NCBI RefSeq assembly: GCF_958298935.1
Contig: NC_084933.1
Coordinates: forward strand, 4,137,001 to 4,201,000
DNA from: Phragmites australis
Lineage: Eukaryota > Streptophyta > Magnoliopsida > Poales > Poaceae
DNA: 64,000 bases
Direction: 5' to 3'
Shown here piece by piece: positions 1 through 64,000 of the stretch. Both the position numbers and the translations under genes were made by a program. Under the pieces are notes generated by a model. The model ran no database searches and was not told the origin of the DNA. It saw nothing but the letters and a program-made list of their open reading frames with translations. Each line of letters opens with the position of its first letter. The stretch's first letter is position 1.

Positions 1-555
1 TTGTAAGACTCTCCGTCTTGTGGAGGTTTTGGGAGTCTCTCCGTTTTGGCGGAGGTTTTGCAAGACTATTTGGCAGAGGTTTTTGTAAGACACTCCGCCT
101 TGCGGAGGTTTTTGGAAGTCTCTCTTTTTTTGCCGGAGCTTTTGCAAGACTCTCTGTCTTGTGGAGGTTTTTGGAATCTCTCCATTTTTGCCGGAGTTTT
201 GCATCCTTTTGTAAGACTCTCCGTTTTTGCAAGAGGTTTTGTATCCTTTTGTAAGACTCCCCGTTTTTGCCAGAGGTTTTGTATCCTTCTGTAAGATTCT
301 CCATTTTTGTCGGAGGCTTTGTATCCTTTTGTAAGACTCTCCATTTTTGCCAGAGGTTTTGTATCCTTTTGTAAGATTCTCCGTTTTTGCCGGAGGCTTT
401 GTAGGACTCTCTTTTTTTTCCGGAGGTTTTGTATCCTTTTGTAAGACTCTCCATTTTTGCCGGAGATTTTGTATCCTTTTGTAAGACTCTCTGTTTTTGT
501 CGGAGGTTTTGTATCCTTTTGTAACACTCCCCGTTTCTGCCGGAGGTTTTATATC
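1..555. repeat. 40-bp minisatellite with 30-bp variants
   Basis: Tandem array whose 40-bp unit starts GTATCCTTTTGTAAGACTCT and ends in a TTTTTGCCGGAGGTTTT-like segment. Full units start near 201, 241, 281, 321, 361, 431, 471 and 511. Shorter units of about 30 bp, lacking the GTATCCTTTT part, fill 1-200 and 401-430. A 153-codon open frame on the minus strand is a by-product of the stop-free repeat and is not a gene. The array sits where the 3' LTR of the neighbouring minus-strand chromovirus should continue. Confidence 0.9.
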
Positions 556-566
556 CCCTTCGGCAT

Positions 567-1899
567 GTAAGTTTAGGGGTTAATGTGTAAAAAGATAGGG
601 GCTTTTTGCTAAAAATAGAGAAGTTCAGGGGCCTAATTGAAAAATTACCCTAATTCTGGAATTAATCAAATTATTTTTTGTATTGGAAAACATTGATTTA
701 CTGCCTAGGCTTGACTAGGCATGACATGTAGGCAAAGAGGGTGATGTGGCAAGGCTACGTGGCGGTTGACGTGGCATGGGGCACCGACTAGGTTAAGTGG
801 CGACACCTGGCAGCTTGCGATTGGCTACGAAGGGGTATATGGGTTATCTAATATGGGTGGTTGTTTCAATGGCTTGGGAAAGATCAGGCGGCCGGAGGGA
901 GGGGCGCACGGAGGATCCGAAGCGGGAAACGGCGGCAGATGCCCAGAGGGGTCATCGAACTTCGTCGCCGACCATGGGGCGTGATGGCGAGCGGCGGAAC
1001 TTGAAGAGGAGAGCGAGGGGGTTCCATTTTGGGGCTTATCGAGGGTGGAGGGGCACCGGAGCGGCGTCAGCGACGGCGGAGTCGGTGGAGAGGCTCTGGA
1101 AGCATGATAGCTCATCGGGATTGCGACTCTGGTGGTCGCGAGGTCCAACCGAGGGCGGCAGGGGCTCCAGGAAGCAACGGCAAAGCTTCTAGGCGGCTCG
1201 GATGGGGCGAGGCAGCATGGAAGCGACGGGGCGGTGTGCTTAGATGGAGGCGATGGCTATGGCGGCGGAGAGCTCGGGTTCCAGTGGCTAGGGCTCGAGA
1301 TCTCAATGGCTTGGGTTGGAGATTGATCAGGGAGGGGGCATGCGGGTTTGGGGCTCTTAGGAGTGCACGAGACTCCTAGGTGGTAGGGCTCGAGTTCGAC
1401 TCGAACACGGCGGGCGGAGGCGGTGTCCGATCAGAGGAAGATGGGAACTGGGCGAGGCATGTCCAGGCACGGATGGCATGGGATCAGGCTGGGGGAAAGC
1501 GGGCGCACGGTTGGGCTGGGATGGGGCGCGGCCCATGTGAGGGACGGAAGGGAGGAGAGGGGCGTCTGGACTGGGAAACGGGCCAGCTCGGGGTGGTTGG
1601 GCTGGAAGGAGGGAGGGGCACCCCGAGAAAAAGGGTTTAGGTTTTTCCTTTTTTATTCTATTTCTATTTCTAACCTTTGATACAAACCTAAGCAAATCCA
1701 ATGCAAACAAAAGCCAATAAGAATCAAATAAAACCCTAAAATGCCCATTCCAGCATGAATGCATTCAAACAAAATATATCCTAAGTCAAATTGGGATTTG
1801 ATTTTAGAAAATAGATTTTATCCTATTCTATTTATTGAATCCTTAATTAATTCCAGAATTTTTTTAAGAAATTGAGAAATAAAAAATCAGTGTGTTACA
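567..1899 (-). mobile_element. Chromovirus 3' LTR, partial
   Basis: In element orientation this LTR begins TGTAACAC at 1899 and runs to lower coordinates. It is closely similar to 5410-6797, the matching end of the 5' LTR of the same element. Similarity stops near 567, where the 40-bp minisatellite begins, so about 1.5 kb of LTR is missing or replaced. The TATA segment of the 5' copy (6216-6227) is reduced here to a GCATGCGGG-like sequence near 1340, so this copy has probably lost its core promoter. Confidence 0.85.
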
Positions 1900-1913
1900 A
1901 ACCTACCCCCCTT
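1900..1913 (-). other. Polypurine tract of left chromovirus
   Basis: Read on the minus strand, AAGGGGGGTAGG lies directly before the LTR. It is the plus-strand primer site. The TAG inside it (1903-1905) is also the stop codon of the pol frame, three bases from the LTR. The same arrangement occurs at 62872-62886. Confidence 0.85.
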
Positions 1914-2680
1914 GGAATGAATCTCGCCCTCGAGATTTGGACGGATCACAGAAAAGATGAGGGAACTCTGAAGTGGACAAAAGCTGCTTAATTTCTTTGA
2001 TCTTTTCATCTTCAAGTTGTCCTTTTCGAATGTCTTGTTCGAGTGTGCAATCCACTTCCATGGTAGTTGCTTCCATATCTGCTACAAATCCAAGGTTGAG
2101 CTTCTCAAACTCTTTCCATAACTCAGGTTGACCTTCTTTAACCATCATTGAATTGCAGTAACTCTTTCGACTCAAAGCATCAGCTACTACATTAGCCTTT
2201 CTTGGGTGATAATGGATTCCAACGTCGTAATCCTTGATTAACTCTAGCCATCGGTGCTAACGAAGGTTTAGATCTGGTTGGGTAAATATATACTTCAAGC
2301 TCAGTGATCCGTATATATCTCACATCGTTTCAAAATGAGGTAGTGTCTCCAAATCTTTAACGCATGAACCACACCTGCTAATTCCAAATCATGGGTAGGG
2401 TAATGCTCTTCATGTTTTCTTAACTGCCTTGACGTGTAAGCCACAACTTGACCTTCTTGCATGAGAACACATCCAAGTCCTTGTCGTGGTGCATCACAAT
2501 AGATATCAAAGTCCTTGCCGATGTCTGGCAGAACAGCGCTGGGGTTGTAGTCAATTTCTTCTTCAAATCCTCAAAACTTGCTTGACAAGCTGGACTCCAC
2601 TTGAAAACCACATTTTTCTATAGCAACAAGGTAAGAGGTTGAGCTATCTTTGAGAATCCTTCTATGAAATGACAATAGTA
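1903..2680 (-). pseudogene. Ty3/gypsy pol remnant: RNase H fused to integrase ends
   Basis: Internally deleted minus-strand polyprotein. In order it holds the end of RT, RNase H pieces (YASRQLR-like and [19 protein letters not shown] region), the start of integrase (MEVDCTLEQDIRKGQLEDEK), then a direct jump to the last residues of pol (SEFPHLF...SRGRDSFQGG). The integrase zinc finger, catalytic core and most of the chromodomain are absent. Compared with the related copy at 60936-62883, over 1 kb is missing. Stops and frameshifts interrupt the RNase H part. It cannot encode a working enzyme. Confidence 0.8.
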
Positions 2681-3276
2681 TCCTGCTTCTTCTCATCCAT
2701 GTCCACTTCACTTGGTGCATACCTAGATAATTGAGTGAACTTAGTCACATACTCTCTTACAAACATTGGTCCTTGCTTCAAGCTCATAAATTCCTTCTTC
2801 TTCAGACGAACATCTCCTGATGGCACATGGTGAGTGTGGAAACTGGCTTTGAATTCCATCTAGGTGATAGCTGAAGGGTTGTCATGCGTGGCATAGTATG
2901 CTTCCCACCAGTCCAAAGCTTGACCAGCGAGTTGGTGCGAGGCATAAAGAACCATCTCTCTATCAGTGTAATGTGCAAATTGTAGCTTCCTTTTTATGTT
3001 TTTCAGCCAATCATCTACATCCATAGACTCCACTGCATGACTGAATACTGGGGGCAAAGTTCTCTTAAATTCTCCAAGTCTAGATGGTTGATGGGGTTGA
3101 GGAACATGATTTGGCTGTTGTTGTTGTATCTGCACCATTGTTTGTGCTAAAGCTTGTAAGATCTAGGTCTGCATGGCCATCTATTGTTTCATAGTCATTG
3201 GAGGTGGTGGGGGTGGATTCTGGTTGTTGATATCATCCTCACTGTTACCACTAAGACTCCTTCTTGTGTTAACCAT
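2681..3276 (-). pseudogene. Ty3/gypsy gag remnant, left chromovirus
   Basis: Minus-strand gag starting MVNTRRS at 3276. It contains a Gln-rich stretch and the capsid core seen in the 48.6-kb copy (HQPSRLGEFKR, MDVDDWL, ASHQLAGQALDWW, FHTHHVPSGDVRLKKKEF, YAPSEVDMDEKKQD). It ends abruptly at 2681-2687, where gag sequence continues straight into the 3' end of RT. The junction shares AGCAGGA with both parental sequences. The zinc knuckle, protease and nearly all RT are therefore deleted. Several codons are stops. Confidence 0.8.
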
Positions 3277-3884
3277 ATGATTGGGGTTGGAAAGAATCAT
3301 AGGAGAAGATAAGCAAGATTGGAAAAGATTTAACTAAAGGAACCCAACTATATTGTATTATATATTAAAGATGCGACTGTGGACAGAGTGCCAAAGCATT
3401 CCACAGCTCACACCGACTCTCAAACAAAATATCCAAATCACACACTTAGCACAATAAAAATTCTCACACTATCATTATTATCTTTAACGATTACATCGAA
3501 CGCTCAACTCTAATGTTTCTGAAGAAAAAGGGAAAGTCCTATAACTCGAGAGACCAAAATCGATAGAAGAAAAAAGATAGATCTCCGTGTCTTTAGTGTT
3601 GTGGTAGACAATTCTTCCTTGTAATGAAAATCTTCTTCTCCATTATTGGAATTTCTCAGGCGAGCCAGAAATGTCAAGTGGGATCTTCAAGAGCATCCTT
3701 CTCAACGAAGGAACTGGGTTTTTTCAACAACTATAGGTTTCGAAAGAGGAAGTGTTGAAAATTCATTTTACTCAATAGATTGAAGTTGCTAAGTAGAGAG
3801 AGAAACTGAGAGGGTAGAAAAATAGAGGGATGGGCTTTTAAAAAAACATAGGCTTTTAAAATATGGCCTTATGGCACGAAGTAT
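3277..3884 (-). other. Leader of left chromovirus, orf0 deleted
   Basis: The gag-proximal part (3277-3560) matches the orf0-gag spacer of the outer chromovirus (48380-48618), including the GAGTTGAGCG-like start and the CCACAGTC-rich middle. I find no orf0 coding sequence between this and the primer site, so orf0 has been lost. The remaining 300 bases hold nothing I recognise. Confidence 0.6.
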
Positions 3885-3897
3885 GGCTCTGATAACA
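3885..3897 (-). other. Primer binding site, initiator-Met tRNA type
   Basis: On the minus strand the LTR end (GGGTGTGACA) is followed by GAGG and then TGTTATCAGAGCC. This is the iMet primer site TGGTATCAGAGC with one substitution. The four-base gap between LTR and primer site is shared with the other chromoviruses here. Confidence 0.8.
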
Positions 3898-3901
3898 CCT
3901 C

Positions 3902-6797
3902 TGTCACACCCGGTTTTAACGGACAAAACCAAGTGCAGCTTATATGTACCCAGGAAATTTAACACACATAAGGACATCATAGGTTAAGTAACAAAAGCAA
4001 TACTTTAATTTACAACCGTTTAACTCTTACACAAGACTTCTCTAAACAACTCTACTAACCAAACTATAGCTACTAAAGGATGGCAGCGGAACAAAAGCAT
4101 ATGCAACCACAGCAACTCCACAGGCACAGACTGGGAACACACTCCTAGTACACCAGGTCATCGTCTTGAAAGTCTTAGAACTCTTCCACTGAGCAACATA
4201 TGTATTGAGGGAGATAACAAGGGTGAGTACATAGAGTACTCAACAAGTATGAGGAAAAAATAATGATATGTAGGCTTATAACAAGAGTAGGCTGACACAA
4301 GGTATATTTGCATAAATACGAGTAAAAAAAATAGTAATGTAATTGAAAAGCTTTTAGTAGCTATTAAGTGAATATGCCCATATGACCCAAACTATTATTG
4401 TCTGAGAACAACCACCTTGCAAACCATAACCAACTAACCATCACCAAACCAAACCCATAACCAACTAATCATGTGAGGATCCAAGTCTCCCAAAACCATG
4501 GGCACGACTGTTATAACAGTTTTACACTCTGCAGAGGTTGTCCAATTTTTAGTCACGAGACATAAAAACCATGTTGTCGTTTTTGCAAGACACTTAACAC
4601 ACGCCAGTGATGTGCCGCCAGGACAGGAGATCACTACGAAGCATGGTCCATCAATTAAGTCTTGGTACTCCAACGAATGCTAGCCAGCTATCTAATTGAT
4701 ATGCTAAGCCTTACCTATATCTGCCTCGTGTTTGAACAGTATTTATAGGGTTGTCGCTCCACGAACCGGTCCTTAATCAAGTTCACATGTTTCACTTGTT
4801 TTATACTTGGGAAAAGATTATCCAACACGGTAATAACCATCAAATGTTAAAGGACATCCAGAACCTAGACAAATTTTTAGGACATCTAGAACCTATCATT
4901 ATGCTTGGAACGTGTCCACAAGCCCACCACAAGTACCAACATTATCAAAGCCATCTCTTTGCAGCCCTATGTTCCATGTTGCTACGTAATGTTTATCATC
5001 ATAGTTGCATATGTCCATTAATCATGTATATGATACTTCCCAACATTTCGACAGTATGGCTAAGCAAATCTACCCAAAAGACTCATATAAACTACCACTT
5101 AGGCTTCAAAAAATGTAAAGGAAGAACTAGGTAAACCCTAACTTATGTGACTACCCATCAAGTTGACAAGCCTTGCATGCAATTTTGTAATACAAAAGCA
5201 TTTAAAAACATAGGTTCAAGATGATCAAAAATACTTGCCTTCTCCTTGCTATTGCTCACTGAACTCTAGCTCTTGATCTTCATGCTCCTCAAACTGATCT
5301 GAGGTGTTGACGTCTAATCGTACAATTATCGGCAAAGCACACAAACAAAACACACTAATAATAGATCTCAAAACAAAGGAACAACAATACAAAACAAAAA
5401 AGTTTTAGGGACTTATTTGTAAAAAAGTGGGACCTAATGTAATTATGAAAAGTTCAGGGCTAAAGTGTAAAAAGATAGGGCCTTTTTTCTAAAACATAGA
5501 AGTTTAGGGTCCTAATTACAAAATTACCCTAATTCTGGAATTAATCAAATTATTTTTGTATTGGAAAATATGGATTTGCTGACTGGGCTTGACTAGGCAT
5601 GACATGTAAGCAAAGAGGGTGATGTGGTAGGGCTACGTGGCATGGGGCACCGACTGGGTTAAGTGGCAACACGTGGTGGCTTGTGATTGGCTACCAAGGG
5701 GTATATGGGTGATCTAATCTAGGCGGTTGGCTTTAGATTTGATGGCTTGGGAGAGATCGGGCAGCCGGAGGGAGGGGCGCACGGCGGAGACGAGGCGGGA
5801 CATGGCGGCGGATGGTTGGAGTTGTCGCCAGACCTCGTAGCCGGCCACGAGGCGTGACGACGAGCAACAAAACTTGAAGAGGAGAGCAAGGGGGTTCCAT
5901 TTTGGGGCTTACCGATGGCGGAGGGGAATCGGAGGGGTGTCAGCAACGATAGAGTCGGTGGAGAGGCTCAGGAAGTGTGGGAGCTCATCAAAACAGTGAC
6001 TCCGGTGGTTGGGAGGTCCAATCGACGATGGCAGGGGCTTTGGGAAGCAGTGGCGAAGCTTCTAGGCTACTCGAATAGGGCGAGGTGGCTTGGAAGTGGT
6101 GGGGCAATGAGCTTAGACGGTGGCGGTAGCTATGGAGGCTGAGAGCTCTGGTTCCGGCGGGTAGGGCTCGAGATTTTGACGGCTTGGGTTGGAGATTGAT
6201 CGGGGAGTTAGCGGGCATATATATAGGCAGGTTTGGGGCTCTCAGGAGCGAACAAGACTCCTAGGCGGCGGGGCTCGAGTTCATCTCGGACACGGTGGAT
6301 GGAGGCAGTGTCCGGTTGGAGGAAGACGGGCGCGGGCACGGGGGTGAAGGCGGGAACCAGGCGGGGCGCGGCTAGCATGGGAGTAGGCTGGGGGAAAGCA
6401 GGCGTGTGATTGGGCCAGGATGGGGCATAGCCCATGCTGGGAAGGGAAGGGAGGAGAGGGGCACCAAGCTAGGGAAACGGGCCAGCTCGGGGTGGTTGGG
6501 CCGAAAGGAGGTAGGGCGGCCCGAGAGAAGGGTTTAGGTTTTTTCCTTTTTCATTCTATTTCTATTTCTAACATTTGGTTCAAACCTAAGCAAATCTAAT
6601 TCAAACAAAAGCCAACAAGAATCAAATAAAACCCTAAAATGCCTATTCCAGCATGAATGAATTCAAACAAAATATATCGTAAGTCAAATTGGGATTTGAT
6701 TTTAGAAAATAGGTTTTATCCTATTTTATTTGTTGAATCTTTAATTAATTCTAAGTAAATTTTAAGAAATTGAGAAATTGAAAATCAGGGTGTTACA
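3902..6797 (-). mobile_element. Chromovirus 5' LTR (2.9 kb)
   Basis: Bounded by TGTCACACCC at 3902 and GGGTGTTACA ending at 6797, so in element orientation it is TGTAACACCC...GGGTGTGACA with 10-bp near-perfect inverted ends. A TATA box (CATATATATAGG, 6216-6227) lies in element-sense position. The U5-side portion (3902-5330) resembles the LTRs at 22081, 44432 and 51159, while the U3 part is family specific. It contains the dyad module ACTGTTATAACAGT (4507-4520) and CTCTGCAGAG (4527-4536). The internal region ends at the primer site at 3897. Confidence 0.9.
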
Positions 6798-6999
6798 CCT
6801 GTCTTCCTACTTAAGGAGTCCTCACTCCAATCGAGGATTTGCAAGGGAGTAGGGTAGAATGTAACACTCAGGCGCTTTGTTAGAAAAGAGTTTGTTCAGA
6901 CGAACAGTAACTTCTTGCAGAGATAGAGCTAAAATGGAAATGAGAAAAATCATTCGAAAGAGCTCGACTGCAATAACAAATGCACCAAAGTACTAATTA
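6798..6999. other. Unassigned element interior
   Basis: Sequence just outside the left chromovirus. It is probably the decayed end of the transposon-type gene read on the minus strand from 7860. No feature of its own is recognisable. Confidence 0.3.
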
Positions 7000-7856
7000 A
7001 TTCATACATTTGGTCGCATCCCTGGAGCCATCTTTGACTCCATTGTCCTCCCAGGCCAAATGTTCTCGTGCCTTCAAGGGGCTCAACCTCCGACTAATAA
7101 AATCCTTGACCACATGCCATCCAGTTAGGCTGGATTGCTTGAGCATGCTGATTCGATTGGCATAGTAGGAGGTGTGGTTGGTCTTGTAGTGTTTCTTCGT
7201 TGAACATAGGACTTGACGAGGAAGAAGGCCTCTATAGATTAAGGGGAATGCGACTGGATTAGGATTGGAGATATAAAATCAAAGTTTTTTCCAATCTCTT
7301 GATCAGGAGGAAATCAAGGGAACTGGGACGTAGGAATTCTTCATTCCATTTCTCAGTTGAAAAACACATCCCCTGACACTTTTATTCTCCTTAAACCTTT
7401 TCATTTGGTAAAAGTACTAGAACAATTCAAACTTTCCTCAATGCCGAGGAAGGCTTCGCAAAGATGAATAAAAACACTAAGCATGGTGATGGTGTTCGGG
7501 TTTAGGTGGTGAAGCTCGATTTGATACCAATCGAGTACGTTCAAGAAGAACTTGGAAGGAGGGATGTTGAGTCCACAATGGAAAAACAATTGAAAACCCA
7601 CAAATTCATGATCAATTTTGCAGGTTGGGAACTCCTCACCAGATGCATGCCTCCATTCAACCAGATCGTGAAGGGGCACTATTCCTTCAGCCTTGAGCTC
7701 CTTCATCCTTGATTCTTGCATCAGGGAGGCTGACCATGTCTCAGTTAAGAGCTCTGTCTCGTCAAGCTGCTTACGCGAGGCATCGATGAACTTCATGTCG
7801 TACTCCTCTTCTGGTGAGGAGGGAGCAGGGGTCTTTGAAGGATAATTAGAATCCAT
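7000..7856 (-). pseudogene. Transposon-type ORF (PF04195-like), antisense in gypsy element
   Basis: An open frame of 151 codons starts at 7856 (MDSNYPSK). It has an acidic N-terminus and then the segment FQLFFHCGLNIPPSKFFLNV...HHLNPNTITMLSVFIHLCEAFLGI. From memory this matches the plant 'putative gypsy-type transposon' domain (PF04195). After a stop, other frames continue the family pattern down to about 7000 (LTGWHVVKDFISRRLSPLKAREH), so the gene is broken by frameshifts and stops. It lies antisense, just upstream of a plus-strand LTR (8378), which is the position of accessory antisense ORFs in some grass Tat-type elements. Its function is unknown. Confidence 0.6.
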
Positions 7857-8377
7857 GGTTTCCCGGTGGCAGTGAGTGTATGGGCGGAGAAAGATGGAGG
7901 CTTCTGGGAAAAGGCTGGCGATGAGGGCAAGGAATAACTGCTATAGTTTCGGCTAGTACGGGTGAATAGCCCAAAACTTATTATCTTTTGGCAACCACTC
8001 CCATCTCTATGATGCCTCGATTGACGTGAAAAGTGGAGTGATGATATTGTGCGAATCTCTACAGCCCATCCAACTTCTGCAAAGCATTAAATGCGCCTAT
8101 ACCCATCGCTTCAAATATCAAAAGGTTTTTTTTTAACTCTACTCGAAATCGGGTGTCGACTAATCGAGCTTTTTTTCCTTTCTTGAGTTTCAAGTGCAGT
8201 TAACAGCAAGGCGCTTGACCCAATTGTGTTTCCACTCGATACTCGGAACATGATCCATTCTTAGTCGATTCTCTCAACTGCAAGCCTGAACCACCTCACT
8301 CAACCAGGCTTAGACTTGGCAGTACTTGAGTGGGAAATTGCAGAAACCCTTCCTCCCGATCAGAGTCAGGGGGCTAC
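7857..8377. other. Pre-LTR spacer ending in a polypurine tract
   Basis: Non-coding stretch between the antisense ORF start and the LTR. It ends in GTCAGGGGGCTAC directly before TGTCAAAT, consistent with a plus-strand polypurine tract. Confidence 0.5.
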
Positions 8378-8958
8378 TGTCAAATATCTAACTATGGGGT
8401 ATATACATATCAAAGTATACCATATACAAATAAGGTATGTCATGTGCATACTTAACAACTCCGAATATTACAGAACCAAATATGTGGTCCTTGATACACC
8501 CAGAGATCTAATAGGCACATACTAGGAGGTCTCGATTGGTTACCCAACTCGAGAACAACTAGTATCCCAGCCGGATTTATCTGATCTTTCTTGGTGAACA
8601 AGATGATGGATTCTCTATCGTCTACAACGAGATAGGAGGTGGTACAAGACCCCTATATATAAGGTGGGGACCCAGACCCCCGAGGGGACAACTCATCTAC
8701 AAGTCAACGCAAGCACTAGGGCCACAACAGATACTCGGTGACTTCCTCATTAGTATAGTTTTGATCTCATCTACTCCTTATAATAGATCTAGACACCTTG
8801 CTTGTACTCGAGTGAATACAGATACATCATCAACCCCACAGGACGTAGGGTATTACTCCAATTAGGGGCCCGAACCTGTATACATTGTGTGTGCCACATC
8901 TCCTATTTGATTCCTGAATCACAAAGACAACCCCATTATTCTTACGGGCATATTGTCA
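8378..8958 (+). mobile_element. Gypsy 3' LTR (581 bp)
   Basis: Starts TGTCAAAT after a purine tract and ends CATATTGTCA at 8958. It contains a TATA box (8654-8661) followed by GGTGGGGACCC. It shares long blocks with 43140-43564 (ACTCGAGAAC, ACAAGATGATGGA, GGACGTAGGGTATTACTCCA), which identifies a second LTR of the same family there. No target duplication is visible because the left part of this element is gone. Confidence 0.7.
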
Positions 8959-9694
8959 GGAAAAAACCCTCGACTGGGGCCTTCTTCGAAGTCCTCCACA
9001 AGTAGGTGACAGGTAACTCCGACGAGGTCACCACCACCGTCCTACCCATTGGGCCTCCGGACTGGAGTACCTCCCTCTTTTCCTTCCTAAAGGGAATAAA
9101 GGAGCCTGACAACCCGGCCGAGCTCTGTCATACTCAACAATGTGCTAGAGGCTACCCTCCTGGTGGATGGAGTCCTTTACATGATCGGAGTTTGTAGCCC
9201 CCTCCTCCGTTGTGTCAGCAAGGAGTAGGGGGGCGACCACCTAAGAGAGATTCACGAGGGGCTCTATGGCAGCCACCTCACGCCCCGCGCCTTCGTAGGC
9301 AAAGCACTCTATCAGGGGCTATATTGGCCCACTATCATGACCGACTCTGAGGAGCTCACATGCATCTACCAAGGATGCCAGTGGATGGGATGATGGAGCC
9401 ACCATCCTCCGACCTCGCTATAGCCAATCGCTCCCATCTGGACCCTAGCACATTGGGGGATGGACTTAATCGGGTCATTCCCTTGCACCAAAGGGAACCT
9501 CTGGTATGCGGTCATGGCCTTGGAGTACTTCTAAAAATGGATTGAGGTCGAGCCCCTCACAGCAATCATAGCCTACAATGTCTTGAAATGTTTCTGGAAA
9601 AATGTCATATGCCACTTCAGTGTCCCACGGCACCTCATTGTCGACAACGGGATGCAGTTTGACTCTGGCCTGTTCCAGGAGTTCTGTTCTGATT
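8959..9694 (+). pseudogene. Tat/Athila-like gypsy pol, integrase part 1
   Basis: Decayed plus-strand pol. Frames with stops read the RNase H-integrase linker (DWSTSLFSFLKG), the integrase N-terminus (LLRCVSKE, LREIHEGLYGSHLTPRAFVGKALYQGLYWPTI) and the catalytic core start (WGMDLIG, YAVMALEYF, KWIEVEPLTAI, RHLIVDNGMQFDSGLFQEFCSD). The first two catalytic Asp positions (GMDLIG and VDNGMQF) are visible. The frame is cut at about 9694 by an insertion and resumes at 11408. Confidence 0.75.
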
Positions 9695-11405
9695 AAAAAG
9701 TGCATCTAGGCCCCCTAAGTGGGTTTTGGCTTATTGATGACAAGCGATTAAGGGACTAATGGTTTGCTGAGTTTATGAACAGGTTTTAAGTTCCATTGGT
9801 TAAGATAAGAGTTGTTGGCGTCCCTCAAAAAGTAAAAGGAAGCGGCATATAGTTACTCAATAGGTTTAAATTTATTTTATTTTGAATTTGAGTTAAGGAT
9901 AGCCGTACTATCAAGAGGGATGCATGTTGATAGTATTGAAGATGTCTTAGTGCTCAAAATATCATTTTAGGACCAAAAGATGAGAGACACAATCACTCAC
10001 GGACATCGGGAAATAGTTTTTGTTGTCTAAGCCCGGAGTCTTCGGGTGAACCCGGATACTCCGGACTCTGTCCAGTTGGCTGGAGTCTCCGATTGAGACT
10101 CTGCCAAAGAGTCTCGGTTTGAGTCGAAGAAACTCAACCCGGAGTCTCCGGGTTGGCCCGGATACTCCAGGGTTCTGTTTGTGGCTGGAGCCTCCGAGTG
10201 AGACTCCGCCAGCGAGTCTCATGTAAAGCCTTGTGTGCTCAACCCGGAGTCTCTAGGTTGGCCTGGATACTCCGGCGTTCTGGTTGTGGCCGGAGTCTCC
10301 GAGTGAGACTCCACTAGCGAGTCTCAGGTAAGCCTTGTGTTCTTAACCCGGAGTCTCCGGGTTAGCCCAGATACTTTGGTGTTCTATTCGTGGCCGGAGT
10401 CTCTAAGTGAGACTCTGCCAAAGAGTCTCGGGTAAGCCTTAAGTGTGTTACCTAGAGTCTCCGGGTTGGCCCAGATACTCCGGGTTCTGATGTCTCTGGA
10501 CCCTCTGGAGAGGCTTCGGATAGTGTATTTTTCCTAAGTCTTCGTGTGTTACCCGGAGTCTCCGGGTGAACCCGGATACTCCAGGTTAGTTCAAAATAGA
10601 CTGTAATGGCTAGTTTTTTGAAATGAGCTATATATACCTCTCACCCCCTTTGTTGGGGTGTTGCTGAACCAACTCGTGGACAAATACTCTCAAAGCCATT
10701 CAATAGCCCTCCCAACTCCTCAAGAGCTAAAATTTGTGCAAGATTTGGATATTAGGGTTTGGGAAGTGAGTTTGAGTGCTAGAAAGCAAAAATTCCACTC
10801 TTGCGCACTTGATGTCATCAACAAGCTTTTGATTCGCATTCTTTTCTCTTGGAGCTGCGAGCTCCTAGACGGAAAGGCATCACCCGGAGAGCACCCAAGT
10901 TTGTGGAGTGCCCCGAGAAGTTTGTATTACCCTCGTTGATTTGAGTAAGAACCCTCACTTGATCTTTGTGGTCGCATGGGGGAGGAAAGGGTTGGAAAAG
11001 GCCCGACTCTTTGTGAGCTCCTCAACGGAGATGTAGGCACCTCTTTGTGAAGTGACCGAACTTCAGGAACAAATTCTTGTCCATTTCACTTTATTGCACA
11101 TTAACTTACTTTAGTTAATATTTGGGGATTTTCCCGATCTACTTGTTAGTGTGCTTGTGACTGCAGGGTGTTGGTGATAAGGTACTTAGACCTCCTCTAG
11201 AACCTGTGGTAACCCTTGGAATCACTTAGATTTACTCAATAGTTCTTTAGTTTCGTTTTCCTGTATAATCTGGAGTATCCGGGTTCTGTATAACTCGGAG
11301 TCTCCAGATTTACCCGGAGTATCCGGATCCAGTTATCCGCTGTCAAGTTTTTTAAATTGCAGGAATCGCCTATTCACCCCCCCCCCTCTAGCGACATCTC
11401 GTACA
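9695..11405 (+). mobile_element. Copia-type solo LTR-like insertion (about 1.7 kb)
   Basis: Interrupts the integrase frame. The left side reads TTCTGTTCTGA then TTAAAAAGTGCATCTAGG, and the right side ends CCCCCCCCTCTAGCGACATC then CACTGACCTTGG. CTGA is present on both sides, as expected of a short target duplication. The start (GTGCATCTAGGCCCCCTAAG) and end (ATTCACCCCCCCCCCTCTAG) resemble the LTR ends of SIRE/Opie-like copia elements of grasses, from memory. There are no coding domains. It contains a 105-bp tandem repeat. Confidence 0.55.
10032..10590. repeat. 105-bp tandem repeat, about 5 copies
   Basis: Units start CCCGGAGTCT at 10032, 10138, 10243, 10347 and 10450, spaced 104-106 bases. 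A partial unit lies at 10551-10588. Each holds paired CCGGAGTCTCCGG-type dyads followed by GAGTGAGACTC and GAGTCTC segments. Related short motifs recur at 11270-11335. Confidence 0.9.
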
Positions 11406-11997
11406 TTTCACTGACCTTGGAATTGAGATGTGCTTCACTGCGATTTGTCACCAGCAATCCAATGGGGTGGTCGAGCGCGCCAAAGGCAACATCCTCTCTG
11501 GACTAAACAAACATCTCATCAGCTTCGCAAAAGTCCTATGGGTTGAACAGCTCTCAAAGGTGTTGTGGTCCCTCCATAATATGATCACCCGTCCCACCGG
11601 GTTTACCCCCTTTTGTCCGCTATTCAACAACGAAGCCATGACTCTGACAGAAATCAAGGGATGCTCCCTTCGGGTTCACTTACCAGAAACCATAGGGGAA
11701 AGAGAGGTATCCCTTGACCTTGCAGAGGGCACAAGGCTTCAAGTTATCTAGAACGTCGACCGCTACATCGCCGAGACCAAGACTTAGTACAATCCTAAGG
11801 TCGCGTCGCGAACTTTCAGGCCTGAAGATCTAGTCCTCCAAAGCCTGCTGGCTCTGGACTAACTCCAGAACAAATGGGAAGGCCCCTACCTCATCCTTGT
11901 GTCCAACAGGCCAGGCTCCTATCGCTTGGTAGACATTGATGGGGGCCCCCTTGAGCACACCTAGAATGTGAAAGTATTCTGTAGATACTATGTGTAA
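11406..11997 (+). pseudogene. Tat/Athila-like gypsy integrase part 2
   Basis: Continues the integrase after the insertion: LGIEMCFTAICHQQSNGVVERA holds the third catalytic residue (Glu of VVERA). The C-terminal domain follows (WEGPYLILVSNRPGSYRLVDIDG) and the frame stops at 11995-11997. TAG stops interrupt it (Q or W codons lost). No chromodomain is seen, in agreement with a non-chromoviral Tat/Athila lineage. Confidence 0.75.
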
Positions 11998-12183
11998 GTA
12001 GGGAACTGACGAAGCCTTGCGACAATATCAGTCAGGGTAAGAATGTCTTGAGTAATATATTCAACCGATGGGTCTTACTTCCAAAAGGGGCTTCCACACG
12101 CAAGGTACCCCTCTAAGCTCCTGGCCTCACCAGCAACCCAGAGGACAAAACACACAAAAAAAAATCCAACATACTACAAGGCC

Positions 12184-12603
12184 CTAAGGCCGACGCAGGC
12201 ACTTCAGACGTGGCGCCCCACCTCGGAGGCTGATGCAGTAGTGGGCACCGTTGAAGGACGAGGAGGAGCTAGGGGACACCTCCTTGGCCTCCTCCTTCGC
12301 CTTCTCCTCTTCCTTCTCCTCCACATCAATCTCCTTCTCTAGGAGATCCCAGTTTATCTCCTTTTCATCATCAAAGATGTCGACAATCTCAACAGGAGAA
12401 ACTACTAGAGCCAAAGATCGAGCTAGAGCAACGGGACGCTGCCCCCTCTGCAGGGACGATAGCTCAATGGTGGCTGCCTACAGTCCAACGAGCAAGCCCC
12501 TAAGATTGCGCGCCTTGGGCAATGGCATGGGCAGGAGAACACGTGTTGACAACGACAGCGGTTTGCCCTGGCCATTTACAAGAACAGTGGGAGGCGACGC
12601 CAT
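12184..12603 (-). pseudogene. Antisense accessory ORF, acidic C-terminal region
   Basis: Minus-strand frame of about 140 codons starting MASPPTVLVNGQG at 12603, with one stop near 12478. After a basic segment it has an acidic, probably coiled-coil stretch (IDVEEKEEEKAKEEAKEV) and a Ser run. It lies between the end of integrase and the 3' LTR, antisense to pol. I do not recognise a family. It may be the C-terminal part of the same antisense accessory gene as 14438-14833. Confidence 0.4.
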
Positions 12604-13339
12604 GGGAGCTACGAGATAAGATTGTGAAAAAAAGAAAACTTGTGTTACTCAAGGCCAAGAGGGTCGCAAGGACGGGCATTGCTTATAAAGCCTAGTCACA
12701 ACGAGTCCAATTCTACCTCGGGAACACGCTACCACATAAATGCCCTAGTTTTTTGCGCACATGTCCCATCACAATTAGTGCCCAAATTACTTTCGGCGCG
12801 TGACAGAGCAGCAGACACAAGACCCCAAGAGTTAGACAGCGATGAGTCATGTGGTGTCACCCCACCCTGTGGCATGGTCACTGACGTACAGGGCCCACGA
12901 TGAAGTTGGCCCACGTATCAGACCAATTCCACTGGAGTCAGGCACACTACCTTCATTGCGCGCCATCATGTCCCTATGCTAGAAAAAGAGGGGAAGATAT
13001 CACCACTGCAGGGCTCCAGATGGCTCTGCCTTCGTCGAGCCTTGCTGCGGCCATTAACAAGGAGGCCCAATTCGTTAAAGGTACACCTACCTGCCAGCCC
13101 TTCTGATTCGGCTTGCATCCATTAGCCGTCATTTCTTCTAACATCTCATGTGCGAGCCTTTCTTTCCAAAGTTCAGCATCGTTGTTTACCTTCGAACCTT
13201 ACATGGTGTACGAAAGTCCTTAGTTCAGCATGTGCTAAAGGTAGTCATATCTCCTGCTACAATCAGCTATTTGCCGATAATAGTAGACATTGAAACTAAG
13301 ATTATCTCTGCTCAATAATGGCACATACAGCATAACGAA
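12604..13339. other. Tat element 3' non-coding region
   Basis: No convincing gene. Short open frames on both strands lack recognisable domains. Confidence 0.4.
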
Positions 13340-14180
13340 CACCAAAACCCTTCGCCACCTTCAAGGCATCAGTCTCAGTCGCATCAAGGTCAAATTCCTT
13401 CACCACCCAAAGGCATAGCCTTGGTTGTGTCGAGGTAAAAACTCTCCTCCACCTCAAAGGCATCAGCCACGGTCGTGTCAAGCTCGAAACCCTCCGCCAC
13501 CCGAAAGCATCAGCCTCAGTCGCGTCGAGGTAAAAACCCTTTGCCGCCTCAAAGGCATCAGCTTCAGTCACGTCAAGGCCAAAACCCCCCACCACACAAA
13601 GGCATCAACCTTGATCGTGTTGAGGTAAAAACCTTCTGCCACCTCGAATGCATCAGCCTTAGTCGCATCGAGGTCAAAACCCTCGACCACCCAAGGGCAT
13701 CAGCCTTGGTTGCTTTGAGGTAAAAACCCTCCGCCACCTAAAGGCATCAGCCTCAATCACGTCAAGTTAAAAATCCTCCGCCACCTCAAAGGTATCAGCC
13801 TCAGTCGTGTCGAGGTCAAAACCCTCCACCACTATGAAGGCATCAACCTCGGTCATATCAAGGTCCAAACCCTCTGCCACCCCTCCGCCACCGCGAAGGC
13901 ATCAACCTCAGTCATTGAGTTCCTCCTACGAGGTCCAAACACTCTGCCACCCGAAGGCATCAGCCTCGGTCGCGTCGAGGTCCAAACCCTCCGCCACCCG
14001 AAGGCATTAGCCTCAGTCGCGTCGAGGTAAAAACCCTACACCACCTCAAAGGCATCAACATCGGCCGCGTCGAGGTCCAAACCCTCTGCCACCTCAAAGG
14101 CATCAGCCTCGGTCATGTCAAGGTTCAAACCCTTCGCCACATCAAAGGCAACTGCCTCAGTCGCGTCGAGGTCCAAGAAA
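13340..14180. repeat. 47-48-bp tandem repeat, about 17 copies
   Basis: Each unit contains AAACCCTCCGCCACC, AAAGGCATCAGCC and TCAGTCGCGTCGAGG. Most are 46-48 bases, so reading frame is often kept between neighbours. On the minus strand a 48-bp unit encodes a 16-residue repeat of the type DLDATEADAFEVAEGF. The array lies between two antisense ORF remnants of the Tat-type element and may have been a repetitive domain of that antisense protein. Confidence 0.9.
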
Positions 14181-14437
14181 ACACACTAAGTCTCCAATAC
14201 CAAGGTTCACTCGCTCCTTCCACACCTAAGAGACCTAGGTGTTCCTACTATCCCACCCTCCGACTACAAATGACCACCAAGTGCGAGGGGGCCAGGGAAA
14301 GGGAGAACCTCCGGGGTATAGCTACATGTAAAAGGCAAGGAGTAAAATTAGCACATTCCTTTATTATTCATGCATCATATGTATAGAAGTTACAATCGGC
14401 AATATGCCATACAATCAATCTAGGCCTAACAAGCACG

Positions 14438-14833
14438 CTAGATCATTGTGTCTCCCTGAAGTACGATGAGCTGAGGAGGACTGGCCCTAGCTTCTGGAGC
14501 CACCAGCTTTGCGGGAAGATCTGTACCAACACACAGAGCGACGACACGGGTACCCCACGCATGAAGACTTATTAAAAATAGAATCCCCCTGAATGCGTTG
14601 GCTAAGAGTTGGGGGAGATCCACGTAGAAGTAGTGGAGCACCCCTTCGAGAAGCAGCGTGGCTAGGAACCCAAGCCCTACATTGAAGAAGGCCTCAAAGA
14701 CCACCACTTCATGACTCCGGGGGGCCGAGATCGCCTCACCCACCGGAGGGCGAGCCACTGACCTAGAGGGGATCTTCCCCTCCTCAACCATCTGGTCGAT
14801 ATCGGCCGTGGTAACGGTCGACTCCCCTAGCAT
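14438..14833 (-). pseudogene. Antisense transposon-type ORF (PF04195-like)
   Basis: Minus-strand frame of 131 codons (MLGESTVTTADIDQMVEEGK...). The core VVVFEAFFNVGLGFLATLLLEGVLHYFYVDLPQLLANAF follows the same pattern as the PF04195-like domain at 7401-7856: a hydrophobic FF..GL segment, L..VL.(Y/W)(F/Y), then L.P/QL.(P/A)N. The end of the domain has lost register. It is antisense to the Tat-type element and upstream of its 3' LTR. The family assignment is from memory and moderate. Confidence 0.45.
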
Positions 14834-15504
14834 GCTAGTCTACCGAGGGTGCTTCTTGCTAGCGCGGTGGAGTTCCACACTCGGCGGTAGCCCAGGAAGC
14901 GGTGGAGGAACCACGGCCCCTGTGGTTCCTGCTGGCCTAGCGACTTGGTCCCGGATATCGCGTGGCCCCCTGCAGGGGTTCGGATCTGTCGTATGCGCTA
15001 GAGCGAGTCATGACGCCCCTAGGATTACCGCAAAGAGCACTCGACGATGATGAAAAGCAGAGGCGCAGTGGCCGGAGAGCACACTGGCGAAAGCAAGGGA
15101 AAATGAGGCAAGGGTGCTAGATGAGGACGCCAACCAGCCATGACTCCTGCCTTTATCCACCCAAGGAAGAGTTGTTGTCACCTCAGGGGTAGGCGCACGT
15201 TCTATCCTGTCCTTTCCCCACTATCACCGGGAAGCGAAACCACTCTCTATGACACTCTAATACCAAGGTGTCACACATCCCACTACCGACCGACTAGACG
15301 TGGCTACATCACTAACCGTAGGCTGTGTGTAATGTTCTCTCTCGCAGGTGACGTTAGGCACTCTGCTTAACCACTAGACCTGCACATCCTAGGTCAAACC
15401 CATCGGAGGGTCGGGGGCCTATGACTATGGACCCAAGGGTAACTGAAGGTCTTGCTCTAAGTATTGTGGGGATGGACACACCGCTGGTTATCCTCGTGAG
15501 GGGT
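14834..15504. other. Region before Tat 3' LTR
   Basis: No gene recognised. A G-rich tract (GAGGGG, 15498-15503) directly precedes the LTR and is the likely polypurine tract. Confidence 0.4.
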
Positions 15505-16135
15505 TGTTGGGGGGGTCGCCATCAAGGACCCCGATGCCCCTTGGCTCTGCTAGTCTAGGCTGAGGACCATCAAGCTCAAGACCCCTCCGAGACCCCATGG
15601 CTCCGGAGGGGTCCCGAAGACGATGCCTTCGGAGCCCTCCGGATTCCTAGAGCCATCGGTCCTTTAGAAAGATCAACTAGGAGGGGACTCGTAGGCTGCC
15701 CCCCCCCCCCACTTGCAATGAAGTGACCGGTATTTAAGACCCGTCAAGTGGTGGCCACCTGATATGGTGGTGCAAGTGGTGGCCGCATGACACGCTGGTG
15801 CAAGTGGTGTTCGCCTGACACGATGGTGCAATATGACATCAGAATAGATGACCAGCCACTATGACAACCGCCTCACTAGTCATAGCAATGATTTACAGGG
15901 ATGTCCCTATGCCCTACTATATAGAAAAGAATTTGTATGTCTACCAGCCTCATAAATTTACACTCCGAATATCAGTATAAATACTGACCTTTGGCCACCA
16001 AGCCAAAGGACACAGATTTTTCCCAAAGAACTTTAGGCACTTATTTCCTTTCCACTTCTCCTCCAAGCTTGAACCATTCCTGTGAGTTGGTTCTCGCCGT
16101 AATTTGTTCGTGAAAGAAATTTTCTTTCGCCAACA
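15505..16135 (+). mobile_element. Tat-like gypsy 3' LTR (631 bp)
   Basis: TGTTGGGGGGG at the start and CGCCAACA at the end form inverted TGTTGG/CCAACA termini. A TATAAATA box lies at 15976-15983. The upstream G-rich tract and the plus-strand integrase at 8959-11997 make this the 3' LTR of that element. Its 5' LTR is not in the window. The flank after the LTR is AAGAT. Confidence 0.75.
15745..15828. repeat. 28-bp triplication inside LTR U3
   Basis: Three direct copies start CAAGTGGTG at 15745, 15773 and 15801, each ending in GGTG. Repeats in this position upstream of a TATA box often act as enhancer units in LTRs, though nothing here shows activity. Confidence 0.85.
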
Positions 16136-16559
16136 AAGATAAATCTAAGATCAAGATATCGTTAGCTAAAAATTCAAGCATCAGAGATACCTAACCAAAT
16201 TGGTGTCTTGTTTTCCGGTTTCTGGCAGAGCAATGAAATCCAAATTGTGCTCTTAGAATGCATTTCACAAGAAAGTGAATCTTAGCCAAGTTACTAAGAT
16301 CTCTACTGTTTCAAAAGATTCCTTTCATGATATACTTTTCTTATTTTTCAATTTCCTTTTGTAGACAAGAGTCGTTCCAATAGAAAGCGACCTCTTTTTG
16401 TTTTTGGTATTCAGCTTAGGTTTCCAAGGGCTCATGGGTACGGTGTCTACTCCCAAGGTCTAACTCATCTACGACTACTTCTGTGTTGTTATTCACTAAG
16501 TGAGATAGCAGGGTAGCATTTGACTCCCACTCTGTTTCATCCTCGCTAGACCATATCTC
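16136..16559 (-). pseudogene. C-terminal end of LINE ORF1/gag-like gene
   Basis: On the minus strand, frames around 16350-16560 read ATLLSHLVNNNTEVVVDELDLG and then, after a shift, PWKPKLNTKNKKRSLSIGTT. The basic end resembles the C-terminus of plant zinc-knuckle/LINE ORF1-like proteins. It would continue the reading broken at 16818. Weak, recognised by pattern only. Confidence 0.3.
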
Positions 16560-16835
16560 CTCCCTTGCATTATCTGTTTGTTTCAGCTGAAGATTGTGAA
16601 AACAGTTTGTAATTGTGAATTGTAAGAAGTTAGATGGTAAAAGTTAGATTGTAAAAAGTTAGATTATGGATTGTAAAAACTGATATAAAACGGATTATTG
16701 AATTGTTCAAATCTGAGAGCTGGATTGTTTGTTTCAACTTACAGATTATGATCACAATCTAGTTTTTAGATTCTAGTTGTTTGTTTTAACTTTTAGATTA
16801 TGACCATAATCTAGTTTTTACAATCTAAAACAAAC
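16560..16835. mobile_element. Candidate MITE (hAT-like?)
   Basis: A non-coding AT-rich segment. It begins with TGTTTGTTTCAGCTGAAGATTGTGAAAAC and ends with a sequence whose reverse complement is GTTTGTTTTAGATTGTAAAAAC, giving imperfect terminal inverted repeats. Internal TTAGATTATGA.CATAATCTAG palindromes occur at about 16742-16770 and 16793-16820. It interrupts the minus-strand coding remnant. I could not fix the exact ends or a target duplication. Confidence 0.5.
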
Positions 16836-17357
16836 TAAGGAACTAGAATTGTCATTAGATAATTGTTGTACGCTAGTGCTTTCAGTTTTCATATTTCTTA
16901 AACTATTCATCAAAAACCCGACTTCTGCCTCACTAGAACCCAAAGAAATTCCCAGATTGTTCAGGTTTGACAGAATAAATTCGTTGGAGATGGAACTAAA
17001 GACGAGTTTTTTTTTTTGGAATTTGCGTAACTGGATGAGGTGATGGAGCCGACGGTCTTTGAATCTTGTAAGCGGGGATGGAATTCTTCGAGCAGCCAGA
17101 TCCAGGTTTCTTGCTGCCGCTCGCCTCATGGCTCGAACCACTGAGTCCTCATCAATTGCCACTGAACCTTCTGGCGCGGATGCCCCGATGTAACGAGGGC
17201 TGCGATGGGGGCCGGCCAGGGTGAAATCTGCCGCAGCAGAGCTCCCAGCGCCACCCCCCACCCACCACGTCGTCTTGCTGCTGGTGCGCGTGGCTGCTGC
17301 GCACTTATTCTTGATTGGCGGGAGCCCACTCACCTTTGTGCTAGCAGGGCTCGTCAA
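16818..17357 (-). pseudogene. LINE ORF1/gag-like gene, middle-to-late part
   Basis: An open frame of 179 codons. Its centre reads VAIDEDSVVRAMRRAAARNLD and later SNLNNLGISLGSSEAEVG. From memory this is the signature (DxxSxLRAMRRKAxxNLD, then LxNVGISLG) of a large grass family of zinc-knuckle proteins linked with LINE-type retrotransposons. The frame enters the candidate MITE at its 3' end. The upstream part, in another frame, is at 17444-18495. No catalytic domain is present. Role, if any, would be RNA-binding structural protein. Confidence 0.45.
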
Positions 17358-17443
17358 TAGGGCCTCCCCTTGGACGCCCGCCGAGGGGCACCCGGCCTGG
17401 CGCCAAGCTGCTGTCCAAAGGAGGCGACACCCAGGGAGGCTGC

Positions 17444-18495
17444 CTACCAGTTGGGCTGCTGGGAACCCGGGCTACTGCAAACAATAGGGCGAACTGCGGG
17501 AAGGGGCGAGTGAAGATCAGCCAGCTGGGTGGCTGCCGCAACCCCACCTGCAGCAGTGCCCCCATGATCTCCCGACGAAGCGGAAGGCGAAGCCAGCGGC
17601 ACTTTCAGGCCGGCGGCCGGCTTCAGATTTTCAGACGGCGAAGCACCTGCAGCAAGAATGTTAGTGCTGTCTTTCAGGTGGCATACCAAGCGCCTGTGAT
17701 GAGTAACCAACAGAAAAGTACTCTCTCTGATTATAAATATAGATAGTTTTAGCCTCTTCAACTATTCTCTAAATATAAGTTATTCTCGAACTTCTATGTA
17801 TTTTTTTTCTCTTTTGTTCCCTTCTTACCCTTATTTAATAAATACTACTAATCTCGTAAATAAATGAGTTATCTTTTCTAATGCAGAATAAATAAAGAGC
17901 AACAAGATCATTTAATCTACTTTTTTAATTCTTATGCATAAATCTAAAACGATATATATTTGTAATCGAAGGGAGTATCTGGCAACATTGATTGCTCCAA
18001 CCAGCGCGCCAGCCGATAGGGGAGGTGTAGAACCAGCAGCTTTTGAGGAAGGGAGCTCTCCAATCCCACAAGCAGATGATAGCCCCTGCTCGGGCAAATC
18101 AGCCCCCGAGCGTATAGAGCCTGCAGTTCCACAGCAGGCTCCCCATTGGGTCCCATTAGGAACGCGTTGACCGCCGCTCCGTGGGTTCCAAACGGTGCCA
18201 TAGCATCCACCTGCATAGAGTCGGAATTTATTGTGGAATGCGAGGAACCTTTTGGATCAGCATTTTTTTGTTTCTTGTTGAAAAGACCGTCTTGCTGCGC
18301 ATGATATTCCTCGTCCTCAAGGAGATCATCATCTTCATAGAATTCATGATCAGAGTGTGGCGGGGGTGGGGGAGGACCCTCCTCTGGCCTGTAGTCCGGG
18401 TCTTGGAGGGTAAAAGTAATATCATACCCTGAAACACCAAAGACCACATTCGATCTAATAGGCAGCAATGTTGTATCCATTATGGCAACTTTCAT
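17444..18495 (-). pseudogene. LINE ORF1/gag-like gene, earlier part, split by MITE
   Basis: Minus-strand frame from 18495 (MKVAIMDTT). It contains VVFGVSGYDITFTLQDPDYRPEEG, a Pro run, and an acidic stretch (EFYEDDDLLEDEEYH). The frame appears to end at 17944 inside a Stowaway MITE. If the MITE and one TA are ignored, it runs straight on through 17718-17444 (FLLVTHHRRLV..., ending QQPNW). The gene was therefore open at the time of insertion. It belongs with 16818-17357 after a frame change. Function not established. Confidence 0.45.
17721..17975. mobile_element. Stowaway-like MITE (255 bp)
   Basis: The left end CTCTCTCTGATTATAAATAT and the right end, reverse-complemented CTCCCTTCGATTACAAATAT, form terminal inverted repeats of over 30 bases including TCGTTTTAG/TAGTTTTAG. 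TA flanks both ends (17719-17720 and 17976-17977), the Tc1/mariner target duplication. The interior is AT-rich and non-coding. Confidence 0.85.
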
Positions 18496-19104
18496 ACGGA
18501 CAATGCCTCGCCGCCTAAGACACTACATGTCAATTTCTTAGGGCAGTTAGGTCCCATTGTGCTTTAAATTTAGGCTGGGATGGAGCTGTTACGCCCTCTT
18601 GAACGCTCTAGCGACTCTGCTTTCCCACACGTGAATCCCCCAAATCCTACCTAGGTCCGCACCACCTTCCCCTTCCCTGCTTCAGATCTGCTCCTTGCCA
18701 CCACCCTCTTCACTTCCCAGCTGACATCGCCCTAGCTCCCCCCCCCCCCCCTCCTTCCCCGCTCTCGCGTTCGGAAGACGCATCGCCTAAGTTGACATTT
18801 TTTGAGTTTAATCGAGATCTCAATCCAGCTCCTTCGATCTACGCTGCCTCTAGTCAGTTCTAGCATGCTCATTGTGCCTACCGCACCTATGCTGAAGTTG
18901 TCAGGGAGGGGCATCTTCGTGCTTTTGCTCTGGCCATCAATGCTCCCAGCTCTGCCCTAGGTTCTTCATAAAGCGGTGCCGGGTGCGGTGCCTGTTCCTC
19001 TACCTCGGACTTGGTCACCTCGTTCAAGGTGTCTGCGGACATTCAGAGTTGTCTGGTCACCAATGTAGGCAGATCTGTTTCTCCCACGGCAGTGCAAGTG
19101 TGTT
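18496..19104 (-). other. Unresolved part of LINE/gag-like remnant
   Basis: Between two better pieces of the minus-strand remnant. A pyrimidine-rich stretch with a C run lies at 18737-18752. Plus-strand frames (AYRTYAEVVREGHLRAFALAIN) are open for short distances, but I cannot assign them. Confidence 0.3.
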
Positions 19105-19109
19105 CTCTG

Positions 19110-19659
19110 TGTTGGGTCCGACAACTGGATCACGTGCACGACCACTCCAGATTCGCATCAACGCAAGCGACCAGGCTTCTCGACCACCCGAGCCCAGAAG
19201 TACGAGAGCACGCCAACTCACGACAACTAATCACGACTAGCTTGAGCGACCAGTTGTACGTGCCCAACCATGACTAGTCTGACCATCCACCGTGTATGTG
19301 CTGCTCTCAATCACACCGATCGACCAGCAACGCGTAAGTCGCGTACTACTCGACGAGAACGAACTCGTGTATCTCGACGAGAATAATAAGACAAGGCAAA
19401 AACTCTTTGGAGGAAATTTCTACTCTATTCAACTCATGATTTATACGACTCTGTATCTTGCTTACAATTTAGAGATTACAACTCATATTTATAGCGACCT
19501 GCTAACTCCGAATCATAATACGAATTGTGACATCCCATGATTCGAATCCGACTCAGACTGTGCACACATACAAACGACGCTATAACCGTATACAAACTCC
19601 TTACTTCCGCACTATCGTAAAACGAGTCCTCAAGACCTACGATAAGATTAAGTCCAACA
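19110..19659 (-). mobile_element. Copia solo LTR (550 bp) with target duplication
   Basis: Runs TGTTGGGTCCGAC...AGTCCAACA. Reverse-complemented, it matches the LTR of the copia element at 20718-29885 along its length. CTCTG flanks it perfectly at 19105-19109 and 19660-19664. This is a solo LTR, the product of unequal recombination between two LTRs. It is in the opposite orientation to the nearby full element of the same family. Confidence 0.93.
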
Positions 19660-19664
19660 CTCTG

Positions 19665-20712
19665 GCCTTAACTCAGACTCACCAGCCATCTCATCTCTCG
19701 GCCATGCATTCATGGTGAGGTGCTCGATGCCTCACGGCGCGGCGGAAAATAGGCGTCTGAAACGTCTCGCCGGACAGCGGCCATTGATGTCTGTCACCTC
19801 CCTCCCCTCTTCCTCGCTTCAGCCCAGTAAGCAGATTCGTGACGCCTCTTCGTTCACAGACAGAGGACGGATGCAAGGTCTCCCGTTCGCTGATTCCTCT
19901 GAGTCAGTGCGTGGGGCTCGAGATAGCCCACGTAGGATAGTGCCAATTGCCCAAATACCTAAGTAGTAGCGCATCAATGACGGGAGGCTTGAAATGTGTA
20001 CCCACACTTTGTCCAGTTGAAAAGAAGGTGCATGTTCATCTATCCCCGTCCATTCACTTATCGATATTGTTGCACATGAGCTTTAAGGTGAAAATCGATG
20101 TCCCAGCCCGAAAGACAGGATTACTTCCCCGGCCCCAAGGGCTCGGACGCCGCTGTTCCACCGCCCAGAGGAGAAAGCGGAGCCTTGCGGCTGACTCTGT
20201 CGCGATGATCTGGTGAAACCGCCATGGGGACCTGTCTCCCCGAAGGACCAGAACACCGGGACGTGCGTGCTAGCAGTCTGCCGGCCAGCCTGGGAAGAAC
20301 CTGCGAATGCCGGCATGCTGTTGAAGGTGCCGAAGGTGATCATATGAGCTCGGTTACCTATGCCAAGCGGTTGGGGGCCGGCGGCTCCAGAGAAAGAAGC
20401 TCCCTGACCGGGATGGCCAAGCCCCCCTGCGGAGCCACCGGCGCTAGCCTCGAGACCGCCCTGAGCAATACCTTGCCCACCGGTTGGAGTGCCACCGTCC
20501 ATGAGCACTTGCACGTAGGATCGTCTCTGTCAGTGGAGAGGAATACGAGTTTGGGCCGGTCAGGGATGACGCCGCCTTCTTTGGGAAGAAGCGATTTGCT
20601 CTGATGGATGGACCAGAACCTTCTAAAGATGTCGGATCAAGACTTCCCATCTTGGCGCCCGCTCCTTCCCAATTCCTGATCTCCTGCCAAAACAGATTTT
20701 GGTAATTGGGCA
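19665..20712 (-). pseudogene. Gly-rich gag/LINE ORF1-like remnant
   Basis: Minus-strand reading interrupted on its upstream side by the copia element at 20713. A 143-codon frame at 20083-20514 is Gly/Ser/Pro-rich (GGSAGGLGHPGQGASFSGAAG). In the overlapping frame upstream is PDRPKLVFLSTDRDDPTC. The sequence continues at 29891 on the far side of the copia element. No domain is certain. It is grouped with 16818-18495 by orientation and order only. Confidence 0.35.
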
Positions 20713-20717
20713 CTTAC
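20713..20717. repeat. Copia target duplication, left (CTTAC)
   Basis: CTTAC here is repeated exactly at 29886-29890, defining the copia insertion. Confidence 0.95.
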
Positions 20718-21275
20718 TGTTGGATCTAATCCTTGTCGTAGGCATCGGGAATTAGTTTCACGACAGTGCGGAAGCAAGGAGTTCGTATACGGTTCGTATA
20801 CGGCTATAGCGTCATTCGTATGAGTGCAGAGTTCGAGTTGGAGTTAGAGTCCAGAGTCGGATCATGGGATGGCACGATTCGTGTTAGGATTTGGAGTTAG
20901 CAGGTCGCTATAAATATGAGTTGTAATCTCTAATTTTTGTAAGCAAGACACAGAGTTATGCAAGTCACGAGTTGAATAAAGTCGAAATTTCCTCCAAAGA
21001 GTTTTTGCCTTGTCTTATTGTTCTCGTCGAGATACGCGAGTTCGTTCTCACCGAGTAGTACGCGATTTAGGTGTTGCTGGTCGATCGGCGTGATCGAGAG
21101 TAGCACATACACGATGGATAGCTAGACTAGTCATGGTCGGACACGTACGATTGGTCGCTCAAGCTGGTCGAGACTGGTGGTCGCGAATTGGCGTACTCTA
21201 TCCTTCTGCTCATTCGGGTGGTCGAGAAGCCTGGTCGCTTGCGTTGTCACAAATCCGGAGTGGTCGGACCCAACA
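20718..21275 (+). mobile_element. Copia 5' LTR (558 bp)
   Basis: TGTTGGATC...GACCCAACA, with TATAAAT at 20909-20915. It matches 29516-29885 and, inverted, 19110-19659. It lacks about 20 bases present in those copies near its 3' end, between two GTGGTC repeats, consistent with a slippage deletion. Confidence 0.93.
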
Positions 21276-21277
21276 TC

Positions 21278-21290
21278 TGGTATCAAAGCT
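21278..21290 (+). other. Copia primer binding site
   Basis: TGGTATCAAAGC starts two bases after the LTR. It is the initiator-Met tRNA type with one substitution. Confidence 0.8.
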
Positions 21291-21317
21291 TGTAGTGCGT
21301 AGCACTAACTCGTGACA

Positions 21318-22080
21318 ATGTCGATCGTACCTCAGGGCGAGGTTGTGCGGGAGAGCGGCGGTGGGCCGTTCCTGTACCCGCAGTTGACGGCGACAAACTA
21401 CACAAGCTGGGTGATTCGCATGCAGGCGATGATGGAAGATCAAGGCATCTAGGAGGCAGTCGAGCCAGCAGCCGGTGCGGCCGTCAACGAGAAGAAGGAC
21501 AAAAAGGCGAGGTCGCATCTCTTCCAAGTGCTCCCGGAGGATCTCCTGATGCAGGTGGCAAGGAAGAAAACTACGAAAAAGGTCTAGGACTATCTTAAGA
21601 CAAGGTTCGTCGTCGCGGATCACGTCCAGAACACGCGGCTGCAGACGTTGAAGAGCGACTTCAACGCCATGCACATGCAGGAGGGAGAGACGCTGGACCA
21701 GTATGCCGAAAGGCTCAACAGCATGTCCGTCAAGTACGCAAACCTTGGAGAGACGCTCGACGTCGCTGCATTGGTCAAAAAACTGTTTGACACCGTGCCG
21801 GATCAATTTCTGAATTTGATCGCTGGGATCGAGTAGTTCTACAATCTCGATAAGATGTCATTCGAGGAAGCTATGGGGTGGCTTAAGGCGTTTGAAGAAC
21901 GTACTCGCCCGCGTGCATCCGGTGGCAATAGCATCGGCGACAACCAGCTCCTGTTCACTCAGGCTAAGTGGCAGGCATGGCAGACGAAGGATGGTGGAAA
22001 CTCCTCATCAAGCAACAAGGGCAAATCCCACCTTGCTGCAGACAGCAGCAACCACGGTCGGGGTGTTCGTGGACGTGGCA
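21318..22080 (+). pseudogene. Copia gag, first part
   Basis: Begins MSIVPQGEVVRE. It then shows the usual copia Gag pattern: LTATNYTSWVIRMQAMME, W(stop)AVEP region, LFQVLPEDLLMQVA, TRLQTLKSDFNAMHM, GETLDQYAERL and LVKKLFDTVPDQF. TAG stops replace Trp or Gln codons at about 21450, 21586 and 21836. It ends in an Arg/Gly stretch (RGVRGRG) where the solo LTR is inserted, and continues at 26138. It would form the particle shell. Confidence 0.85.
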
Positions 22081-25000
22081 TGTCACACCCGGTTTTAACG
22101 GACAAAACCAGATGTGGCTTATGTGTGCCCAGGATATTCAACACACATAAGGACGTCACAGGTGAAGTAACAAAAGCAATACTTTTATTAAATAAATGTT
22201 AAACTCTTACAGCAATTGACATATATTGTCTTCTAAGAAGATATCTGCAGCGGAACAGAAGCACTGGTGCCCAACAACACCGCAGGTAACCGACCGGGAG
22301 ACACGCGCCTAGAACGTTACAACCTCGTCTTGATAGTCTTCAACATCTTCACTCACTGAGCAGCAGCATACATGTCGTATGGTGTAGGGGAAATAGCAAG
22401 TGTGAGCACATAGAGTACTCAGCAAGTGGGGGAAAGTAATGATATGCAGGCTTATATCAAGAATAGGCTAACAAATGGTATTTTTGCGTAAATGCCAGTA
22501 ATGAAAACATATTTGGACTCAAAAGCATTAAGCAATTATTAAGTGAATGTAACCCAAACAATTCAGCATCCAGCATACAAGGCTCTCCACCTTGCACACC
22601 ATAACCTTATAATACTCCCTGTACTATTACCAAAACCATCTAGTACTCCCTATACCAGAACCATAACCAGAACCATCTAGTACTCCCTGTACCAGAACCA
22701 TAACCACAACCAAACTCATAACCACAACCCACTAATCATGTGAGGATCCAAGTCTCTCATATCCGTGAGCACGGCTATTATAACAGTTTTACACTCTGCA
22801 GAGGTTGTCCAGCTTTCCCCACGAGTCAGTGAATTCCATGTTGCCGTGTTCGTGAAACACTTAACACACGCCAGTGGTGTGCCTCCAAGAATCACTGCAT
22901 GACATTTGCCACCAACTAGAGACTAATCCAGTATGTGTCTGCCCACTAGGTTTCACCGCCAGGCTTTACGCAAGCAAAGCTCCTACCCAGAAGCCCCCTT
23001 TTGTGCTGACCCAACACACACTGGGTAGACTCTAATCAGTATGTCACTCCTTACCCATATCAGCATCGTGGTTGGTACGTTACTTCTTGGGTTGTCGCTC
23101 CACGAACCGGTCCTTACTTAGGTTACTTGAGCAAACACTAAACCAATATCATAACCATGACCACTATCACCAACATCCCTATGCTCAAGGCCTAAGGTTC
23201 CATGTTGCTAGACCATTAACCAGTTAACCACTATTATTTCATGTGTTCATTAGTCAAGTATAATGACACTTCTCAACATCCCAAAAGCATGACTAAGCAA
23301 TCTACCCACAAAGACACCTAACCATAAACCATCTAGGTTCCAAGGGATGATAAGGGAAAATCTAGGGAAAACCCTAACATAGGTGACTACCCATCATATT
23401 GACACTGCATGCAATTTTGTAAAACAAAACATTTAAAAACATAGGTTTAATATGATCAAGGACACTTGCCTTTTTCCCAATGCTGCTCAGTGTTGTCGAA
23501 ATCTTGGTCTTGAAGTCCCTCGAACTGCTCTGGAACGTTATCGACTAATCGCGAGAACTAATGACAAACAACACAAAGGAAAACACTAAGAACAACATAC
23601 CAAACATCATCAAAACACTTTAAAAACACTATGGTTGGATATGGATGATTTTACAAATATTTAGACATAAGAATCGCCTAAATTGGAGTTAAGATGAAAA
23701 GAGAATAGCTTTCGGGAGATGGATTAGACTGAAAAGGAAAAACTAGTTTACTGGAGTTATCTTCCTATAGGAAAAGAGTTTATTGCACAATCACTGTGTC
23801 AAGCAACAACATCCTTATGAAAGATTCAAGAAGTGTAGGGCAGACTAGACTTCACTGACTAGGCTAAGGAGAATGATGTGGCGCTGACTTGGCATACTAT
23901 GCAAGTAACATCTTGGATTAAAGAAGGGATATACAGAGATCTAGTCTCGAGCACCTATGATGGATCAAAAAGGTTGAAGGTTGCGCTTCTAGGTTAAGGA
24001 TACTACCGATGACTCTATGCAGCGATGGTGGTTCGGGTTTCGTCGGAGATGGCGATCGGGCATGTGACCACAAACATCGATGTCAGCTTCAGTGGTGTTT
24101 CAGTGAAACGAGGGAAGCATGGTGTAGAACGTGGAAAGACTAAATCAGCGGTATGGTTGGTTTTGGATGGGGTCATTCGAGGTAGCGGCAAAACAGCGAT
24201 GACTGCTTCTACGTTTGGTGGTGACCGCGAAAAGATGTAGGAACGAAGACGCTCGTGTTCCCAGAGATTGACTATGAATTTTGAGAAACCGTTTGAACAA
24301 GGATGTTCATATAACCCGGGAACACAATGCTATGGCATGGGTTTTGGGTAGATCATCCACTGAGAGGAAGAACGATCAGCATAGCTGAGACGGGTGATAG
24401 CTGCGACGTGCTGTGGTTGGCAATGGCGTCTTGGTTGTGTCGCTGTACAAATAGGGATGGGCTCCTAGGGTAACGTAGAAGACTCCATGGGACATGCCGT
24501 GACGTGGTTGGTGCATCCATACGGCTTTTGGATTGACGGGAAATGCGAATGCAAATCCGGTGCGCGTGCAGAACACGTCCAGAAACCGGACAGCTGGTAT
24601 GTCGACCTTGATTTCGATAGTTTAGCTAATCTACTGGCCGACGTGGTTGGTGAGGATGTGGGGAACATCATGGGGCATGCACCGATGAAAGGGCTTGGTG
24701 ATTTGACCTCTGGTCGGTCGGGAACATCGATGCCAATCGGCTACAGCGCGGCTGTCTCGTGGCTGTCCACGACAGTGACGACCGTGGCGGCGTAGATCGG
24801 GCTTTGGCCGGGGCTAGGGCTTGGCTAGGGACTTAGTATGATGCTAAAATAGTAGTAAGCGAGGAGAAAAAAAGGTCCTCACATTGCTTTGGTCGTCGAG
24901 GAAAAAGGATTCACGAAGAAGACGACGTAGCGCATCACGGGCGGCGGCGGCGGCGGCTCCGGCGAACGGCGGCGCTCCGGCGATGTAAGGGCAGGGCAGC

Positions 25001-26137
25001 AGCGACTTCTAGGGCTTGAGGGCGCGGAATAGAGGTAGGAGAGGGCGTGAAACTCATATATATAGGGCTAGGGGTGGCTGGTTGAGGTGGAGTCCAAACC
25101 GAACACGAATCGGATTCGAGTTCGAGTCGGTTACGATTCTTTTTTCGCAGCTCTGTATTTTGAGGATGATATCTTCATCGTCCGGACTCCAAATTGGACG
25201 TTTCTTGATAATAAATGGTAGTACTCGAAAATATCTACAACTTTGGTAGTAATTGGAACTTCTGAAAACTCCATCTTGATTTCGAAAAATGCACCACAAG
25301 ATAAATTGTTTGAACTCGGACTTCTCTGCGCAGCACTGATTTCGGGGGCCATAACTCCTAGCTCCATTATCCAAAAGAGTACTTCCATAGGTTCAAATCG
25401 AAGCTCTCAACTAGACCTACAACTTTAGTATTGTCAAGATTTGCATTTGAGGCCGTTTTTAACTCCGAAACGTCATGCGAAGATGAGGCTGTCCAGGACT
25501 CCGCGAAAATTTGCAGATTTCGTGGATCCTTTGTTGGGCCATCTAGAAGACTTGGCTAAGGGTTTGGATTTGAGAAAGATTGAGCCCAAAGACATTTTAG
25601 GTATATCTAGAGTTTAGAAAAGAAATTTTTACAGAGAAATTTGAATAGGATTTGAATTTGAATTGAGCTTGAAGTGAATTTGAGAGAAACCAAAAGATAA
25701 GGTTGAACAAGAATAGAAGTAGATGAGGAATTTGAATTTGGATTTTGGTAGAATTTGAGAAAGAGAAGAGATTGGCTTTAAACAAGGATTTGGATAAGAT
25801 TTAAATTAAACTAGAGAAAGATTAGGTATGATCAAAGATTGAATAGATGATGAATTCAAGGACTTTGAATTCCAACCATTAAGATCCTTAACTTATTCAC
25901 TACTGAGTTTTGTAAAAACCTTTCAAAATCTTTTTCACTCAAAACACCAAAGAGAAAGAGAAGAAAAAAGAACTCTAATGCATTTACCTAGCTTCAACAT
26001 GCAATGCACAGAAAACAATAACCTATATTGATTCATTGATTAAGAAAATAGGTTTTAAACCTATACTACTGGTGAAGCTATTCAATACTCTTGGAAAATT
26101 TTAGAAATTTGAGAAATCTAAAAATTAGGGTGTTACA
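22081..26137 (-). mobile_element. Chromovirus solo LTR (4.06 kb) nested in copia gag
   Basis: TGTCACACCC at 22081 and GGGTGTTACA ending at 26137. It is flanked by TGGCA (22076-22080) and CGGCA (26138-26142), a 5-bp target duplication with one C/T difference. The U5 side (22081-23560) is close to 3902-5330. The U3 side is distinct and longer, with TATA at 25055-25067 (element sense minus). It contains the dyad module CTATTATAACAG (22775-22786) and CTCTGCAGAG (22794-22803). The open frames inside are fortuitous. Confidence 0.88.
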
Positions 26138-27340
26138 CGGCAGAGGCTATGGTAGAGGTGGTCTCGGTGGGATGTGCGCAATGACGAGGAGAGCGGCTCG
26201 AGCGACAGTCGCTACAACAAGAGCCACATCAAGTGTTTCAACTGCTACAAGATGGGGCACTACGCGAACGAGTACAAGGCACCGAAGAAGAAGGAGGAAG
26301 AGAAAGGCGAGACTCATCTCACTCGTGCTGATGACACCAAACCGGCCCTACTACTCGTAGTGTCAGAAGAGCCAGCACAAGAACAGCAGCACTAGCAGGG
26401 AGCCGTGCTGTTGAAGGAGGAGAAATTGAAGCTGGAATTGCTCAACACAACGGAAGGAGGCTCCAAATCTGAGGTTTGGTACCTGGAAAATGGGGCCAGT
26501 AATCACATGACTGGTGACAAAGAGAAGTTCAGAGAGCTGGACGAAGGTGTCACTGGTAAGGTGAAGTTTGGGGATGGCTCCATGGTATAGATCATGGGCT
26601 TAGGGTCTATCGTGTTCAGCTGCAAGAACGGCGACCAGTGGCTATTGTAGGAGGTCTACTACATTCCAAGACTATGCAGCAACATCATCAGCCTTGCACA
26701 ACTTACCGAAGTTGGACACAAGGTGATCATGGATGCTAAACATCTATGTGTGTATGATAATAGTCCTGCACGGTTGCTGATGAAAGTGAGGTGAACTCCA
26801 AATCACCTCTACAAGATCAAGCTGCATCAAGCGATGAGAGTGTGTCTCTTAACCAGGCTTGAAGACCCGGCGTGGCTTTCGCATGCGAGACTCGGACATG
26901 TCAACTTCATTGCTATGAAGCTGCTCGTCGATAAGGGGATGGCGGCAGGAGTGCCACCGATCACACACCCAAACTAGCTATGTCAATGGTGTTTGGTGGC
27001 AAAGCAGGAGAGATGGCCATTTTTGGTAGTGGCAAATTTCAAGGTGGAGAAGCCACTGGAGCTGCTACATGTTGACCTTTGTGGGCCGATCACACCTTCG
27101 ACACTTGTCGGTAACAATTACTTTATGTTAATTGTAGATGATTACTCACGATGGATGTGGGTGTTCATGATCAAGTCGAAGGACCAAGCTTGCTCCATGT
27201 TCAGAAAGTTCAAGTTGCAGGCCGAGAACATGAGTGGGCAAGGCATCAAGATGTTGAGGACTGATCGCAACGATGAATTCCTCTCTGCTAAGTTCACTCA
27301 GTTATGCAAGGAGGCTGGGATCAAACGGCACCTCACCGCC
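26138..27340 (+). pseudogene. Copia gag end, protease and integrase start
   Basis: Resumes in the Gly/Arg stretch. A zinc knuckle follows, reading CFNCYKMGHYANEY, where the final Cys is Tyr. The protease motif is YLENGASNHM: the catalytic Asp of the usual (D)NGAS is Glu (26486-26488). Integrase has HARLGH...CQWC (zinc-binding), HVDLCGPI (first Asp) and LRTDRNDEF (second Asp). TAG stops lie at about 26394, 26589, 26648 and 26974. A one-base deletion near 27341 shifts the frame before the catalytic Glu. Confidence 0.85.
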
Positions 27341-29515
27341 CATACACGCCACAACAAAATGGCATAGTGGAGCAGAGGAATAGGACCGTGATTGCGATGG
27401 CGAGATCCCTCCTCAAGAGCATGAATGTACCTCGAAGGTTTTGAGGGGAGGCAGAGCAGCACGCGGTGTATCTACTGAACCACCTGCCGACGAAGGCGCT
27501 GGACGAACGCACCCCATTCAAGGCTTGGAACGGAAGGAAGCCACATTTGGTGCACCTTCGTATATTCGGCTGTACTGCACACACAAAAGTGACAATGCCA
27601 CTTTTGAAGAAGCTCGACGACCGAAGCCAGCCGATGTTGTATCTTGGGGTCGAAGACGGCTACAAGGCGCATCGTCTCTTTAATCCAAGGCACAGGAAAA
27701 TTCGTGTACGCCATGATGTTAAATTCAATGAAAGCATGGAGTGGAGCTGCTGTACAAGTACAGGTGGCGGAGAGTCGTCTGTTTTCGATGTTGAGGAGGC
27801 GATTAGCACTAAGCCGTCAGTGGGTGGTACTATGCCACTCGCGGATGGTCCGGCAGGTGTGCCAACACTCGCGGCACATGATGATCAAGCTCCTTTATCG
27901 ACTCCGTTGGCCGACGAGGTGACGCCGAAAGGGCCAGTAACCAGGAGACGCGCTGCGGCATGCACGGCAGCCAACTCTCCAACAACCCCTACAAATCTAG
28001 TGGTGCTGTCAGCACCTGAAGTGTTGATGGATGATAGGGCCACACTGCTATCGAGCGGGAGCAGCAGCACTGATGAGGACCCTGTGCGATACAGGCACAT
28101 TGATGACATCATGAGAGATGCTCCAAGGGTGGATCTTGATGAAGACTTGGAAGCAGACGTCATGCTCGTGGAGACAAAGGAGCCATCCTCCTATCGCGAG
28201 GCTGCTGGACAACGGGTCTGGGAGGACGCCATGGCCAAGGAGATCGAGTCCATAGAGAAGAATAACACACGGACTCTCACGACATTGCCAACTGGTCACA
28301 AGCCCATTGGGCTCAAATGGGTTTACAAATTGAAGAAGAACATAGAAGGAGATGTGATCAAGCACAAGGTAAGGTTGGTCACGAAAGGCTATGTGCAGCG
28401 ACAAGTTATCGATTTCGAAGAAGTGTTTGCGCCGGTGGCTAGGCTGGACACCGTACATGTCATCTTTACTGTTGCAGCCAACCAAGGTTGGTAGGTTCAT
28501 CATCTTGATGTCAACTCGGCATTCTTAAATGGTGAGCTCGAAGAGGAAGTATATGTGATCCAGTCGGAGGGTTTTGTAATGAAGAACAAAGAGCATCTTG
28601 TGCTCAAACTCAGCAAGGCGTTGTATGGACTCCGACAAGCACCACAGGCCTGGAATATTCAGCTTGATAGAAGCTTAAAGCAACTTGGATTTGTGAAGTG
28701 TGCTCAAGATCACGCCGTATACACAAGAGGAACATGCCGACATGGAGTTATTGTTGGAGTATATGTTGATGATCTCATTGTGACAAGAGAAAGTTCAGAG
28801 GAGATCATGGGATTCAAGCAGCAGATGATGAGTGAGTTCGAGATGACCAATCTCGGATTACTCAATTACTATCTCATGATTGAGGTAACGCAAAAAGATG
28901 GGCAAATTACAATAGAGCAAACAACATATGCGAAGAAGGTTCTTGGTCAATTCGGTATGCTGGATTGCAATCCTACAAAATTTCCCATGGAATAAAGAGC
29001 GTAGCTGCATAAGGATCTAGATAGAAAACTGGTTGATGCAACTGAGTATCGTCGCATCATCGGTTTCCTGAGGTATTTTCTCCATACAAGACCTAATCTT
29101 TCTTTTGCTGTCGGGGTGGTAAGCAGATTCATGGAGAAGCCCACGGTGATGCATTACAAGGCAGTAAGGTAGATTCTTCGGTATTTGAAGGGCACCGTGC
29201 ATTATGGTATTGTGTATATTAGAGTAGGAGAAATAGAGGTGATCACTGGCTACACAGATAGTGATCTAGCTGGTGACATGGATGACAGAAAGAGTACTGG
29301 AGGTATGACTTTCTATATTAATGATAGCCTGGTGTCATGGAACTCGCAGAAGTAGAAAATGGTGGCTTTGTCTTCTTGTGAAGCTGAGTTTATGGCGGCA
29401 GCATGCTAAGCATTGTGGCTTAGAAGTCTATTGGGGGAGCTGACAGGAGAAGAGCCCAAAGCAGTCAAAATATTTGTTAATAACAAATCAGCAATTGCTT
29501 TGATGAAGAATCCAG
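27341..29515 (+). pseudogene. Copia integrase end, RT and RNase H
   Basis: After the frameshift come the third catalytic residue (IVEQRNRT), then YLLNHLPTKAL and FGCTAHTKV. From about 28310 RT begins (LKWVYKLKKN, FAPVARLDTV). The YVDD active site is intact at 28762-28773. RNase H shows TGYTDSDLAGDMDDRKSTGG and ALSSCEAEFMAA. Stops include 28495, 28995, 29171 and 29356. RNase H ends at LMKNPV, directly joined to LTR sequence, so its last part and the polypurine tract are deleted. Confidence 0.88.
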
Positions 29516-29885
29516 TGTAATCTCTAATTTTTGTAAGCAAGACACAGAGTCGTGCAAGTCACAAGTTGAATAGAGTCAAAATTTCCTCCAAAGAGTTTTT
29601 GCCTTGTCTTATTGTTCTCGTCGAGATACGCGAGTTCGTTCTTGCCGAGTAGTACGTGACTTAGGTGTTGCTGGTCGATCGGCGTGAGAGCAGCACATAC
29701 ACGGCGGATAGCTAGACTAGTTGTGGTTGGGCATGTACGATTGTTCGCTCAAGTTGGTCATGACTGGTGGTCATGAATTGGCGTACTCTATCATTTTGCT
29801 CGCTCGGGTGGTCGAGAAGCTTGGTCACTTGCGTTGTCGCGAATCCGGAGTGGTCACTCACATGATCCAGTGGTCGGACCCAACA
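29516..29885 (+). mobile_element. Copia 3' LTR, 5'-truncated
   Basis: Begins at TGTAATCTC, equivalent to 20922 in the 5' LTR, so the first 204 bases of the LTR, including the TATA box, are missing. It ends GACCCAACA and is followed by the target duplication CTTAC at 29886-29890. Confidence 0.9.
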
Positions 29886-29890
29886 CTTAC

Positions 29891-30640
29891 CATGTTTTGA
29901 TCCTTGATGGGTGGGATTCCGGGTGTATAAGTTCTTGGGTCAGGTTGTTGCTACCGATTTTTCATCCAGCGACGAGATGAGGCTTCAGCCTTGAGAAACT
30001 CCACCAATTTTGGGGGTTTTGGCGCTTTTGATGCCGATCGATTTCTTCGGCCTGACCAAAAGTTCCATCCCCGATCTCTGATTTGGATGTCTTTGGTTGC
30101 AGCATCCCCCAAGGTTGCTGGTGGAGAGACCCTTAGCTTAGGGAGGGGGCCTTTCCATGGCTTGGGGCATCTACTCGCCATGGTGTCGATGATCTTCGTG
30201 GCCAGCGAGTAATCCCTCTTACCAGAGGATAGCTGCTACCTAGTCTCAGCCTCCAGTAATGTCTGCAGTGAGAAGCTGGCTTCATTGTTGGCGTACATGA
30301 AGTCCTCAGTGGATGGAGACTCACAGTCTATCCCAGTCAACCGAGCTTCCCGGGTAGGGGATGCCGGTGGACCAAAAGATGATGCCAGGATATCTCCAGC
30401 AGGTACAGACGCCAATGAGGGACAAGAAATCATCATTGCTACCTAGAAAGCCGAGTCGGATGCGTTGTCGGAAGGCCAACAGGACTCCATTGCAAACCAG
30501 GAGTAGAGAGCTGCAGCCGTGGGCGGCTCCATGTCCCGCCGGAGGCCCGAATGGTGGCCGGTTGTCGCCGGTGGACAAGGGGGGCGCATTTGCGGAGGTG
30601 ATTTGGAAATGCCTCGTTCATAGGAACTAGGGGGTAGCCA
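29891..30640 (-). pseudogene. N-terminal part of gag/LINE ORF1-like remnant
   Basis: One minus-strand frame, open from about 30640 to 29951 except for two TAG stops. It reads MEPPTAAALYSW, later YSLATKIIDTMASRCPKPWKGPLPKLR, and KDIQIRDRGWNFWSGRRNR near its end. The sequence resumes at 20712 on the other side of the copia element. I do not recognise a defined domain. Confidence 0.35.
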
Positions 30641-30843
30641 ACCTCTCCGTTGGCCACTAATATATATATGTATCCACGTATGCCTTATTGGATCCTTTAG
30701 TTGTTGGATGTCTCCGATCAGGTAGCATGTACTATTTTGAATGCTTGTAAGTTGCAGCATGACTCACTCAGTGTGGGTAAGGATGGAGCTAAGACAATAT
30801 TTGCAATATTTGGTCTTTATTTATGGTTCATCTAATATGAACT

Positions 30844-31220
30844 ATAAAGGCACGAGTTGAAACAATCATATACCCACCCTAAAAATATCAACGGGACTAC
30901 TAGCACTCTTAGATCTGTCAACAACTAATAAATTTAACAACCAAGATTCGTTTGATGGTGTTTCATTGAATCCAATGGCAAAGAATGAGTTGTCATCACC
31001 CATTGGAAATCCTATGTCCAACCCAACAAGTGTCCGCGAAACTACCTGAATTCTCATATCTGAATCCAATGATCAAGATTGCGTTGTTCCTCCACCATCC
31101 CCTTGTTCGGTTGAAAAATCATTATTTTTCATTAATTTCCTTCCCATAATTATGGCTGCACATTTCTTTCTTAAAAAAGACTCCGCAATCAATGATCGAG
31201 GTTGTGTTGTCCCTCCACCC
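30844..31220 (+). repeat. Duplicated module, copy 1 (Helitron-like 5' end?)
   Basis: Starts ATAAAGGCACGAGTTGAAAC and shares CCACCCTAAAA, CTTAGATC-like, TTGAATCCAATGG and TGCACATTTC blocks with copy 2 at 33049. A start of the type TATAAARGCACGAGTT recalls the 5' ends of some grass Helitrons. The assignment is tentative. Confidence 0.35.
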
Positions 31221-33048
31221 ACGAATCACGCTCCCCACCCACCAATGATGGGATGTGATTAATCTCCTTCCAAACAATGCTGATTCCTTTCATAGTCTCT
31301 CCACCCACAAATCACGAGTTATGATTATTCTCTTTCCGAGCAACGCCGACTCCAGTGATCATCCTTCATAGCATCCGTGTCCGCTCCACTTCTCCCTAAC
31401 ATCTGCTCCTCCTCCCTACCATCTCCATATGCTGCTCCTCCTGGTCAGCGTATCAACTACTCAACCTCCCTCGCTAGTGTGGACATCGCTCTACCTCTCA
31501 TGCACCCTCGACCATTGATTCGCCTTCTTGGACAACACGTGGACCTATCTATATCCCCCGCTAGCCAAGAAGTTACACTCTCGTCAAGTGCTCAGCGAAA
31601 GCATTCGCCAAGGTCCAGGATGTCACAGGCATGAGGCACAATAGCACATGCCTTTGTCTATAGACGGCATACCCTCAAAGGCTCCCCCAACAACCACCGA
31701 CCTTCTTGCTTGGTTTTGCCATCCTTATCCGAGATGTTTCCTTCCTTACCAGCTTTTGGGTTGATTTGGTCACTGTCGTAAGTGGTTCCACCTACGTTGA
31801 CTTTCAATTAACACCAACAAGAGTAGTGTCGTGAGTTAATTGCTTTGTGTGCATTCCGAATCAAAGCAACTCGCAAATATTAGAGTGTGGAGGCTTTTTT
31901 CTTGTGAGCTCCTACTATATTTGGATCTTCTTTTGTTAATTAGTGACTGGTAAATCATTTGATTATTCTTTTACTAGTTTTTATGATGTTGTTCAGATAT
32001 TCACTAGATTGATCAAATTTATATTTCAATGGTTCCAAGCAACTATATGATAATTGAGTGAAAAGATTGTCACAGGCTCGTAGCAACTCTAGACTATCTT
32101 ATGATGCCTGTTATTATAACACACTTTCTATATGATAATTCTAAGTTATATGCATTTCATACCATTGGTAAAAATCTATCTATGCTAGGACTACTATAAG
32201 TATCACTGCCATTAATCAATCTATCAATATATTGATTTCAAGTGACCTCCTAATAACTATAATATGATGCTTCAAACAAAGTTGTTGTTCACAACAAAAT
32301 TGTTTGTTTTCTATCATTAATTTATGTACTGAAGAGAAATTTTGAATAAGATTGTGCCTTTATAGTTTATAATATGGTGAATCCCTAATCAAAGCAATTT
32401 TGCTTCAAATGCAGATTCATCAACCCACACTGTCTAGAACTCTGCTTCATATTCCAGGTTGAACATTTTTTTTGATGAATAGTTGACTTGAATAAGGAAT
32501 ATTACTGAAGTAGTAAAACTTGATCTAAGTCACAATTTTATTTTACTTTAGTATTCTTAATTAATGTAATGTGTGATGTCTGCAATACAAGTTCACATGA
32601 AGTTTTGTTTGCCTTTGTTGTCTTTTACTGAATCTTGACATTTTTTGAGAAATGTGTTGCAGTTAAGTTCTAAGCAGTATTGAGACCCTGGCTATCTACC
32701 ATGCCAATTAATATTCCATTCATTGACATTTAGCTAACACAAATAACTTTTTTCGCTAAGGTTTAGTTTCCAATACTGGTTATACGTGTTGTCGGTTACC
32801 AGATTTCTTACTATGATATAAGTTTCTAATTATACTAATTTTGCTGGCAGTTTTAGTAAAACATAGTGCTAATTTTGAAGGACGCAGTAGGAGGGTCTAG
32901 CACATTATTGCCAGTTATTTGTTGACATTCTTGATTTAACGGTGTGACTTATCAAGCCTTGTCAATTGTCAGGTACTATTTATTTGGAATTTGGAATGGT
33001 CATTCATTAAATAAAGAATCACCCTTTTAGAATCCATCTAAAATATAA

Positions 33049-33360
33049 AAAGCACGAGTTAAAACTATCCCATATGCACCCTAAAATGTGTACACGGAAC
33101 CACCAGTACCCTTAGGTCAATTCTCATCAATCACATCCAACAACTAGGATTTGTTTCAAGCCTTGCCGTTGAATCTAATGGTTGAGATCCACAGATAAAA
33201 CCTTCATCCGCAATACTTGTAAAGGCCACTCTCCAAAAATCACATAATTGATATCGAAATCATTAAATTGCTCACCATAATTTGCTCACTATAATCTCGT
33301 ATGCACATTTCCTTCCAAAAAGACGATGCAATCACCTGGAGTTCAAATTCCAAACCATCC
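33049..33360 (+). repeat. Duplicated module, copy 2
   Basis: Starts AAAAAGCACGAGTTAAAAC and continues CACCCTAAAATG, CCCTTAGGTC, TTGAATCTAATGG and TGCACATTTCCTTCC. It is in the same order as copy 1, about 2.2 kb downstream. Confidence 0.35.
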
Positions 33361-35665
33361 AATCAATTAATTCCTCAATTAACCCCTAATTGTGGTATGC
33401 TTCCCCTACCTACAAATTAAATAATTCCTTAATTAGTGTAATTAACTTCCCTGCCAAATCCCTCTTCATGGCCAACCCAACCTTCTGAAATACCACCAAT
33501 TAGTTGCAATCAATTTAGAAAGTCCATCCTCACTAGATTGAATTCCGCACACCCTCAATTCAGCCATCTCGTCACAACCTGTCACACCTTGCCTCCTCGT
33601 GTCTGTGTTGCCACCAGCCTCACGAACCTTGACACAACCACCATCGCCTCATCGCCCAACAAGAGGTTGAGGTTGTCGTGTTTGAGGGAGGTTGTCGCTG
33701 CTTCGCTGACCTTGGTTGCATCACACATGCCACCATTCCCCGCGCCTCTACATGTCTTGGCCTCCACTCGCATCACCCTCCTCCCATGTCTGCTCCCATT
33801 TGCGTGCGCAAGTGCCTCCTGGAGAAATGTGATATGCTTTTCTCAGTGTGGTCACAACTATAGGATTGGTTCGGCAGCGCACGACTCCTGGTCCCCGATT
33901 TTGCTCCCATTTCTTCTAGACATTGGCATGTTCCTTCACAACTAGGGGTGCTGCTATAGAGCAATAGTAGCCAGGGGCACGACGCAACACAGCATCAACT
34001 GGTGGCACTTGATCGCTTCGTGTTGCACCATAGCTTGTGGATGTCAGTGTGTGGCCCAGCATGAGTCAGGGGCAACGCCTAGCCCAGCTTTTCCTTGGCT
34101 CTCCTGTTGATTCTGCCTCTTCCTCCTCCTAGACACTCATAAGACCCACCTCTCATGCAACATCGCTATCACACTTTGTGAACGCAGCCACATGCTAGAG
34201 TTCATCTTTATTCCACCCTGCCATGTCAGCCTTCTTCCTCCCCTATTGTTAGTTGCTGCCTCTCTTCCCTACCGTCGGTATGCCCCAAGTCTGGTTCTTC
34301 CTCGACGTGATCTCTACCCTGTTTTCACTCCTCAAATCATATTTCCTCAATCCATGTCCACTGAGTAACAAATCTCTTAGTTTCTTTACACAATTCAATC
34401 AACTCTCTTTCCTAATCATCTTAATTTCCTACCTGATTGCCTCCATATGGTTCCTTTGGTTTTATATGGGTAGCATATGATTCTTATAGTTTAACTCTCA
34501 TAGTCTCATTCTTTGTTGTGTCATACTGGTATTGTAAGAAGCATGCATAAGCATAGATGCGTAACATGGTGGATCATTGGATCATGACTGGTAAATTTTC
34601 ACATTCCTATTTGTAGTATGACTTTCCTTGTTATACTATCTATTTGTTTCATAGAACTTTTCTAGCCCAACTGCTAAATTGTTTCATCTCATCAAATCAT
34701 AACCTTATATCTCTGTAAAATAGCTAATTAGTGTTTACCACATTTTTAAGGTAATATGATTACCACATTTGGAACCTCCTTTGAATCCACCATGTTTTAT
34801 GTATAAAGATTTATATGTGTATAAATATTTCTATGTTTTATTTTTTAGCATAAAAAGCATCACATTTGTTATCTTTTCTCTGTTTTCATATGTTAACAGA
34901 TTATGCTTTTCTTCTTTTTTTCATACCTCCTATATTTCAATCGACTGAAATCTATTAAGTCTTTGGTCAATGGGGCCAGCGGAGAGATTAAGGTTGAGGG
35001 TTTTGGTGCTCTAGGATGCTACTAAGTTATACAGAGGCACGGGGTGGCGGCTCTACCAGTGGTGGGTGGTAGTGTGGTCGTGCGGCGACGATGCAGTGGC
35101 ACTACATTGCCATGAGTGGCGACCGAGCGAGGTCAGTGACGGGGGCATCAAAATTGAAATGGTTAGCATGGCGGAGATGGGTGTAGGCAGATTGGGCAGG
35201 GGAGCCGATTGATGAGCAATGTTGGGTGCAAGAAATAGACCGTCATTGAGAGAGAAATAAGAGGTGGAGGACAACTCTTGTATCGTTAGATCATGATCCA
35301 AGGTTGGACAAATATCGATTGAAATTTGGGTCATTTATTGGTTGTAAGACATTTTTAAGCCTATATCTTTTGCTTTAATGTTATTGGGAATGCTTGAAGC
35401 CTGCTACTTGTATTGCTACGAATATGTTTTGGTCTGTGGTTTTATGATGTAGAAAGAATAGTAAATGTATACTGAACATAGGAAGGTTGGCGTATCATAT
35501 TGTGCAATTCAAGACAAACCAATTTTTTATGTACTTGCATGTTCATTATCGACTACAAATTGTGTTGGAGAGGTAACATAGATATTACAGGTAATTTGTA
35601 GAAATTGTTGCAACATTATACAATTTTATTTACTTACGTGACCCCATAACCAGCGTCCAGGTCCC

Positions 35666-35698
35666 ATGTCGTCCTTCACCACCATCCCTCAAGTCGAA
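35666..35698 (+). pseudogene. DUF295-like gene fragment, upstream piece
   Basis: Short in-frame piece (MSSFTTIPQVE) immediately before the solo LTR. With the LTR and one target copy removed it continues in frame into VDMYFELHITS at 38716. There is a stop (TGA) 27 bases upstream of this ATG, so earlier exons, if any, are not contiguous. Confidence 0.55.
35694..35698. repeat. Target duplication TCGAA (left)
   Basis: TCGAA here and at 38711-38715 flank the solo LTR exactly. Confidence 0.92.
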
Positions 35699-38600
35699 TG
35701 TGATGAACCATCTAAATAATATTCTAATTAATCACCAGGAGGATCATTATTTATAATCAGAACCTCAATGATTAAACAGAATATCATCCCGGTAGTCCCG
35801 ACACGTGTTTTGTGCCCAAGATCGGAACACATGTCTTCCAACATTTAGCATCACAACATAGCTTAAGAAAGAGCAAGTAATTAATATTTATATCACAAGT
35901 CTTTAATATCCAACCATTTTCAATAATTTACATCAAAAGGCAATAACATCTACGCAGTGGAAACATAAATCTATTCAACAAAAGAGAGTGGAGTCACATT
36001 CCCTTAGGTTCCACCCCAAAAGCATGACCTCCGAGACTAGGATGCACTACTTTGGCCCGCCACCCTGAACGGCAGGCACGAAGTAGCCAAACACCGGCTC
36101 TTCCTCACTAGTAGCACCTGAAAACGCAGGCATGAGTACGAAGGTACTCGCAAGACTTAAACCATATAGAGCACATATACATAGCTCGACTCCAAGGATT
36201 ATGTATTGGGCCATTAGCAAGGAAAACCCACACGGTTAAGTTAAACATAAGCGGTAAGCAATCTAGACATATTTGTGTGAGCAACCAACTTAAGCAACAA
36301 AACATAATTCTACCCTGCCATAACCAACTGAACATAAATAACTGGAACCATAAGAACATACATGTAACAAGGACCAACTCAACTATCTCCCACATATCCA
36401 ACCATCAACCACAAGCAAAAACTCTACGACCGATGCAGATTGACAGAAATATGCTCATGACCGAGAGTGCGGCATTTCAAAATGTTTTTACACCCTGTAA
36501 GGGATACTCCTGGACCCACACGACTTGAGGACCATACGGCTTGCATGACCACACAGATTCATACAAGGGGGTACTCATGTCAACCTTTCCCAATAAGCCC
36601 CGATCATTTGAAACATGCATCGCTCGGTGCGGCGGTACTAGAACTACTCCCGGAGTAAACTAGTACCACTACAAACCCGTCTGCTCACACCGTCGATGTT
36701 CAGGCCCCAAATGACCACAGCTACAAAGGTATTTGGCTCGCCTTACCATTAGATCGGCATGTGGTGAGTAAGGTAAGTGCTAAAGCCGACTACACCGACG
36801 ATCGGTGCTTAAACGACGCAAGCGGTCTACGGTGTCCGATTTCCTCTCCCGACCTACCTAGGGGAACTCCACATCCGGGTGGGATAAACACCTCCTAGCA
36901 CCACCCACGTCTCATCTCATACTCACCACTCATACAACCATCATCAACAACCCATCAAGGTTAAAATTAGTGTGAACAATAATTAAACCTATAGCTTGCG
37001 AACGATAGAACATTCCACCGCTTGACTTCTACCAGTGACCTATGCATTGCTAAGCATTTAAGTCAAAATTGTGCTTAGATGACAACATGCTCTCAAGGCT
37101 ACAAGGATGTGGGTAAACAATATCTCAAGGTAGAGCTAATGCAACCAACATAGGATCTACCCATTTATACCCGACATCGACTCGCTAAACATGCAATATA
37201 AATAAGTATAATTTATCAACTTTAAACTTCATTCAATTGAACAAGGGTGCAATATGCTTAGTTGCATGCCTTGCTACTCAGGTGGCTGCCTATAGTTACC
37301 CACACAACACTCACAGAAAATCCGGAAGATTGGAGTCGTTTTAGACCACGATCGTCTCCTGCTCCGGCTCCTTGTTCATTAAACAAGAACGCGTGCAATG
37401 ATGAGCATGAATGAATGCAACAAGGTATGTCACAATGCTCAACAGCATGCTAGAAGTATAAGACATGCGAATCAATGCAATACTAAATGATCTAAACGAA
37501 ATCTGAAAAATAACAGCCATCCGGAGTATCCGAGTTGTTTCGGAGTATCCAGGTTCAGACCCTCCGGGTGAACCTCTGGAAGAGGCACTCAGTTACTACC
37601 TTTTACTTTATTGACCTGGAATACCCAGGTGAATCCGGAATATCCGGGTTCCGGAGCCTCTGAGCCATCCTCCGATGAAGGCGCTCGGTTAGCCACTATT
37701 CTAACTTAAGCTGGAATCTCCGAGCTGGTCCGGACTATTCGAGCTGTGCCGAACACTCCGGGTGAGGCTCCGGGAGAGGCTCTCGGTTAATCGTTAATGC
37801 AACTACCCAGAGTCTTCGGGCTTACCCGGATTATCCGCGTGATGCAGACTTGGGTTCTTCCACAACTTTTCCCTCGGTCGATTTGACTCACTTTACAAAT
37901 CTGTGCTACACAAACGTGTATATGCCCTATCCAAAGGATTCTAAATCCAACTTGCACCTTAAACCCTAATCAATTTTAAACATAATTCGACGGATGATTT
38001 CTGCTGAACTCGGAATATCCGGGTGAGGTCGGAATATCCGGGTCAGCCCAAAAAAATGCTCTCAAGTGGATTTTTGGTCGATTCGAGTTACGATCTTTTT
38101 CAAGCCTAAAGGAAACATGTTAGGGATAGTCCAAGGGTCCTGGAACTCACTCATCAACTAGCAACACAAATATATAGCTCAAATTTGTCCAAAACTCCAT
38201 TTTGCTCTAAAAAGCTCAAGAACTTCAAGAACTACTCGATTCCTCCACGAAAACAAAAATGGATTGTGTAGATGAGCAGCTTATGAGCTAGAGAATGCAA
38301 TGGTACCACATGCATACCTTAAATCCTTCTCTTGTGGGCAGATTTGAGGGAGGAATGGAGAGAGCTTGAGAGGGGAGTGAGAGGGAGCTGCTGCCCTTGC
38401 TAGCTTGGTTGAGCACGTGAGGGAGGGAGTGGGAGCCGGTGGGCACGGTGGGACTATTGGTGGGGGCAGCCAAGTGAGAGGGAGAGAGAGGTAAGGTGTG
38501 GAACCAGCAGGTGGGTCCCACGTATAAGAGAAAAAGGTCATTTCTTAATTGCGAATTCTATTCTTTTCTCTCCCGAAATTCTTTCTCTTACCCAAATGAC

Positions 38601-38710
38601 CCAAAACGAATTGCTCTAATGTGCCAAAATAATTCCCCTCGAATTTAATTATGACGCTAATGACACATGATTAAGCTTAATCACGCGATTACAGAATTTG
38701 GGATGTGACA
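35699..38710 (-). mobile_element. Gypsy solo LTR (3.0 kb)
   Basis: TGTGATGAACC at 35699 and GGGATGTGACA ending at 38710, so it reads TGTCACATCCC...GGTTCATCACA on the minus strand. A perfect 5-bp target duplication (TCGAA) surrounds it. No internal coding region remains. The family differs from the other long LTRs here: the CTCTGCAGAG module was not found. It holds several CCGGAGTATCCGGGT-like motifs (37520-37850 and 37990-38045). Confidence 0.9.
37515..38045. repeat. Dispersed CCGGA-type dyad motifs
   Basis: Motifs such as CCGGAGTATCCGAG, CGGAATATCCGGG and CTCCGGGTGAGGC recur irregularly. They are similar in kind to the 105-bp repeats at 10032-10590 but are not in a regular array. Confidence 0.6.
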
Positions 38711-39180
38711 TCGAAGTGGATATGTACTTTGAGCTCCATATCACAAGTGTGCCCTTTAGACACCATTTCCAACATGTCATTCTTTGCCAGATGTCAGCGC
38801 ACCAGGACGGCTACATGGTTATCGTCATATTCTCGGAGGGTTTGTTGGTGTTCATAGCTGTTGGAGACAATAGTTGGATGGTGTTGAAGAACCCAGCAAA
38901 CAACAATGAAAACAACCATTATTATTCAGAAGTTTACTTAGACGCCATCGTTCACATGAAAAACGTGGTCATCATGAACCAATATGTGGACCTTTTTTCA
39001 TGGGACATGGATAGTCAAATACATGGATCCCTCAATGGTGCGGGGACCTAAGATTCATATCAGTGAAGACTCTCCTGAGCGTGGGTTCTATCTGGCCATG
39101 TTGAGTGGCGGTCAACTTGTACTAATATGAATATACGGCTATGGTAGAATGCAGTGGTTGTAGAGCAGCATGTGACTAAC
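38711..39180 (+). pseudogene. DUF295 (F-box-associated, KIB-like) gene fragment
   Basis: The frame reads VDMYFELHITSVPFRHHFQHVIL, GYMVIVIFSEGLLVFIAVGDNSWMVLKNP, then NHYYSEVYLDAIVHMKNVV and QYVDLFSWDMDSQ. From memory this is the beta-propeller DUF295 domain of grass F-box-type proteins (GDxxWTVL...DAVxHxGxVxAV...LFxWD). The frame stops at 39051. A one-base shift restores PKIHISEDSPERGFYLAMLSGGQLVLI and then, after a TGA, IYGYGRMQW, which is again DUF295-like. Both ends of the gene and any F-box are missing. It is a relic of a cellular gene or a transposon-captured piece. Confidence 0.6.
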
Positions 39181-39751
39181 AAAACCGAGAGGATGAGGGG
39201 GAGTCCGTCCCCACCACACATTTGATCGGTAATGCAACCAACAATTAGTTGAGGTCTCAATTTGTACAACATCACAATATAAAAGGGGAAGGTGTTGGCG
39301 CCACGGATAACATGTTCTCGTGTGGTAATGCCTAAACCCTAACACACCTAGACCCTAACACGATTATCAGGGCGCTAACGCCAGAGCAAAGGCTGCCGTC
39401 GCTTCTTCAACCTCGTCGATGTATTCTTCTCCGACAATTGCACCTCTCCATCGACACATCTTCATCGATGGACTGCATTGTGCTTTGTCAAGCGAATTGA
39501 TCCCTGTCACTGTTCTTCCCCAATGGAGTTACAGCATCATCTGGCTCGGGTAATTAATCATGCTTCTTCTCTAATGATATGTGTTTGATACTAGGGCTAG
39601 TGCTTTATGGTGATCAGAGGGGTTTTAGGTCTAACAGAGAAATAGGCTGGCTCTGGACAATGATGTGCGAGATCCCAATGAGATTAAGGGTTATTCCAAT
39701 AGAACCAACTCGTAGGTCACATGTACGACGTCGAGGTGGACGGACTATATT
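39181..39751. other. Non-coding flank between DUF295 relic and LTR
   Basis: No gene recognised. It may hold further decayed sequence of the DUF295 gene. CTAACAC-type short repeats occur at 39330-39365. Confidence 0.35.
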
Positions 39752-42103
39752 TGTGACGCCCGTCTCCGCAACTACCGTCGCCCACAACCTCCCGCTCCCA
39801 CTCTGCCCACGTCGTGCCGCAACTACCGCCAAAAAAGTCACCGCATGATCTCCACCCCGCGCCCCTCTCCGCAACCGCTCCTCCCGTCTATATAATCCAA
39901 ATCAAACCCCCGGATGGGCCTCCTCTCACCACACCGCGCCCAAAGCCCCAAATCTCATCGAGTTTCCTCCCCCAGAGCACCTTCACTTCGTCGCCGAACC
40001 ATCCCCGAAGGTTGCCGCCGTCGACGAGCCGTTGGAGACCGCCCCGATGCGAACTTGCCCCTCAAATGGGTTTGGCGTCGTCTCCTCTCTGCGTTCCGCC
40101 GCTCGCCGTCGAAGGCCGACCACCGGAGCTCAACTCCGGCGACTCTCCAGCCAGGCGCCGTCGCACTGAGCCCCGCGCCACCGACCAGAGAAGGAAGACT
40201 CAAGGTGAGCCATCCGATCTTGCAGCAACGGCCACGATTAGATTGCAAAATACCCCTTCGCTAGCCAATTAGATCGCACCACGTGTCCTCTTTAACCCAG
40301 TTAGCTTATGAGAGCCACGTCAGTGTCACGTGTCGCTCACGTGTCAACCGCGTCAGCCGAGCCGAGCCGGTCAGTGTCCACGTCAGTGTGATGATGTCAT
40401 GCTGATGTCATAAATAGGGTTTTCTAATTAAAAATAAATCTGTTATTCTTTTAAATATGTACATTTGCAATTAGGTCCCTAGACTTTTATGATTTCACAA
40501 AATAACCCATGACAGCCCTGTTATTTTACTTTTAGCCGCTGAACTTTTAGTTAATTGCAAATAGGTGCCTAGAGTTTTACAAATCAGCCCCTAGAATTTT
40601 CTATTTTACAATTTAGCCCTTGTTCTTTTTCAGAAAAGCCCTTGTAGCTTAAAACCCTCATAACTTTTTCATACGAGCTCCATTATATGCGATTCTCACG
40701 CTCCTACGATCGTAGCAGCGAGTACTTTCTGTTAGTAGGCTTTTTATAGTGCCTTGCTTCTGTTTGGTGCACTGTTCTTAGTATTTTCTTTGTGCTATTT
40801 GTCGAAAGTTCCTACGATTAGTCAATGACGTTCTGGAACAGTTCGAGTGACTTCAAGATCAAGATTTCGACAACACTGAGCAGCACTTCGGAAGGAGGCA
40901 AGTGTCCTTGAACATCTTGCACCTATTTTTAGGAATTTATGATAGTTGTTTATCCTTCATTGCATGCTTGTCTAAATTGGAAACCTATGAATAGGGTTTA
41001 CTAGCTTTTGTCTGAATATCTTTGTCGCCATTGATGAGTCATGGGAAGAAAATGGTAGATATGCTAGTCGCTGTCTGGGTTGGGTTAGAAGTTAAACTTG
41101 ACTAACAATTATGCAACATGAATTGGGTATGATAATCTTTCGTAGCAACATGGAATAGAGATCCTAACAGGGTGGTTGTTATGTGGATGGTGCATGAAGG
41201 CACATGTGTTGTGCCTCACGTTTGGAATGTGTCTGTTCCTGTGTGGGGTCCTAAGGACCGGTTCTTGAAGCCTGTAACCCGGCATAACAGCACAACTATG
41301 AGACCTATATGGGTACGGTTTGGCGAAGTAATTAGTGCCCTTCATATTTTGTATGCACCAATGGACGATTAAGTGGCACAAGAGGGGGCATCTGCAGTGG
41401 ATGGAATCCCTGTTAGCGGTGAAACCTTAGTAGGTGCTTATAGATTTGGAGGCGCTTTGTAACGGCCTTGTAGTGAGACCCTGACTCTACACCCCGGAAG
41501 TGTAAAGGAAAACGGGAATCATGACTCATGGGTAAAGTGTGCAAACTCTGCAGAGTGTAAAACTGATCGATCAGCCGTGCTCATGGTCAAGAGCGGCTTG
41601 GACTTCTTCTTGATTAGTTGGGATCAGGGTTCTGGTATGAATGGTCAGGTAGCCAGGTAATAGGATGCCTGATTCTGGAGTTGTAGGTTAATGTTGCTTA
41701 GTGCAGTAAACCAGTGTCTAACTTTTTTCTTGACTTAAGCCCTCATGTCATATTTTTCTACACTTGCGGAGTACGATATGTACTCACACTTGCTATTTTC
41801 AAAAATAAATGCTGCTCAGTTGGAGAAGACTACACAGAGATCAATGAAGCTGAAGACTACAATGAAGATGGAGCGTCCTAGGTCGCGTTGCCCCCAGTCG
41901 ATTGCCTGTGGTGTACCCTAAAGTTTTTGTTGGAGTTTTCTCGAGTTCTTCCGCTCCTATTCAAAACTCTGGTAATTGTTCCAATAAAATTGTTTTTGTT
42001 CGATATAGAACTGTATATCACTTATATATCACCGTATGTATGATGAAACTGATCCTGACATACATATGAAATACATCTGGTTGTTCTTTTGAAAAACTAG
42101 ACA
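39752..42103 (+). mobile_element. Chromovirus-type solo LTR (about 2.35 kb)
   Basis: Starts TGTGACGCCCG after ATATT, with a TATATAA box only about 140 bases in (39889-39895). It ends near CTGGTTGTTC...AACTAGACA, which aligns with the CCGGTTTTGG...AACTGGGTGTAACA end of the nested element LTR. It shares the TACTCACACTTGCT stretch, and the module CTCTGCAGAG (41546-41555) then CTGATCGATCAG (41563-41574), with the other chromoviral LTRs. No primer site or target duplication was found, so its ends are approximate. Confidence 0.7.
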
Positions 42104-43139
42104 TGAAAACATTTTACCTAATATATTGTTTATGTGAACTCATGCTTCACGTGTATAACACACACTAACTAATGAGTACGTGCGGACGCATGCTCAAGCG
42201 CCCGGCCCCTAATTGTTGCCTACGCGCAACTAGTCTGTACTTTATGGCTGCGTACTAATAAGTGTTTAAGTGTAGGAAAATCTCCACTTCATAGATCGTA
42301 TCGTGTTTTTTTAATAAGGCGCTATTTGGAGACCACTATTCATCCTATTTCCGTTACACAAGCAATGAATTTTGGATGACAGCAAGACTTAGCCAAATAA
42401 TGATGATAAACATGCAATCCAACTATGCCACAGGTCCCATAATCTGGTCAAGTCTGATGCAAACGACTCAACATGCATTTATGGTTCAGCATACTGTTCT
42501 TTCTTTCTTTAATTATACATACCCGACGTGAAGGTCCAGTCAACCTCCCGGAACAGAGCTCGCTCGGCACTTGATCCACGCTCGTTGTTTTGCTCCAAAT
42601 TGCGTTTTCTTCCTTGTCAGGCCGGTTGTCACTTGTCAGTCCTTGGTGCTCCGGCTTTTAATTTCTTTGCCCTTCTTCCTCTGGCTTTCGTTCCAACATT
42701 TCAAACTCGTCGATCGGGGGCGCCCTTTCGGGTGTTGTTCGCCTTTGTCCACTGAAGGATGACTTCGTCACGTTCCGATCGATTTCGGTGGTAGTAGAAG
42801 GTAGACAGCAGGGGATTGGGACGAGTTTTGGTTCGATTTTGGTTCGATTGCTCCAGCAGGAAGAAGGTTCGGAGGTCAGCTTACAGAGAGGAGGAGAACG
42901 TTGTTGGCGTCATCTTCTTTCTAGCCTCTCACGCTCAACACTCGCGCCTATATCCTACGGAACACCCTGGGCCGCCCGCTTACAAGGCACACTCGGACGA
43001 GCGGTAATGTGTGTTGGGCCTGCACTGTCGAGCTACGCATTCCGGCCTGTGCCTGCATTCCCGCTCTGCCTTCCTGCCAACTCCTTTCCGTTCGCCAGCT
43101 CCGTCGCATGGTCTTCAAGCTCGGCCGGGTAGTCGTCGT
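42104..43139. other. Unassigned stretch
   Basis: No recognised gene or element. The open frames at 42528-43132 are GC-biased and without domain similarity. Its right end may be decayed LTR U3 of the gypsy element that follows. Confidence 0.35.
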
Positions 43140-43564
43140 CCGTGACATTCCCCCTTCCAACTCGAGAACGATTAGAATCCAAATCGGATTCATCTGCTTT
43201 GTTATGGTAGACAAGATGATGGACTCCCTATCGACTATGGCTACATAGGAGACGGCATATCAGCTCTATATAAAACGGGGACCCTAACCCCTAGAAGAGG
43301 AGAGGCATCTACAACTCGACGCAAACTCCAAGATCATAGGAGATACTCGGTGACATCATCCTTTTGTTTAGCTTAGATTTGATCTATCCCTGTAATAAGT
43401 CTAGACACATTGCTTGTGCTCAAGAGAATACACAACATCACCATACATACAGGACGTAGGGTATTACTCCAATCAGGGGCTTGAACCTATCTAAATTGTG
43501 TGTCTCGATTTGTGTTCAATCCCTAATCTCGAAGGTACCCTGGTCAATTATGGGCATATTATCA
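43140..43564 (+). mobile_element. Gypsy 5' LTR, 3' portion
   Basis: Matches 8530-8958: ACTCGAGAAC, ACAAGATGATGGA, TATATAAA (43267-43274), GGGGACCC, GGACGTAGGGTATTACTCCAAT and GGGCATATTATCA. The U3 start is missing or diverged. It is followed by a gag-like remnant, so this is the 5' LTR of a related element in plus orientation. Confidence 0.7.
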
Positions 43565-44431
43565 TGAACTAATCATCGACAGTTGTAAGTGAGGGCAAGG
43601 ATCAGAAGAGTGGCAATGACAACTCGGTCGATAGCTAAAGTAGCCGAATGGATCGATTCATGCTCGTGACTCGAGGAGTTGAAACCCCACCCGACGACTC
43701 GATGGCGGTAGATCAAAACACCATAGAGAACCATGGCACCGGGATTCCCGCTGACCCAATAGCTGTAGCCGCTGCCCACGGTACTGGCGTCGTTGGAGAT
43801 ATATCACCAGGAATGTCTGTGGCTGGTGCCTAGTTAGCTCCTAATACTACTGATCATCGATGGACCGTAGGAGGTCAGGTGTCCTCTGGTCTTCAACGAT
43901 GACTTCCACTGGGTACCCCTCCACCAGCACCATTCCCATGATTGAGGAACTGATACTCTCAGGGCAATTGTCAAGAGCCTTCATCGACTCAGCCGTAGCC
44001 AAGCCTCGGCTATGGTGTCTTCAATACTCAAGAGGCTAACGTCCAAGACGCTCATCTGATTCTAAGATCCTTCCCCAAGTTGGATCCGTCGAATCCTTTA
44101 ACTCCGATGCTCAATCAAGTGAAGACTTTACTCGATGTAGCTCAGATCCAGGCAGCTCAAGTAAACGACCCTAGCACCTCTAGGCACCTGAGTTGGCAAG
44201 GCGTCAGTTCGAGGAGCCACGAACGCAGACATTACCAAGTCGAGGAATCGCAGATGGGAAGCTCAGGCGGTCGTGGTTGAGTGTAGTCCTGTGGGCTAGG
44301 CTGTAACTGCCCTATTCATATGCGCAGGAACCAGGAAGACCTGAGAAACCGCATCCCTCGAGATTGGCATGATCTACAGAGAATGATAGACAACCATCGT
44401 GAGGAACGCCGTGAGGATGACCAAAGCTATA
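43565..44431 (+). pseudogene. Gypsy leader and gag remnant
   Basis: The frame from 43648 (MDRFMLVTRGVETPP) runs with about five stops to FPKLDPSNPLTPMLNQVKTLLDVAQIQAAQ. A second frame ends DLRNRIPRLAWHDLQRMIDNHREERREDDQS, a charged segment typical of Tat/Athila gag N-termini in grasses, from memory. It is cut at 44431 by the outer chromovirus LTR. The preceding five bases are CTATA; the matching copy would lie beyond the window. Confidence 0.5.
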
Positions 44432-47390
44432 TGTAACACCCTACTTATCAAATTTGCAAGTTTCTAAAATTGGCTAGACTTTATTTAGAGTTTGAATTAA
44501 ATTGCCTAGGTTTAAAATCTAATTTTAAAAGTTAAATTCCAAATGCACATAGGCTATATTTGATTTATATGCATTCACGCTGAGTATAGGCATGTAGGGT
44601 TTTTTTGGAGTTTATTTGGCTTTGTTTTAGTTTATTTTGCTTTGAATTCGAATTTCGAATGAATTTAGAAAAGGAAATGAAATAGAAAAAAAAAATCCTG
44701 GGCTGCTTCCTCTCCCTTTTGAGCCGCCCAGCCAATCGGCCCGACCTGCTTGGCTCGCTCCTCCCCTCTTTCCCTGGCCTAGTCGAGCCGACGTCCTCCC
44801 CTCCATTTCCTACTTAGGCCTCGGCCTTAGCCCGAGCCAACGCCGCAGCCTACCCGAGATGCCCGTGCCAGAGATTCCTTCACCCTGAGCTGCCGTCATA
44901 TGGGACCCATCGGGTCAGATTTGTCGTCTCCAAGTCGAACTCGACCAGCCACCGTGTTCGACTGGGATTTCCACCGTCACCCTGGAGTCCTAGCGCGACC
45001 CGAGCCTCCTTAGCTGCCTATATATGTTCCCTGGCCCCTCCTCAACCTTTTCCCCAAGACAAGTCGCTGAGTTCAAGCGCAAATCACCGAGATTGAGTTC
45101 GCTCGCCATTGCCACCTCCCTCGGTCGAGTTCACCGTCGCACCATTCCAGAGCCTCACGCCGCTGAAGCTCGTGCCGCCGTCGCCTTCGCTGATCAACTA
45201 CCGAAGCCGTTGTCCCGATGAGATCCGAGCTACTACGCTGCCTCTCCTGTCGTCGACGCCCTTCCTATGCCGCGCTGCCCACGGTAAGCCCCTAGATTGA
45301 CACCCCATACGCTTGTCGTTGTGTTCCACCACTCACCGTCGTCATCAGCAAGCCGGAGCGTTGTTCCATCGACCATCTGGCAAATGCGCCATCGCGATTC
45401 CCTTGGCTCCGTCGTGTTCCCTATCTTCGGTCATCCCTTCGTTGTGCGCTGTCAGATCTGTTCTCTACGGTCCAGATTATATCTATCCCGTAACACTTCG
45501 ATAGCCAACCAAAATGCACCACGTGTGGATCCTTAATCCCAGTCAGCGCTTTAGCCCAACCAATTGCCACGTGGGTGCCACATTAGCCTATCTAGTCTGT
45601 GTGTCAGCCCAGTCACGCCCATTCAGCAGCCACGTAATAAATCAATGTTTTTCAGTAAAAAAAATAATTCCAAATATTCCTAGAAATTAGTAATTTTGCA
45701 AATAAGCCCCTAGACTTTCTTGTTTTCACAAAAGAGCCCATATCTTTTTACACTTTAACCCCTAAATTTTTCTATAATTACAGTTAGGCCCCTCTATTTT
45801 TACAAAAAGACACCTAGAACTTTCCATTAATTACAAATTAGTCCTTTTCTTTTTATAAAATAAACCCTAATCTTGTTTTTAGCATATCTTTTTCGTCGTA
45901 GCTCCTTTTTCAGCGTTTCTTTGCGCTGTTGATTCGATTTTCAATGCTCTTTCTCTCTAGATGGGTTTTGTTTGGTTGTTCTTTTATTTTGTGCGCTGTT
46001 ATTAGTGTATTTTGGTTATGTACTTTGCCAGTAATTGGGCGATTAGACAACAATACCCTGGATTAGCTTGAGGAATGTCATGACCAAGAGCTAGAGTACG
46101 CTGAGCAGTAGCAAGGAGAAGGCAAGTGTACTTCTTGATCATCTTGAACCTATGTTCTTAAATATTTTTGTTTTACAAATTGCATACAGTGTCAATTTGA
46201 CAGGTAGTCACCTATGTTAGGGTTTACTTAGTTCTTCCTTTACATTCCTTGAAGCCTAAGTGGTAGTTGCTATGAGTCTCTTGGGTAAAATTGCTTAGCC
46301 ATACTTTTGAGATGTTGGGGAAATGTCATATACATATTTAGTGGGCATATGCAATGGTGATAATGAACTTGTTTTAGTAATATGGAACCCTAGGACTTGG
46401 CAAGGAGTTGGTTTGAATAATGGTGGTTCATGTGGTGGGCTTGTGGATACGTTCCAAGAAAAGGGTATTATGTTTTATTGGTTATTTCCCTGTTGGGTAG
46501 TCTTTGCCCAAGTGTCACATATAAGGATTGGTTCGAGGAGCAACAACCCAAGAAATACCGTTCAAATATGAGGCCGATATGGGTAAGGCTTAGCATATCA
46601 ATTAGACACCTGGGTGGCATTCGTTGGAGTACCAGGACCTAATTGATGGACCATACTTCGTAGTGATCTCCTGGCGACACATCACTGGTATGTGTTAAGT
46701 GTCTTGCAAACATGGCAACATGGGTATCACGACTCATTGCTAAAAGTTGGATAACCTCTGCAGAGTATAAAATTGTTATAACAGCTGTGCCCTCGGGGAT
46801 GAGAGACTTGGATTCTCACTTGATTAGATGGTTATGGTATAATACAGGTGGTACTAGCTGGTTATGGTTTATGGGATGTTTAACCTTGGATGGTTAGTTG
46901 TCGGGTTGTTGGGTTATATTTACTTAATAACTGTTTAATGCTTTTGAATTACATTACCATTTTCTTTACTCGCACTTATGCAAATATACCATGTATTAAC
47001 CTATTTTTGTTGTAAACCTGCATATCATTATCTTTCCCACACTTGCTGAGTACTCCATGTTCTCACCCTTGTTATCTCCCACAATACATATGTTGTTCAG
47101 TGGAAGACTTTGAAGATTTCTAAGATGACGACCTGGTGTTCTAGGAGCGTGTCTTCCGGTCGGTGCTTGTGGAGGCGTGTGGCCGCCAATGCTTCTGTTT
47201 CGCTGCCATTGTTTAGTTGTTGTTGTTTAGCTAATAGGTTGTTTAGGTGAAGTCTTTAATGTAAAAGTTAAACAGTTGTAAGTTAAAAGTATTGCTTTTG
47301 TTACTTCACCTGTAGTGTCCTTATGTGTGTTGAACTTCCTAGGCACACATAAGCCGCACTTGGTTTTGTCAGCTAAAATTAGGTGTGACA
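44432..47390 (+). mobile_element. Outer chromovirus 5' LTR (2.96 kb)
   Basis: TGTAACACCC...AGGTGTGACA. A CCTATATATG box lies at 45017-45026. It matches the 3' LTR at 62887-64000, with roughly one difference in ten bases over the first 170 by eye, so the insertion is old. The module CTCTGCAGAG (46756-46765), 7 bases, TTGTTATAACAG (46773-46784) is in the U5-side half. The antisense and sense open frames inside are not genes. Confidence 0.92.
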
Positions 47391-47394
47391 GAGG

Positions 47395-47406
47395 TGGTAT
47401 CAGAAT
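47395..47406 (+). other. Outer chromovirus primer binding site
   Basis: TGGTATCAGAAT follows the LTR after GAGG. It is the initiator-Met tRNA primer type with the last bases mutated. Confidence 0.85.
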
Positions 47407-47558
47407 TATACTGACTGTAGGATCGTAAGCCTAGCTAGAGTGGTCGTTCTAAGATTTTCCCTAGTTCATTTAAACCCATAGGAGCTTTTCCTTAGTTCTC
47501 ATACTTGTCTCTTGCTATCTTTAATATTAGTTCTTATATCCTATCTTCTCCTTTATAG

Positions 47559-48356
47559 ATGGTTCGCCAGCTGCTCACCGCTCGCAAGTCAACTGGAGGA
47601 CGTCCACCCATTCTTCAATGTGTTCCAACTGAAGAGGAGATAGATGATCCCACCTTCCGCAACATGGATCCTGTTCCTGACGTCTACGAGAGTGACGGTC
47701 TTCACACTGGACACCTTCCTCGCCTACTGTAGGGAATACTTTCTGAACTTGGACATACACAGAAGCCGATCTACAGGGGAATTAAGAAGCAATACTCTAG
47801 ACATGTGGAATGGAAGGTAGAAGTCACCATCTATGACTACGAGCAAAGTGAATATGAAGGAATGGATGTTCGTCGAGTTGTGGGCATTCACTCAGCAATG
47901 ACCCCAAGAGCAACCTTCACTGCCGGTGTTCGAGATGCAGCACTTCAAGCCATATCTTGTGTTCAAGACCAATACAACAGCAAGATGGTCAACTCGCCTT
48001 ATGCATACTATACCCGAAGAACTCGTGGGAGTGATGAACTGTTCGTGAAGCACCCTTTCAGATAAAGCCCTAAGCTACATGAACAAGTTGCGCTCACTAT
48101 GGCCTTGGAAGATGAATTGGACTGTGCCCTATGGGAGTTGGGAGATGTTCGTCAACGCCTCGCCTTCGTCACTTCACTTCTTGAGGATGAGAATGATGCC
48201 AACCAAGGAGAACCTACATAAGGTGAAGAAGAAGCCATGTCTATCCACTCACCCCCGTGCAAGAGGATCTGCCTCAATGCCCCCGCCGTAGAAGAAGAAG
48301 GACCGGTCGATTCTTCCCCCTCAGGATCCCGCACTAGGGAGGAGTCCCAACAGTAG
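47559..48356 (+). pseudogene. orf0 of outer chromovirus, histone-H3-tail-like start
   Basis: A 265-codon frame between primer site and gag, intact in register but with stops at 47730 (TAG, a CTGCAG site in the nested copy), 48063 and one further TAA. The N-terminus MVRQLLTARKSTGG aligns without gaps to histone H3: R2, T6 to G13, P16 and Q19 are identical in mature H3 numbering. Then come HVEWKVEVTIYDY, the conserved core RRVVGIHSAMTPRATFTAGVRDAALQA, and EQVALTMALEDELDCALWEL (probable coiled coil). Near the end is SPPCKR. The nested element has a homologue (54329-55072). An extra ORF before gag is known in rice RIRE3/RIRE8-type elements; its function is unknown. The ATG is directly preceded by a pyrimidine tract and TAG. 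Confidence 0.8.
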
Positions 48357-48618
48357 AGTCTTTAGTAAATCGTCTTAGTTTTGCTAGAGTTGAGCGCCTA
48401 TGTAATCGTTAAGGATAATAATGATAGTGTGAGAATTGTTATGGTGCTAAATGTGTGATTTAGATCTTTTGTTTGTGTGTCAGTGTGTGCTGTGGAATGC
48501 TTTGGCAATCCACAGTCACATCTTTAATATCTATAATATAATATAGTTGGGTTTTCTTAGTTAAATCATTTTCTAGTCTTGCTTATCTACTCTGGTCCCT
48601 CTTTCCAACCTTAATTAG
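48357..48618 (+). other. orf0-gag spacer
   Basis: Non-coding. It ends in a pyrimidine-rich stretch and CCTTAATTAG directly before the gag ATG, which looks like a 3' splice site. It is homologous to the gag-proximal leader of the left element (3277-3560). Confidence 0.6.
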
Positions 48619-51158
48619 ATGGTTCATACAAGAAGGAGCACCAATACCAATGAAGAGGACAACAACAATCAGAATCCACCCCGCCTCCTCCAATGACCCT
48701 AGAACAACAGATGGCTATGCAAACTCGGATCTTATAAGCTTTAGCTCAAACTATGGTGCAAATGCAGCAACATCAGCCAAATCATGTTCCTCAACCCCAT
48801 CAACCATCAAGACTTGGAGAATTCAAAAGAATTCAACCCCTAGTCTTCAGTCATGCAGTGGAGCCTATGGATGTAGATGATTGGCTGAAAGATATAGAAA
48901 GGAAGCTACAAGTTGCACAGTGCAATGATAGAGAGATGGTACTCTATGCTTCACACCAACTCGCCAGTTAGGCTTTGAACTGGTGAGAAGTATATTGTGC
49001 CACACATGATAATCCAGCAGCTATCACTTGGATGGAATTCGAATCCAATTTCTACACTCATCATGTGTCATCAGGAGATGTACGTTTGAAGAAGAAGAAA
49101 TTCATGAGCTTGAAGAAGGACCAATGACTGTAAGGGAGTATGTGGTCAAGTTTACCTAGTTGTCTAGATATGCTCCAAATGAAGTAGATACAGATGAGAA
49201 GAAGCAGGAACGCTTTCTGGAAGGTTTAAATGATGCTATTGAATATGTCTTACTTCCTCAAGAGCTCCCTAATTTCCAAGCAATGGTGAACAAAGCTTTA
49301 GTGGTTGAACACAAGCATCGTCAACTAAACGAGAAGAAGAGGAAGATGTCTTTCCAAGGACAAGGAAGCAACACATGTCCCTGTGTGGCAACTCAACTCC
49401 CCCTCAAGGTCCTATGTTCCGTACCAATAATCAGTACAGGCCTCAGTCTCAATCCCATATTCAGCGCTCCAACTATCAGACACCTCGTTCAACTCCACCA
49501 TCTATTCCTCAAGTCAAGAACAACCCCGCTACTCCCGCCTCAGGCAAAGGATGTTTTCACTGTGGACAGCAAGGACACTATGTGAATCAATGCCCTAAGA
49601 AGAATCTAAATCAGTCCAACACCAACACCCCGAAGTCCACTCAATTTCAATCACAGGCGTGTAATGGAAATCAAACCCCTGTTCAGAACAATTGTGGACA
49701 GCAGAATTTCGTTCAAGTGAAGGTTAATGATGTCATCGCAGAAGAAGCTCAAGATGTTCAGGATGTGGTGTATGGTATGTTCCTCGTCAACTCTCAACCT
49801 GCATCAGTTTTGTTTGATTCTGGAGCTTCGCATTCTTTCATAACTACCTAGTATGTTGCCAAGCATGGTTTACCTATGGTTATGATGAAACAACCTATGC
49901 TTATTAGCTCTCCTGGAGGAGAATTGAAAGCACAATCTATGTGTCATGGGATGAAACTTAAAATAAGAGGGGTAGACTTTCCAGCAAATCTTATAGTCAT
50001 GGAATCTAAGGGCATAGATGTTATCCTCGGAATGGATTTGTTATTCAAATTTGATGGAGTAATTGAGTGTGCCAGAAGAGCAATCCACCTGACCAATGGA
50101 GATGGAACCAAAGTTGAGTTTGTAGCTACTACCCCAGCAGTAGAGGATTGTTCTCTCAATTTACTTGAAGAAAACCCCATTGATCATATCAGAGTGGTCC
50201 GTGGTTCCCGATATTTTCCTCGATGAATTGTCAGGTATGCCACCAGATCAAGAAATTGAGTTTGTCAATGAAACTGTACCCAGTACGGCCCCTATAGCTA
50301 AAAGGCTATATAGAATGTCTGCTAATGACCTAGCTAAGTTAAAGAAGCAAATCTAAGAAAAATTAGGTAAAGGTTTTATTACACCAAGTGCGTCACCTTG
50401 GAGAGCCCCAGTTCTTTTCGTGGATAAGAAGGATGGTACTCAAAGAATGTGTGTAAACTACAGTGCGCTCAATGATGTGACCATTAAGAACAAGTACCCA
50501 TTACCCCAGATTGAGGATTTGTTTGTTCAGATGAGAAGAGCCCGAGTGTTCTCCAAGATTGAATGTAAGGTCTGGATATTATCAATTGAATATTCGATCA
50601 TACCCAAGACCTCCTTCAGTACTCGATATGGACTATATGAGTATACTATTATGTCATTTGGATTGACCAATGCCCCAGCCTATTTCATGAATCTCATGAA
50701 TAAGGTATTTATGGATTATCTGGACAGGTTTGTAGTGGTTTTCATTCATGATATTCTAATTTTCTCTAGGAGTGAAGAAGAACATGAAGAACATTTGAGA
50801 ATTGTGCTACAGACACTCAATGAGCATCAGATGTATGCCAAGCTTAGCAAGTGTGGTTTTTGGATAGATCAAGTCGCTTTTCTCAGCCATATCATAACAG
50901 TTGGAGGTGTAGCAGTAGATCCAAGCAAAGTGAAGGATGTGTTGAATTAGTTACAGCCTACCAATGTGTCAGAGATCCAAAGTTTCCTCGATTTAGCAGG
51001 ATATTATCGCCGCTTCATAGAAGGATTCTCTAAGATAGTCCGACCTCTTACCTCTTTGCTACAGAAAAATGTGGTTTTTAAGTGGAGCCCACCTTGTCAA
51101 GCACGTTTTGAAGAATTGAAGAGGATATTGACTACAACCCCAGTGCTAGTTCTACCAG
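48619..51158 (+). pseudogene. Outer chromovirus gag-pol, first part (gag, PR, RT)
   Basis: Starts MVHTRRSTNTNEED. The Pro run is frameshifted near 48680. The capsid core follows (GEFKRIQP, MDVDDWLKDIERKLQ, ASHQLAS-stop-ALNW), with further shifts near 49120 and 49370. The zinc knuckle CFHCGQQGHYVNQC is intact (C-X2-C-X4-H-X4-C). The protease motif is FDSGASHSFI. RT shows [25 protein letters not shown] and [10 protein letters not shown]. The active site reads FIHD instead of F(I/V)DD (CAT at 50747-50749), so it is catalytically dead. The frame reaches TTTPVLVLP at 51158, where the nested element is inserted. Confidence 0.88.
51154..51158. repeat. Target site of nested chromovirus, left (ACCAG)
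   Basis: ACCAG here and ACCAA at 60931-60935 are the presumed 5-bp target duplication with one difference. The reading frame of the host pol continues across. Confidence 0.75.
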
Positions 51159-54151
51159 TGTAACACCCTAAATTTCAATTGTTTGCAATAATTTAAAATT
51201 TTGCTAGAAATTAATTAGGTGGTTGCAATTTTGTTCAATAGGAAAATTAATTTCTAAATTTAATTTGCCTAGGTTAAATGTTTGTTGCATTCATGCCGTT
51301 GTAGATGCATTAAGATTTTTTTGTGTGGAAAAAAGTTTGCTAAAATTCGCTCGTTTAAAACTCCATGTTGAATTGTGTCGAAATTCAAATTGGAAAAGGT
51401 TTTGGAAATTAGAAAATTGCTTTTGGGCTGATTCTCCCTCCCTCGGCCCATCTCCCCTCCCCTCTTGTCCTTCCCGCAGGGGCCTCATTTCTTCCGTACC
51501 GGCCCACAAGGCCAGCCGGCCCCCTTCCCGCCCCTTGCTACTGCCAGGTGGGGCCCAGCTGAGCCGGCTCCCCCCTCGCCTGAGCCGCTCCCCTCCCCGC
51601 CTCTCTCTCTCCCTGCGCGCTGGATCGGCTGAGCCGAGCTGCGCCGAGCGAGCCACCCGCCTGTCGAGCCGGCTCCCCTTCCCCTACCTCCTGTCGAACC
51701 CCCCCCCCCCCCTGAGCCCTCAAATCTCACCGTCATTTCCAATTTCTGCCTCCCCGTGCTTTGATTAGCGAATTAAAGCACGCCACAACGATCCCCTCCC
51801 TCCATTACCTCCTCCCCGACCGTTTCCCCCTTGATTCCCCTCTCTCTTGCGCTGGAAACCAAAGCTTTGATTGCATTTGGAGCCGCCGGCCAATCTTCTC
51901 GAATCCGACCGTCTCCCTCCCCCTCTCGGCTATTTAAGCCCTCCACCGACTCCCTTGCGTCATTCCACACCCGAATAACCCGTTTCCCCTCTCTCTTGCG
52001 CTCAGATTTGCCACGACCGCCGTCTCCGCCATTGCCATCGGTAAGAAGCTTGGCCGCCGCCCTTTTTCTCCATGGCTGAGCCTCAATTGATCTTGTTCTT
52101 CGCTCAATCGGTGTCACAGGGTCTCGGTCAACGCCCCCCGTTGCTTTTTGGAGCTCTTTGCGCCGCCGGACGCCATCCCCGCCGAGCTCCAACGCCGCCG
52201 CCCATTCCTCTCCATCGCCGGCTGTCTCCGAACCCCCTCCACCATAACCGATCCCGCTGTGAGACTCCCTTTCTCCCCCTCTCTCTTTTGCGCCGCTCGC
52301 CGTCGTGAACTGAGGCCGGTAACGAGTTTTTGTGCTACTCCAACGAGCCCCGCCGCCGCCCACCGCCGTCGGCTGCCGCCCCTTCTCTATGTGCCGCCGG
52401 TGCCCCCCCCCCCCAATTGAACTACGGCCGTTGGATCCAAATCCGGCGGTCAAGATTAGATATCCCTTGGGTTTATGAAGCCGGTCCACCATGGACCCGT
52501 GCACCGGCCAATTGGCCGTGGTCCGCAAGCCTCGTAGACTTATTCCATGGCTTTTACAGTAGAAAATCAATTCAGTAAATCTTTATTGCGTCATAATTCA
52601 ACTTTTCAATATAAAATCAATTCGGGTTTCTCTTGAAAATAATGTAAAATTTGCAGAATGGCCCCTATAACTTCAAATGCTTATTACTTTTTGCTCGTAG
52701 CTCTGTTTTGGGCGATTTTCGCGTCCAAATGTTCGTAGCGACGTGTAGAATCTTTTTATAGGTTTTTTCTTAGATTCTATACTGTCTGGTGTAATGTTAT
52801 TAGAAGTTGTTTTGTGTGTGCTTTTCCGGTTTGTCGATTAGGAATTGAGCAATTCGGTAACCTCCAAGGCCAAGCATTCGAGGATGTTGAGCAGCACCTT
52901 GTCGAAGGCAAGTGTCCTTGAGCATATTTATCCTTTTTTAGGATTTGTAGGTGTAGTTTTTATCCTTCAATATGCATGCTGTCAAATATGATGGCCCATG
53001 ATTAGGGTTTACTAGTTTTGAATGAATTTTTCCTTATCGCCGTTGTTCATCACGTTATGAAAATGGGTAGTTTATGCTAGCGCAGTCTTGATTGGGAAAT
53101 CTTAATATCGACTAATGAACTATGCAATAATGATGGGAGATGGTAATTCCTTTTGTAGCAGCATGGTATAGGAATCCCCAACAGAATGGATGGTTTGAGG
53201 CGGAGCCTATGGCATGTTTGTGTTTGTATCTGTGTGGGGTCCTAAGGACCGGTTCTTGGACATGTAACCAAGTTATATCCGCACAACCACGAGGCCTATA
53301 TGGGTACGGCCTGGTCAACTAATTAGTTGCCTTCTAGCTTTGTGGGCACCATAGGTCGGTATAAGAGGCACAAGAGGGAGCTTTTGCAGCAATGTAATTG
53401 TCTGTTAGCGGTGAAACCTCAGTGGGTGCCTGCAAGTTAGATGGAGCTTTGTAAAGGTATTGTAGTGAGACCCTGACTCCACACCCTAGAAGTATGGAGC
53501 AACACGGGAATCACGACTTGTGGGGAAAGCAGTGCAAACTCTGCAGAGTATCGATCTGGTCGATCAGCCGTGCTCACGGACAAGTGCAAGCTTGGACTTC
53601 TTCAGGATTAGTTATGGTAGCCAGGTAATAGAATTACCTAGTGAGTCTTGGTAGTCAGATGGAATCCGGTGTGTCATATCCCGTTGGTTACAGCAGTGTC
53701 TTCACACTTAGTTGCTTAGTGTTGTTAGCCAGTGTCAAGCCTTTCCTTGACTTAAGCCGCATATCGTGTTCTTCCCTGCACTTGTGGAGTACAATCTTTG
53801 TACTCACACTTGTTGTCCCCTACCCTGCATTCTACCACCGTTCAGAAGCCGCCGATGAAGCTGGAGCCTTCGATGACGACAACTTTGACCTGGAGCTGCT
53901 GTTCTAGGCTGTGGTGCTCCCGGTCGATGCCTGTGGAAGATGGAGCCGCTGGCGCTAAAGACCCCCCCCCCCCTTTTTGTTCTCTGCTGTGTTTTCTTTT
54001 AGACCATCGGGTCCTTTTGTGATAAGCTAAATACGATGTTGTAATAGTGGCACTGTGATAATAACATTGATGATGTAAGCACATGTATGAATCTAATTCC
54101 TGGCATACATGTGTTGTGCCCGGTTTTGGCCGTTTAAAACTGGGTGTAACA
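51159..54151 (+). mobile_element. Nested chromovirus 5' LTR (2.99 kb)
   Basis: TGTAACACCC...GGGTGTAACA. A TATTTAAG box lies near 51931. It carries the module CTCTGCAGAG (53539-53548), 7 bases, CTGGTCGATCAG (53556-53567). The GC-rich U3/leader segment (51420-52420) is open in several frames on both strands, including a 265-codon minus-strand frame at 51773-52570. I judge these to be compositional. Confidence 0.92.
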
Positions 54152-54155
54152 GAAG

Positions 54156-54167
54156 TGGTATCAGAGC
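54156..54167 (+). other. Nested chromovirus primer binding site
   Basis: A perfect TGGTATCAGAGC, complementary to the initiator-Met tRNA 3' end, four bases (GAAG) after the LTR. Confidence 0.92.
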
Positions 54168-54328
54168 CGTGTTGACCGTAGGATGCAGCCTAGATAGTAT
54201 GGACGCGCTAAGGACTTATGTTTATACAAACTACTTTTGCAAAGTTGTTTTTCTTCCAGTTTTTCCTTTCTCAGTCTACTGTTCTTTATAAAATGGTTAC
54301 TGATTTCGGTCTTTCTTCAAAATTTTAG

Positions 54329-55072
54329 ATGGCCCGGACGAAGATCACCCCGCACAAGCGCATGCTTGTGCCAGACGTGGAAGTTCCTGCTGATGCAGTC
54401 TGGAAGCACCAACCCCCAGCTGAGTTCTACTCCGACGAATAGCTGGCTAGGTACTTTGCCTGCACTCTGTGGTACCTGCTGCAGGGTCTTGGTTACCACG
54501 ACGCTCCACTCTTCAGAGGCGTCAAGGTTCCGCTTGAAGGACATGGTTACTCCTGGTCAGTGGAGGTGACCATGATCGAGAAGCCCTCCGACGACGGTCT
54601 TCGTCGAGTTCGTCGAGTCCACACCGCCACCTCCCTCAGAGCTACGTTCGAGGCAGGGATCAAAGACGCCGCTCGCCAGGCTCTGGCTGTTCTCTACCGG
54701 GAGAACAGACAGGACCTCAGCCACACCCAATTCAGGAAGTTCCTGCAGCACCCGTCAGGCAGCCTGGAGGTCACCTTCGCACCCGTGGGCAACAGAGCAG
54801 ATCTCCGTCTGAGAGAGCAGGTCCGCCTCACCGCCGCCCTCTACGCCGAGCTGGACAGAGCACTCGACGAGTTGGAGGATCTTCACCAGCACCACACCGA
54901 TCACGAGCAGATGATCTACGAGCTGGAGATGATGCTGCAGGACCCTGACCAGCACCCCGACCAGGTTCCCCCGGCACCGGCACCTGCGCCTGCACCGCCC
55001 CGCTCTCCGCCGTGCAAAAGGCTTCATCAGGCAGATGTTGCAGGCCCTTTAGCCATAGCAAGCCAAAGGTAG
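54329..55072 (+). pseudogene. orf0 of nested chromovirus, histone-H3-tail-like start
   Basis: A 247-codon frame with a single stop (TAG at 54440, probably CAG). It begins MARTKITPHKRM. A1-R2-T3-K4, T6 and K9 equal mature histone H3, aligned from the initiator Met without gaps. Then come YSWSVEVTMIEKP, RRVRRVHTATSLRATFEAGIKDAARQALAV, and a Leu-rich heptad region (LREQVRLTAALYAELDRALDELEDL), likely coiled coil. A Pro/Ala stretch and SPPCKRLHQ (possible nuclear signal) follow. It is homologous to 47559-48356 in order and spacing. It lies between primer site and gag, with TTTTAG immediately before the ATG. Confidence 0.85.
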
Positions 55073-55397
55073 AGTCAAGCTAGGAGGATGTCCCTAGCTG
55101 AATAAGTCATTTAGTCCCATGTGTCCTTGTTGTCTTGTGTCGTCTGTTCATGTGTGTGCTTGTGCTTGAGTCTGTAGTATGAACCTTGTTATGAGTTGGA
55201 TCTTGGATCTTTGATTGAGTGTTGGTGTGATGTAGGGGTTTCCCCTCTACATTTTCATCAGTTAATAATATAATAGTTGGGAGTCCTTTCTATCTGTTTC
55301 TTTCAGTTTCCTTCAGTTCCTATCAATTCTTTTCTGTTCTTGTCTCGTTTTCTGCCTTTGCTTCTCTCTTATGTTCCCGGTACCTTGGCGACTACAG
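55073..55397 (+). other. orf0-gag spacer, nested element
   Basis: Non-coding and pyrimidine-rich towards its end (TTTCTTTCAGTTTCC region). It finishes GCGACTACAG directly before the gag ATG, like a 3' splice site. Confidence 0.6.
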
Positions 55398-57662
55398 ATG
55401 GTGAACACCATACGTAACAACAACACCAACAACGCCAATGACAACATCAACGACAACGCTGCCAACAACAACAATCTTCCTCCCCCGCCACCCCTCATGG
55501 ACGCCAACCAAGTCATGACTCTTCTTCAAGGCTTGGTCCAAGCAATCAACCAGCAACACCAAGCTCAGCAGGCACCGCTACAGTAGCCACAGTCTCGACT
55601 TCGGACTTTCTTGAGCACCCAGCCACCTACATTCTCTTAGGCAGTGGAGCTAATGGAGGCAGATGGTTGGCTGAAAACAATCAACAGCAAGGTTCAGATA
55701 GCTCAGTGCAATGGACGGGAGAAAGTCCTCTTTGCATCCCACCAGCTGATTGGGCCAACTCAGGAGTGGTGGACTGCTTACACCGCTGCTCATGAGGATC
55801 CCCAGGAGATCACCTATGCAGAGTTTCAGAACAGCTTCCGCGCTCACCATGTCCCTACCGGAGAAATAAAGGTAAAGAGGAAGGAGTTCCTCAATCTCAA
55901 GCAAGGACCTATGTCTGTGAGGGAGTACCTCACGAAGTTTACTCAATTGTCTCGCTACGCCCCCAACGACATCGAAATGGATGAGAAGAAACAGGATTGC
56001 TTTCTTGAGGGTATTAACATTGGTCTGCAGTATGCCCTCTTCGCCAATGAGTACCCCAGTTTCCAGAAACAGGTAGATAGCGCCTTCATCATGGAGAAGA
56101 AGCGCCAGAATTTGGGTGAAGAGCGTAAGCGCCGTCTGCAGAGTTAGTCTTCTAGCAGCAGCACCCGCCCCCGCTTCAACGCCCCTGCCACTGGTCCGAT
56201 GTTCCGCCATGGAGGGCAGAACCAGCAGCAGCAGAATCAGTCGCAGAGGCCGTAGCAGAAAATGCAGAATCAAGGTACAGGGTCGTTCAAGCTGCCAGTG
56301 CAGCCGCAGCAGCAACAACAGTCTCGCCCCAGCTTCCAGTAGCAGCAGCAGCGACCCAATAACAGTCAGCCACAGCCGCAGAACCACAACGGCCAAGGGT
56401 CAAGCAACATTGGGTCGTGCTTCAGTTGCGGCAACTTCGGGCATCTAGCCAACAAGTGTCCCAAGAAGCAGCAAGGCCAAGCCCAGGGCAACAACCAGCA
56501 GCAGCAGCCTCGCCAGAACGCAATGTATGGTTGTGTCAACCATGTTGCAGTGGAGGAAGCCCAGGAAGCTCCTAACGTGGTTCTGGGTATGTTTTTTGCC
56601 AACTCTCATCCTGCAACAGTATTATTTGATTCCGGTGCTACGCATTCATTCATATCCTATCAGTTTGTGAATACATATAAGTTGCCAAGAGCTTTATTGA
56701 AAAATCGAGTGCTAATAAATTCTCCAGGAGGAGAAATGGAATCAAGGCATCTATTCCCTAAAATAAGTATATGCATAAGGGGGGTAGACTTTCTGGCCAA
56801 CCTCATCATTCTGGAGTCCAAGGGTATTGATATCATTCTGGGGATGGATGGGCTAACCAAGTACAAAGGAGTCATCGGGTGTGCTACGAAGACGGTTCAG
56901 TTGACACATACAGACGGAACCAAGGTGGAGTTTCAGGCCACGACAGAGTCAGCTATCAACGCCAATTTAAACAAAGCCAACGTAGTGGAAGATAGCAGGG
57001 TGGTCAGTGAATTTCCTGACGTCTTCCCGGAGGATTTGCTAGGTATGCCACCTGATCGAGAAATTGATTTTGTCATTGAATTAGTACCTGGAACGGCTAC
57101 TATATACAAGAGGCCATATAGAATGGATGCCAATCAATTGGCTGAGCTCAAGGAACAAATCCAAGAGCTACTAGACAAAGGGTTTATCCGCCCCAGTTCT
57201 TCACCCTGGGGAGCCCCAATAATCTTCGTTTCGAAGAAAGATGGTACACAGAGGATGTGTATAGACTATCGAGCTCTGAATGAAGTAACAATCAAGAACA
57301 AGTACCCTCTACCCTGCATCGAAGATTTGTTTGATATGCTTATTGGCGCATGTGTGTTTTCCAAGATTGATCTTCGATCTGGATACCATCAGCTGAAAAT
57401 TCGTGCTCCCAATATCCCCAAGACAGCATTTGTTACTCGGTACGGTCTGTACGAGTACACAGTGATATCTTTCGGGCTGACCAATGCCCCGGCATACTTC
57501 ATGTATCTGATGAATAAAGTCTTTATGGAATATTTGGACAAGTTTGTTGTGGTGTTCATTGATGATATCCTGGTCTACTCCAAGAACAAAGAAGAGCACG
57601 AGGAACACCTAAGGATGGTTTTGCAGAAGCTCAAGGAAAACCAGCTATACGCTATACGCTAA
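55398..57662 (+). pseudogene. Nested chromovirus gag-pol, first part (gag, PR, RT)
   Basis: Starts MVNTIRNNNTNNANDN, an Asn-rich N-terminus. The capsid region is MEADGWLKTINSKVQIAQ, ASHQLIGPTQEWW, FRAHHVPTGEIKVKRKEFL and YAPNDIEMDEKKQ. TAG stops replacing Gln lie at about 55584, 55638, 56145, 56252 and 56339. The zinc knuckle is [14 protein letters not shown]. The protease motif is [12 protein letters not shown] runs from about 57000 with [22 protein letters not shown] and the intact active site FIDD (57558-57569). The frame ends at 57662 because of a 7-bp tandem duplication at 57645-57658. Confidence 0.9.
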
Positions 57663-59916
57663 ACTGAGCAAATGTGAGTTCTGGTTAAAGGAAGTTCCTT
57701 TCCTTGGTCACATCATATTAGAAGGAGGTGTGTCTGTAGATCCGTCCAAGGTAAGAGATGTTCTGGATTGGAAGCCACCGCAAAATGTATTCGAGATTCG
57801 CAGTTTTCTGGGTTTAGCAGGATACTATCATCGTTTCATAGAAGGTTTCTCCAAGATAACGAAGCCAATGACAGAACTGCTAGAAAAACCAGCAGAGTTT
57901 AAGTGGACAACAGCTCGAGAAGCTAGTTTCAATGAATTAAAGAAGAGGTTGACCTCAGCACTAGTTTTGATCATGCCAAATACTCAGAAACCATTTTCGA
58001 TGTATTGTGATGCATCTCGTCAAGTCTTGGGATGTGTGCTCATGCAAGAAGGTCATGTTGTTGCATATGCATCCCGGCAGTTAAGGAAACATGAAGAGAA
58101 TTATCCAACACATGACTTGGAGCTAGCCGCAGTGGTTCACACACTCAAGATCTGGAGGCATTATCTGATTGGTCAGAGATGTAAGATCTATTCTGATCAT
58201 AAAAGCTTGAAGTATATGTTCACTCAACCGGATCTTAAACTCAGGTAGTGCAGATGGTTAGAGCTCAACAAGGACTATGATCTGGGAATCAACTATCACC
58301 CAGGAAAGGCAAATGTAGTAGCTGATGCCTTGAGAGTCCCAAATTAATGCAATGACTCATCAAGAGTTGAGTCCCGAGCTATCCAAAGAGTTCGAGAGGT
58401 TAAATATGGGAATGGTGTATAACACCAGATGGTTGCAATGGAAATAGACTCGACGCTTGAGCAAGAAATAAGAAAGGGTCAACTTGAGGATGAAAAGATT
58501 TTGGAAATCAAGCAGCTCATTAAAGTTGGCAAGGCCCCAGATTTTTTTGTAGATGAGCAGGGCACAGTGTGGTATAAGCACAGGATTTGTGTTCCGGACA
58601 TAAAGTCTATTCGGGATACAATCTTAAAGGAAGCCCATGATTCGGCATATTCCATTCACCCAGGGAGTACCAAGATGTACCAAGATCTTAAAGATCAGTA
58701 TTGGTGGTATGGGATGAAACGCGCAGTGGCAGAATATGTGGCTTTGTGTGATATCTGTCAGCGAGTCAAAGCCGAGCATCAAAGACCAGCAGGACTGCTA
58801 CGGCCATTGAAAGTACCTAAATGGAAGTGGGAAGAAATCAGCATGGACTTCATAGTGGGTCTACCGCGAACACAATCAGGACATGATTCTATATGGGTCG
58901 TAGTTGACCGGTTCACAAAAGTAGCTCATTTCATTCCAGTAAAGGAATCCTATCGAGGTCCAAAGCTAGCTGAATTGTATATGTCCAAAATTGTGTGTCT
59001 GCATGGGGTACCCAAGATAATTGTATCTGATCGTGGCAGCCAGTTTACCTCACGGTTCTAGCAACGATTGCATGAATCTATGGATACAAGATTGAATTTC
59101 AGCTCAGCATACCACCCGCAAACTGACAGACAGACAGAAAGAGTAAATCAAATTCTTGAAGATATGTTGAGAGGATGTGCATTGAAGAATGGTAATAGTT
59201 GGGACAAGAATATGCCGTATGCGGAATTTTCGTACAATAACAGTTACCAGGCTAGTCTTAAGATGTCTCCTTTTGAAGCTTTATATGGAAGGAAGTGTAT
59301 AACCTCGTTGTTCTGGAATCAAGCCGAAGAAAGCCAAGTTTTAGGTCCAGAAGTTCTAAGAGAAGTTGAAAGACAAGTGCAAGAGATTCAGGATAATCTG
59401 AAAACAGCACAGTCAAGGCAAAAGAGTTATGCAGATCATCGACGCCGAGAACTGACTTTTGAAGTAGGAGACTTCGTGTATCTCAAAGTATCACCAATCA
59501 GAGGACTACGTAGATTCAAAGTCAAAGGCAAGCTTTCACCTCGATTTATTGGTCCGTACAGGATTTTGGGAAAATGAGGAGAAGTAGCTTACCAGCTTGA
59601 GTTACCACCTCAACTCTCCGGAGTACACAATGTGTTCCATGTATCACAGTTGAAGAAGTGTTTAAGAGTTCCCGAAGAATAGTTGCCAGTAGAAGAACTG
59701 GATGTGCGAGAAGATCTGTCATATTCAGAATATCCGGTCAAGATCCTTGAGACATTAGAAAGGGTTACCAGAAACAGGCGAGTCCTAATGTGCAGAGTGC
59801 ACTGGAAGTATCACTCAGAAGAAGAAGCAACCTGGGAAAGAGAAGATGATCTGAAGACGGAGTTTCCCCATCTCTTCTCTGATCCTTCCGAATCTCGAGG
59901 GCGAGATTCATCCTAA
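57663..59916 (+). pseudogene. Nested chromovirus pol, second part (RT end, RNase H, IN, chromodomain)
   Basis: Continues after the frameshift: [28 protein letters not shown], then RNase H ([42 protein letters not shown]). A stop lies at 58246 and a deletion shifts the frame near 58333. Integrase: HDSAYSIHPG and CDICQ (zinc-binding HHCC), SMDFIVGLPR, VSDRGSQF and TERVNQ (D, D, E). The C-terminal part (DFVYLKVSP, KGKLSPRFIGPYRI) precedes the chromodomain (VLMCRVHWKYHSEEEATWERE). Stops lie at 59061, 59576 and 59681, and a TAA at 59914 within the SRGRDSS...GG end. Confidence 0.9.
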
Positions 59917-59928
59917 GGGGGGTAGGTT
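59912..59928 (+). other. Nested element polypurine tract
   Basis: TAAGGGGGGTAGG directly before the 3' LTR. The pol stop TAG lies within it. Confidence 0.85.
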
Positions 59929-60930
59929 TCTAACACCCTAAATTTCAATTTTTTTTGCAATAATTTAAGATTTTGGTAGAAATTAATTAGGTGGTTGCAA
60001 TTTTGTTCAATAGGAAAATTAATTTCTAAATTTAATTTGGCTACGTTAAATGTTTGTTGCATTCATGCCGTTGTACATGCATTAAGATTTTCTTGTGCGG
60101 AAAAAAGTTTGCTAAAATTTGCTAGAATTCGCTCGTTTAAAACTCCCTGTTGAATTATGTCGAAATTCAAATTGGAAAAGGTTTTGGAAATTAGAAAATT
60201 GCTTTTGGGCTGATTCTCCATCCCTCGGCCCATCTACCCTCCCCTCTTCTCCTTCCCGTGCGGGCCTCATTTCTTCCGTGCCAGCCCACAAGGCCAACCG
60301 GCCCCCTTGCCGCTGCCAAGTGGGGCCCAGCTGAGCTGGCTCCCACCTCGCCCGAGCCGCTCCCCTCCCCGCCTCTCTCTCTCCCTGCGCGCGGGCCCAG
60401 CTGAGCCGAGCCACGCCGAGCGAGCCGCCCGCCTGCCGAGCCGGCTCCCCTTCCCCTACCTCCCGCCGAACCCCCCGAGCCCCCAAATCCCGCCGTTGTT
60501 TCCAATTTCCGCCCCCCCCCCCACGCTTTAATTCGCGAATTAAAGCACGCCTCCAGGATCCCCTCCCTCCATTACCTCAACCCCGACCGTCTCCCTACCC
60601 CTCTCGGCTATTTAAGCCCTCCACCGACTCCCTTGCGTCGTTCCGCACCCGAATAACCCGTTTCCCCTCTCTCTTGCGCTCGGATTTGCCCCAGCCGCCA
60701 TCTCCGCCATTGCCGCCGGTAAGAAGCTCGGCCGCCGCCCTTTTTCTCCATGGCCGAGCCTCAATTGATCTTGTTCTTCGCTCAATCGGTGTCGCAGGGT
60801 CCCGGTCAACATCCCCCGTCGCTTTTTGGAGCTGTGATGATAACACTGATGATGTAAGCACATGTATGAATCTAGTTCCTGGCATACATGTGTTGTGCCC
60901 GGTTTTGGCCGTTTAAAACTGGGTGTTACA
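59929..60930 (+). mobile_element. Nested chromovirus 3' LTR with 1.9-kb internal deletion
   Basis: Matches both ends of the 5' LTR (51159-52160 and 54055-54151) but joins them at about 60833, after CTTTTTGGAGCT. The second LTR base is C instead of G (TCTAACACCC). It ends GGGTGTTACA, followed by ACCAA. The deletion removes the conserved dyad module and the U5-side core. Confidence 0.9.
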
Positions 60931-60935
60931 ACCAA

Positions 60936-62883
60936 ACATCAGCAAGAACTTTGATATCTACTGTGATGCTTCGTGGCAAGGGCTTGGATATGTTCTTATG
61001 CAAGAAAGTCAACTCATAGCTTATGCGTCAAGGCAGTTAAGGAAGCATGAGGAGCATTACCCTACGCATGACCTGGAATTAGCAGCAGTAGTTCATGCAC
61101 TGAAAATTTGGAGACACTATCTCGTTGGAAAATGGTGTGAGATATACACGGATCACAAGAGTCTAAAATATATATTCACCCAACCGGATTTAAACCTTCA
61201 TCAGCACCGATGGCTAGAGTTAATCAAGGACTATGATGTGGGAATCCATTATCACCCAGGAAAGGCTAATGTGGTAGCCGATGCTTTGAGTCGAAAGAGT
61301 AATTGTAACTTGATGATGGTTCAAGATAGTCAACCCGAGTTATGAAAAGAGTTTGAGAAGCTTAACCTTGGTTTTGTGGCAGATGTAGAAGCAACTACCA
61401 TGGAAGTTGATTGCACATTAGAGAAAGATATTCATAAAAGTCAACTTGAAGATGAAAAGCTCATGGAAATAAGGTAGCTTATTAAGGATGATAAAGCACC
61501 AGGCTTTACAGAAGACAGTCAAGGTATTGTGTGGTTCGAAAAGAGAATCTATGTGCCCAATTAGAAGGGCATTAAAGAGTTAATTTTAAGGGAAGCCCAT
61601 GATTCAATATATTCCATTCACCCTAGAAGCACGAAGATGTATCAAGATTTCAAAGATCGTTATTGGTGGTATGGAATGAAAAGAGATGTTGCAGAATACG
61701 TAGCCCTGTGTGATACTTGCCAGAAGGTCAAAGCAGAATATCAGAGACCAGCAAGATTGCTATAGCCTTTGAAGGTACCTGAGTGGAAATGCGAGGAAAT
61801 TGGTATGGATTTCATTATCGGATTACCCCGTACACAAGGAGGATATGATTCTATATGGGTTATAGTTGATCGTTTGACTAAAGTCACTTATTTTATTCTC
61901 GTTAAGACTACATATAATGGAGCCACACTAGCAGAGATGTATATGTCAAGAATAGTGTGTTTGCATGGAGTAACAAAAAAGATTGTTTCGGATAGAGGAA
62001 CTAAATTTACTTCCAAGTTTTGGCAGAAGCTACATGAGTCTATAGACACGAAGATGAGTTTCAGTTCTGCCTATCATCCTCAAACTGATGGTCAGATTGA
62101 GAGAGTAAATTAGATACTCGAGGATATGTTAAGAGCTTGTGCTCTGAAGTATGATAAAAGTTGGGATAAGAGTCTGCCATATGCAGAGTTCTCGTACAAC
62201 AACAGTTATCGGGCAAGTCTCAAAATGTCTCCATTTGAAGCCCTATATGGAAGAAAGTGTAGAACACTGCTGTTCTAGAATGAGACTAGAGAAAGTAAAG
62301 TTTTTGGCCCAGAAGTTTGACGAGATGCAGAAAAGGAAGTTCAGATAATTCAAGAGAATTTAAGTATTGCATAATCGAGGCAGAAAGTTATGCTGATAAC
62401 AAACGTAGAGAATTGATTTTTGAAATTGGAGATTTCGTCTATCTCAAGGTTTCTACCATAAGAGATCTTCGTATATTTAAGGTCAAAGGCAAGTTTTCAC
62501 CAAGATTCATTAGACCTTTCAAGATACTGGATAAAAGAGGAGAAGTAGCTTATCAGTTGGAGTTACCGCCTCAGCTAGCAGATGTGTATGATGTCTTTCA
62601 TGTGTCTTAGTTGAAGAAGTGTCTTCGAGTGCCTGAAGAACAATTGCTATTGGAAGAGTTGGATGTTCAAGAAGATCTCTCCTATGCAGAGTATCCAATG
62701 AAGATCATTGAAAGATCAGAAAGGGTTACCAGAACCAAAGTGATACCAATGTGCAAAGTGCATTGGAGACACCACTCAGAGGATGAAGCAACATGGGAAA
62801 GAGAAGATCTGAAGTCAGAGTTTCCTCATCTTTTCTTCAATCCGTCCGAATCTCGAGGGCGAGAGTCATTCCAAGGGGGGTAG
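60936..62883 (+). pseudogene. Outer chromovirus pol, second part (RNase H, IN, chromodomain)
   Basis: Resumes with [22 protein letters not shown] and continues [25 protein letters not shown] and [16 protein letters not shown]. Integrase: HDSIYSIHPR, CDTCQ, GMDFIIGLPR, VSDRGTKF and IERVN. It ends with the chromodomain (VIPMCKVHWRHHSEDEATWERE) and FPHLFFNPSESRGRESFQGG. The stop TAG (62881-62883) is inside the polypurine tract, three bases before the LTR. In-frame stops and shifts occur at about 61343, 61476, 61562, 61763, 62111, 62276, 62317 and 62608. Confidence 0.9.
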
Positions 62884-62886
62884 GTT
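62872..62886 (+). other. Outer element polypurine tract
   Basis: CAAGGGGGGTAGG immediately before TGTAACACCC. It also encodes the last residues Q-G-G and the stop of pol. Confidence 0.88.
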
Positions 62887-64000
62887 TGTAACACCCTAAT
62901 TTTCAAATTTACAAGTTTCTAAAATTGGCTAGACTTTAACTTGAGTTTGAATTAAATAGCCTAGGTTTAAAATCTAATTTATAAAATTAAATTCCAAATG
63001 AACATAGGCTATATTTGATTTATATGCGTTCATGTTGAGTATAGGCATGTAGGATTTTTTTTGGAGTATCTTTGGCTTTGTTTGAGTTGATTTTGCTTTG
63101 AATTCAAATTTCAAATGAATTTAGAAAATGAAATGAAATAGAAAAAAATAAACATTTCCCAGGCCGCTTCCTCTCCCTTTCGGCCCGCCCAGCCAACCGG
63201 CCTGGCCTGCTCGGCTCGCTCTTCCCATCTATCCCTGGCCCAGTTGAACCGATGTCCTCCCCTCCATTTCCCGCTTGGGCCTTGGCCTAGGCCTGAGCTA
63301 ACACCGCAGACCACCTGAGACGCCCGCGCCGAAGACGCCTTCGCCCTGAGCCGCCACCATGTGGTACCCACCAGGTCAGATTTGTCGTCTCTAAGTCGAT
63401 CTCGGCCGGCCACCGTGTTCGACTAGGATTTCCGCTACTGCCCTGGAGTCCTAGCGCGACCCGAGTGTCCCTAGCCACCTATATATGTTCCCTGACCCCT
63501 CCTCGACCTTTCCCCCAAGACAAGTCACCGAGTTCTAGCACAAATCGCCGAGATCGAGTTCGCTACCATCACCATTGCCGCTGCCCTTGGTCGAGTTCAC
63601 TACTGCGCCGTTCCAGAGCCTCGTGCCGCTGTCCGAGCCCACTAGAAGAACCACCTACGACCGCTGAAGCTCGTGCCACCATCACATTCGTCGATCGACT
63701 ACCGAAGCCCTTCCTGTGCCGCACCACCCGTGGTAAGCCCCTAGATTGACTCCCCGTACGCTTGTCATCGTGTTCCACCGCTCACTGTCATCATTAGCGA
63801 GCCAGAGCGTTATTCCGTCGACCATCCGACGAGTGCGCCACCGTGATTCCCTTGGCTCTACCCTGTTCCCCTACTCCGATCGTCCCCTTCGTTGTGCACT
63901 GTCGGATCTGTTCTCTGCCGTCCAGATTAGATATGTCCTGTAACCCTTCGATAGCCAACCAAAATGCGCCATGTGTCGATCCTTAATCCTAGTCAGCGTT
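62887..64000 (+). mobile_element. Outer chromovirus 3' LTR, first 1.1 kb
   Basis: Matches 44432-45570 throughout, with a CCTATATATG box at 63478-63487. It is cut by the window end, so the right target duplication (expected CTATA) cannot be read. Confidence 0.92.

Follow-up and report, generated by a model that had tools for sequence, protein, structure and literature searches.

Genomic context of the two orf0 genes

The window, that is, the whole stretch of DNA analysed here, comprises 64,000 nt of Phragmites australis (GCF_958298935.1, NC_084933.1, 4,137,001-4,201,000, forward strand), and all coordinates are window-based. It contains an outer LTR retrotransposon and a second element nested within it, each bearing an orf0, with the following features.

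44432..47390, +, 5' LTR of the outer element; begins TGTAACACCC; direct repeats D1, D10, D11 and D13 with 62887 onwards; ends read
47395..47406, +, outer primer-binding site, core TGGTATCAGA
47559..47618, +, residues 1-20 of the outer orf0, an H3-like tail common to the outer lineage
47559..48359, +, outer orf0, interrupted by in-frame stops at codon 58 and later; tblastn with P0009
49375..49851, +, outer gag/protease piece (Pfam: CCHC zinc knuckle, RVP_2)
51154..51158, +, left target-site duplication (ACCAG) of the nested element, the right one at 60931-60935 reading ACCAA
51159..54151, +, 5' LTR of the nested element; direct repeats; ends read
54156..54167, +, nested primer-binding site, TGGTATCAGAGC
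54329..54358, +, residues 1-10 of the nested orf0, the H3-like tail MARTKITPHK
54329..55072, +, nested orf0 of 247 codons, interrupted by an in-frame stop at codon 38
54449..54709, +, predicted dsRBD-like fold of orf0 (P0001 residues 41-127; models of two relatives plus VIA matches)
54803..54940, +, predicted long helix of orf0 (P0001 residues 159-204)
56523..57662, +, nested protease and reverse transcriptase piece (RVP_2 E 1.3e-44, RVT_1 E 3.7e-29)
57730..58248, +, nested RNase H piece (Pfam)
58429..59061, +, nested integrase piece (Pfam: H2C2; rve under cut-off)
59683..59916, +, nested integrase chromodomain (Pfam Chromo 25.3 bits, cut-off 25.1)
59929..60930, +, 3' LTR of the nested element, internally shortened; direct repeats; ends read
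62611..62883, +, outer integrase chromodomain (Pfam Chromo 23.1 bits, just under the cut-off of 25.1)
62887..64000, +, 3' LTR of the outer element, cut off by the window end

A C-terminal chromodomain of the integrase is thus encoded by both elements, passing the Pfam cut-off in the nested one and narrowly missing it in the outer one; in the PDB, the nested chromodomain was also matched weakly by CBX1 and Clr4 (E of about 0.1). Open orf0 frames are located between the primer-binding site and gag. The core of the primer-binding site lies 172-173 nt upstream of the ATG in 23 of 28 P0001-type loci, and a gag piece was found in 29 of 30 loci, being absent in L083. ORF position and chromodomain mark orf0 as one of the 5' additional ORFs of the Tekay/RIRE3-type chromovirus kind. 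Extra ORFs before gag are known from such elements, as the sequence-only reading had noted, and PMC11728184 bears this out, describing Tekay-clade 5'aORFs in RIRE3, RIRE8, Retrosat-2, maize Tekay and sorghum Sb7 that, like orf0, are sited before gag. The same paper reports almost 4,000 additional ORFs in plant LTR retrotransposons, mostly without a known domain.

H3-like N-termini of the two window copies

The sequence-only reading had claimed that both orf0 proteins align without gaps, from the initiator Met, to the N-terminal tail of histone H3, and the starts indeed read this way. We confirmed that the outer orf0 (ATG 47559, MVRQLLTARKSTGGRPPILQ) is identical to H3 at R2, at 6-13 (TARKSTGG), at P16 and at Q19, and the nested orf0 (ATG 54329, MARTKITPHKRMLVP) at A1-R2-T3-K4, T6 and K9. 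Both copies are decayed, with in-frame stops from codon 58 onwards in the outer and at codon 38 in the nested copy; the outer orf0 matches P0009 at 79% over 243 residues (tblastn), and the nested one shares 81% identity with P0001, whose frame is uninterrupted. The two strands of the window together contain 2,368 ATGs, and none of the others matches H3 1-19 as well as that of the outer copy (11/19). The nested copy (6/19) is tied with one other ATG and is therefore unremarkable on its own. When the outer 57-residue frame was searched with phmmer against 177,635 PDB sequences, 30 of the 32 matches at E<=10 were H3 or H3-derived peptides, although the best E was no lower than 0.3.

Conservation of the tail across the orf0 family

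Homologues retrieved by tail-less queries still start with M-[A/V/P]-R-x-[K/R]-x-T-[A/P]-R-K; in one homologue search, 120 of 1,830 matches were listed. We collected 135 orf0 proteins, 63 with the tail in ungapped register and 72 without. Most of the latter are gene calls with a later start, lying within or past the tail; P0008 and P0046 carry the tail with a one-residue gap, and P0049, P0054 and P0072 have extra residues ahead of it. In the host genome, 110 of 150 scored places were read (the best 30 plus 80 hand-picked), six of them without an ATG within 9 bases of the expected position, and 86 of 104 located tails agree with H3 1-9 at at least six positions. One lineage among these host-genome tails additionally retains G12, G13 and P16.

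Outer-type copies were gathered from the host genome without regard to the tail, 30 being read of 40 scored places, and 28 of the 30, the window copy included, have the stretch in register, taken as at least 45 of 63 bases in common with the window tail. In these 28 tails, T6 is found in 24, K9 in 27, S10 in 25 and G13 in 26, and the complete TARKSTGG in eight, the window copy among them. TARKSTGG is a property of the outer lineage and not of a single copy. S10 and T11 are retained in this lineage only, and I/L5 and V11 are specific to the family. Within the P0005 lineage, some members that do not belong to its near-identical set come nearer to H3: L112, 70% identical to P0005, carries K4 and Q5, and L163, L171, L176 and L111 carry Q5. 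GG at 12-13 and P16 are present in two lineages, and one member of a lineage other than that with TARKSTGG has the tail MARTKQT-RK--GG--P. An ancestor with most of the H3 tail, as proposed earlier, agrees with the occurrence of every H3 residue 1-13 somewhere in the family, but K4 fits it poorly, position 4 being L in 28/28 outer-type tails and R in 18/21 of those of the lineage with GG.

A profile of nine tails, hand-picked as one or a few per lineage and excluding the window copies, retrieved histone H3 from the PDB with a best E of 7.8e-4 (about 0.034 for full-length H3), and among the matches listed (60 of 120) all were H3 or Cse4. Two column-permuted controls of this profile retrieved no histone from the PDB. 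Among hand-picked representatives the tail is conserved better than the adjoining linker across deep lineages. Codon rates (dN/dS) for such representatives in two shallow clades showed no extra constraint on it. Branch support for the hand-picked representatives was good at only 3 of 11 inner branches.

By sequence, the orf0 N-terminus is a conserved likeness of the H3 tail, A1-R2-x-K/R4-x-T6-A/P7-R8-K9, which spans about the first nine residues and is followed by a variable linker. The likeness is not confined to two decayed copies, since tail-blind host-genome copies and open-frame relatives share it. It exceeds chance because homologues found blind to the tail bear the same tail, and this family evidence is decisive.

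Predicted fold of the orf0 body

The core after the tail is predicted to adopt an alpha-beta-beta-beta-alpha, dsRBD-like fold, and the C-terminal part to form a long helix. In helix 2 of dsRBDs, the lysines of KKxAK contact dsRNA. The predicted orf0 core is like the dsRBDs of plant DRB, HYL1 and DCL4 in fold but differs in lacking this basic triple, which was found in 0 of 106 helices from the 135 proteins (offsets -1 to +1); a canonical dsRNA binder was rejected on this ground. The Pfam scan of P0001 and P0012 gave no match and that of P0008 four weak rows under the cut-offs, with no histone domain in any of the three. The predicted fold being dsRBD-like and no histone fold following the tail in Pfam, orf0 was also rejected as histone H3 proper. 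P0001 had a single, unrelated match among PDB sequences (E 0.53), a BFVD fold search yielded nothing at E <= 0.001, and no orf0 relatives were confirmed in IMG/VR and GTDB contigs.

The maize and sorghum 5'aORFs are, like orf0, predicted to contain helices and sheets with a long C-terminal helix, and a fold search of 5'aORFs gave a weak pointer to a DRBM protein (TM 0.35-0.37) (PMC11728184). Orf0 is likened to these ORFs by position and predicted structure; reported here in addition are the H3-like tail and the lack of dsRNA-binding lysines, and the word "histone" occurs 0 times in the main text of that paper on 5' additional ORFs (PMC11728184).

Discussion

The H3-like tail together with a predicted fold like that of small-RNA proteins suggests that the elements may imitate a histone tail in coping with the machinery of their silencing. 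The initiator Met is generally cleaved where residue 2 is small; since this residue is small in 62 of 63 tails, the Met is probably removed from orf0, and the tail may hang free like a genuine histone tail and act as a histone mimic. We favor, at an even chance, the hypothesis that orf0 is an H3 mimic carried on a 5' additional ORF of a known kind, for which we infer the following function. Host proteins that write or read H3K9, of the SUVH or CMT type, or H3 readers of the small-RNA pathway, would most likely take the tail as substrate or ligand, and the dsRBD-like domain, which perhaps contacts proteins, would link orf0 to the Dicer/DRB small-RNA machinery. As a result, RNA-directed and H3K9 silencing of the element would be blunted or redirected, or the protein would be delivered to chromatin.

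A possible but somewhat unlikely explanation is that the N-terminus is a basic arm that serves nuclear import or binds element RNA, with the conserved hydrophobic residues at 5 and 11 belonging to that role and the H3 likeness incidental. The family-specific I/L5 and V11, the restriction of S10 and T11 to the outer lineage, the unremarkable shallow-clade dN/dS and the predicted nuclear location of grass 5' additional ORFs (PMC11728184) are all consistent with such an arm. However, the register is exact from the start codon, the tail profile retrieves H3 from the PDB where its permuted forms do not, and one lineage has TARKSTGG and a member of another MARTKQT-RK--GG--P. Chance resemblance, to which the single-copy E of 0.3 and the tie of the nested copy with another ATG might point, was rejected as highly improbable, as the profile retrieves H3 and the permuted controls no histone; the tail-blind homologues and lineage-wide tails also argue against it.

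The element's own group II integrase chromodomain, raised by the sequence-only reading, might instead bind the tail and so couple orf0 to the integration complex. Both elements do encode the domain, and PMC3350952 states that no ligand had been found for plant group II retrotransposon chromodomains, but as a partner of the tail it is weakened by the statement there that the methyl-lysine cage of group II lacks Y24 and, in most cases, Y48; we regard this coupling as unlikely. If, instead, the 5' end of a host H3 gene was captured long ago and retained for the start codon and short leader that it supplied, with no mimic function, this would fit the P0005-lineage members nearer to H3 and the GG and P16 shared by two lineages. 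An inert leader would not be conserved above the adjoining linker across deep lineages, as the tail is, and we consider such a capture quite improbable.

A bolder reading is that a plant chromovirus clade joined a captured H3 N-terminus to a dsRBD-like domain as a two-handed anti-silencing protein, the tail being methylated and read as H3K9me or holding its enzymes and the domain docking on Dicer/DRB, at the joint of small-RNA and H3K9 silencing; we put this forward tentatively and hold it to be rather doubtful. If orf0 is a histone-tail mimic, it would be, so far as the open-licence literature searched shows, the first one reported from a plant transposable element. Its conserved N-terminus offers a direct and cheap synthetic-peptide test for both the function of additional ORFs and the chromodomain ligand.

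Influenza A NS1, a protein with an RNA-binding domain, invites comparison. It is a viral protein that, like orf0, bears an H3-tail-like peptide (PMC12937675), but the NS1 mimic is C-terminal, whereas that of orf0 is N-terminal, in H3 register and in a plant retrotransposon. The Pyrenophora hAT transposon with H3L is likewise a transposable element bearing H3 sequence, but H3L is an H3-like protein with a globular domain in a fungal DNA transposon, whereas orf0 has the tail alone, on another protein (PMC3538342). The ARK-type H3K9 mimic of G9a shares with the orf0 tail an A-R-K core, recognised as H3K9 (PMC8541646), and lies within a host enzyme, in contrast to the start of a transposon protein. 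We found that orf0 residues 7-11 are compatible with the preference of this mammalian H3K9 enzyme as given in that review (PMC8541646).

Architecture of the two elements

Two LTR retrotransposons, one within the other, occupy the right part of the window. The order primer-binding site, orf0 (an additional ORF before gag), gag-pol pieces and chromodomain is found in the outer and the nested element alike.

44432-47390: 5' LTR, outer element
47395: primer-binding site, outer element
47559: orf0 start codon, outer element
51159-60930: nested element, inserted in the pol of the outer one and flanked by the target-site copies ACCAG and ACCAA
51159-54151: 5' LTR, nested element (about 3.0 kb)
54156: primer-binding site, nested element
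54329: orf0 start codon, nested element
59929-60930: shortened 3' LTR, nested element (about 1.0 kb)
from 62887: 3' LTR, outer element, continuing past the window end

A deletion of ~1.9 kb in the nested 3' LTR is positioned by the direct repeats D6 and D16. Direct reading of the DNA bore out both orf0 starts, and their amino acids, as claimed in the sequence-only reading. These were the only orf0 copies detected in the window, and both are interrupted by in-frame stops.

H3 likeness of the orf0 N-terminus

The outer orf0 gave the best match to the histone H3 tail among the 2,368 ATGs of the window (11/19; runner-up, 6). When its frame was compared with the PDB, 30 of the 32 matches up to E 10 were H3 or H3 peptides, the best E being only 0.3. 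Judged from the two window copies by themselves, the case for the H3 likeness is moderate. When the letters of a tail were permuted, an H3 match as good as the observed one arose at a frequency of 5.5e-5 to 1.9e-4 for three tails and never in 1,000,000 trials for the outer copy.

As a stronger test, we gathered orf0 relatives with the tail (H3 positions are given with the initiator Met uncounted) excluded from the queries. In a database of 5.8 billion proteins, residues 78-247 of the nested orf0 retrieved 6 matches, and two later queries with tail-less alignments retrieved 17 and 1,830, of which 120 of the 1,830 were listed. The sole named match, P0003 from the grass Eleusine coracana, is a gene call without the tail. 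Relatives with complete starts carried the tail (e.g., MARTKITPRKRV, MARCKITPRKRV, MARTRLTARKQVGG, MPRTRLTARKRV, MARRRLTARKRV and MARTKITNRRSD), as did the largest orf0 family (MARMKLTARKHV), so that the proposed H3-like N-terminus extends beyond the window copies. Among the matches listed, the tail was in register in 63 of 135 proteins, 10 outside the largest family and 53 within it. The former, five of them nested-type, kept R2 in 8, K4 in 7 (R in the other 3), T6 in 10, R8 in 9 and K9 in 9; the latter kept R2 in 50, K4 in 52, T6 in 44, A7 in 39, R8 in 49 and K9 in 52, with T3, Q5, S10 and T11 in 0/53. At position 5, where I or L predominates, host loci L107-L109 and P0120 have R (MARTRRTARK, MARMKRTAKK). 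In the largest family, 114 of the 116 proteins listed (P0020-P0135) came from JGI metagenomes, their source presumably being plant DNA in the soil or roots sampled.

A profile built from the tails of nine relatives, window copies excluded, was searched against all PDB sequences. The top match, at E 7.8e-4, was a histone H3 peptide of 25 residues; complete H3 chains followed at E about 0.034, and the best 60 of 120 rows were H3 or Cse4 without exception. Profiles with the columns in two random orders retrieved no histones from the PDB, one order giving a single match at E 1.4 and the other five at E 4.1 to 6.4.

Copies in the host genome

The host genome (848 Mb) was searched with the outer type including the tail (40 scored copies read), the outer type without it (30 of 40 scored copies read), each including the window copy, and the core of another lineage, P0008. 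In the tail-free outer-type search, 28 of the 30 copies carried the tail in register, with R2 in 22, T6 in 24, A7 in 22, R8 in 15, K9 in 27, S10 in 25, T11 in 27, G12 in 23, G13 in 26, P16 in 26 and Q19 in 25. A1 was kept in one, K4 was replaced by L in all 28, and R8 was C or H in 12. In the outer-type copies L041-L070, the arginines of codons 8 and 14 are often C or H and T6 is often I, changes that probably reflect C-to-T decay in methylated DNA.

The distant P0008 query gave 1,427 candidates, of which 150 places were scored and 110 read, 104 with an ATG near the expected place. H3 1-9 was matched at at least six positions in 86 of these 104 tails and at at least seven in 68, counts that include many near-identical copies (one tail is common to 31). 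The P0005-type lineage (n=21) kept A1 in 21, R2 in 19, T3 in 20, K4 in 3 (R in 18), Q5 in 5, T6 in 18, A7 in 18, R8 in 19, K9 in 21, G12 in 20, G13 in 21 and P16 in 21. The locus L112, 70% identical to P0005 and open across the stretch read, starts MARTKQTPRKQVGGFIP; Q5 is also found in L163, L171, L176 and L111. Several members of this lineage lie close to contig ends. Places of P0005-type score also form groups of two or three at a spacing of 8.6-8.7 kb, resembling tandem LTR retrotransposons:

C10: 34239263, 34247915, 34256558
C21: 22864732, 22873387
C3: 399352, 407977

Conservation and origin of the tail

In nine hand-picked orf0 proteins, three from the largest family, mean pairwise identity was 0.66 for the tail (residues 2-10), 0.29 for the linker (11-30) and 0.51 for residues 61-125. 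The tail window ranked 10 of 220 by conservation in this set, and the best eight windows listed overlap, all at one helix. A tree of 14 rows, with the tail left out, gave long branches to P0012 and the outer kin; its inner stems reached 0.73 changes per column, and support was good for 3 of the 11 inner branches. Codon rates within two shallow clades showed no extra constraint on the tail: dN/dS was 0.37 for the tail vs 0.39 in one, and 1.29 for codons 2-10 and 0.52 for codons 2-12 vs 0.18 in the other. The tail is therefore conserved across deep branches, and the shallow clades carry no sign of extra present-day constraint on it. Slow convergence on H3 may be considered as its origin; since P0005-type members outside the near-identical set can be nearer to H3, descent from the 5' end of an H3 gene would fit better.

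Possible role of the tail

Histone mimicry is described in viruses (PMC12937675) and host proteins (PMC8541646), additional 5' ORFs in Tekay elements (PMC11728184), and a histone H3-like gene in a fungal DNA transposon (PMC3538342). Literature searches, the 2011 survey of additional ORFs aside, turned up no earlier description of a plant transposable element with an H3-tail-like N-terminus on one of its proteins.

A small residue directly after the initiator Met generally leads to removal of that Met. Such a residue follows the Met in 62 of the 63 tails, so the Met should be cleaved, which would expose a free H3-like N-terminus. The element's own chromodomain, proposed in the sequence-only reading, is a possible partner, but chromodomains of this kind are described as missing most of the methyl-lysine cage (PMC3350952). 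Judging from sequence, the tail would most likely be modified or bound by host H3K9 writers or readers. According to a review, G9a, which acts on H3K9 in mammals, prefers hydrophobic-R-K-hydrophilic-hydrophobic, the arginine being essential (PMC8541646). With P classed by choice as hydrophobic, residues 7-11 follow this pattern in 52 of the 63 tails vs 0.12% of shuffles, and V11 of the orf0 tails, although not H3-like, suits the G9a preference better than T11 of H3.
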